Source: Candidatus Gastranaerophilales bacterium (lineage in GTDB: Bacteria > Cyanobacteriota > Vampirovibrionia > Gastranaerophilales > Gastranaerophilaceae). Taken from it: a stretch of DNA of 38,141 nt. Shown in pieces: positions 1 to 38,141 of the stretch; the first letter of the stretch is position 1, and every line of letters starts with the position of its first letter. The notes under the pieces were generated by a model. The model saw only the letters and a list, made by a program, of their open reading frames with translations, made no database searches and was not told the origin of the DNA. The stretch covers positions 1 to 38,141 of the forward strand of contig CALUQI010000006.1 in NCBI GenBank assembly GCA_944322875.1. The letters are read 5' to 3'. Made by a program: the position numbers and the translations under genes.

Positions 1-358
1 ATGATTTATTTAAAGAAAATTTTATAATATTCCAACCTTAAGAAAAAACTTCCGATTTTGTTTTAAAATTTTTAAAAGTTTGCGGAACTGGACTATTCCA
101 AAATAATCAAATTATCCGTACAGTTCAAATTTGGTGCGTATCTCACTGATAATATACAAATCTCAATCTATCCGTACAGTCCAGAAAAAGTCCAGTTTTC
201 CAGTTTGATTTTTTTGGAACACTTAATTTTTCCGACCCGAAAACGCCCACACAAAGCCTACTTTACCAAAATAATCTATCTAGCCGTACAAATCAACCTG
301 GACAAAAAACTACAGCAGACACAGAATTAATATACAATTATTAATCCTTAAAAATAAA
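1..358. repeat. Gene-free region with phased degenerate repeats downstream of tRNA-Met
   Basis: No convincing coding frame is visible here. The core CCGTACA occurs at 116-122, 172-178 and 284-290, that is at spacings of 56 and 112 (2 x 56) bases. The first and third copies share a longer match: CCAAAATAATC begins at 98 and at 266, exactly 168 (3 x 56) bases apart. A weaker related site (TCCGACC) lies near the missing fourth phase, at 231. CTGGAC or its complement GTCCAG occurs at 88, 179, 190 and 298. This looks like a decayed tandem array or a set of protein-binding sites. It sits just past the 3' end of a tRNA gene, a common integration position, but I see no integrase or mobile gene. Confidence 0.5.
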
Positions 359-432
359 TAGCAAGGGAGAGATTCGAACTCTCGACCTCACGGGTATGAG
401 CCGTGCGCTCTCACCAACTGAGCTACCTTGCC
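359..432 (-). tRNA. tRNA-Met (CAT), elongator type
   Basis: Read on the minus strand, the gene folds as a full cloverleaf. The acceptor stem GGCAAGG pairs with CCTTGCT (G1-U72 wobble), with A as discriminator at 359. The D arm contains AGCTCAGTTGGTGAGAGC. The anticodon stem CACGG/CCGTG carries loop CTCATAC with anticodon CAT. The T arm is GAGAG-TTCGAAT-CTCTC. CCA is not encoded. The acceptor pair at 1-72 and the lack of three consecutive G:C pairs in the anticodon stem argue against an initiator tRNA. A tRNA-Ile with a modified CAT anticodon cannot be fully excluded. Confidence 0.95.
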
Positions 433-467
433 ATCTGACTGACAAGACTTATTCTCTCATGAAAAAT

Positions 468-496
468 TTGTATTTTCAAGTATTTAATTATATAAT
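468..496 (+). promoter_or_regulatory. Sigma-70-like promoter of the MATE gene, nearly leaderless
   Basis: TTGTAT (468-473), a 17-base spacer and a perfect TATAAT (491-496) precede the ATG at 508. Transcription would be expected to start about 4 bases before the ATG. No Shine-Dalgarno sequence is present, so the mRNA would be almost leaderless. Confidence 0.6.
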
Positions 497-507
497 TTTC
501 AAATAAT

Positions 508-1887
508 ATGATAAAAGATTTAACAAAAGGTTCACCATTAAAACTTTTACTAATTTTTTCAATCCCGCTTTTAATCGGTAATATTTTCCAGCAGTTATAT
601 AATCTTGCAGATATAATTATCGTAGGACGAACATTAGGAGTAAATGCTTTAGCTTCTGTCGGAGCTGTTGCACCGTTATTTTTTCTCGTTATGTTTGCAA
701 TAGCCGGAATGACAAACGGATTTGCAATAATCACAGGTCAAAAATTCGGTGCCGGTGATATCTCTGGGGTTAAAAAATCTGTTGCTTTTTCAACTATTCT
801 TAGTTCAATTTTAACTATTTTGTTTTCATTAATTTTAATAATTTTAATGAAACCCATTTTATTTATGATAAATGTTCCGCAAGAAATATTCCACGATGCG
901 TATTGGTATATCCAAATCTGCACAGCAGGATTAATTACCTCAAATTTTTATAATTTGCTTGCCAGCATAATCCGAGCACTTGGGGACAGTCGAACTCCAT
1001 TATACTTTTTAATACTTGCATCAATACTAAATGTAATTCTTGCACTTCTATTTATTCTGAAATTTAATATGGGAGTACCGGGCTCTGCAATAGCTGTGGT
1101 TTTGTCACAGGCATTCTCTGTCATTTTGTGTTTGTTGTACGTAAAAAAGCATTTCCCTATTTTACATTTAAAAAAATCAGATTGGATTATTAGTAAACAA
1201 AATCTTAAATCTGATTATGAATTTATTAAAACACATTTAAACGTAGGTTTACCTATGGCAGCACAATTTTCGGTTTTAGGAATAGGAATGATAATAATTC
1301 AGAGTGTATGTAATACATTTGGAGCCAATATAATCGCTGCAATGACTGCAGCATTAAGAATTGAACAAATAGCAACTATGCCCATGATATCTTTTGGTGT
1401 TGCAATTTCAGTTTTTGTCGCACAAAACTTTGGAGCAAAAAATTTCAAACGAATAAGACAAGGAGTAATAAAATCTTCTGTTATAAACTTAATTTTGAGC
1501 ATAGCGATGGCATTTGTAATGCGACATTGGGGCAGTGACATTGTAGGACTTTTTATAGGGAAAGAAAAAACAGAGGTTATAAACATTGCACACGAATACT
1601 TATGGATTAGTACATTATTTTATTTTTTTCTCGGACAAATTTTTATTTTCAGAAACGCCCTTCAGGGCATGGGAAAACCTCTAATCCCGTTTACATCATC
1701 TTTTGCAGAATTAATGGTAAGATCATTTTCTGCAGTGTATCTTGCAGTCAAATACGGTTATTACGGAGTATTTTATTCCGGACCAATAGCTTGGATTACA
1801 GCTTCCGTAATCGTTTCTTTGGGATATATTATTAACATTAAAAAACTTAAATTAAAATTAATAAAAGAGCATTTTTCTATAAATTAA
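508..1887 (+). CDS. MATE family multidrug/cation antiporter
   Basis: This 459-residue inner-membrane protein has about 12 hydrophobic segments arranged as two related halves, the normal size and shape of a MATE exporter. The N-terminus (KGSPLKLLLIFSIPLLIGN, followed by FQQLYNLADIIIVGR) is typical of the NorM/DinF-like branch. The second half starts near residue 245 with GLPMAAQFSVLGIG. Such proteins expel cationic drugs or metabolites using a Na+ or H+ gradient, but the substrate cannot be read from sequence. The gene is preceded by its own promoter without a ribosome binding site. It ends 71 bases before enolase, and no strong terminator lies between them. Confidence 0.9.
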   Translation: MIKDLTKGSPLKLLLIFSIPLLIGNIFQQLYNLADIIIVGRTLGVNALASVGAVAPLFFLVMFAIAGMTNGFAIITGQKFGAGDISGVKKSVAFSTILSSILTILFSLILIILMKPILFMINVPQEIFHDAYWYIQICTAGLITSNFYNLLASIIRALGDSRTPLYFLILASILNVILALLFILKFNMGVPGSAIAVVLSQAFSVILCLLYVKKHFPILHLKKSDWIISKQNLKSDYEFIKTHLNVGLPMAAQFSVLGIGMIIIQSVCNTFGANIIAAMTAALRIEQIATMPMISFGVAISVFVAQNFGAKNFKRIRQGVIKSSVINLILSIAMAFVMRHWGSDIVGLFIGKEKTEVINIAHEYLWISTLFYFFLGQIFIFRNALQGMGKPLIPFTSSFAELMVRSFSAVYLAVKYGYYGVFYSGPIAWITASVIVSLGYIINIKKLKLKLIKEHFSIN

Positions 1888-1943
1888 TCAACATAATTGC
1901 TCAACGAGACAATTGAGAGAATTATTAAAATATTAGATTATAA

Positions 1944-3236
<1,293 letters not shown>

Positions 3237-3374
3237 ATTTTTAAATTTTTTATTTATATCAGGTTTAATTTTAACACTTATGTAAAAATATGTAACATTA
3301 TATTCAAAATCTTTAAAGAAAACTATTTAAATTACCGATAAGGTAACTGTTAAATCTTTAAGGAGAAGTGTAAG

Positions 3375-3587
3375 ATGGATAAAAAAAGAATTATGAATGA
3401 AGAAGACTTAATGGTTGATTTTGCGGAAATGACAAGTTTTGATTTTAATTCTTTGGATTATCAGCAAACAATGGATTTGCACAAAATCACTGACCCTGAA
3501 TATATTGAAAAGCCATATGCTTTCAAATTCGGGAAATTTGATTTGGTCGATCTATTTAAATCATTTACGATGCAAAAAGAGGTGTAG
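3375..3587 (+). CDS. Small acidic protein of unknown function
   Basis: I do not recognise this 70-residue protein. A good AAGGAG ribosome binding site at about 3360 supports translation. The sequence is acidic at its N-terminus (MNEEDLMVDFAEM) and rich in Phe, Tyr and Asp, with no signal peptide or membrane segment. It is followed after 12 bases by a second small gene, and the pair shares one terminator, so they probably form a two-gene transcript. The 138-base leader contains the direct repeat AATCTTTAA (308-316 and 353-361 in the 3,000s) around a small TTACC/GGTAA hairpin (3332-3346), which could affect translation. Confidence 0.65.
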   Translation: MDKKRIMNEEDLMVDFAEMTSFDFNSLDYQQTMDLHKITDPEYIEKPYAFKFGKFDLVDLFKSFTMQKEV

Positions 3588-3599
3588 GGGGATATGTGT

Positions 3600-3821
3600 A
3601 TGGACAATTTCGACAGATTGTTTGAGGAAAACTGTTTTTTGCCTTGCATAGGAGAAACAGAACCAAAACATCAAGAGGTTTATGAAAGACAGCATAAAGA
3701 TTTACAAACATTACTGGCAGAATTGGAAGTAATAAAAAACAATATAGAGGAGATTAAAGCCAGAGAATGGCATCTGGCAAAATTGATGCAATTTCACAAA
3801 GCCGGATTAGCTCCGGATTAA
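3600..3821 (+). CDS. Small coiled-coil protein of unknown function
   Basis: This 73-residue protein has a short N-terminal part with two cysteines (ENCFLPCIGE) and then a strongly helical, heptad-rich region from about residue 30 to 60 (LQTLLAELEVIKNNIEEIKA), likely a coiled coil. I chose the ATG at 3600 over the one at 3594. The GGGGG ribosome binding site at 3587-3591 is 8 bases from the former and only 2 from the latter. The stop codon of the preceding small gene overlaps this ribosome binding site, which suggests translational coupling. The family is not recognised. Confidence 0.65.
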   Translation: MDNFDRLFEENCFLPCIGETEPKHQEVYERQHKDLQTLLAELEVIKNNIEEIKAREWHLAKLMQFHKAGLAPD

Positions 3822-3839
3822 GCTGCCAGACTTGGGTAA

Positions 3840-3864
3840 AAAAAGTGCCAAAAGGCACTTTTTT
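3840..3864 (+). terminator. Rho-independent terminator of the two small genes
   Basis: AAAAAGTGCC and GGCACTTTTT form a 10-bp stem with an AAAA tetraloop, ending in a T run. It lies 19 bases after the stop codon of the coiled-coil gene. Confidence 0.85.
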
Positions 3865-3876
3865 ATTTTGATAAAT

Positions 3877-3908
3877 AAAATGCACTTCCTAAAGAAGTGC
3901 ACATTTTT
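3877..3908 (-). terminator. Terminator hairpin between convergent genes
   Basis: TGCACTTC (3881-3888) pairs with GAAGTGCA (3894-3901) around a 5-base loop. On the minus strand it is followed by TTTTATTTAT, so it can end the transcript of the Cys-rich gene at 3935. On the plus strand it is followed by CATTTTT, so it may also serve as a backup terminator in that direction. Confidence 0.75.
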
Positions 3909-3934
3909 GTCAGAAAGATGGAAAAAGGAGTATT

Positions 3935-4153
3935 CTAAGCCATTTTGGGTTTGCCGTTAAGACTTATTAAAGCCTCAATAATTTTAGGCATCTGACAAAC
4001 AAATGAATAATTTCCCCTTGCCAGAGAACATTTTTTACAATCACAATGAATACTGTAACATTCAAGTGCTTGTTCAGTCCAATTTTGCGTTAATGATTCT
4101 GAAATCTCCCCTTTTGTTTGTGGATAAAAATCGTTTTCTATAAACTCTTTCAT
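3935..4153 (-). CDS. Small Cys-rich protein, possible metal-binding knuckle
   Basis: This 72-residue protein has a helical N-terminus and a compact cysteine cluster: C-Y-S-I-H-C-D-C-K-K-C at about residues 32-42, with a further Cys at 53 followed by Gln-Met-Pro. The spacing (CxxxHCxCxxC...C) resembles a zinc or Fe-S binding knuckle. The tail after the last Cys is helical and ends near a GKP. I cannot assign a family or function. It lies 89 bases downstream of engB on the same strand and may be cotranscribed. A short G run (GGGG) precedes its ATG by about 6 bases. The hairpin at 3877-3908 ends it. Confidence 0.6.
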   Translation of the reverse strand: MKEFIENDFYPQTKGEISESLTQNWTEQALECYSIHCDCKKCSLARGNYSFVCQMPKIIEALISLNGKPKMA

Positions 4154-4242
4154 AAAAACCCCACAAATTACCTGCCCATGTTCATTTTACACGGTCAAGA
4201 TTCTTTTTTCATCCTCTTTTTAAAGGATTTATCACTGCAATT

Positions 4243-4806
4243 TTACATTAATTTCTCTAAAATTTTTTCGTTATATCTTTTATCAACAGTGCTAAATGGG
4301 TAAACTTCGCCACCAAATTCTTGTTCAATTTTCTTTATAACATTCAAAACTTTTGATTTTGGGACGTAATCCATTTTAGTAACTACCGTAAAAATCGGAA
4401 GATTATATGTTTCTGTCCATTCCCGCATTTGGTAGTCATTTTTTTGAATATCATGTCTGCCGTCTACAAATTGTATTAATGACTTTATTTGTTTCCTGTT
4501 TAAAAGATATTCTTCAAGGTATTTTTGCCATCTGTTTTGAGCTTCTTTGGAAACCTTAGCATACCCATATCCCGGTAAATCCGCTATTATAAACTTATCT
4601 GAAAAATTGAAAAAATTTATCAACCTTGTTTTACCCGGGGTATTTGAAGTTTTTGCAAGTTTTTTATTGTTGGCAAGAGCATTAATGAAAGAAGATTTTC
4701 CAACATTAGATCGACCCAAAAGCGGAAACTCATTTAATTGAAAATCCGGACACTGACTTAATTTTTCGGCACTTATTACAAAATTTGCCTGCACAAACGA
4801 TTTCAT
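4243..4806 (-). CDS. engB: Ribosome biogenesis GTPase EngB (YihA/YsxC)
   Basis: This single-domain GTPase of 187 residues is needed for late assembly of the large ribosomal subunit. The G1 loop is GRSNVGKSS (31-39), G2 lies around TSNTPGKT (53-60), G3 is DLPGYG (76-81), and G4 appears as TKMD in place of the usual TKxD. Length is normal for the family. Its ATG overlaps the stop of the upstream 83-residue gene in an ATGA arrangement, so translation is probably coupled. It is the last of three adjoining minus-strand genes. A second assembly GTPase, Der, is encoded at 29.7-31.1 kb. Confidence 0.95.
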   Translation of the reverse strand: MKSFVQANFVISAEKLSQCPDFQLNEFPLLGRSNVGKSSFINALANNKKLAKTSNTPGKTRLINFFNFSDKFIIADLPGYGYAKVSKEAQNRWQKYLEEYLLNRKQIKSLIQFVDGRHDIQKNDYQMREWTETYNLPIFTVVTKMDYVPKSKVLNVIKKIEQEFGGEVYPFSTVDKRYNEKILEKLM

Positions 4807-5054
4807 TTTAACGCCTTTTCCTTTTGTTCTTTTAATTTGCGTTTATACAAAACTGTCTGGAATAAATTATACATGTTATCACTATTTATGACGGTAATTT
4901 GTGTTTTTTTATTTACAAAATCTACGTTCACGCCTGAGGAATTGCTAAAAATGTTTGCTTTTAAATTAACAATTTGAAAAAGCCCCTCAGTTAAAACACT
5001 TAGAGGCTCTCTCAAAAATATTTCAAATGTTTTTCTGATATCAAATTTTTTCAT
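4803..5054 (-). CDS. Unknown 83-residue protein upstream of engB
   Basis: This protein is not recognised. It has an N-terminal segment rich in Phe, Leu and Ile, then alternating hydrophobic residues suggesting beta strands (VNVDFVNKKTQITVINS), and a Lys/Glu-rich helical C-terminus ending KRKLKEQKEKALK. There is no signal peptide. It begins 8 bases after the TPR gene and overlaps engB by 4 bases (ATGA), so it is an internal member of a three-gene operon. No clear ribosome binding site precedes it, which is consistent with reinitiation after the TPR gene. Confidence 0.65.
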   Translation of the reverse strand: MKKFDIRKTFEIFLREPLSVLTEGLFQIVNLKANIFSNSSGVNVDFVNKKTQITVINSDNMYNLFQTVLYKRKLKEQKEKALK

Positions 5055-5062
5055 CAGATTTA

Positions 5063-6877
5063 TTATTTTACTTTCTTTTTATATTTGTTTATTTTTCTTG
5101 TCACAGCACCTTTGTCTGCAGCATTTGGATTATATGACAAGTATTGTGTATAATATTTTACCGCACCTTGGTAATTCTTTTCTGCCTCATATGCCATTGC
5201 CTTTAGTTTCGCTATATCGGCAGAATTGTGGAAAAAGTCAATTGCTCGATTGCAATATTCTATTGTTGATGCATAATTTTGCTCTTTAAATTGTCGTCTT
5301 GCTACATCTAAGAATTCATTAGATTTTATTTCACAAAGATTTATGTAATCAATTCCATTTTTAGCAACCGTATTGTCAGGTTCTGTTTGCAAAACCTTCT
5401 CCAAAGCTGTTCTTGCGGTTTTGAACTGTTTATGATGTATGAGAATCTCTGATAAATATAAGTAATCATCTGTCGTTTTTGAAAAATTAATTGCATTTTC
5501 AAACGTATAAACCGCATCCTTTTCCCGTCCAAGAGCAAGATAAGCTTCGCCCTTAATTACAGAATCGGTTAGTGAGTTGCCTGCTGATTGTATTATATAA
5601 TTTAAACTGTCTTTTGACATCGGAACTTGATGAGTTATCCTTGCTAACTTTATTTTTGCAAGATGCAATTTCAAATCATCAGGGGTTTTTTCAATTGCCT
5701 TGTTCACATAATCATATGCAAGATACACATCCTTATTTGTTGTATAAGCTTCACTGTCTGCTGTATCTTTTGCCATTTCATAATATGTATTTGCCAAGCC
5801 TACAATTGCAGAATCATTATAATTTTCATCACCCAATAACTTTGAATAGTAATCTATTGCTTGGTTATATTTTTTAGTTTCTAATGCTAAATTTGCAACC
5901 CTATATATTCCATCTTTATAATTTGGATTGATCACTATAGCGGTTTTCAATTGTTCCATTGCAAATTCAGAATCTGCACGATTTTCATAAACCCCTGCAA
6001 GATTAATATACGGACGTGAATTTTCCGGTTTTACGGCGACTGCTTTTTTAAATGAATTGATGGCAGCAGCTTGATTTCCCTGTCTTAAATAAATTTCACC
6101 TTGCAAATTTAATGCTGGAGATGAATTAGGATTAATATGCAAAGAATGATTAATCCAAGTTAAAGCTTGGGAATAATTTTTTCTTTTTGCTTCCACTTGA
6201 GCAAGATGATACATAGAGGTAGGGTTATGGCTGTTAAATTTTAGTGATTGTTTAAAGTATTTTTCTGCTTCGTCAAGATTATTGTTCATCATTGCTATTG
6301 AACCTAAATTATCATATGCCGGAGCAAAATCCGATTTTAATTGTAATGCAATTTTAAAAAGTTCTTGTGCATCTTTTTGATTTCCTAATTTTAATGTTGC
6401 AACTCCCATTGCATTATATGCTTCAAAATGATTACCGTTTAAATTAACAGCGTTTACAAATTCTTTTATGGCATTTGTAACAAGATTTCTGGAATCTTTA
6501 ATGTATTCAACATCAGAAGAAGTAAGCCTTAACATATAAATAAGACCTTGAGCATAATGTAAATCAGCATTATTGGGGTATTTTTTCAATAATTTGTCAA
6601 GTTCTGTTTGAGCAGGAGCCAATTTATATTGTTTTGCCATAGAAACAATTTTCAAAGCTTGAGCATCAATATCCGAAGGATTTTTACTTAACAATTGATT
6701 CAATGCCGTATCTGCCTGATTATAATTATTGTATTCAATCATTTTACTGATTTCCGGATATTTTTGGGAAATTTTATTTTTTTCTACTTTTGCTTCCAAA
6801 CTTGTAGCATTAACCGTATTACAGCACAAAATCCCGGTAAGAACCATTGCTGAAACCAATAATTTTTTACAACTCAT
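5063..6877 (-). CDS. Exported TPR-repeat protein
   Basis: The 604-residue protein starts with a signal peptide (Lys-Lys, a hydrophobic core LLVSAMVLTGILCC, cleavage likely after VNA at about residue 24). The rest is almost entirely tetratricopeptide repeats. Recognisable units include AYNAMGVATLKLGNQKDAQE, followed by AYDNLGSIAMMNNNLDEAEK, SALNLQGEIYLRQGNQAAAI and PYINLAGVYENRADSEFAME-like segments. Such proteins are periplasmic scaffolds for protein-protein contacts, and no enzymatic domain is visible. The Cys pair in the signal peptide does not fit a lipobox. AGGAG lies 7 bases before the ATG. It heads the operon TPR-83aa-engB and diverges from xerC, with TATAAT-like sequences on both strands in the 78-base gap. 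Confidence 0.85.
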   Translation of the reverse strand: MSCKKLLVSAMVLTGILCCNTVNATSLEAKVEKNKISQKYPEISKMIEYNNYNQADTALNQLLSKNPSDIDAQALKIVSMAKQYKLAPAQTELDKLLKKYPNNADLHYAQGLIYMLRLTSSDVEYIKDSRNLVTNAIKEFVNAVNLNGNHFEAYNAMGVATLKLGNQKDAQELFKIALQLKSDFAPAYDNLGSIAMMNNNLDEAEKYFKQSLKFNSHNPTSMYHLAQVEAKRKNYSQALTWINHSLHINPNSSPALNLQGEIYLRQGNQAAAINSFKKAVAVKPENSRPYINLAGVYENRADSEFAMEQLKTAIVINPNYKDGIYRVANLALETKKYNQAIDYYSKLLGDENYNDSAIVGLANTYYEMAKDTADSEAYTTNKDVYLAYDYVNKAIEKTPDDLKLHLAKIKLARITHQVPMSKDSLNYIIQSAGNSLTDSVIKGEAYLALGREKDAVYTFENAINFSKTTDDYLYLSEILIHHKQFKTARTALEKVLQTEPDNTVAKNGIDYINLCEIKSNEFLDVARRQFKEQNYASTIEYCNRAIDFFHNSADIAKLKAMAYEAEKNYQGAVKYYTQYLSYNPNAADKGAVTRKINKYKKKVK

Positions 6878-6955
6878 ATTATCTCCTGACTTTTTACTAT
6901 TCTAAATATTATAAATATATTGTATAATATATGTTATAAAAAAGCAATACGGTGA

Positions 6956-7873
6956 ATGATGGGTTTAAATGCTAATTCAAAACAAGATTTGGAAGATTTC
7001 AAAACATATATTTTGGCAGAAAAAAACTTCTCTAAACACACTGCCAAAGCTTATTGTTCTGATATTTTAAGTTATTTAGTATGGATGGATGATACATCTT
7101 GTGAAAATGTCAACTTTTCAAAAGTCAGAGAATATTTGCATTTTATACAAAAATTCAATTATAAAAAAACAACGATAGCCCGAAAGATAGCTTCCATTCG
7201 AACTTTTTACAAATTTTTATACAGGGAGAGAAAAGTTGATTCAAATCCGGCAATGAATCTCATTACCCCCAAAAGACCAAAATCGTTACCCAAGTTTTTA
7301 ACTCAGCAAGAAATAGAATTAATATTAAACAATGTTAAAATAGAAACACCTGCAGGATATAGAAACCGAGCTATTTTAGAGCTTTTGTGGGCGACCGGAA
7401 TGAGAGTTTCCGAATTAAGCAACTTAAATTTTGGCGACTTAAATCTAGAAAATAATGAAATCAGAGTTTTTGGAAAAGGAGCAAAAGAAAGAATTATTTT
7501 AGTATCAAACAGGGCTAAAACTTATCTTGAAAGATACATTAATTCTGCAAGAGTACTCATTGCTAAAGGTTACAAACTTGAGGACATCAATGAAAATTCT
7601 CCTGTTTTTATAAATAATACGGGATATAGGCTTCAAACCAAGACGATTAGAAATGTCATTAACGAAATTGTTGAAAAAATTGAACTTCCGAAAAAAGTAA
7701 CACCTCACGTATTTAGACACAGTTTTGCAACGCATTTAATAGAAAATGGTGCAGATTTAAGGGTTGTGCAAGAACTTTTAGGACATGCCAGCATCTCTAA
7801 TACTCAAATTTATACACATATATCAATGCAGCATATGAAAGAAGTTTATAACGAATCTCATCCAAGAGCTTAG
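6956..7873 (+). CDS. xerC: Tyrosine recombinase XerC/XerD
   Basis: This site-specific recombinase resolves chromosome dimers at dif. The 305 residues comprise an N-terminal SAM-like DNA-binding domain (about 10-95) and a C-terminal catalytic domain. All six catalytic residues are present: Arg150 (ATGMRVSE), Lys174 (GKG), His251 and Arg254 (HVFRH), His277 (LLGH) and Tyr286 (QIYTHIS). The C-terminal HMKEVYNESHPRA resembles XerC slightly more than XerD. Two in-frame ATGs (6956, 6959) follow GGTGA immediately, so the exact start is uncertain. A TATAAT is at 6923-6928. The gene ends 5 bases from the converging emrB with no hairpin between. It is surrounded by housekeeping genes, not mobile ones, which favours a chromosomal Xer role. 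Confidence 0.92.
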   Translation: MMGLNANSKQDLEDFKTYILAEKNFSKHTAKAYCSDILSYLVWMDDTSCENVNFSKVREYLHFIQKFNYKKTTIARKIASIRTFYKFLYRERKVDSNPAMNLITPKRPKSLPKFLTQQEIELILNNVKIETPAGYRNRAILELLWATGMRVSELSNLNFGDLNLENNEIRVFGKGAKERIILVSNRAKTYLERYINSARVLIAKGYKLEDINENSPVFINNTGYRLQTKTIRNVINEIVEKIELPKKVTPHVFRHSFATHLIENGADLRVVQELLGHASISNTQIYTHISMQHMKEVYNESHPRA

Positions 7874-7878
7874 ATATT

Positions 7879-9441
7879 TTATTTTTTATCATAGAGAGAT
7901 TTATTAGATTTAATAAAGAGTAATAAAGGAATAATGACAAAACACAAAAGTCCAAAAATCCTGAAAGAATCAATAAACGCCCATAATGTTGCCTGTTGAA
8001 GCAGTTGTTTATATAACATTGTTTGTCCCATATAATTTGCCACAGAATATTCAACTTGTTGAGAAAATACTCCGGCAATTCCCTGCAACTTTTGAACATA
8101 AACCGTATTTAATTCGGTTAAATTCCCCACCAACATATATTGATGGATTTGAGCAAATCTTGAAAGCATTGTTGCAACCAAAGAGGTTCCTATCGCTCCT
8201 CCTATTGTTTTTAACAAATTCTGAATACCACTGGCATTTGTCATCTGGTCATTACGCAGAGTATCAACCGACAAATTTATAATAGGAATCATGGCAAGTC
8301 CCATTCCCATTCCCATTAAAAAATTAGGAATCATAATATTAATATTTGCAATCTGGAGATTTAAAAAGCCTAAAGCTAAACCACCGGAACCAATAAGCGA
8401 TAATCCGATAACAACAAGTAATCTGTTGCTAACTTTATTTGAAATATTGGCAACAATAACCATTGAAAGTAAGCTTCCAAGTCCACGAGGCATCATAGAA
8501 TATCCGCTTAAAAATGCGGTATATCCCATCATACTTTGTAAAAATTGAGGCAGAATTGCAATAGATGCATACAAAACTGCTTGTATAACAACTTGTATTG
8601 CTGTCCCTGCAAAAAAATTCATATCCTTAAATACGCTTAAATCAATAAGAGTATCTTTTCTTTTTAGTTGAGAAATAAAAAACAAAATTCCGGCAGTACA
8701 AGATATTCCAAACATCCAACATACCCAAGGAGCATTAAACCAATCGGCGTTATTACCTTTATCTAAAACTATTTGTAAACACATAATCCATATGACTAAC
8801 AGAAAAAATCCTAAGCCGTCAATTTTGACATTTTTCTGTCTTTTGGCATAAGGCGGATCTGTAATAAGCTTTTTACACATAATTGCGGCAATACAACCAA
8901 AAGGAACATTTATAAAATAAATCCAAGGCCAAGTCCAATTGTCGGTAATCCATCCACCTAAAACAGGTCCGATAATAGGAGCTATAATTATCCCCATACC
9001 AAATACCGCCATGGCTTTTCCGCGTTCCTTTTTAGGAAAACTTTCCAGCATTATCGCCTGAGAAATAGGGACAATACCGCCTCCTCCAAATCCTTGTAAT
9101 ATTCTTGCTAAAACCATTGTTAATAGAGAATTAGCAAGACCACACAATAATGAAGCTATGGTAAATAATAAAATACTTATTATAAAAAAGTTTTTACGAC
9201 CAAAAACCTTACTAAACCAGTCTACTGCAGGAATAACAATTCCGCTTGCTATTAAATAACTTGTTAAAATCCATATAGATTCATCTCGCGTAACGGAAAA
9301 ACTACCTGCCATGTGTGGTAACGCAACATTTGCAATTGTTCCGTCAAGAACAAAGATAAAAACGGCAAGTAAAACCGCTGAAGCTGATAACCAAGGGTTT
9401 TCAGGATAATATTGGGAATCTTCAGTTATTTTATCTTGCAT
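7879..9441 (-). CDS. emrB: EmrB/QacA-type MFS exporter, second copy (DHA2, 14 TM)
   Basis: This inner-membrane drug:H+ antiporter of the DHA2 family has 520 residues and about 14 predicted membrane segments. Family signatures are LDGTIANVALPHMAG in TM1, RILQGFGGGGIVP before TM4, and motif C in TM5 (GPVLGGWITDNWTW). It is clearly paralogous to the preceding gene: the two share QSMMGYTAF/QNMMGYDAF, ASGIQNLLKTIGGAIGTSLVATMLSRF-like and DPPYA(K/R)RQK segments. Its ATG lies inside the end of that gene (11-base overlap), so translation is coupled. Differences such as DGT against DET in TM1 suggest different substrates or a heteromeric arrangement. It is the last gene of the marR operon. Confidence 0.93.
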   Translation of the reverse strand: MQDKITEDSQYYPENPWLSASAVLLAVFIFVLDGTIANVALPHMAGSFSVTRDESIWILTSYLIASGIVIPAVDWFSKVFGRKNFFIISILLFTIASLLCGLANSLLTMVLARILQGFGGGGIVPISQAIMLESFPKKERGKAMAVFGMGIIIAPIIGPVLGGWITDNWTWPWIYFINVPFGCIAAIMCKKLITDPPYAKRQKNVKIDGLGFFLLVIWIMCLQIVLDKGNNADWFNAPWVCWMFGISCTAGILFFISQLKRKDTLIDLSVFKDMNFFAGTAIQVVIQAVLYASIAILPQFLQSMMGYTAFLSGYSMMPRGLGSLLSMVIVANISNKVSNRLLVVIGLSLIGSGGLALGFLNLQIANINIMIPNFLMGMGMGLAMIPIINLSVDTLRNDQMTNASGIQNLLKTIGGAIGTSLVATMLSRFAQIHQYMLVGNLTELNTVYVQKLQGIAGVFSQQVEYSVANYMGQTMLYKQLLQQATLWAFIDSFRIFGLLCFVIIPLLLFIKSNKSLYDKK

Positions 9442-11014
9442 TTGTTTTTACCTTTATTGTAACTTGTTTCTCATTTTTTAATATAAACATAAAGGGAATC
9501 AATATGAAACAAGCAATCGCAAAAATTTTAAAAGTTGTCATATATGCACACAAAGTAGATTGTTGAACAAGTTGATTATACAACATTTTTGCCGCCATAT
9601 AGGTCGCATTCATATTATCACCGGCTGTTGATATAAAAGAGCCCGCATAATTATTGATTCTCTCAACAAATACTGAATTGGTTTCAATTAAAAATTTAAC
9701 TAAACCATTTTGATGTACTTGTGAAAATCTTGAAATCATAGTTGCGACTAAAGAAGTTCCTATTGCACCTCCTATTGTTTTCAAAAGATTTTGCAACCCC
9801 GAAGCATTTGTCATTTGATCATTTCTCAACGTAATACAAGAAAGTGTTGTTATAGGCATCATAGTGAACACTAGTCCAAAACCAAATATTATATTCGGAA
9901 TAACTATATTGAGCATACTTATTTCTAAATTAAGACTACTAAGCATCCAACCACCAAGACCTAAACAAAAAAGTCCCACAATTCCATAGGTCTTATAAGT
10001 AAATTTTCCACCTAAAGTTCCAAAAATCAAAAGAGCCGTAAAAGCCCCAACACCTCTCGGCATTATAGCAACACCACTCGTAAAAGCATCATAACCCATC
10101 ATGTTTTGTAACATCTGAGGTAAAATTGCTAACGAAGCGAGTAAAACAGCATTCAACAGAATTAACATTGTTGTTCCGCATAGATAATTTATATCTTTTA
10201 AAACGTCAAGTTTAACCATGGGTTTTTCGCCTTTGATTTGAGAAATAAAGAATAAAACCGCCCCAATCAAAGCAACTGCGGTAAACCAACATACCCAAGG
10301 TGCACTAAACCAATCTGCATCATTTCCTTTATCAAATACAATTTGTAACGGAATTAACCATACACAAAGCCACAAAAATCCCCATTTATCTAAATGCGTA
10401 TCCTTTTGTCTTCTTGCATAAGGCGGATCCTCAAGGTATTTTTTGGCCAATGCAATGCATAAAAAACCAAAAGGAACATTTATAAAAAATATATACGGCC
10501 AAGACCAATTTTCAGTAATCCATCCACCCATAACAGGTCCTAAAATTGGCGCAACTACAACTACCAAACCAAAAACTGACATCGCTTTATTTCTGGCTTC
10601 GCCGGTAAAACTTTCCATCGTAATTGCCTGAGCCATTGGCATTAAACACCCTCCTCCTATACCCTGCAAGGCTCTGGATATAACTATCATTCCTATTGAA
10701 CTCGAAATCCCGCATAAAAACGATGCTATTGTAAAAATAAAAACGCCTAACATGAAAAAATTTTTACGTCCTAAAACTTTGCAGAAAAAGTCAACCATTG
10801 GTATTACTATACTGCTCGCCATTAAATAACTCGTTAAAACCCATATGGATTCTTGATTACTTACAGAATAACTTCCTGCAATATGAGGCAATGCAACATT
10901 TGCAACTGTTTCATCAAGAGCGTACATAAATGTCGCTAACATTACAGGCATTATTATAAACCAAGGACTTCTGGATGGTTTCCATTCTATTTCTTTTTGA
11001 ATATTTTCTGACAT
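9431..11014 (-). CDS. emrB: EmrB/QacA-type MFS exporter, first copy (DHA2, 14 TM)
   Basis: This is the first of two tandem DHA2-family exporters. With the start used here the protein has 527 residues. A longer reading from TTG at 11035 would add seven residues (MPAFRYN), but these are encoded within a perfect hairpin and no ribosome binding site supports them. I therefore prefer the ATG at 11014 (MSENIQKEIEWKPS). No Shine-Dalgarno sequence precedes this ATG either. Key segments are LDETVANVALPHIAGSYSV in TM1, RALQGIGGGCLMPMAQ, and motif C GPVMGGWITENWSW. It should pair with the EmrA-like adaptor upstream and the TolC-like channel to span both membranes. Confidence 0.93.
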   Translation of the reverse strand: MSENIQKEIEWKPSRSPWFIIMPVMLATFMYALDETVANVALPHIAGSYSVSNQESIWVLTSYLMASSIVIPMVDFFCKVLGRKNFFMLGVFIFTIASFLCGISSSIGMIVISRALQGIGGGCLMPMAQAITMESFTGEARNKAMSVFGLVVVVAPILGPVMGGWITENWSWPYIFFINVPFGFLCIALAKKYLEDPPYARRQKDTHLDKWGFLWLCVWLIPLQIVFDKGNDADWFSAPWVCWFTAVALIGAVLFFISQIKGEKPMVKLDVLKDINYLCGTTMLILLNAVLLASLAILPQMLQNMMGYDAFTSGVAIMPRGVGAFTALLIFGTLGGKFTYKTYGIVGLFCLGLGGWMLSSLNLEISMLNIVIPNIIFGFGLVFTMMPITTLSCITLRNDQMTNASGLQNLLKTIGGAIGTSLVATMISRFSQVHQNGLVKFLIETNSVFVERINNYAGSFISTAGDNMNATYMAAKMLYNQLVQQSTLCAYMTTFKIFAIACFILIPFMFILKNEKQVTIKVKTNAR

Positions 11015-11024
11015 ATTATATCTG

Positions 11025-11045
11025 AAAGCCGGCAATGCCGGCTTT
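11025..11045 (-). promoter_or_regulatory. Perfect hairpin between emrA and emrB
   Basis: AAAGCCGGC (11025-11033) and GCCGGCTTT (11037-11045) form a 9-bp perfect stem with a 3-base loop. It lies in the 39-base gap between the emrA stop and the emrB start. On the minus strand only TTTC follows, so it would be a weak terminator at best, but it could trim or stabilise mRNA. Its core (GCCGGCATT) recurs in the tolC terminator at 14094. Confidence 0.6.
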
Positions 11046-11053
11046 TAAAATTT

Positions 11054-12058
11054 CTACCTTATTTTTACCTTTGGTACTACCGACATCCCCGGAACTATGT
11101 TATATTGTTCCGGATCAATTTCTTCCGTAAAAATTATTTTTACAGGTACCCTTTGAACGATTTTTACAAAAGAACCAACTGCATTTTCCGGCGGAAAAAG
11201 ACTCGACTTCGCTCCGGAACTTCTTTGGATACTATCAACTTTTCCCTTGAAAACCTTATTTGGATATGTATCTACTTTAATGTCTACTGACTGACCTGGT
11301 TTCATATGACGTAATTGGTTTTCTTTATAATTGGCTACAATCCAAATATCGTCAGGCACAATTGTAAATAATGGCGTACCTACTTGTACATACATACCCT
11401 TTTCTACTCGTCTGGATGCAACTGTTCCTGATTGCGGAGCATAAATATTTGTATATGAAAGATTAACTTCTGCTTGATCTTTTTGTGCTTTTAATACTTT
11501 TAAATCTGCATCTGCAACCTTGCTGTTATCCTGAGAAAATATTGATTGTTCTGCCGTCACTTGTTGTGCTTTTGTGCTGTCATACTTCGCCTGGGCGGCA
11601 TCTAATGTTTGTTTTGATGCTGCTCCGGCTTCATATAAGTTCTTGTAACGTTCTAAATCTTTTTTGGCTACTTCTATGTTAGTGTTTGCTGCATTTAAAT
11701 TTGCTTTTGCATTTTGTTGATTTAACAATGCCCTTTCATATTGCGCAGTCATTTGATCAACTTTTATTTTATAATCTGTATCATCTATTCGTGCAACCAA
11801 ATCACCTTCATTTACACGTTGGTTGTCCGTAATTAACACTTCCACTATTTGACCGCTTACTTTTGGCGCTACTGATACCGTCGTTGTTTCTACATAAGCA
11901 TCGTCCGTTGATTGGTATGTTAAAACATCATTTATAAAATATGCCAATAATGCTAATCCGATTATTCCTATCGTTATTATAACCGGTTTCTTGAATAAAC
12001 GATTCTGTTTGTTCATTTCTTGCGTATTATCCTGTTCTTGTTTCTCTTTTTCGTCCAT
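11054..12058 (-). CDS. emrA: EmrA/HlyD-type membrane fusion protein
   Basis: This periplasmic adaptor links an inner-membrane MFS pump to an outer-membrane channel. The 334 residues comprise a charged cytoplasmic N-terminus, one membrane anchor (about 27-46), a biotinyl-lipoyl-like half (STDDAYVETTTVSVAPKVSG at about 51-70), a long coiled-coil hairpin (about 105-200, Ala/Gln/Lys rich), the second lipoyl half (LSYTNIYAPQSGTVASRRVE) and a beta-barrel domain containing PGQSVDIKVD. This matches the EmrA subclass. AGAGGG precedes the ATG and overlaps the end of marR, 10 bases upstream. The coiled coil is the expected contact to the divergently encoded TolC-like protein. Confidence 0.93.
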   Translation of the reverse strand: MDEKEKQEQDNTQEMNKQNRLFKKPVIITIGIIGLALLAYFINDVLTYQSTDDAYVETTTVSVAPKVSGQIVEVLITDNQRVNEGDLVARIDDTDYKIKVDQMTAQYERALLNQQNAKANLNAANTNIEVAKKDLERYKNLYEAGAASKQTLDAAQAKYDSTKAQQVTAEQSIFSQDNSKVADADLKVLKAQKDQAEVNLSYTNIYAPQSGTVASRRVEKGMYVQVGTPLFTIVPDDIWIVANYKENQLRHMKPGQSVDIKVDTYPNKVFKGKVDSIQRSSGAKSSLFPPENAVGSFVKIVQRVPVKIIFTEEIDPEQYNIVPGMSVVPKVKIR

Positions 12059-12068
12059 TATTCCCTCT

Positions 12069-12533
12069 TTATATTTTTAACTCTATTAGATTTTCAAATC
12101 TTTCTCTTAATCGCTTTAAAGATGTACAAATTGCTGCCACTTCTTGCTCTGCTACAATCTGTTTTGTCTCATATACGTAATTTTCTATTTTTTTATTAAT
12201 CGTTCTTAACATTTCATATCCGGTTTCTGTTATTGACATTTTTCGAACTAATCGATTATTTTTCGTTGAAATAAATCTTGTTATTAAACCTTTTTCTTCA
12301 AGTGTTTTTATAATTCTTCCGGTGTTTGCTCTGTCCTTTAATATTAATTTAGCTAAATCTCGTTGACAAATACTTTCGTTACAAGATATAGTATCCAATG
12401 CTGCATATTCATCTATATTAAGTACTATCTCTAATTTTTCAAATAACTGAATACTTAACATTCTCATTAAACGTGCTGTCTTTTCAAGCTCGTAATTCAG
12501 TGTATCAGTATAATGTTTTATTATTTTTTTCAT
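12069..12533 (-). CDS. MarR family transcriptional regulator
   Basis: This 154-residue winged-helix repressor has the expected helix-turn-helix at about 57-80 (ICQRDLAKLILKDRANTGRI, then IKTLEEKGLI) and a wing containing STKNNRLVRKMSITETG. N- and C-terminal helices form the dimer interface. MarR proteins usually repress adjacent efflux genes and release DNA on binding phenolic or similar ligands. As first gene of the operon it would autoregulate, and the inverted repeat at 12557-12588 is a good operator candidate controlling both directions. AAAGGAAAG lies just before the ATG. Confidence 0.92.
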   Translation of the reverse strand: MKKIIKHYTDTLNYELEKTARLMRMLSIQLFEKLEIVLNIDEYAALDTISCNESICQRDLAKLILKDRANTGRIIKTLEEKGLITRFISTKNNRLVRKMSITETGYEMLRTINKKIENYVYETKQIVAEQEVAAICTSLKRLRERFENLIELKI

Positions 12534-12556
12534 CTTTCCTTTAAACTTATATTTTG

Positions 12557-12588
12557 TGTTGTAAAAAAAATATGTTGCATTTACAACA
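12557..12588. promoter_or_regulatory. Probable MarR operator between marR and the tolC-like gene
   Basis: TGTTGTAAA (12557-12565) and TTTACAACA (12580-12588) form a perfect 9-base inverted repeat with a 14-base centre. A third half-site, TGTTG, lies at 12573-12577 and pairs with the same right arm. The right arm contains the TTTACA -35 of the tolC-like gene's promoter, so occupation should block it. The left arm lies just upstream of the likely marR -10 (TATAAG, 12551-12546 on the minus strand). Confidence 0.65.
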
Positions 12589-12608
12589 ATATTATGCTAA
12601 CATATGAT
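12580..12608 (+). promoter_or_regulatory. Promoter of the tolC-like gene
   Basis: TTTACA (12580-12585), a 17-base spacer and TATGAT (12603-12608) precede the gene by about 40 bases. An overlapping alternative is TTGCAT (12575) with TAACAT (12598). Both overlap the inverted repeat. Confidence 0.55.
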
Positions 12609-12650
12609 TATTAAAAATGCAAGTACTAATTTTAAAAAGAGGAAGAAAAA

Positions 12651-14048
12651 TTGAAAAAGGTATTAACAACACTACTTTTAATGAGTTTAATGACAATGAA
12701 TGCAGCCCCTATTTTTGCAATAGAAGATGTAAAAAAATCTACTGCAACACCAAAAGTATTTAAAAGCATGGCTAAAAAAAATAAAAAAGTAAGCAATGAT
12801 TATAAATATGCATATGTAAATATGGATTGGTGGAAAAATTTTAATGATGAGAACTTAAACAGTTATATTATAAAAGCAATAGAGAACAACTATGACTTAA
12901 AGATGGCAACTTTAGCGGTAGAAGAATATTATCAACAAACAAGAGCCCAATTTGCGAATGAATTACCGTCAATAACTGCCGGATTTGCACCAAACCTGTT
13001 AAAAATGCCCGGAGCAACAAACACAACCGGAGCATTTGCTGTTCCGGCAATAGCACAATATGAAATAGATTTATTTTTGAAAAACAGAGATAAAACAAAA
13101 TCTGTAAAAAAACTTTGGGAAGGTTCACAACTTGACGAAAGAAGTGCCTACATAGCAATAGCTGCTGCCGTTGGAACAACTTATTTAAATGTTGTAATGC
13201 TTGATAAATTAATAAATTTACAAGAAGAAATTGTTAAGGACAGAAATGAAATATACAAATTAATGGTTCTAAGCCATAATGAAGGACTTGTTTCAACAGC
13301 TGATACTGTGAGGGCTAACAAAGCTTATGTAGCCGGAAACACTGATTTAATAGAATTAAAAAAACAAAGAGAACAAATGCTTCATCAACTTAGCGTGTTA
13401 ATTGGAGAAAGTCCGGAAAATGCCTCTTCTCTGACCAGAACTCATCTTGATCAAATCGATTTTTCCGGAATTATACCATCTCAAATAGCATCTGATATTA
13501 TTGTTCAAAGACCTGATTACATGAAAGCTGAAAAAATGGTTGAGAAAGCTGGTATTGATGTCCGTATTGCTAAAAAAGAATTTCTGCCTTCTTTTAACAT
13601 TCTTGGGCTAGCTTTGTTTAATGCAAGTGATATTGGAAGTGTTTTCTCAACAAAAGGTATGTTGGGTCTTTTGGGCGGTTCTATTATGTATCCTTTCTTT
13701 ACGGGGGGTTCCAGAATCGCAAATTTGAAAATTAGAAAAGCTGAATATGAAAGAATTTTGCAAAACTACTATAAAACCAATTTAACTGCAATACAAGAAG
13801 TTAATGATTCTTTAGTTAGCATAAAAATGGATAACCAAAAAATGTCTGAAACAGAGAAACAAGCTAAACTTGAAAAAGCAGATTTCAAATTTAATCAGCA
13901 TCGTTTTAATGAAGGAACTATATCTAAATTAGATTTAATTCAGTATAAAGAAAATTTACTTTCTATTGATAAGCTTGTCGCAAAAAATAAAGTTGATTGT
14001 TTGGTTGATTACATAGGACTTTATAAGGCTGTAGGAAGTAAATTGTAA
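12651..14048 (+). CDS. TolC/NodT-family outer-membrane efflux channel
   Basis: This outer-membrane factor of a tripartite pump has 465 residues with a signal peptide cut near IFA (about 24). The body is two repeated helical hairpins, with the motifs WWKNFNDENLNSYIIKAI at the start, then LDERSAYIAIAAAVGTTYLNV, RPDYMKAEKMVEKAGIDVRIA and FFTGGSRIANLK. There is no lipobox Cys, unlike many NodT members. The start codon is TTG, preceded by GAGGAAG 5 bases upstream. It diverges from marR-emrA-emrB-emrB and should complete that pump. Codon use shifts inside the gene: the first half favours A in third position and the second half T. Confidence 0.92.
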   Translation: MKKVLTTLLLMSLMTMNAAPIFAIEDVKKSTATPKVFKSMAKKNKKVSNDYKYAYVNMDWWKNFNDENLNSYIIKAIENNYDLKMATLAVEEYYQQTRAQFANELPSITAGFAPNLLKMPGATNTTGAFAVPAIAQYEIDLFLKNRDKTKSVKKLWEGSQLDERSAYIAIAAAVGTTYLNVVMLDKLINLQEEIVKDRNEIYKLMVLSHNEGLVSTADTVRANKAYVAGNTDLIELKKQREQMLHQLSVLIGESPENASSLTRTHLDQIDFSGIIPSQIASDIIVQRPDYMKAEKMVEKAGIDVRIAKKEFLPSFNILGLALFNASDIGSVFSTKGMLGLLGGSIMYPFFTGGSRIANLKIRKAEYERILQNYYKTNLTAIQEVNDSLVSIKMDNQKMSETEKQAKLEKADFKFNQHRFNEGTISKLDLIQYKENLLSIDKLVAKNKVDCLVDYIGLYKAVGSKL

Positions 14049-14093
14049 AAAATCTATCTAAATCATCACCTCTTTACTTTAAAAAGTGAAGCC

Positions 14094-14122
14094 TGCCGGC
14101 ATTAAGCCGGCATTATTTTTTG
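14094..14122 (+). terminator. Terminator of the tolC-like gene
   Basis: TGCCGGC (14094-14100) pairs with GCCGGCA (14106-14112) around ATTAA, followed by TTATTTTTTG. It is GC-rich in an AT-rich setting and typical of an intrinsic terminator. Confidence 0.85.
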
Positions 14123-14132
14123 ATGCAGATTT

Positions 14133-14432
14133 TTATGCTGAAAGCTTTTGTAAAACTTTTATATTTAAGAATTCATCAGTATTTTTGAAAAAAATTTTAT
14201 TTATTCTGCCAAGCTCAAGTCTTTTTAACGGTTCACTGCAAAAAAGAACTTTTTTATTATTAAAAGTATTTATTATAACAAAATTTCGGATTGAAAAATC
14301 ATATTGAATACTTAATAAAACTTCATAATCTGTGTCTATTTGAAAATTACATCTCGAATTTGTACCAATAGTTATAACATTTTTATCAATATATATTTTT
14401 TCATTGTTTTTTGAAGAAATTATTATATCCAT
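14133..14432 (-). CDS. Small beta-rich protein, FHA-like
   Basis: This 99-residue protein has a run of short beta strands and a segment, ITIGTNSRCNFQID (about 20-33), that resembles the start of an FHA domain (IGR.x.CDI.I). The canonical Ser-x-x-His loop needed for phosphothreonine binding is not obvious, so binding activity is uncertain. There is no signal peptide. TATAAT at 14440-14445 lies 7 bases before the ATG with no ribosome binding site, so it would be translated from a leaderless mRNA. It converges on the tolC-like gene. Confidence 0.5.
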   Translation of the reverse strand: MDIIISSKNNEKIYIDKNVITIGTNSRCNFQIDTDYEVLLSIQYDFSIRNFVIINTFNNKKVLFCSEPLKRLELGRINKIFFKNTDEFLNIKVLQKLSA

Positions 14433-14439
14433 AATTCAA

Positions 14440-14445
14440 ATTATA
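14440..14445 (-). promoter_or_regulatory. -10 element giving a leaderless transcript
   Basis: On the minus strand a perfect TATAAT lies 7 bases before the ATG of the FHA-like gene. The -35 region is weak: TTTGAA at a 15-base spacing. Confidence 0.5.
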
Positions 14446-14612
14446 AAAACAAGAATAATATTCAAACATTCTCCGGTTGGGGAAATTTTACTGATACAAA
14501 AACAATGTTTTTTTGAAAAATTTTATATTTTCATCTTTTTGGATGGTTGATTTTTTTAAAAATATTATTAACATAATCATGAGGTAGTAGTATTAATATA
14601 GAGGATAAAAAA

Positions 14613-15173
14613 ATGACGAGTTACTCTGGGAATTCTTTACTAACAGGAATTTATGCAGGTTTAACCAATACCTATTCATATCTTGCTCAACTTAATCCTG
14701 ATGGTGTTACTTTGGAAAGTATATCTAATGCAAGAACCGATTCCAAAAATTATTTAAACCTTAATCAAAGTTTTGCATCATATCTGCAAACAAATTTTAA
14801 TTCAATAGACCAAGATGGTGACGGGATTATTGGATCAAATGAAATTACTAATTATACAAACACTTTATCCACCCAAGGTCTAACAAGAACTCAACTGGTT
14901 CAACTGGCGGCTTCCGGAGCCTCCGGATTGTCTTCCGATACCATTAACAACATTCTTGAACATTTTGATGAAATGGATACCAATCACGATGGTAAAATAA
15001 CCAGTGCTGAAATTTCTGCTTTTAGTATAGATGCTTCAAGACAAGAAAAAATAGATGAATTTAACCACCAAAGAGCAACTAATATGTCAACTTTTTATGC
15101 TGACGAATCTTCTTCTTCTGATGTAGATTCTTACAGTATGTTAAGCTACAGATATAAAAATTACAATAATTAA
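14613..15173 (+). CDS. EF-hand calcium-binding protein
   Basis: This 186-residue protein has two canonical EF-hand loops: D66-x-D68-x-D70-G ending in Glu77 (DQDGDGIIGSNE), and D122-x-N124-x-D126-G ending in Glu133 (DTNHDGKITSAE). They are separated by a helical region and flanked by Ser/Thr/Asn/Tyr-rich tails. No classical signal peptide or membrane segment is present, so cellular location is unclear. GAGG lies about 8 bases before the ATG. Possible roles are calcium sensing or buffering, and no partner is apparent nearby. It ends at an inverted repeat and a terminator. Confidence 0.8.
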   Translation: MTSYSGNSLLTGIYAGLTNTYSYLAQLNPDGVTLESISNARTDSKNYLNLNQSFASYLQTNFNSIDQDGDGIIGSNEITNYTNTLSTQGLTRTQLVQLAASGASGLSSDTINNILEHFDEMDTNHDGKITSAEISAFSIDASRQEKIDEFNHQRATNMSTFYADESSSSDVDSYSMLSYRYKNYNN

Positions 15174-15207
15174 TTATAAACCTTCCTTGTATCCTTTCGG
15201 TTTATAA
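15174..15207. terminator. Inverted repeat after the EF-hand gene
   Basis: TTATAAACC (15174-15182) and GGTTTATAA (15199-15207) form a 9-bp stem with a 16-base loop, immediately after the EF-hand stop codon. It can fold in RNA of either direction. It may protect the 3' end or help stop the converging ompH transcript. Confidence 0.55.
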
Positions 15208-15223
15208 GAAAAAAGGGATTTTT

Positions 15224-15246
15224 CGGCCGTTTTTCGGCCGTTTTTT
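15224..15246 (+). terminator. Terminator CGGCCG-TTTTT-CGGCCG
   Basis: Two copies of the palindrome CGGCCG (15224 and 15235) pair around five T residues, followed by a six-T run. On the plus strand this is an intrinsic terminator for the EF-hand gene. Confidence 0.75.
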
Positions 15247-15706
15247 ATTTTATTGATTTTGCAACCTCTGCTGTTATATCGTCGCCTCCATATAAAACCA
15301 TATTTTTTGGAAGAACCAGATTGTAATTCATACTTTTTGCTTTTTCTACTACTGTCGTTTTTATGTGATTATCTATTTGCATTAATTTTGTATTATATTC
15401 GTTGTCTAATGCTATTTTTTGATCATTTATTTCATTTCTATATTTTTCTTCCAGCTGTGATATTTTTGCAGGATCAGTTTCTTTTGATATTTCTTGTCGC
15501 GCTTTGTCTACAGTTGCTTTCATCGTTTCTAATTTTTTTTGTTGTTCTGATTTTAACATATTTACTTCTGACGATTTTGAAATCAGTGATTGTACATCTA
15601 CTGTTGCAACCCTGTATCCGGTGTCCGATATTGCTTTACTGTTTATTGAATATCCACTTACAAATGATATTAAACAAACTGTTATTATCCAAATATGTTT
15701 TTTCAT
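15245..15706 (-). CDS. OmpH/Skp family periplasmic chaperone
   Basis: This 153-residue protein has a signal peptide (KKHIWIITVCLISFVSGYS) and then the Skp layout: a short beta part (YRVATVDVQSLI), a long Lys/Glu/Gln coiled coil at about 45-110 forming a tentacle, and a C-terminal beta segment (YNLVLPKNMVLYGG, DITAEV). Skp trimers hold unfolded outer-membrane proteins in the periplasm. Its presence supports a diderm cell envelope, in line with the porin at 36.7 kb and the TolC-like channel. AAGGAAA precedes the ATG. Its neighbours do not include bamA or lpx genes, with which ompH often travels. Confidence 0.85.
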   Translation of the reverse strand: MKKHIWIITVCLISFVSGYSINSKAISDTGYRVATVDVQSLISKSSEVNMLKSEQQKKLETMKATVDKARQEISKETDPAKISQLEEKYRNEINDQKIALDNEYNTKLMQIDNHIKTTVVEKAKSMNYNLVLPKNMVLYGGDDITAEVAKSIK

Positions 15707-15790
15707 TTTTATTTCCTTTCTTTGTTTCTTTTACATGTTATCCGTCTTTTTTTATTTTTTGAAATTAGCCGATCAGGTATAAATTTATTT

Positions 15791-15819
15791 TTGCGAAAAA
15801 ATTTTGTTTTAGGTAAAAT
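15791..15819 (+). promoter_or_regulatory. Promoter of pgk
   Basis: TTGCGA (15791-15796), 17 bases, and TAAAAT (15814-15819). The leader would be about 20 bases and contains AAGGAG at 15833-15838, well placed for the ATG at 15847. Confidence 0.65.
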
Positions 15820-15846
15820 AGGCTTATAAAAGAAGGAGAATTTTAT

Positions 15847-17049
15847 ATGAAAAAATCAATTAAAGATTTAAATGACATCCAAGGAAAAAAAGCACTTGTT
15901 AGAGTGGATATTAATGTTCCATTGGATGCTGACAAAAATGTGACAGATGACACAAGAATTCAAGCAATTCTTCCAACTGTTAATTATTTAAAAGAAAAAG
16001 GTGCTAAAATTATTCTTATGGCTCATCTTGGCAGACCAAAAGGTGAATGGAATAAAGAATTTTCTCTTGAACCTGTTGCAAAATATTTATCTAAAATTTT
16101 GAATGAAGAAGTTATTTTTGTTTCTACTCCTGTTGGAGAAGGAGCAGAAAAAGAATTAGAAAATCTGAAAAACGGACAAGTTGCATTACTTGAAAATATA
16201 CGTTTTTATAAAGCAGAAGAAGCAAAAGATGACGATATGACCTTTGCAAATGAACTTGCAAAACTCGGGGATTTTTATGTAAATGATGCATTCGGAGCTG
16301 CACACAGAAACCATACGTCTACTGCTAAACTGGCAAAAGTTTTAAAACCGGCGGTTTCAGGATTGTTAATGGAAAAAGAATTAAGATGTTTATCACAAGC
16401 CCTTGATAATCCTGCAAGACCATTTACTGCTGTTGTTGGAGGAGCAAAAGTTTCTTCTAAAATCGGTGTATTAGAAAACTTAATAGAAAAAGTTGATAAT
16501 CTTATCATTGGCGGTGGTATGGCCTATACTTTTGTAAAAGCAAACGGCGGAAAAATTGGTAATTCTATTTGTGAAGATGATCAACTTGATGTTGCAAAAA
16601 TGATTAAAAAAAAAGCTGCAGACTAAAGTGTAAATCTTGTTATGGCAACAGATGTATTAGTTACTGATGATTTTTCAGGAAACGGCACAAATAAATTTGT
16701 AAAAATTAACGAGATTCCTGACGGATTTGAAGGTGTTGATGCTGGCCCTGATTCAAGAAAAGCTTTTGCTGATGTTTTAAAATCTTCAAAAACTATTTTG
16801 ATGAACGGTCCTGTCGGAGCTTTCGAAAATCCTGTTTTTGCAGAGGGAACTAAAGCTGTTCTTGATGCAATTATTGAAGCAACTGAAAATGGTGCCGTTT
16901 CTGTTATCGGTGGCGGAGATTCCGTTTCTGCTGCGAAAAAACTTTCAAATGCAGATAAATATACTCATGTTTCTACTGGCGGAGGAGCTTCTCTTGAATT
17001 TATAGAAGGCAAAGTTCTGCCCGGAGTTGCCGCTTTGGACAATAAATAA
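15847..17049 (+). pseudogene. pgk: Phosphoglycerate kinase interrupted by an in-frame TAA
   Basis: PGK makes ATP from 1,3-bisphosphoglycerate. Both halves are intact and in one frame. The first half (codons 1-259) has RVDINVP (19-25), Arg37, HLGRPKG (60-66), Arg119, NDAFGAAHR (146-154) and GGAKVSSK (198-205). The remainder has MNGPVGAFE and the nucleotide-site GGGDS. Codon 260, at 16624-16626, is TAA, lying between AAD and SVNLVMATDV, where PGKs usually have Lys or Glu followed by Gly-Val. No frameshift is needed: one nonsense substitution explains it. The break falls inside the nucleotide-binding domain, not between domains. An ATG six codons later (16642) could restart translation but lacks a ribosome binding site. 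Sequencing error, readthrough, or a genuine split or dead gene are all possible. There is a good promoter and terminator. Confidence 0.9.
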
Positions 17050-17070
17050 TTTTTTTTCTTTTGTGTTTTG

Positions 17071-17100
17071 AATGACGGTTTTAAAAAACCGTCATTTTTT
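17071..17100 (+). terminator. Terminator of pgk
   Basis: AATGACGGTTTT (17071-17082) pairs perfectly with AAAACCGTCATT (17085-17096), followed by Ts. It separates pgk from aroK. Confidence 0.9.
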
Positions 17101-17117
17101 ATTGTTTTCTTTTATGA

Positions 17118-17123
17118 TATTAT
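17118..17123 (+). promoter_or_regulatory. -10 element giving leaderless aroK mRNA
   Basis: TATTAT lies 6 bases before the aroK ATG. TATGAT at 17113-17118 is an overlapping alternative. No ribosome binding site is present. The -35 would fall within the pgk terminator arm and is poor. Confidence 0.4.
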
Positions 17124-17129
17124 TAATTT

Positions 17130-17633
17130 ATGAAAAATTTTGTTGTTTTTGTTGGTATGATGGGATGTGGAAAAACGACTATCGGTTCACTTCTTGGCAA
17201 AAGAACCGGAATTAATTTTGTTGATGTCGATTTGGAAATTGAAAAAGATTTGAAGATGTCCGTTTCAGAAATTTTTAATGAATTTGGAGAACAATATTTT
17301 CGCAAAATAGAAAAACAAAAAATTTTTGAATATGTTAATGAAAAAAATCTTATTTTATCTCTTGGCGGGGGTGCTTTTGAAGATGAAGAAACCAGAAATT
17401 GCTTAAAAAAATGTGCTACTGTTATTTATTTGAAAGCTTCTCCTTCTTGTCTTTTTAATCGTATTAAGAATTCTATTAACAGACCACTTTTGCATAAAAA
17501 TTTCTCGGTTGATACTATTGCTTTTATTTTGAAAAAACGTATTGAAAATTATGAAAAAGCTCATTTTACCATTGATACTTGTCAAAAATCTCCTGATGAA
17601 ATTGTCAATAAAATTTTGAGGTTCTTAAAATGA
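17130..17633 (+). CDS. aroK: Shikimate kinase
   Basis: Shikimate kinase phosphorylates shikimate at the 3-hydroxyl with ATP, the fifth step of the shikimate pathway. The 167-residue protein shows the P-loop GMMGCGKTT (9-17), the shikimate-binding DVD (32-34, with DLEIEKDLKMSVSEIF following), GGG at about 78-80 in LSLGGGAF, and the lid Arg in NRPLL at about 115-119. Length and order are normal. Its last codon overlaps the aroB start (ATGA), so the two are translationally coupled. No ribosome binding site precedes the ATG and a leaderless mRNA is likely. Confidence 0.95.
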   Translation: MKNFVVFVGMMGCGKTTIGSLLGKRTGINFVDVDLEIEKDLKMSVSEIFNEFGEQYFRKIEKQKIFEYVNEKNLILSLGGGAFEDEETRNCLKKCATVIYLKASPSCLFNRIKNSINRPLLHKNFSVDTIAFILKKRIENYEKAHFTIDTCQKSPDEIVNKILRFLK

Positions 17634-18697
17634 TTGATTTAAATGTTAATATAAAAGAAAAAGAAAAAAATTATCATATTTTTATTGAAAGTTCTGATAT
17701 TTATTCATTTAAAGATAAAATTGTTAGATACATCAATGGAAAAAATTTTATTGTTGTTTTTTCTGAAAAAGTATACAAATTGTTTGGTAAAGTTTTTAAT
17801 TTCAATAAAGACAACATTTATATTTTGAAAGATGGAGAAAATCAAAAAAATCTGAAATCTTTGAAAAAGATTCTGGATTTTTGTCAGAAAAGAAATTTAA
17901 AAAGAGATGATTGTATTATTGCAATCGGAGGAGGTGTAGCAGGTGATATTACAGGACTTGCGGCATCTTTATACATGCGAGGAATTAAGTTTATACAGGT
18001 TCCGACTACTTTACTTGCTTGCGTTGATAGTTCTGTTGGCGGAAAAACTGCTGTAAATACTTGTTTTGGTAAAAATATTATTGGAACTTTTTACCAGCCT
18101 AATGTTGTTTTTATAAATACTAATCTTTTAAAAACTCTGGATGACAGAAATTTCAAAACAGGTTTAGGAGAGGTTGTTAAATATGCTTTTATAGAAAAAA
18201 GCTGTCTTTGCGACATTGAATATGATCTTATTAACTTTTTGGATAAAAAACAAAAACTAATTTTGGCAAAAGATCCAAAAACTCTTGAAAAGCTTATTGA
18301 AATTTGTATTTGTCTTAAAATTTCTGTTGTTGAAAAGGATGAAAAAGAAAGCAGCCTTAGAAAAATATTGAATTTTGGTCATACCTATGGTCATGCTATT
18401 GAATTATTCACAAAATATAAAAAATACACACACGGAGAATGTGTTGTCGCCGGTATTCAATTTGCTTTTTCTCTCGCTTTGGAAAATAATCTTATCGACA
18501 AAAATTATTTGTTTTTTATGCAAGATATTTTAAAACTATTTAACTTTAAATATATTCCTCAACCTAAATTAAATAAATTAATCAAATTAATGAAAAATGA
18601 TAAAAAAGCAAACCATGAATTTATAAGATTTATTCTTCCTGTTGATTACGCTGTTGTTAAAGAATTCGATTTGAATGAAATGCTTACCATTTCTTAA
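17630..18697 (+). CDS. aroB: 3-dehydroquinate synthase
   Basis: AroB converts DAHP to 3-dehydroquinate in the second step of the shikimate pathway, using NAD+ and a divalent metal. The 355-residue protein has the NAD-binding GGGVAGDITG (about 100-109) and the signature VPTTLLACVDSSVGGKTAVN (124-143). It also has KNIIGTFYQP, GLGEVVKYAF with the metal-binding Glu, and the two metal-site histidines in FGHTYGHAIE and THGE. It overlaps aroK by 4 bases. The 3' end overlaps the converging DUF486 gene by 14 bases. Third codon positions are strikingly T-rich (GTT, ATT), opposite to dnaN just to the right. Confidence 0.95.
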   Translation: MIDLNVNIKEKEKNYHIFIESSDIYSFKDKIVRYINGKNFIVVFSEKVYKLFGKVFNFNKDNIYILKDGENQKNLKSLKKILDFCQKRNLKRDDCIIAIGGGVAGDITGLAASLYMRGIKFIQVPTTLLACVDSSVGGKTAVNTCFGKNIIGTFYQPNVVFINTNLLKTLDDRNFKTGLGEVVKYAFIEKSCLCDIEYDLINFLDKKQKLILAKDPKTLEKLIEICICLKISVVEKDEKESSLRKILNFGHTYGHAIELFTKYKKYTHGECVVAGIQFAFSLALENNLIDKNYLFFMQDILKLFNFKYIPQPKLNKLIKLMKNDKKANHEFIRFILPVDYAVVKEFDLNEMLTIS

Positions 18698-19025
18698 AAA
18701 TAAAAAATACAGCTAATATAATAAACAAAAATCCGACAAGATAATTCCATCTAAACTGTTCTTTTAAATATAAAACAGAAAAAAAGCTAAAAACTAAAAG
18801 GGTAATAACCTCTTGAATTGTTTTTAATTGTGCTGCGTTATAAACTTCATAACCGATTCTGTTTGCCGGAACTTGAAAACAATATTCAAAAAAAGCAATT
18901 CCCCAACTTATAATTATTACTGTTATTAACGCTGTGTTTCTGTATTTTAAATGTCCGTACCAGGCAAATGTCATAAAAACATTTGATATTGTCAATAATA
19001 CTATTGGTGTTATGTATTTTATCAT
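18684..19025 (-). CDS. DUF486 family small membrane protein
   Basis: This 113-residue protein has four hydrophobic segments, the layout of the small DMT-superfamily DUF486 proteins. Family features visible are NVFMTFAWYGHLK near the N-terminus, WGIAFFEYCFQVPANRIGY in the middle, and QLKTIQEVITL followed by FSFFSVLYLKE. Function is unknown, although small-multidrug-resistance-like transport has been supposed for the superfamily. Its ATG overlaps the stop of the upstream gene (19022-19387) by 4 bases, so the two are coupled. The 3' end overlaps aroB on the other strand. Confidence 0.85.
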   Translation of the reverse strand: MIKYITPIVLLTISNVFMTFAWYGHLKYRNTALITVIIISWGIAFFEYCFQVPANRIGYEVYNAAQLKTIQEVITLLVFSFFSVLYLKEQFRWNYLVGFLFIILAVFFIFKKW

Positions 19026-19387
19026 TTTAAAAGACTTTCTGTTTCGTTAAACATTACCATGTAAAAATCCGGACTTGTCATACTGGGATTTTTTTTCATG
19101 AATTTTTTCACGTCAAAATTTTCTAAAAATTTATCTAATTTTTTTATTACTTTTAAATTTTCTTTGTGTTCTGACTTCAAATTATTTATATATGAATTTG
19201 TCATCAACACAACTTCTTCTTCTGTCAATAAAGGAAGTCCGCCAATTCTTACTTCATCTTGTTCTTCTTGTTCCAGATATTTTTTTTCTTCTTTTTTTTG
19301 CTCTCGCGGTTGTTGATGTTTATTACTATCTGAAGATGTTGATGATTCTATTTTTTTATTAAAAGGATTATTTACAGAATTAAACAT
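19022..19387 (-). CDS. Unknown charged protein adjacent to the candidate origin
   Basis: This 121-residue protein is not recognised. The N-terminal half (about 1-50) is low-complexity, rich in Ser, Asn, Gln, Lys and Glu, and probably disordered. The C-terminal half is helical (TEEEVVLMTNSYINNL, then VIKKLDKFLENF, then TSPDFYMVMFNETESLL). It has no signal peptide. An almost perfect ribosome binding site (AGGAGGT) lies 6 bases before the ATG, so it should be well translated. It is transcribed away from the candidate oriC and coupled to the DUF486 gene. Confidence 0.65.
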   Translation of the reverse strand: MFNSVNNPFNKKIESSTSSDSNKHQQPREQKKEEKKYLEQEEQDEVRIGGLPLLTEEEVVLMTNSYINNLKSEHKENLKVIKKLDKFLENFDVKKFMKKNPSMTSPDFYMVMFNETESLLK

Positions 19388-19792
19388 ATAAACCTCCTTT
19401 CTTTTTTATTACGACATTTTAATCAAAAAATTAAATAATTCATCCATTTGTAGTATTCGTGTAGAAAACCTGTGTTTTTTCTGTAGAAAACTTTGTGTTT
19501 TTCTACAGGTTCTTTTTTTTTGTTTTATTTTTCTACTCTGTTTTGTTTTTTTTTACTTTTTTTCTACATCTTTTTCTACATCTTTATTCCCTTTTATTTC
19601 TGTCTTTTTACTTGTTTTCTACAAATATTTCCGACTTATTATTACTATTATTTTTAAATATTATATTTATATAATATTTAATATAAAAAGTTTTGAACAA
19701 AAAGGTTAAATTTCATTAATTCAGTTTGTTTTCATATTGTTTTTATTATATTATTTAGAGTAGGGATTTTATTTATCAAGGAGTAGTAAATA
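19388..19792. other. Candidate chromosomal replication origin (oriC) with DnaA-box-like repeats
   Basis: This 405-base gene-free region directly precedes dnaN. The 9-mer TTTTCTACA occurs exactly six times. On the plus strand it lies at 19499-19507, 19560-19568, 19572-19580 and 19615-19623. On the minus strand (as TGTAGAAAA) it lies at 19460-19468 and 19482-19490. A seventh copy at 19529-19537 has one mismatch (TTTTCTACT). The boxes are followed by a roughly 60-base nearly pure A/T stretch (19636-19690), a plausible unwinding element. Known cyanobacterial DnaA boxes read TTTTCCACA, and origins there can lie next to dnaN. No dnaA is seen in this window. Strand composition flips at this point. 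Confidence 0.75.
19726..19754 (+). promoter_or_regulatory. Promoter of dnaN
   Basis: TTGTTT (19726-19731), a 17-base spacer and TATTAT (19749-19754) lie about 40 bases before the ATG, within the right end of the candidate origin. AAGGAG at about 19778 is the ribosome binding site. Confidence 0.5.
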
Positions 19793-20914
19793 ATGAAGTT
19801 TATTGTCAAAAAAGAAGATTTATTCAATGGTATAAAAATAGTAGAAAGAGCAACAAGTTTAAAAGCATTGCAGCCGGTATTTTTAAACATATTAATAGAA
19901 ACAATAGATAAAACAAAAGTAAGATTGGTTGCAACAGATTTGGATTTAACAGTAACGGCAGTAATAGAAGCGCAGGTAGAAGAAGAAGGGAAGATAACAT
20001 TACCTTCAAAGACATTGAATGAAATAGTTTCAAAATTGGGAAACAAACTAATAACATTAGAAATGAAAGAAGGCGAAAATACAGTAAACATAACCTGCCA
20101 AAATTCAAAATTTGACATAATCGGAATATCAGCAAGTGAATTCCCGCAAGAAGTTTATAATGTAGATTTAAAGGAAGAAGAAAGTCTTGAAATAGAATTA
20201 AAACCATTTGCAAAAGCAGTAAGACAAGCAGGTTTTGCAGCAGCAAGTTACGAAACAAGCAATCTATTATCAGGAATAGTGTGCGATATATCAGCACAAA
20301 TGTTGGAGATAGCGTCAACAGACGGTAATCGTTTGGCAAGAGTAAGAGAACATGTAGATAATAAAGACAATAAAACAAAACAGCTAATAATACCTGCAAA
20401 AGCTTTAAACGAATTCATAAAAATGAGTTCATACATAGATGAAGATTCAATAAAAATATACACACAAAAGACAAAAATAATAATAAAAACAGAAAAAACA
20501 ATGACAATATCAAGATTGTTGGAAGGCCAATTTCCAAAGTACAATCAACTAATACCTACAGAAAGTCCAAAAAAAGCAAAGGTAAATGTGTCACAAATGA
20601 TTTCTGCTTTGGAACGTGTTTCAATAATGGTAAATGAAAAGACAAGTATAGTAAAATTGAGTTTTGCAGACAATGAATTAACACTGAATGCAGATACACC
20701 GGATTCAGGAAAATCAGAAGAAAAGATTGATATAGAATATACTTCAGAACCTTTATTGATAGCATTTAATTATAAATACGTTTTAGAAGCATTAAAAAAT
20801 ATAGATTGTGAAGAAGTAATAATAGGATTAAATACAAGTCTTTCAGCAACAGTATTAAGACCGGATTGCGAAGAAGATTTTGTTTGTTTGATAATGCCGG
20901 TTCAAATACGATAA
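19793..20914 (+). CDS. dnaN: DNA polymerase III beta subunit (sliding clamp)
   Basis: The clamp encircles DNA as a dimer and gives the replicative polymerase processivity. The 373-residue length and the three-domain layout match the family: an N-terminal MKFIVKKEDL, RLVATDLDLTV near 43-53, ASTDGNRLAR near 174-183, and the terminal PVQIR. The hydrophobic cleft at the C-terminus that binds client proteins is therefore intact. AAGGAG lies about 9 bases before the ATG. Third positions are A-rich (GTA, ATA, GCA), in contrast with pgk-aroK-aroB on the same strand to the left. The gene ends 7 bases before the converging prepilin gene. Confidence 0.97.
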   Translation: MKFIVKKEDLFNGIKIVERATSLKALQPVFLNILIETIDKTKVRLVATDLDLTVTAVIEAQVEEEGKITLPSKTLNEIVSKLGNKLITLEMKEGENTVNITCQNSKFDIIGISASEFPQEVYNVDLKEEESLEIELKPFAKAVRQAGFAAASYETSNLLSGIVCDISAQMLEIASTDGNRLARVREHVDNKDNKTKQLIIPAKALNEFIKMSSYIDEDSIKIYTQKTKIIIKTEKTMTISRLLEGQFPKYNQLIPTESPKKAKVNVSQMISALERVSIMVNEKTSIVKLSFADNELTLNADTPDSGKSEEKIDIEYTSEPLLIAFNYKYVLEALKNIDCEEVIIGLNTSLSATVLRPDCEEDFVCLIMPVQIR

Positions 20915-20921
20915 TAAAAAA

Positions 20922-22016
20922 CTATTTTGCAATGCAGACAGCTTGTATAATATCTCCGGATAAAATTCTCCAATGTGAACCATCACCAATAGTTCTGTCG
21001 TTGTAAAAAATTCTATATCCAGCACCCTGTTTGTACCAATCAGAATTGTTTGTTTTTGCGGGCAGTTCTTTTGACCAAACACCTTCCCATCCTCCACTAA
21101 ATGAAAGATTGTTTGAAGAAAAACCAAGGCTTTGATATTTTTCAATGTTTAGATTTAAATTCCTAGTGTCTCCGGAATCTAACAAATTATTTCCGTAAAC
21201 ATATCTGGCAATTTTGGTTAATTGCTCGGAGGAAGGTAAAAATTTAACACCGCCGCATTGTTTTACGGCACCACCCCAGTAATCACCAGAGGAAGAGTCA
21301 CAATAAGGACAACATTCTCCTATACCAAAATCATTTTTGATAGATTCGCATTCTGAAGAACTTATAGGAGTAATTTCGTCAAAGGGTTTTTCAAAACAAA
21401 CACCGTCAATTTTGAAAAAACAACCCGATAAATTTTTAACATTTATAGAACTAATATCCTTTCCGTAGGAATTAGGATTTTTGAATCCGGAGGTATCAAA
21501 CATCACAGCAACACAATCAATACCGGTATATTGATTATTAAGAGGTTTTTGTCTGCAAGCCGGATTATAAGCAATTAAACCGGTAACACCGTCTCCAAAA
21601 TTAACACCTAAGATATTGGTATTCCAATTATTTTGACCAAAATCAGACGCTGTTTTTAAGTCAGATATATTTAAGGAAGTTTCGGTTTCAATACCAAGAG
21701 AAATATCAAGAACATTCCAAGTAATACTTTGTTCAAAACAAGAAGAAAGTTCATTATTATTGCAAACTTTTAAAATTTTCATGTTTTTAGAAAGAGCATT
21801 AACAAAATCTTCAGTAGATTTATAGCCGGCAAGAGTAGATTGAGAATTCATAAAGCTTAAAGCATTAGTTAATTTTTTTTCAAAAACATCAGCAGAAGTT
21901 TTCCAAGCTTTTGTTTGATAATTTTTAACAACAGTAGGTAGTGTTAAAGCTGAAACAATTCCAATAATAGATAAAGTAATAAGTACTTCAGCCAAAGTGA
22001 ATGCAAATTTTTTCAT
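20922..22016 (-). CDS. Type IV prepilin-like protein with long C-terminal domain
   Basis: This 364-residue protein has a class III signal: MKKFA, then FTLAEVLITLSIIGIVSALT with Glu at +5 of the mature form and a hydrophobic pilin helix. Prepilin peptidase would cleave before Phe6. The rest is far longer than a normal pilin. It is Cys-rich (for example GIGECCPYCDSSSG) with Gly/Trp/Asn motifs in the last 120 residues, suggesting a disulphide-bonded extracellular domain. I start at the ATG at 22016, which has AAGGAG 6 bases upstream, not at the TTG 15 bases earlier. No pilus or type II secretion genes are near. Such stand-alone proteins are, from general knowledge, abundant in Gastranaerophilales. 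Confidence 0.85.
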   Translation of the reverse strand: MKKFAFTLAEVLITLSIIGIVSALTLPTVVKNYQTKAWKTSADVFEKKLTNALSFMNSQSTLAGYKSTEDFVNALSKNMKILKVCNNNELSSCFEQSITWNVLDISLGIETETSLNISDLKTASDFGQNNWNTNILGVNFGDGVTGLIAYNPACRQKPLNNQYTGIDCVAVMFDTSGFKNPNSYGKDISSINVKNLSGCFFKIDGVCFEKPFDEITPISSSECESIKNDFGIGECCPYCDSSSGDYWGGAVKQCGGVKFLPSSEQLTKIARYVYGNNLLDSGDTRNLNLNIEKYQSLGFSSNNLSFSGGWEGVWSKELPAKTNNSDWYKQGAGYRIFYNDRTIGDGSHWRILSGDIIQAVCIAK

Positions 22017-22087
22017 TATGTTCTCCTTCAAATTAGTATTCTAAAGTAAAATTTTACAAAAGACAATAATGTAAACATACTAAAATA

Positions 22088-22116
22088 TTGCAAAAGAAAA
22101 ATTTTTAAATTAACAT
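22088..22116 (+). promoter_or_regulatory. Promoter giving leaderless mRNA for the C_GCAxxG_C_C gene
   Basis: TTGCAA (22088-22093), 17 bases, TAACAT (22111-22116), then 6 bases to the ATG at 22123. There is no ribosome binding site. Confidence 0.55.
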
Positions 22117-22122
22117 AAAACT

Positions 22123-22518
22123 ATGAAAGAAAAAGCAAAAAAGTATTATTTACAAGGATATTCCTGTTCAGAAAGTATAGTAAAAGCAGCCATAGATGAA
22201 GGTCTTTGTCCAAAGGATTTATTGCCCTGTGCAACGACTTTTTCAGGAGGGATGTCATCAGGATGTTTATGCGGAGTAATTGCCGGATCACAAATTGTTA
22301 TTGGATATAATTTTGGAAAAGATAATGTTTTGGGAAATGATATTTCTGCAAGACAAAAAGCTGCAATATTTATAGAAGAATTTAAAAAAAGAAATAAATA
22401 TACCTGTTGCAGAATATTATCAAAAGACGTAAAGCCAGAAGAAAAGAGAATTCATTGTTCAAAATTTGTAACAGACGGTGCAGAAATACTGGAATCTATG
22501 TTAAAAGTAAGGGTTTAA
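22123..22518 (+). CDS. C_GCAxxG_C_C family redox/metal protein
   Basis: This 131-residue protein carries the family's cysteine series: GYSCSES (Cys15), LLPCATTFSGGM (Cys38), SGCLCGVIAG (Cys50, Cys52), TCCRIL and HCSKF. The family (TIGR01909/PF09719 type) is thought to bind a metal or redox cofactor, and its biochemical role is unknown to me. The GCAxxG core is here CLCGVIAG-like with preceding GGMSSG. It begins a short operon with crcB, 4 bases downstream, and an endonuclease IV-like gene. The promoter predicts a leaderless transcript. Confidence 0.85.
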   Translation: MKEKAKKYYLQGYSCSESIVKAAIDEGLCPKDLLPCATTFSGGMSSGCLCGVIAGSQIVIGYNFGKDNVLGNDISARQKAAIFIEEFKKRNKYTCCRILSKDVKPEEKRIHCSKFVTDGAEILESMLKVRV

Positions 22519-22522
22519 ATAA

Positions 22523-22897
22523 ATGAAAAATTTATTAGCCGTATTTTTAGGAGGAGGAATAGGAGCAATATTAAGGTACATTACAGGATTATTTATGCTG
22601 GTAAATTTAAGGACAAATGTGCCGATAGCAACATTTTTAGTAAATATAGCAGGATCATTTATTTTGGGATTTTTGTATATTTATTTTGTAAATAAACCGG
22701 AAATAAGTAATACAATAAAAATTTTTTTAACAGTGGGATTTTGCGGAGGATTTACGACATTTTCAACTTTTTCATTAGAAATATTTGAAATGTTAGGAAA
22801 TGCAAATTATTATTCGGCAATAATGTATATACTTTTAAGTCTTTTATTCGGAATTATAGGTGTAGGGTTAGGAGCATATTGTGCAAAATTTTTATAA
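22523..22897 (+). CDS. crcB: Fluoride channel CrcB/Fluc
   Basis: CrcB forms an antiparallel dimer that exports fluoride. The 124-residue protein has four membrane helices with the family motifs GGGIGAILRY (10-19), the pore Asn in NIAGSFILG (about 46-54), and the GFCGGFTTFSTFS turn (about 73-85) with the central Na-site Gly-Phe-Thr region. It is complete on its own and need not have a partner gene. It lies 4 bases after the Cys-rich gene, with AAGGG as a rather distant ribosome binding site. No fluoride riboswitch is evident upstream of the operon. It runs directly into the TIM-barrel gene. Confidence 0.93.
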   Translation: MKNLLAVFLGGGIGAILRYITGLFMLVNLRTNVPIATFLVNIAGSFILGFLYIYFVNKPEISNTIKIFLTVGFCGGFTTFSTFSLEIFEMLGNANYYSAIMYILLSLLFGIIGVGLGAYCAKFL

Positions 22898-22898
22898 A

Positions 22899-23723
22899 AT
22901 GGATAAAATAAATTTTTTAACAGCAGGCATGCCAATAGCAACGGGAAAAGGCAGTTATCCGGAAGCATTTGAAATTTTAAGAAAACTGGGCTTAAACGGC
23001 ATGGAATTAGAATTTGTTCACGGTGTAAGAATTAGTGACAAATCAAAAGAATTTATAAAAACACAGCCAAAAGATTTGATATTAACGGCACATGCACCAT
23101 TTTATGTAAATTTGAATTCAAAAGATGAAAAAACAACAGAAGCAAGTGTACAAAGGATAGTGGAAACGGCAAGAGTAGCATCAGAACTTGGTGCATACAG
23201 TATAACATACCATGCAGCATATTATATGGGAAAAAGTAAAGAAGAAGTATATGAACAGGTAAAAGCAAAAACCAAAGAAATAACGGCAATATTAGAGAAA
23301 GAAAAAGTAAAAATATGGATAAGACCGGAAACAACCGGCAAAGGAACACAATGGGGAGATTTTGAGGAGATAATAAAATTATCTAAAGAATTTGAACAAG
23401 TTTTGCCCTGTATTGATTTTTCCCATATACATGCACGAACAGTGGGAAAATATAATACATATGATGAATTTTCATATATTTTGGAAAGAATAGGCAAAGA
23501 ATTAGGAACAAAAGCATTGGAAAATTTCCATGCACATATTGCCGGAATTGAGTATGGGGCAAAGGGAGAGCGTCAACATGTTATATTGGAAGAATCAGAT
23601 ATGAATTACAAAGATTTATTAAAAGCAATAAAGGGTTTTGGAATAAAAGGAGTAATCGTCTGTGAAAGTCCAAATATAGAAGAAGATGCTCAAATCTTGA
23701 AGGAATATTACTATTCATTGTAA
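22899..23723 (+). CDS. Endonuclease IV-like TIM-barrel protein (AP endonuclease family 2)
   Basis: This 274-residue protein has the zinc-site pattern of endonuclease IV/xylose isomerase-like barrels: His65 (HAPFY), His105 (YHAAYY), Glu144 (RPETTG), Asp173 and His176 (DFSHIHAR), His in FHAHIAG, His in GERQH, and Glu in CESP. Endonuclease IV cuts DNA at abasic sites. In E. coli Nfo the corresponding DRH has an Asp ligand, replaced here by Arg in RQH. One metal site may therefore be altered and the substrate may differ. I start at the ATG at 22899, one base after the crcB stop. A longer form from 22881 would overlap crcB. The 3' end overlaps the converging aroC by 13 bases. Confidence 0.8.
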   Translation: MDKINFLTAGMPIATGKGSYPEAFEILRKLGLNGMELEFVHGVRISDKSKEFIKTQPKDLILTAHAPFYVNLNSKDEKTTEASVQRIVETARVASELGAYSITYHAAYYMGKSKEEVYEQVKAKTKEITAILEKEKVKIWIRPETTGKGTQWGDFEEIIKLSKEFEQVLPCIDFSHIHARTVGKYNTYDEFSYILERIGKELGTKALENFHAHIAGIEYGAKGERQHVILEESDMNYKDLLKAIKGFGIKGVIVCESPNIEEDAQILKEYYYSL

Positions 23724-24721
23724 TGATTTTTTAACTCTTCCAAACAATCTCCGCCGAACTTCATTAATAATTCATCGGCAAGAATACAAGCAATTCTGGA
23801 TTCAGCAACAACGCAACAAGCTTCAACAGCACATGTATCAGAACGTTCAAAATGCGCTTCACATTCTTTCAAAGAAAACATGTCAACCGTTTTGAGAGGT
23901 TTAACCATGGTAGGAATTGGTTTCATAACAGCACGGATAACTAAATCTTCACCATTAGTCATGCCGCCCTCAAGTCCTCCGGCATTATTGGTTTTGCGAA
24001 CAATTTTTCCGTTGAGTAAAAACATTTCATCGTGATATTCAGAACCGGTTTTACCAAGAGGATTTTCACCGATTTCAACAGCTTTAACACCACCAATACT
24101 CATAACAGCTTGAGCAAGCTTGCCGTCAAGAGATTTATCCCAATGAACAAAAGAACCAAGTCCAACAGGCAGATTTTTGAAAACAATTTCAAATTTACCA
24201 CCTAAAGAATCACCATTTTCTTTTGCATTATCAATTTCTGTTTCAAAATTATCAACAGCATTTCCAATTTGCAAAATTTTAGAAGAACAAAAAATATTCA
24301 ATTCACGAAGAATAATCTTAGCAAAAGCACCAACAGCAACTTCAATAGCAGTTTTACGAGCGCTGGAACGCTCAAGAACATCTCTTAAATCAGACAAGTT
24401 ATACTTTACACTTCCTGCAAAATCAGCATGTCCGGGACGATATTTTGTAAAAGACGGTTTTTGAGAAAAATCCTTATTGTTAATTACTAAGCAAACGGGA
24501 GCACCTGTTGTTCTGTTATTACTTATCCCCGCGGTAATTTCACAAACATCTGATTCAAGTTGTTGTCTTGAACTTCTGCCATACCCCTGTTGACGTCGAT
24601 TTAATTCGTTATTAATAAAATCTATATCAATCGGAACATTTGCAGGAATTCCTTCTATGATTGCCGTAAGACATTTGCCATGACTTTCTCCGGCAGTTAA
24701 AAATCTAAATTTATTTAGCAT
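23711..24721 (-). CDS. aroC: Chorismate synthase
   Basis: AroC performs the last step of the shikimate pathway, the trans-1,4-elimination of phosphate from EPSP using reduced FMN. The 336-residue protein shows GESHGKCLTAIIEG (12-25) with the catalytic His, RRQQGYGRSSRQQLESD (about 42-58), and the signature GHADFAGSVKYNLSDLRDVL, then ERSSARKTA. It lacks a few tens of residues at the C-terminus compared with longer homologues, but the conserved core is present. Its ATG lies within the last codons of the upstream secreted-protein gene (11-base overlap). It is the third shikimate gene of the window, but on the opposite strand from aroKB. Confidence 0.95.
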   Translation of the reverse strand: MLNKFRFLTAGESHGKCLTAIIEGIPANVPIDIDFINNELNRRQQGYGRSSRQQLESDVCEITAGISNNRTTGAPVCLVINNKDFSQKPSFTKYRPGHADFAGSVKYNLSDLRDVLERSSARKTAIEVAVGAFAKIILRELNIFCSSKILQIGNAVDNFETEIDNAKENGDSLGGKFEIVFKNLPVGLGSFVHWDKSLDGKLAQAVMSIGGVKAVEIGENPLGKTGSEYHDEMFLLNGKIVRKTNNAGGLEGGMTNGEDLVIRAVMKPIPTMVKPLKTVDMFSLKECEAHFERSDTCAVEACCVVAESRIACILADELLMKFGGDCLEELKNHYNE

Positions 24722-25178
24722 ACTTCAAAAATATTTGTTCTTTTGTTTGCATTAACTCTTCTATAACTTTCCATTGACCGTTTGGTTGTTTTTGGACAAT
24801 TTGATAAATTTTAAGCCAATAAGTTTCACCAGTTGGTTGTCTTTCAGCGCTAATTTTATATCCGTTTGAAACTTTTGTTACAGAAACATTTCTGTAAGTA
24901 TTTTTATATTTTCTTAATTTAGCCGTAGCTTGGCCAAGTTTGAGTTGTTTCATATAAGTTGCGGTATCTGTATTGACATTAACCAAAGAACCGTCAGGTT
25001 TGACAACCTGCCTGATTATTTTTGCATTTGGTGAATAAAAATCAGGAATAGTTTGACTGTAAGTATTTGCAGCATTAACATACTTATTAAAAAATGCTTT
25101 TACATCAGCAGTTTCATCTGCAAGTACCTGTATGCCGGAAAGTATAAATAGTGTAAAGAATATTATTAATTTTTTCAT
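24711..25178 (-). CDS. Small secreted protein, NTF2/SnoaL-like
   Basis: This 155-residue protein has a signal peptide (MKKLIIFFTLFILSGIQVLA, cut before DETAD). The mature part has a helix containing FFNKYVNAAN, then alternating strands (KISAERQPTGETYWLKIYQI, VQKQPNGQWKVIEE), the pattern of NTF2-like folds, but this assignment is only by shape. I chose the ATG at 25178 because AAAGGAG lies 6 bases upstream and a signal peptide follows at once. A 26-residue longer reading has no support. It is coupled to aroC by an 11-base overlap and follows recJ by 70 bases. Confidence 0.7.
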   Translation of the reverse strand: MKKLIIFFTLFILSGIQVLADETADVKAFFNKYVNAANTYSQTIPDFYSPNAKIIRQVVKPDGSLVNVNTDTATYMKQLKLGQATAKLRKYKNTYRNVSVTKVSNGYKISAERQPTGETYWLKIYQIVQKQPNGQWKVIEELMQTKEQIFLKYAK

Positions 25179-25248
25179 TTCATCTCCTTTAAATAAAACG
25201 AATAAAAAATATTTAAGTTCATTTTTTAGTATATCATTACAAAAAAAT

Positions 25249-27600
25249 TTAAACAAGCTCCAATTCGATTAAATCATTTTCAAGTAGTTGTTTTTGAAAA
25301 ATTTCACATTCTTCTGACAATTTTTTAACTTCCAAAAATTTTTCATTATGTAAAACCAAAGAAATATCTTTAATTTCATTTAATTCAATTTTATAAAAAT
25401 GATTATTTTTTTCTAAAACATTGATAAAATTAATTTCTTCAAACAAATCAAGTAAAGTTAAAACAAGTTCAACGGATTTTCCCAAAGCACTTGCGCACCT
25501 GAGAAAATCAACACAGCCTTGATTATTGTTGACAGCGAATCTGAGCATTTTAATAAATGTTGATAAAAAAGTTTTATCATCAAAGGATTTAATTTGATAA
25601 TTCATAAAATGAATAGAAGAAGGATTAGCCTCTTCAATAATAGCCTGAAAGGTTTCTTTATCTGCGGGATAATCAAAAAACATTAAGGAATCACAAACAG
25701 GAACATTTTCTCTGGTAAAAGTTTTGTTAGTAAGATTTTTAAAGGGAGCCAGAAGATCTTTTATAGTCTTACTTTCCGCAAAAATCATAATGTTTTGTTT
25801 TGAATTTTTAACATAATCATCAACCAAAGGTAAAATATTAGTTTTTTTTCTGTGATCAAAAATTTTTAAACCAACTTGTTCTTGCAAATCTTCTTTTAAG
25901 AGATCAGAATGAATATCATCAATAATAAGTTGAACACTAATATTTCCGTTATATTCATTAATTTGCGGGTGAAAAGCAATATCAATAAAATCACCCGGAA
26001 TTAAAGATATGTCACCTTGTTGCCATCTGATACAAGTGAATTCATAAGATCCGGAAACAACAGTTAGTCTTAGATGATCTTTATTTTCACCCATAAGTTT
26101 TTTTTCTTTAATCTTTAAATTTTTCATAGCAAAGATAGGAGCGGGATTAGAAGCACCAAACGGTTCAAGTTTGGAAATTTCTTTAACAAAATCGACTGTT
26201 ATATCATCCGGAAAGATTTGCAAATCGATATCAATAAAGGGTTTTAACTCAGTTCCGTTAAGAGATTCTTTTATAGTTTTATTTAAAGCGGTTTTAACTT
26301 GTTCAAACGAAGTCTTATTTTTAGAAAAATATAACCCGGCAGCAAGCTTATGACCGCCAAAACCATCTAAAATATCTGAAATAGAATTGATAATATCATA
26401 AAGAGAAAGACCGTCAATTCCTCTTGCAGAGCATCGAAATAGTTGTGTTTCTTCAGAAAAAGTCATTAAAAAAGTTGGTTTATAATATTTTTCTACAATT
26501 TTAGAGGCAACAATACCAATAATTCCGATATGCCAATCCGGTTTAAAAAGAATTATTGCAGGATTTTTCTTTCCTTCATTTTTTAACATTTCTTCGGCTT
26601 CTAAAAAAATATTTTGGCAAAGTTCTTGTCGGATTTTGTTAAAGTTATTTAGAGAAATAACAGCCATCTCAATTTCTTGTTTATTTTCAGAAATAAGAAC
26701 TTTCATGGCATCTTCAACCGTATCAAGTCTTCCGGAAGCATTTATTCTTGGAGAGATACCAAAAGCAATATTTTCTGAAGTAATTCCGTTACTCAAATTG
26801 TAACCGGCGCATTCAAGCAGTCTTTTTAATCCGTAATGTTTACCTTGAGCAATCAGTTCTAGACCTTTTGATACCAGATGTCTATTTTCTCCTATAAGAG
26901 GAACAATATCTGAAATTGTTCCCACTGCAACAAAAGGTAAAATGTCATAAATCAATTCAGACTTATTATAATGTTGCAGAATTCCTTGAGCTATTTTAAA
27001 AGCAACCCCGACACCGGCAAGGGATGTTAAACTTTCTATTTCTTTGGTAGAAAGTTTTTCATCCAAAGCATTTGGAGCTTTCGGATTTATTATAGCGTAA
27101 GCTTTTGGTAGTAATTCAGGGGCTTCGTGGTGATCGGTGATAATAACATCTATTTTAAAACTATTTATAAAATTAACCGCATCAACATCACTAATACCAC
27201 AATCAACAGAAATAATAACTTTTGGTTTTACAGTTGTCATGAGCTTTACAAGAGCTTTTGTATCAAAACCGTGACCTTCTTTATCTCTGTCAGGAATAAA
27301 AAAATTAACATCAGCACCCAAAAATTTAAAAGTTTTATAAAGAAGCGATGTTGAAGTTACGCCGTCAGCATCAAAATCGCCGTATATAACAATTTTTTCT
27401 TGCAAATCTATGGCTTGAGCAAGTCTTTTAACGGCCTTTTTCATATCTGTAAAAACGAAAGGTGAACTAATCGGATATTCAAGAGGATTAAGAAATTCGT
27501 TTATTTCTTGTTGAGTTTTTATTCCACGAGAGAATAATAGTCTTTCTAACAAAGACTTTCCGGCACCAACATCGTCCTTAATCCTCCACTCTTTCAGCAT
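25249..27600 (-). CDS. recJ: Single-stranded-DNA-specific exonuclease RecJ
   Basis: RecJ is a 5'-3' exonuclease acting in recombination and mismatch/base-excision repair. The 783-residue protein has the DHH-family motifs: I GDFDADG (74-80), II VDCGISD (132-138) and III TDHHE (155-159), followed by GVGVAFK and, in the DHHA1 domain, DGFGGHKLAAG. An OB-fold region follows (KLMGENKDHLRLTV, about 480-560). A C-terminal extension of about 220 residues, common in Firmicute/cyanobacterial RecJ, ends the protein. No ribosome binding site precedes the ATG, so a leaderless mRNA is possible, although the promoter is not clear. Confidence 0.95.
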   Translation of the reverse strand: MLKEWRIKDDVGAGKSLLERLLFSRGIKTQQEINEFLNPLEYPISSPFVFTDMKKAVKRLAQAIDLQEKIVIYGDFDADGVTSTSLLYKTFKFLGADVNFFIPDRDKEGHGFDTKALVKLMTTVKPKVIISVDCGISDVDAVNFINSFKIDVIITDHHEAPELLPKAYAIINPKAPNALDEKLSTKEIESLTSLAGVGVAFKIAQGILQHYNKSELIYDILPFVAVGTISDIVPLIGENRHLVSKGLELIAQGKHYGLKRLLECAGYNLSNGITSENIAFGISPRINASGRLDTVEDAMKVLISENKQEIEMAVISLNNFNKIRQELCQNIFLEAEEMLKNEGKKNPAIILFKPDWHIGIIGIVASKIVEKYYKPTFLMTFSEETQLFRCSARGIDGLSLYDIINSISDILDGFGGHKLAAGLYFSKNKTSFEQVKTALNKTIKESLNGTELKPFIDIDLQIFPDDITVDFVKEISKLEPFGASNPAPIFAMKNLKIKEKKLMGENKDHLRLTVVSGSYEFTCIRWQQGDISLIPGDFIDIAFHPQINEYNGNISVQLIIDDIHSDLLKEDLQEQVGLKIFDHRKKTNILPLVDDYVKNSKQNIMIFAESKTIKDLLAPFKNLTNKTFTRENVPVCDSLMFFDYPADKETFQAIIEEANPSSIHFMNYQIKSFDDKTFLSTFIKMLRFAVNNNQGCVDFLRCASALGKSVELVLTLLDLFEEINFINVLEKNNHFYKIELNEIKDISLVLHNEKFLEVKKLSEECEIFQKQLLENDLIELELV

Positions 27601-27675
27601 ATATACATACTAACATAAAAAATTGTTTTAGAAAATTTATTATATTTATTAAAAAAGAAGTTAAAAATAACAGAA

Positions 27676-29232
27676 TTATTTTTTCTTTGACTTATCAGCC
27701 AGTTCGCTATCTATACGCAGGAACACCGGTTTGATGTTTTCTTTTTCAATAAGTTTACCAACTTTTATATTGTTGCATGTTAAATCATCAAGTTTTATAT
27801 TCAAGTCAAAGGATAACTGTTTTGCCATTTCGCGTGCAATATTCGGACAATACGGATAAATTAGAGCAGTTACGATGCACATAATTTCCAAAACAGTTGT
27901 TAAGACAATGCCGCATTCATTCCACTTTTCTTCTTTAGCAAGCGTCCAGGGAGCATTATCTGTTACATATTTATTTGTTATATCAACAAGACCGATAATT
28001 TCTTGTGCGGCTTCTGATATTTCAAAATGATTAAAATGATTTTCAACAACTTTTACGATTCCAAGAGCATTTTTAAACAAATCAGAAGATACCTTAAATT
28101 CAGGTTTAATTTCTCCATCAAAATATTTAACAAGCATAGAAAGAGTTCTGTTTAACAAATTTCCCATACTGTTTGCAAGGTGAGCATTAACTTTTTCTTT
28201 AAAATCTTCATCCGAATAGTTGCCATCACGTCCACAAGGAGCAGACGTTGCCATGTAATACCTAAAAGCATCCGGATATTCAAGTTCAAAATTTTCCAAC
28301 ACGGCGGTTGGTGAAATAACATTCCCAAGAGATTTAGACATTTTAGATTCATCTATAGTAATCCAGCCATGTGCAAAAATGTGTTTTGGAAGTGGTAAGT
28401 CAAGCGCAAGTAAAAATGCCGGCCAATAAATACTATGAAATTTCAATATATCTTTTCCGATGACATGAACATCAACAGGCCACAATTTTTTGTACAAGTC
28501 AGATGGATTTTCTGTATCATAACCAATTGCGGTAATGTAATTTGAAAGTGCATCAATCCAAACGTATATAACTTGATTGGGATCATCTAAAACATCAATG
28601 CCCCATTGTACATTTGTTTTTGCCCGCGACACAGAAATGTCTTGTATATCTTCAAGTTGATTTAAGACCTCATTTGCTCTGAAAGAAGGAATTATAAAAT
28701 CAGGATTTTCTTTTACATGTTTTATAATGGCATCTTTGTATTTTGACAGTTTAAAAAAGTAGTTTTCTTCTTTAACAAGTTCAGGTTTTTTTAAGTGATC
28801 AGGACAAAGACCATCTTCGGTTAAGTCTTTTTCATTTAAAAAGCATTCACAGCCGGAGCAATATAGACCTTCATAAGAATGTTTGTATATGTCTCCTTTT
28901 TCTACTAATTTTTTAAATATTTTTTGAACAGTTTTTTCATGATAATCATCAGTTGTTCTAATAAATTTTGTATAATCAATTCCCAAGGCTTTCCAAGCAT
29001 TTTGAAACTTAGCAGCGTTCAAGTCACATAATTCTTTTGGTGTAATCCCAAGATCTTTTGCTGTTTTTTGGATTTTAATTCCGTGTTCATCAGTTCCGGT
29101 CAAAAAGAAAACATTAGTCCTTTGGGAATAGTGTCTTGCTATAATATCAGTTAAAATTTTTTCATAGGCGTGTCCAATGTGTGGGGCTCCGTTTACATAA
29201 TCTATAGCTGTTGTTAAATAATATTTATCCAT
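27676..29232 (-). CDS. metG: Methionyl-tRNA synthetase
   Basis: MetG charges tRNA-Met. The 518-residue protein has HIGH at 18-21, KMSKS at 297-301, and a single zinc knuckle (Cys125, Cys128, Cys143 and probably His146). The anticodon-binding helical domain (about 360-500) is complete. It lacks the C-terminal EMAPII-like tRNA-binding domain, so it is the short form. AAGAGGAAAAG precedes the ATG. A promoter with an extended -10 (TGATATAAT) lies about 30 bases upstream. The cognate tRNA-Met lies far away at 0.4 kb. Confidence 0.97.
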   Translation of the reverse strand: MDKYYLTTAIDYVNGAPHIGHAYEKILTDIIARHYSQRTNVFFLTGTDEHGIKIQKTAKDLGITPKELCDLNAAKFQNAWKALGIDYTKFIRTTDDYHEKTVQKIFKKLVEKGDIYKHSYEGLYCSGCECFLNEKDLTEDGLCPDHLKKPELVKEENYFFKLSKYKDAIIKHVKENPDFIIPSFRANEVLNQLEDIQDISVSRAKTNVQWGIDVLDDPNQVIYVWIDALSNYITAIGYDTENPSDLYKKLWPVDVHVIGKDILKFHSIYWPAFLLALDLPLPKHIFAHGWITIDESKMSKSLGNVISPTAVLENFELEYPDAFRYYMATSAPCGRDGNYSDEDFKEKVNAHLANSMGNLLNRTLSMLVKYFDGEIKPEFKVSSDLFKNALGIVKVVENHFNHFEISEAAQEIIGLVDITNKYVTDNAPWTLAKEEKWNECGIVLTTVLEIMCIVTALIYPYCPNIAREMAKQLSFDLNIKLDDLTCNNIKVGKLIEKENIKPVFLRIDSELADKSKKK

Positions 29233-29320
29233 TTTATCTTTTCCTCTTCGGGAATGATTATATCACAAAAAAGTTACAAAATTCCAGAAAATAGCAATTT
29301 TGAAAATTAATTTGACTTTA

Positions 29321-29326
29321 TATAAT
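29321..29326 (+). promoter_or_regulatory. -10 element before the unknown membrane protein
   Basis: TATAAT, with TTTGAA about 16 bases upstream. The leader is about 9 bases and consists almost only of the ribosome binding site GGAG at 29333. Confidence 0.5.
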
Positions 29327-29341
29327 AGTAAAGGAGTAGGA

Positions 29342-29731
29342 ATGACTTGGATTAATGATTTAGATGCTTTGGCATCAGCAGGGGTTATAGGATTTGACGC
29401 ACCGGCATACATAACCGGGCGGCAACCCAGATATTACGGAAATCCCGCACTTGAAACAATTCCCGATAAGCTTCCGCAAATTAAGGAACAACCTCAAAAA
29501 GATGAGTTTAAATTCAATAATGAGGTTAATAACCCGTGGTGGAAAAAAGTTTTATTTGGAACTTTTTTTGTGACGGGTCTTGTTTTTGGAGCGTCAAAAC
29601 TTAAATCTGTAAAAAATTTATTTAAAAAAATAAATTTTTCGGCAATAAAAGCTTTGCCAAAAAAAGCACTTGATGGTTTAAAAAATGTTTGGAACAGTGT
29701 TTTAATTTTGTTCAAATCTAAAAAACCCTAA
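29342..29731 (+). CDS. Unknown single-pass membrane protein
   Basis: This 129-residue protein is not recognised. The N-terminal domain (TWINDLDALASAGVIGFDAP) precedes a Pro/Gln/Lys-rich linker. A membrane helix at about 71-87 (VLFGTFFVTGLVFGASKL) follows, then a basic, amphipathic C-terminus (KNLFKKINFSAIKALPKKAL) that would stay on the cytoplasmic side. I start at the ATG at 29342 because GGAG precedes it closely. The in-frame ATG at 29300 lies upstream of the -10. The 3' end overlaps the converging der gene by 4 bases. The protein may be specific to this lineage. Confidence 0.65.
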   Translation: MTWINDLDALASAGVIGFDAPAYITGRQPRYYGNPALETIPDKLPQIKEQPQKDEFKFNNEVNNPWWKKVLFGTFFVTGLVFGASKLKSVKNLFKKINFSAIKALPKKALDGLKNVWNSVLILFKSKKP

Positions 29732-31059
29732 GATTTTTTATCTTTACGTTCTCTGACGGAAATTCTAATCGGGGTTCCAAAGAATCCAAAAGCTTCTCTT
29801 AATTTGTTTTCAAGATATCTTTTATAATGATCTTTTAAGAGTGTAGCATTATTCGCAAACAAGACAAAAGTTGGAGGCTGAACATTTATTTGAGTTGAGT
29901 ATAAAATCTTCAATCGCTTGTTTTTAACACTTTGCGGAGGGTTTAAAACATACGCTTCATTTATAATTTTGTTTAAAAGTCCTGTTGAAACACGTTTTGT
30001 ACTTTGTGCATAAACTTCATTGGATTTTTCAAAAATTTGATTTAGGCGTTGTTTTGTTACAGCACTTATATATATTTTAGGAGCAAAACTTAAAAAAGGT
30101 ATATCATTAGATAATTTTTTATCAAATTGATTAATCGTATTTGATTTTTTATCCTCTATCAAATCCCACTTGTTAATAGCAACAATAAGTCCTTTTCCGG
30201 CCTCTATTATGATAGAGGATATCTTTTTATCTTGATCAGAAATTCCTTCGACAGCATCAATAACAAGAACCGCAACATCACAGTCTCGAATTGATCGGAT
30301 AGCTCTGTCTACTGCAAATTTTTCAACACCCCAATCAACTTTTGATTTTTTACGAATTCCCGCGGTATCAACTATTATAAAATCTTTATCTTTGTATTTA
30401 ATTTTGGAATCAATACTGTCACGTGTAGTTCCCGAGATATCGGAAACAATTACCCTGTCTTCATTTAAAAGCGCATTAACAATAGAAGATTTTCCGGCAT
30501 TTGGTCTTCCGACAATCGCAATTCTTATGGAAGAATCTTCTTGTAAAGTGTCATTTACTTCAAAATCTTCTGTGATAATGTCAAGCAAGTCTCCCACACC
30601 GCCTGAACCGTGTAATGCGGAAATTCCTATCGGATCTCCGAGAGCAAGAGCATAAAAATCACTTGTCATGTACAAAGATTCCGGATTATCAAGCTTATTT
30701 ACCGCAAGAAAAACAGGTTTGTCTGTTTGTCTAAGAATATTTGCAATATCATAATCAATAGGATTTATTCCATCTTTTCCGTCAACAAGGAAAACAATTT
30801 TATCGGCTTCATCACATGCAATTCTTGCTTGATCAAAGATTGACAACATTATCCGATCTTCGTCTCCGGGAATTATGCCTCCGGTATCAATACAAGTAAA
30901 AACCTTATTTTGCCATTCCACATCAAAGTAAATTCTGTCTCGAGTAACTCCCGGTAAATCGTCTACAATAGAATTCCTTGATCCGGAAAGACGATTTACA
31001 AATGTTGATTTCCCAACATTTGGACGACCGACTATTGCTACTATTGGTTTCCTTTTCAT
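29728..31059 (-). CDS. der: Ribosome assembly GTPase Der (EngA)
   Basis: Der has two tandem GTPase domains and a C-terminal KH-like domain, and is required for 50S subunit maturation. The 443-residue protein shows GRPNVGKST (11-19), DTGGI and NKLD in domain 1. Domain 2 has GRPNAGKSS (about 184-192), DTAGIRKKSKV and NKWD. The KH-like end has PPQSVKNKRLKILYSTQ and GTPIRISVRER, as usual. There are two candidate promoters: a distal TTGACA-17-TATAAA and a proximal extended -10 that would yield a leaderless mRNA. No ribosome binding site is seen. Confidence 0.96.
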   Translation of the reverse strand: MKRKPIVAIVGRPNVGKSTFVNRLSGSRNSIVDDLPGVTRDRIYFDVEWQNKVFTCIDTGGIIPGDEDRIMLSIFDQARIACDEADKIVFLVDGKDGINPIDYDIANILRQTDKPVFLAVNKLDNPESLYMTSDFYALALGDPIGISALHGSGGVGDLLDIITEDFEVNDTLQEDSSIRIAIVGRPNAGKSSIVNALLNEDRVIVSDISGTTRDSIDSKIKYKDKDFIIVDTAGIRKKSKVDWGVEKFAVDRAIRSIRDCDVAVLVIDAVEGISDQDKKISSIIIEAGKGLIVAINKWDLIEDKKSNTINQFDKKLSNDIPFLSFAPKIYISAVTKQRLNQIFEKSNEVYAQSTKRVSTGLLNKIINEAYVLNPPQSVKNKRLKILYSTQINVQPPTFVLFANNATLLKDHYKRYLENKLREAFGFFGTPIRISVRERKDKKS

Positions 31060-31065
31060 AAAACA

Positions 31066-31074
31066 ATCATAGCA
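31066..31074 (-). promoter_or_regulatory. Extended -10 giving leaderless der mRNA
   Basis: On the minus strand, TGC-TATGAT lies 6 bases before the der ATG. The TG dinucleotide could compensate for the lack of a good -35. Confidence 0.5.
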
Positions 31075-31106
31075 TAGAAAAAACTTTTTTCATACCCCGA
31101 AAAAGA

Positions 31107-31134
31107 AAGTCTCGTCTAGTGACAAGACTTATAA
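31107..31134. repeat. Hairpin in the der-U32 intergenic region
   Basis: AAGTCT-c-GTC and GAC-a-AGACTT form an imperfect 9-bp stem around TAGT. The right part (TGACAAGACTTAT) recurs at 439-451, just upstream of the tRNA-Met gene. It lies in the leader of the distal der promoter. Confidence 0.5.
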
Positions 31135-31155
31135 ATATACATTTACCCCACACTC

Positions 31156-31206
31156 TTTATATCATGAATAAATATTGTTGTCAAGTTATGTGTATTGAGC
31201 TAAAAT
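31156..31206. promoter_or_regulatory. Back-to-back promoters of der and the U32 gene
   Basis: On the minus strand TTGACA (31184-31179), 17 bases and TATAAA (31161-31156) form a near-consensus promoter for der. On the plus strand TTGTCA (31178-31183), 17 bases and TAAAAT (31201-31206) serve the U32 gene, ending 6 bases before its ATG. The two -35 boxes occupy the same bases, so only one polymerase can bind at a time. Confidence 0.7.
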
Positions 31207-31212
31207 TGTTTT

Positions 31213-32967
31213 ATGAGATCAATAGAACTTTTAGCTCCGGCAAAAAATAAACAAACGGCAATTGCTGCCATAAATTATGGATGTGATGCACTGTACATAG
31301 GTGCACCAGATTTTAGTGCCAGAAAGAATGCGGCTAATTCGATTGAAGATCTTAGAGAAATTGTTATTTATGCTCACAAATTCAATGTTAAAGTTTATGT
31401 TGCTGTTAATACAATTATTGAAGATGCCGAAATTGATTCTGTAAAAAAATTAATTGAGACTTTATATGAAATAGGAATTGATGCAATAATTGTTCAAGAC
31501 ATGGCAATTTTAGAATTGTCTGTTAAAAAGGAAATTCCGCCGATACCTATTCATGCAAGTACACAGTGTGACAACAGAAATCTTCAAAAAATAAAATTTT
31601 TTCAACAAATCGGATTACCAAGAGTAATTCTTGCAAGGGAAATGTCGTTGAATCAAATAAAAGAAATTTGTAGTCAAACAGATTTAGAAATCGAAGTTTT
31701 TGTTCATGGAGCTTTATGTGTTTCCTACAGTGGTCAGTGTTATATGAGCTGTTCTATTGGAGGACGGTCTGCTAACAGAGGGGAATGTGCACAAAGTTGT
31801 CGAAAAAAATATACACTTATTGATAATGATGGTAAAATCATTGCTAAAAATTTGTATTTACTTTCTTTAAAAGACTTTAATGCATCTAAACACCTTAAAA
31901 CAATGATTGATTTTGGGGTTAAATCTTTCAAAATAGAAGGGAGATTAAAAGATGAGAATTATGTTAAAAATATTGTTGCTTTTTATAGAAAAGAAATCGA
32001 TAAATATGCACAGAAAACTTCATCAGGAAAAATCTTTTTTGATTTTGAACCGGATGTAAATAAATCATTCAATCGAGGATTTACAGATTATTTTTTGGAA
32101 CAAAGGAAGGATTGTTTTAATTTTGCTACGCCAAAATCTCTTGGTGAAAAATTGGGTAAGGTTACGGCAGTGGGTAAGGATTATTTTGAGCTTAATTCAA
32201 AAGTAAATTCTCAAGATGGTCTTTGTTACTTTATAGAAGGTGAACTCAGAGGATGTCTGGTTAATAAAGTTTTAGGCAATAAAATTTATCCTAACAAAAT
32301 GGATAAATTTGATAAAGACATGATTATATACAGAAATTATGACGCAGATTTTGAAAAAAAACTTTCAAATTCTAAAACATGCAGAAAATTAGGTGTAAGT
32401 TTTTTATATAATGAAAAAATTTTGCACGTAAAAGATGAAGATGGAAATGAAACAGCTATGGAAATTGATTCAAAAGAAATTCCACAAAATCCCGACAAAA
32501 TGAAAGAAGTTTTTATCACACAATTAAAAAAAACAGGAGAAAGTGACTTTTATGTAACTAAAGTTGAAATAAATGGTTGTTTACCATTTATGCGTATATC
32601 CGAAATTAACAATATAAGAAGAGAAATTTTGGATAAACTTATGGAAGAACGCTTAAGCAATTACGAACGCGACATTCAAAGCCCAATTTTGTATAAAAAA
32701 TTCCCCGAAAATAATCTGGATTATAAATTTAATATTCATAACCGGCAGGCACGAAATTTTTATGAGAAATGCGGATGTTCAATAAAAGAAATGTCATATG
32801 AAAAAATGCGGCCAAAAAATGTAGAGCTTATGAGAACTAAACATTGCCTTAAATATGCTTTCAAAAAATGTAAATCTTCGGATAAACTTTTTTTAATTGA
32901 TGAAAAAGGTAAAAAATATCAACTTGTTTTCGATTGTAAAAACTGTGAAATGGCAGTTATTGGGTAA
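31213..32967 (+). CDS. U32 family protein (RlhA/TrhP-like RNA hydroxylation factor)
   Basis: Proteins annotated as 'peptidase U32' include RlhA and TrhP, which hydroxylate rRNA and tRNA pyrimidines. This 584-residue member has ELLAPAKNKQTAIAAINYG at the N-terminus and the U32 signature around EVFVHGALCVSYSGQCYMSC (about 157-176), followed by CAQSCRKKY. The cluster of Cys residues probably binds Fe-S. A DUF3656-like insertion region follows. The C-terminal part has further cysteines (MRTKHCLKYAFKKC and FDCKNCEM). The length is closer to RlhA than to TrhP. It should start from a leaderless mRNA, and the 3' end overlaps the converging hydrolase gene by 11 bases. Confidence 0.9.
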   Translation: MRSIELLAPAKNKQTAIAAINYGCDALYIGAPDFSARKNAANSIEDLREIVIYAHKFNVKVYVAVNTIIEDAEIDSVKKLIETLYEIGIDAIIVQDMAILELSVKKEIPPIPIHASTQCDNRNLQKIKFFQQIGLPRVILAREMSLNQIKEICSQTDLEIEVFVHGALCVSYSGQCYMSCSIGGRSANRGECAQSCRKKYTLIDNDGKIIAKNLYLLSLKDFNASKHLKTMIDFGVKSFKIEGRLKDENYVKNIVAFYRKEIDKYAQKTSSGKIFFDFEPDVNKSFNRGFTDYFLEQRKDCFNFATPKSLGEKLGKVTAVGKDYFELNSKVNSQDGLCYFIEGELRGCLVNKVLGNKIYPNKMDKFDKDMIIYRNYDADFEKKLSNSKTCRKLGVSFLYNEKILHVKDEDGNETAMEIDSKEIPQNPDKMKEVFITQLKKTGESDFYVTKVEINGCLPFMRISEINNIRREILDKLMEERLSNYERDIQSPILYKKFPENNLDYKFNIHNRQARNFYEKCGCSIKEMSYEKMRPKNVELMRTKHCLKYAFKKCKSSDKLFLIDEKGKKYQLVFDCKNCEMAVIG

Positions 32968-33664
32968 TTAACCAGTTTTTACATAATTGTATAAACTCCG
33001 TTTTATAATCAGAAAATAAATCTTCGGCATGTTTTCCATTTTGGAAAAAATTTAAACTTTTTTTGCATTGATCATTATCAAATAATTTTTTTGTATGCCA
33101 AGAAAATACAATAGGATCTTTTTCGCCGGTTATGAATAAAATTGGAATGTTAATTAGAGAAATTACGTCAATAGGTTTTATCTTTTTATAGGGTAATAAA
33201 GAAGGTCTAATAGAGCACCATCTTTTCAACTCAAATTTTTTAACAGTAGGAAGCCAAGCATTTTTTTGCCATATTTGGTTTTCAATTTTGGAAAAACAAC
33301 AAGGAGTTGAAACTAATATAAGTTTATCAATATTATGTTCTAAAGCTGTATGGATTAAGCTTGTTGCGGCTCCGAGAGAAAAACCCAACAGATAAATTTT
33401 TTTATACTGGGGTTTCACAAAATCAATAAGTTTTTTTAAATCCAGGTATTCTTTTGCGGAAAATGTAAAAAACCCTTTACTTCTGCCGTGGCCTCTGAAA
33501 TCAATAACTCCTATGTCAAAAAATTCTCCAAATGAATTTGCCAAATCAAGAAAAATTTTACTATCTTTGGTCATAAACCAACCGGGTGCAATTATAAGAA
33601 TATTTTCATAACCGTTTTGATAATGATTAAAAGATATTCTACGTTCTAAAAAAACTTCTTTCAC
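32957..33664 (-). CDS. Alpha/beta hydrolase
   Basis: This 235-residue hydrolase has the nucleophile elbow GFSLG (Ser at about 98), a later acid in GEKDP (about 193), and the catalytic His in GKHAEDL (about 216). HG-motif-type segments (IIAPGW, DFRGHGRSKG) are present. The substrate cannot be told, since esterases and lipases of this family share these features. There is no signal peptide. The start is GTG. TGCTAAAAT, an extended -10, lies 7 bases before it and no ribosome binding site exists, suggesting a leaderless mRNA. Confidence 0.85.
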   Translation of the reverse strand: MKEVFLERRISFNHYQNGYENILIIAPGWFMTKDSKIFLDLANSFGEFFDIGVIDFRGHGRSKGFFTFSAKEYLDLKKLIDFVKPQYKKIYLLGFSLGAATSLIHTALEHNIDKLILVSTPCCFSKIENQIWQKNAWLPTVKKFELKRWCSIRPSLLPYKKIKPIDVISLINIPILFITGEKDPIVFSWHTKKLFDNDQCKKSLNFFQNGKHAEDLFSDYKTEFIQLCKNWLITQ

Positions 33665-33671
33665 GGGATTT

Positions 33672-33680
33672 ATTTTAGCA
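33672..33680 (-). promoter_or_regulatory. Extended -10 giving leaderless hydrolase mRNA
   Basis: TGC-TAAAAT on the minus strand ends 7 bases before the GTG start, the same arrangement as at der. Confidence 0.5.
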
Positions 33681-33787
33681 TAAAAATTCTTGACAATACT
33701 GGAAAAAACCTTAAATATAAGTCATACGAAAGAATGAGTTAAAAAAACGCAAATTAATGTATCATCTGTATGTAGAAAGGTATATAA

Positions 33788-35191
33788 ATGGGGTTGAATT
33801 TAAACAGCATATATCAACGTCCATATTTTGTTCAAGACAGGCGTAATCAAATCAAAAAAAGAGAAGATGAAGAACGCTCTGCTTCTAATGCTCAACGCGA
33901 AGAACAACCCGATCAAAACAGTAAAAGTAAAGGTTTACAATATGTTGACACATCAACATATTCATCAATATATAACAGCAATATTAAAGACCAACAAACA
34001 GTAACATACCCCAATGAAGTTGCAACTGCTTTGGCACAAAGAAATCCTAAAATAAATATTGCACAAATTTTAAAGGATTTTAAAAACACAGCAATAGCAA
34101 TAGGAACCCCAGCCGAGTTGAAAGAGGAAGTGGGCGGCTATCTTGCTTTAATTGAAAAACAAGTAACAAAAGAAACTCCTAACAGCAAGATAATTAAGTC
34201 AAATCTTAAGAATGCAGCTTCAATTTTGGATAATTATATTTCTGAAACTTTAAATAAAGATTCAAAAGTAGTAGAAAATTGGGTAGATGCTTTATTTTTA
34301 CAACAAATAGATTTCAAATATGATGAAGAAGATATAAATTCGGCATTTTTGGTAAAATTTCCCGAAGAAACATTAAATCGTTCAGAACAAACGGAAGAAA
34401 TTCAAGAAAAAGTTCAAACAACTCCGTTGATTCCGCAAGATGAGGAGTTGAAAAAACTTTTTATAAAAGCTAAAAAAATGACATATGCAAACAAACCAAA
34501 AGAAGCCATATTAGCATTTCAAACGGCATTAAATCGGGCAAATGAAGTTAGTGATAAAGAAACTCAATCAAAGATATTTTTAGAAGTCGGAAAGATTTAT
34601 GATGAACATGATTACTTAGCTCAAGCATTAAAAAGTTATAACCAATCCATAAAACGAACAACTGACTGCAACGTGAAAACTCGAGCACACTATTCTATGG
34701 CAGAAATATATAATGATGCAAATCAAACTGAACCTGCAATAGATCATTATTTTAGTACAGTATCATATGCCGGTGAAGCAGAAAACCTTTCAGTTCAATC
34801 TAAATCATTAATTAAAATAGCTAACATATATTCAGACATGTATGAAAAAAAAGCGTTTGATTATTACGAAGTTGCAGATACGATTGCAGAAGAGACAGAC
34901 AACCTAAAAATCAAGGGTTATGTTTCATCAAGTATTGGAGATGCATATGATAAATTTGGGGATTCACCTGAAGCACTTAAGGCTTATTCAAAAGCTGTTA
35001 AAAATTATATAGAGGCTGATTCTCCACAAAAAGTAGCTCAAAATTATTTCAATGCTGCTGGAATTATGCTTGATCATAATTATGAGGATAAAGCTAAAGG
35101 CTTGCTAGAAAAAGCACAAAAATTTGCACAAAAAACAGATGACATTAGTCTTATGACAGAAATAGAAAACACCTTAATAAGTATTTCATAA
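33788..35191 (+). CDS. Cytoplasmic TPR-repeat protein
   Basis: This 467-residue protein has a Gln/Arg/Glu-rich, probably disordered N-terminus (about 15-75). A helical region (about 75-200) follows, and then tetratricopeptide-type repeats from about 215 to the end (AKKMTYANKPKEAILAFQTA, KIYDEHDYLAQALKSYNQSI, AEIYNDANQTEPAIDHYF, GDAYDKFGDSPEALKAYSKA). Unlike the TPR protein at 5.1-6.9 kb it has no signal peptide. It probably acts as a scaffold, with no partner visible. AAAGG lies before the ATG. It ends one base from the converging decarboxylase gene. Confidence 0.75.
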   Translation: MGLNLNSIYQRPYFVQDRRNQIKKREDEERSASNAQREEQPDQNSKSKGLQYVDTSTYSSIYNSNIKDQQTVTYPNEVATALAQRNPKINIAQILKDFKNTAIAIGTPAELKEEVGGYLALIEKQVTKETPNSKIIKSNLKNAASILDNYISETLNKDSKVVENWVDALFLQQIDFKYDEEDINSAFLVKFPEETLNRSEQTEEIQEKVQTTPLIPQDEELKKLFIKAKKMTYANKPKEAILAFQTALNRANEVSDKETQSKIFLEVGKIYDEHDYLAQALKSYNQSIKRTTDCNVKTRAHYSMAEIYNDANQTEPAIDHYFSTVSYAGEAENLSVQSKSLIKIANIYSDMYEKKAFDYYEVADTIAEETDNLKIKGYVSSSIGDAYDKFGDSPEALKAYSKAVKNYIEADSPQKVAQNYFNAAGIMLDHNYEDKAKGLLEKAQKFAQKTDDISLMTEIENTLISIS

Positions 35192-35192
35192 T

Positions 35193-36620
35193 TTATTTGA
35201 TTACTTCGATAAACTCATAATCAGTTAAATAAGGCATATGATTTTCTGTTATTAACTCCCCTGGTAATAAAACAGCGATTCCCGGGGGACATTCAGCTAT
35301 AACTTCCGCACAAATTCTTCCTACAGCTTGTGATTTAGGCACAGTTTCTTTGGCGGAATAAAAAGCTTCTCTCAGACTCATTTTTATAATAGGAGTGAGC
35401 ATAGGCATATGTTTTTTATTTTCCAAATAACATATATCAGAATAATTTGTTTGATCTATTTTCTTAAGACATTCTACTAAGTACTGTATATCCGAACGTT
35501 TATTTCCAATATTCGACAAAAGTAACAAACCGGCATCTGATGCACTTTCTACTTCTATATTGAAATCTATTTCCAAAATAGATTCAAGTCTTTTACCGGA
35601 TAAACCGTCAGCTTTTATAAAAATTTTGGTTACATCTGTTTTGTATCCAAAATCAGGTTTTAACTGATGAATATGTTCAAGTTTGTCAATTTCACTTCTA
35701 AGGTATTTAGCGTTAGAAATAGCACGTTTAAGAAGAGTCTTTCCTCTTTGACTTTCAAGATTAGCTCTTGCCGCATCAAGACTGGCAAGAAGCATTAAAG
35801 ATGGACTCGTCGTGTGTAAAAGTTTTAAAGCTTTTTCAACCGCATCTGCATCTATTATAGAATTCTCAGCAATATGTAACATAGAACTTTGGCTCATGCT
35901 TCCGCCTGTTTTATGCAGAGAGTGAACAACCGCATCAGCACCGAGTTTTAAAGCTGTTTCCGGAAGATGACTGTTAAAATTCCACAAACAAGCATGTGCT
36001 TCATCTACGATTAGCGGAACATTGTACCTTTTGCATATTGCGGAAATCGATTTAATATCAGATACGACACCTTCATAAGTAGGGTTGGTAATCCAAACCA
36101 TAGAAATATTATCTTTATGAGTTTCCAATAATTCTTCTACTCTTTCAGGAATTACATTTCCCCATATGCCCCAGTCTTCGAATCTTTCAGGAACAAGCCA
36201 AACCGGTTCTGCACCGGAAATTATCATACCGGTTAAAATTGAACGGTGGCAATTTCGGTTTACTATTACTTTTTGACCTTTTTTAGTTAATCCCATAGCA
36301 AGAGCCAAGTTTCCTGCTGTTGAACCATTAAGCAAGAAAAATGTTTTTTTAGCACCAAAAGCTTTTGCTGCAAGTTCTTGAGCTTCTTTTATCGGACCGG
36401 TTGCAGGATGCAGAGTCCCTAAATTATCAAATTCATCTGTTGTATCTATAGCAAGTGCTTTTCTTCCAACAAGTTCTTTGAATTCTTTTAATGTTCCTGT
36501 ACCTTTTGTATGTCCTGGAATATGGAATTGATAGGTCGGATTCTCATAAGCTTTTTTTAGGGCTTCTACAATAGGGGCTTGGGTTTTTGTATATTTATTA
36601 TTTTTTGTTACATATGTCAT
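35193..36620 (-). CDS. Orn/Lys/Arg decarboxylase-type PLP enzyme (SpeA-like)
   Basis: This 475-residue fold-type I PLP enzyme resembles the arginine decarboxylase (SpeA) of Bacillus type and cyanobacterial homologues, which feed polyamine synthesis. Visible features are FHIPGHTKG (32-40), LNGSTAGNLA (98-107), the PLP-binding DEAHA (206-210) and the Schiff-base Lys237 in SLHKTGGS, with a C-terminal domain containing CPPGIAVLLPGELI. Lysine or ornithine decarboxylation cannot be excluded. TTGTAT-18-TATAAA lies 7 bases before the ATG with no ribosome binding site. It diverges from the porin gene across only 61 bases. Confidence 0.88.
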   Translation of the reverse strand: MTYVTKNNKYTKTQAPIVEALKKAYENPTYQFHIPGHTKGTGTLKEFKELVGRKALAIDTTDEFDNLGTLHPATGPIKEAQELAAKAFGAKKTFFLLNGSTAGNLALAMGLTKKGQKVIVNRNCHRSILTGMIISGAEPVWLVPERFEDWGIWGNVIPERVEELLETHKDNISMVWITNPTYEGVVSDIKSISAICKRYNVPLIVDEAHACLWNFNSHLPETALKLGADAVVHSLHKTGGSMSQSSMLHIAENSIIDADAVEKALKLLHTTSPSLMLLASLDAARANLESQRGKTLLKRAISNAKYLRSEIDKLEHIHQLKPDFGYKTDVTKIFIKADGLSGKRLESILEIDFNIEVESASDAGLLLLSNIGNKRSDIQYLVECLKKIDQTNYSDICYLENKKHMPMLTPIIKMSLREAFYSAKETVPKSQAVGRICAEVIAECPPGIAVLLPGELITENHMPYLTDYEFIEVIK

Positions 36621-36681
36621 AATAACATTTATACTATAAAAACATTTTTAAATACAACATGTTTATTATATATTAATATTT
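36621..36681. promoter_or_regulatory. Divergent leaderless promoters between decarboxylase and porin genes
   Basis: Minus strand: TTGTAT (36657-36652), 18 bases, TATAAA (36633-36628), 7 bases to the ATG. Plus strand: TATATT (36669-36674), 7 bases to the ATG at 36682, with a poor -35 (TTTTAA near 36646). The two promoters overlap in this 61-base gap. Confidence 0.55.
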
Positions 36682-37950
36682 ATGAACATTTTTTTTAAAA
36701 TTTTTTTAATTTTATTTATACTATTTACCTCGCAGATTGCATTTGCAGTTGAAGATTTATCTATCCAAAAAAACGTCATAGAACAGGACATATTATTGCC
36801 AGAAAATGTTGAACTGCCGTTACGGGATTTAAACAATGACGGAGTTATTGATGATAAGGATCTTTTGATAGATACAAGTGAAGAAAATTTTTTCATGTTT
36901 GAACATTTGGGAGATCCGATATACAGGGAAGAGGGCACATTAGGGCATAAAATTAATAAAGCTTTAAAAGCTCAAGTTACTCGTACAGACTATAGTAATT
37001 ATCTTTTAAAAGATATTTTAACATGGGATTTAGAAAAAGGTCCTGTAGACAGAATTCAATTTTATGGGAAATATCGCGGCAATATGTCATTAAATTTTGA
37101 TACTGATTATTCAACCGAATACGATATAACCTCAATAGATATAGGTATGATGGGGCAATTTAATCCTGAATATAAAACGGATTTCAAACTACAGCTTAAA
37201 TTAACTCCAACAAACGAGGTGTCTTTTTTCCAAAATCTTATAAGTGATGCATATATTGTTAATCATGCAATTCCTCATCATCAAATAATGTTCGGTAATT
37301 CCAGAAATCAGGTGGGAGTTGAAGGCGGAATGAGTACAACATATGTTCCGTTTGTTTTACGATCACAAATTGCAAGGACATTTGCAAATACTCGTGCATT
37401 TGGGATAAGAGTGATAGGGAATTATTCACTATTAGATTACAGTTTAGCAGCAAACAGTTCAGATAGATTTTTCAAAGAATTTTTTCCTGGAGCAGAGTTC
37501 ACCGGCTGGATAAACTTTAAACCATTGGGAATGACAGATGGAAAATACGGGAAACTTGTAGTCGGCGGTGGATTAAATGCCGGAAAAAGAAATGAAAACT
37601 ATACAGTTAGCGGTGCATATGTGGGATATAATTATAAAAATTTTATGATTGATGCTGAATATTCTTACGCAGATGGTTATAATGCAAGGGTTTTGAGTAC
37701 GGACAAAGCGGAAGGATTTTATGCTACTGTAGGTTATAAACTTACTCCAAAGATTCAACTAGTAGCAAGATATGATCAGTTTGATCCAAATCGAGATATG
37801 TCTGGAGATTTACGTCGGGAATATTCTGCCGGAATAAACTATTTTATAATTGGTCAGGGTATGCGAATATTGTTAAATTATGTTTATTGTGATAATCAAA
37901 ATTTTGAAGACAGTCATCGACTAATTTTAGGTACGCAGATATTATTATAA
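36682..37950 (+). CDS. OprO/OprP-type outer-membrane porin with a dockerin-like loop
   Basis: This 422-residue protein has a signal peptide (IFFKIFLILFILFTSQIAFA, cut near residue 22) and a beta-barrel of alternating aromatic and small residues (RIQFYGKYRGNMSLN, MIDAEYSYADGY, FYATVGYKLTPKIQLVARYD), closing with RLILGTQILL. The order of strands and the LVARYDQFDPN end resemble phosphate-selective porins (OprO/P), though ion preference is unknown. Between signal peptide and barrel lies D49-x-N51-x-D53-G-x-I-D57-x-x-D60 (DLNNDGVIDDKD), a calcium-binding, dockerin/EF-like loop that I would not expect in a porin. Its mRNA is probably leaderless. gloA follows after 12 bases. Confidence 0.85.
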   Translation: MNIFFKIFLILFILFTSQIAFAVEDLSIQKNVIEQDILLPENVELPLRDLNNDGVIDDKDLLIDTSEENFFMFEHLGDPIYREEGTLGHKINKALKAQVTRTDYSNYLLKDILTWDLEKGPVDRIQFYGKYRGNMSLNFDTDYSTEYDITSIDIGMMGQFNPEYKTDFKLQLKLTPTNEVSFFQNLISDAYIVNHAIPHHQIMFGNSRNQVGVEGGMSTTYVPFVLRSQIARTFANTRAFGIRVIGNYSLLDYSLAANSSDRFFKEFFPGAEFTGWINFKPLGMTDGKYGKLVVGGGLNAGKRNENYTVSGAYVGYNYKNFMIDAEYSYADGYNARVLSTDKAEGFYATVGYKLTPKIQLVARYDQFDPNRDMSGDLRREYSAGINYFIIGQGMRILLNYVYCDNQNFEDSHRLILGTQILL

Positions 37951-37962
37951 GGAGGTAAGGTT

Positions 37963-38141
37963 ATGAAACTTTTACACACAATGATTCGGGTCAAAGATAT
38001 TAATGCCAGTCTTAAGTTCTATACTGAGCTTTTGAATATGAAATTGGATAAAAAAAAACGATTAGAGGATTGTGAATTATATTTTTTAAATGATGAAGAT
38101 GGAATTGGACAGCTTGAACTTACATACAATGATGAAACACC
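37963..38141 (+). CDS. gloA: Lactoylglutathione lyase / glyoxalase I (partial, cut by window end)
   Basis: Only the first 59 codons are in the window. They match glyoxalase I, a metalloenzyme that isomerises the hemithioacetal of methylglyoxal and glutathione. LLHTMIRVKDINASLKFYTE contains the first metal ligand (His5). ELYFLNDED and GQLELTYN contain the Glu ligand. A perfect GGAGGT ribosome binding site at 37951-37956 lies 6 bases before the ATG. It lies 12 bases after the porin gene and is probably cotranscribed. Confidence 0.9.
   Translation, partial: MKLLHTMIRVKDINASLKFYTELLNMKLDKKKRLEDCELYFLNDEDGIGQLELTYNDET

Follow-up and report, generated by a model that had tools for sequence, protein, structure and literature searches.

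A probable chromosomal replication origin with altered DnaA boxes beside dnaN in Gastranaerophilales, and an accompanying change in DnaA

Background

Few protein-DNA pairs in bacteria are as strongly conserved as DnaA and its box. In a contig of Candidatus Gastranaerophilales bacterium, the region upstream of dnaN contains a cluster of the 9-mer TTTTCTACA, which departs from the canonical DnaA box. The locus raises two questions: is this the chromosomal replication origin (oriC), and has the initiator changed together with its site? A sequence-only reading of the same DNA had suggested both, proposing an origin with a C-to-T variant box in a non-photosynthetic lineage and guessing that domain IV of DnaA had changed to match. 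In this work, the window is the whole stretch of DNA that was analysed, 38,141 nucleotides, which constitutes contig C6 of a 1.49-Mb genome in 98 contigs. In the literature searched, we found no description of Melainabacteria DnaA boxes, nor of TTTTCTACA as a DnaA box; K433 (lysine at the position of E. coli residue 433) is likewise not described there in this lineage, which is not proof of absence.

The box array

An exact word match recovered the six perfect copies of TTTTCTACA that had been reported, four on the plus strand and two on the minus strand, within 164 bases (19460-19623; Table 1). In addition, the array contains the near-box TTTTCTACT, and several relatives carry an intact box in that part of the array. 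All six boxes have T, not C, at position 6 and thus do not follow the canonical pattern TTWTNCACA. Exact TTTTCCACA arrays, which were seen beside dnaN in outgroup classes and some cyanobacteria, are absent from the 500 bp preceding dnaN, both in the window's own genome and in the relatives scanned.

Across the genome, TTTTCTACA occurs 72 times, and a reversed control word also occurs 72 times, so that the word is at chance level outside the array; mapping the 72 copies revealed no second tight cluster elsewhere, which leaves the array as the only one. The idea that an A/T-rich spacer gave rise to the six repeats by chance or slippage, which the A/T content of the region (75-96%) might encourage, was rejected and deserves practically no credence, because TTTTCTACA appeared at most once in each of 5000 dinucleotide shuffles of the intergenic stretch and conservation is confined to the boxes and the trio run described below. 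In the same shuffles, no 9-mer with at least three letters exceeded four copies.

The array had also been described as ordered, with a 12-base pair at 19560/19572 and an inverted pair at 19460/19482. The first pair stands, but the boxes at 19460 and 19482 both lie on the minus strand and are therefore direct repeats; the real head-to-head pair is formed by 19482 (minus) and 19499 (plus). In many relatives this head-to-head pair (19482-19507) is a near-perfect palindrome, TGTAGAAAACTCATGAGTTTTCTACA, with the centre TCATGA, which has decayed in the window's own species. The palindromic pair may have a further ligand in addition to DnaA.

Table 1. Coordinates of the features in the presumed origin region (window positions; mean identities are for 16 genomes of the genus)
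Feature	Position	Strand	Evidence and remarks
DnaA box TTTTCTACA	19460..19468	-	exact match; mean identity 0.98
DnaA box TTTTCTACA	19482..19490	-	exact match; mean identity 0.92; box position 9 varies in the genus
DnaA box TTTTCTACA	19499..19507	+	exact match; mean identity 0.99; head-to-head with 19482
Near-box TTTTCTACT	19529..19537	+	sequence; 8/9 match
DnaA box TTTTCTACA	19560..19568	+	exact match; mean identity 0.98
DnaA box TTTTCTACA	19572..19580	+	exact match; mean identity 0.85, variable last letter; 12 bases after 19560
DnaA box TTTTCTACA, adjoining the unwinding module	19615..19623	+	exact match; invariant in 16 genus genomes
12-bp spacer, last box to trio run	19624..19635	+	sequence
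DnaA-trio run TTA TTA TTA CTA TTA TTT TTA	19636..19656	+	mean identity 0.90 in the genus
A/T-rich stretch, presumed DNA unwinding element	19636..19690	.	96% A/T
TTTTGAACA, second box type of the order	19691..19699	+	kept in most genus genomes
dnaN, sliding clamp	19793..20914	+	PF02768, E 3e-31, over cut-off

The unwinding region and dnaN

Origins with a basal unwinding system (BUS) have been defined by three or more DnaA-trios (3'-NAN-5') lying no further than 16 bp from a DnaA box, and the length of the spacer between box and trios peaks at 10-13 bp (PMC8287927). In the window, seven trios start at 19636, 12 bp past the box at 19615-19623, and the run is of the 3'-RAT-5' type on the opposite strand. 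The nearly pure A/T stretch followed by dnaN, as the sequence-only reading had it, is borne out by an A/T content of 98% at 19640-19689 and by the PF02768 match of the gene, whose orthologues are 84-88% identical in most genus genomes. Three genomes (G025, G119 and G130) each contain an extra, divergent DnaN-like gene.

Beyond the A/T-rich stretch lies a single copy of TTTTGAACA. This word is the main box of genera g6, g13 and g20, and the order therefore has at least three box types, with CT, GA or AT at positions 5-6.

Conservation and genomic position

Conservation of the boxes in relatives was one of the points on which the proposal had been staked, and the boxes are conserved: in the genus alignment against the window (16 genomes), they are 0.85-1.0 identical and the trio run 0.90, versus 0.50 for the remaining array. 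All 15 relatives from the same genus carry the array ahead of dnaN, as do many further genera of the family, some being without it there. The whole arrangement of array, 12-bp spacer, trio run, A/T-rich stretch and dnaN is maintained at the level of genus, family and order alike; where it occurs in other families, the trios are of textbook form, such as CTACTACTACT.

Because most genomes have the array immediately before dnaN, and DnaA is a transcription factor at DnaA boxes, one could also take the boxes for a control element through which DnaA or another repressor sets clamp expression, the origin being elsewhere. The exceptions in gene order speak against this. In genera g2 and g8 (L330, L331, L332, L333, L334 and L335), genes are inserted between the array and dnaN, separating them by 0.7-17 kb, and in five Gastranaerophilales loci (L216, L219, L275, L287 and L289) dnaN is absent from the 7-8 kb fetched around the array. 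Arrays that persist at such distances or with other neighbours are not merely a dnaN promoter or operator. In addition, the displaced arrays keep the trio and A/T-rich elements attached, and cumulative GC-skew minima coincide with the array. We thus consider control of dnaN alone quite improbable.

The skew minimum was a second point at which the origin could have been placed elsewhere, and in the two relatives G046 and G012 it lies within 0.1 and 2.5 kb, respectively, of the homologous array. In a 400-kb stretch of G046, from the same order, the minimum is at 262,798 and dnaN starts at 263,115, with the boxes in between; in a 255-kb contig of G012, from the same genus, the corresponding positions are 146,508 for the minimum and 143,831 for the start of dnaN. 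The skew of the window itself is too weak, and the 38-kb contig does not offer enough length, for a minimum to be located (12.5 kb for GC). In G125 (genus g8), the skew is flat around the displaced array.

The native dnaA gene is on a separate contig, C13; separation of dnaA from the origin and dnaN is usual in cyanobacteria (PMC7198777). Elsewhere in the window, the phosphoglycerate kinase gene (15847-17049) contains an in-frame TAA at 16624-16626 between otherwise contiguous halves, which may stem from misassembly, from variation between strains or from a genuine interruption of the gene.

Families f8 and f35 belong to another order of the class; in their dnaA-dnaN gap, boxes of the form TTWTCTACA and CTA trios occupy near-fixed sites, and no boxes were found upstream of dnaA. 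Locus L285 (titled Caenarcanales) has four TTTTCTACA ahead of dnaN. A wide scan for three TTTTCTACA in a row covered 84,980 species; among the matches listed, the loci with such arrays next to dnaN are all titled Gastranaerophilales, Melainabacteria, Scatousia, Cyanobacteria or Caenarcanales, or carry no title. The listed matches outside the lineage were rejected as origins, since they have no dnaN nearby and nearly all look like short-period repeats. Note that four genomes of the f8 order (G058, G164, G167 and G176; 87-92% complete) show neither dnaA domain IV nor dnaN domain 3, perhaps because their assemblies share a gap at the origin, or because of divergence.

Given that both the skew minima in two relatives and the conservation of the boxes support this, we are nearly certain that the stretch is oriC, the origin of chromosome replication.

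Box position 6 and DnaA domain IV

To count boxes across the phylum, origin stretches were scanned for TTWTNNACA. In 46 genomes of the order, whose DnaA has K433, position 6 is T in 231 boxes and A in 83; there are 5 boxes with G and 4 with C, where chance alone gives 4.5 with C. In 21 genomes of f8 and f35, the counts are T 44, A 11, C 9 and G 5 (C in 9/69), and in 18 genomes from the remaining phylum, with D433, C occupies position 6 in 81 of 89 boxes. The C-to-T variant supposed by the sequence-only reading is real, but it is older than was supposed and marks most of the class rather than one species.

The suspected counterpart in domain IV was also found. At the position of E. coli residue 433, all 53 tabulated DnaAs from the window's order and the order of f8 and f35 have K or R, and all 44 from the rest of the phylum have D; the 11 DnaAs of a third order (f9) all have T, and G017, a further genome of the window's order, has N. 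In an alignment to E. coli domain IV, R399, R407 and H434 are retained with few exceptions, and some parts of the class have further differences at residues 401, 415 and 423. Of the canonical residues Arg399, Asp433 and His434, the first and the last are present and D433 is replaced by K. In family f9, represented by L161 and L162, the T433 proteins are accompanied by hardly any recognisable boxes, and L161 has a perfect CTACTACTACTACTA run ahead of dnaN.

The native DnaA is full-length, and structurally it is closest to B. subtilis DnaA on the BUS (8btg). Its AlphaFold model has a confident domain IV in which the recognition helix starts from H429 (E. coli H434), so that K428, which corresponds to E. 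coli 433, immediately precedes this helix; the residue correspondence rests on the sequence alignment and on the start of the helix at residue 429 of the model. The base read by residue 433 is taken from secondary sources: DnaA residues 432-435 and 438-439, D433 among them, contact bases (PMC5043019), and the helix beginning at 434 reads TnCACA (PMC5742627). Since T or A at position 6 occurs together with Lys433 just before the recognition helix, protein and site have most likely changed together. In a DnaA tree built without domain IV, each of the four groups lies on one side of a branch, and a single change on one branch is thus sufficient.

A more serious alternative accepts the origin but regards residue 433 as incidental, the box having drifted with A/T-rich genomes and the lysine having no role at position 6. 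Many genomes here are indeed A/T-rich, both changes fall on one branch, further domain IV residues differ, and one paper pairs D433 with box position 7 rather than 6 (PMC8235120). Against this, the same source reports high conservation of D433 across bacterial classes; f8 and f35 still have CT as the main pair; and C is retained at positions 5 and 8 while it is lost at position 6, which drift alone does not fit. We regard the incidental reading as somewhat less likely than not. D433K and C6T probably represent one ancient change; having arisen once, they are not independent replicates, and their association is co-occurrence rather than proof of causation.

Our preferred reading is that K433 helps to read the changed box, for which we hold a fair degree of confidence. 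Plausibly, Lys433 swaps an acceptor for a donor beside position 6, where C with its amino group is replaced by T, or by a T-A pair, with a keto group. It is very likely that the explanation as a whole holds, namely an oriC with altered boxes that is bound by DnaA and in which protein and site changed together.

In such an origin, domain IV of DnaA would bind the TTTTCTACA boxes. The invariant box at 19615 would anchor a DnaA filament and set its register; the filament would extend across the 12-bp spacer to the trios, capture one strand and open the A/T-rich stretch towards dnaN, where the helicase would be loaded.

Comparison with known origins

As a DnaA-dependent oriC with BUS architecture, the locus belongs to a kind that is already known. 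It shares with the cyanobacterial origin (Synechococcus elongatus type, box TTTTCCACA), from the same phylum, a 9-mer array beside dnaN with dnaA elsewhere, but position 6 is T or A where the cyanobacterial box has C, and K433 takes the place of D433. As in B. subtilis BUS, whose DnaA complex gave the structural match above, a box is followed by a spacer within 10-13 bp, DnaA-trios and A/T-rich DNA; the differences are that the box departs from TTWTNCACA and that the trios in the window's own genus are mostly TTA, not CTA.

Lineage-specific boxes have precedents. Epsilonproteobacteria (Helicobacter pylori, box of the TTATTCACA type) also show a lineage-wide box shift with proposed matching changes in domain IV, which sit in helix 5 (PMC5043019); unlike the present case, in which position 6 changes and D433 is lost, they fix T at position 5 and keep residues 433-434. 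Thermotoga maritima has its own 12-mer box, AAACCTACCACC, and its domain IV contact residues are mostly not conserved (PMC7561715). There, the box has changed in both length and sequence, whereas the boxes described here stay within the 9-mer frame and differ chiefly at position 6.

Implications

It is an evenly balanced proposition that, in the ancestor of the class, charge reversal at residue 433 and a C-to-T/A change at position 6 switched the replicator-initiator code, with 433 acting as a specificity switch. If this is true, the DnaA of other bacteria would largely fail to read these origins, and vice versa. A lineage-wide change on both sides is a natural experiment in the evolution of an essential recognition code, and one that a single amino-acid swap can put to the test. 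For practical purposes, tools seeking TTATCCACA or TTTTCCACA could miss these origins, and TTTTCTACA provides a searchable box for these mostly uncultured gut bacteria.
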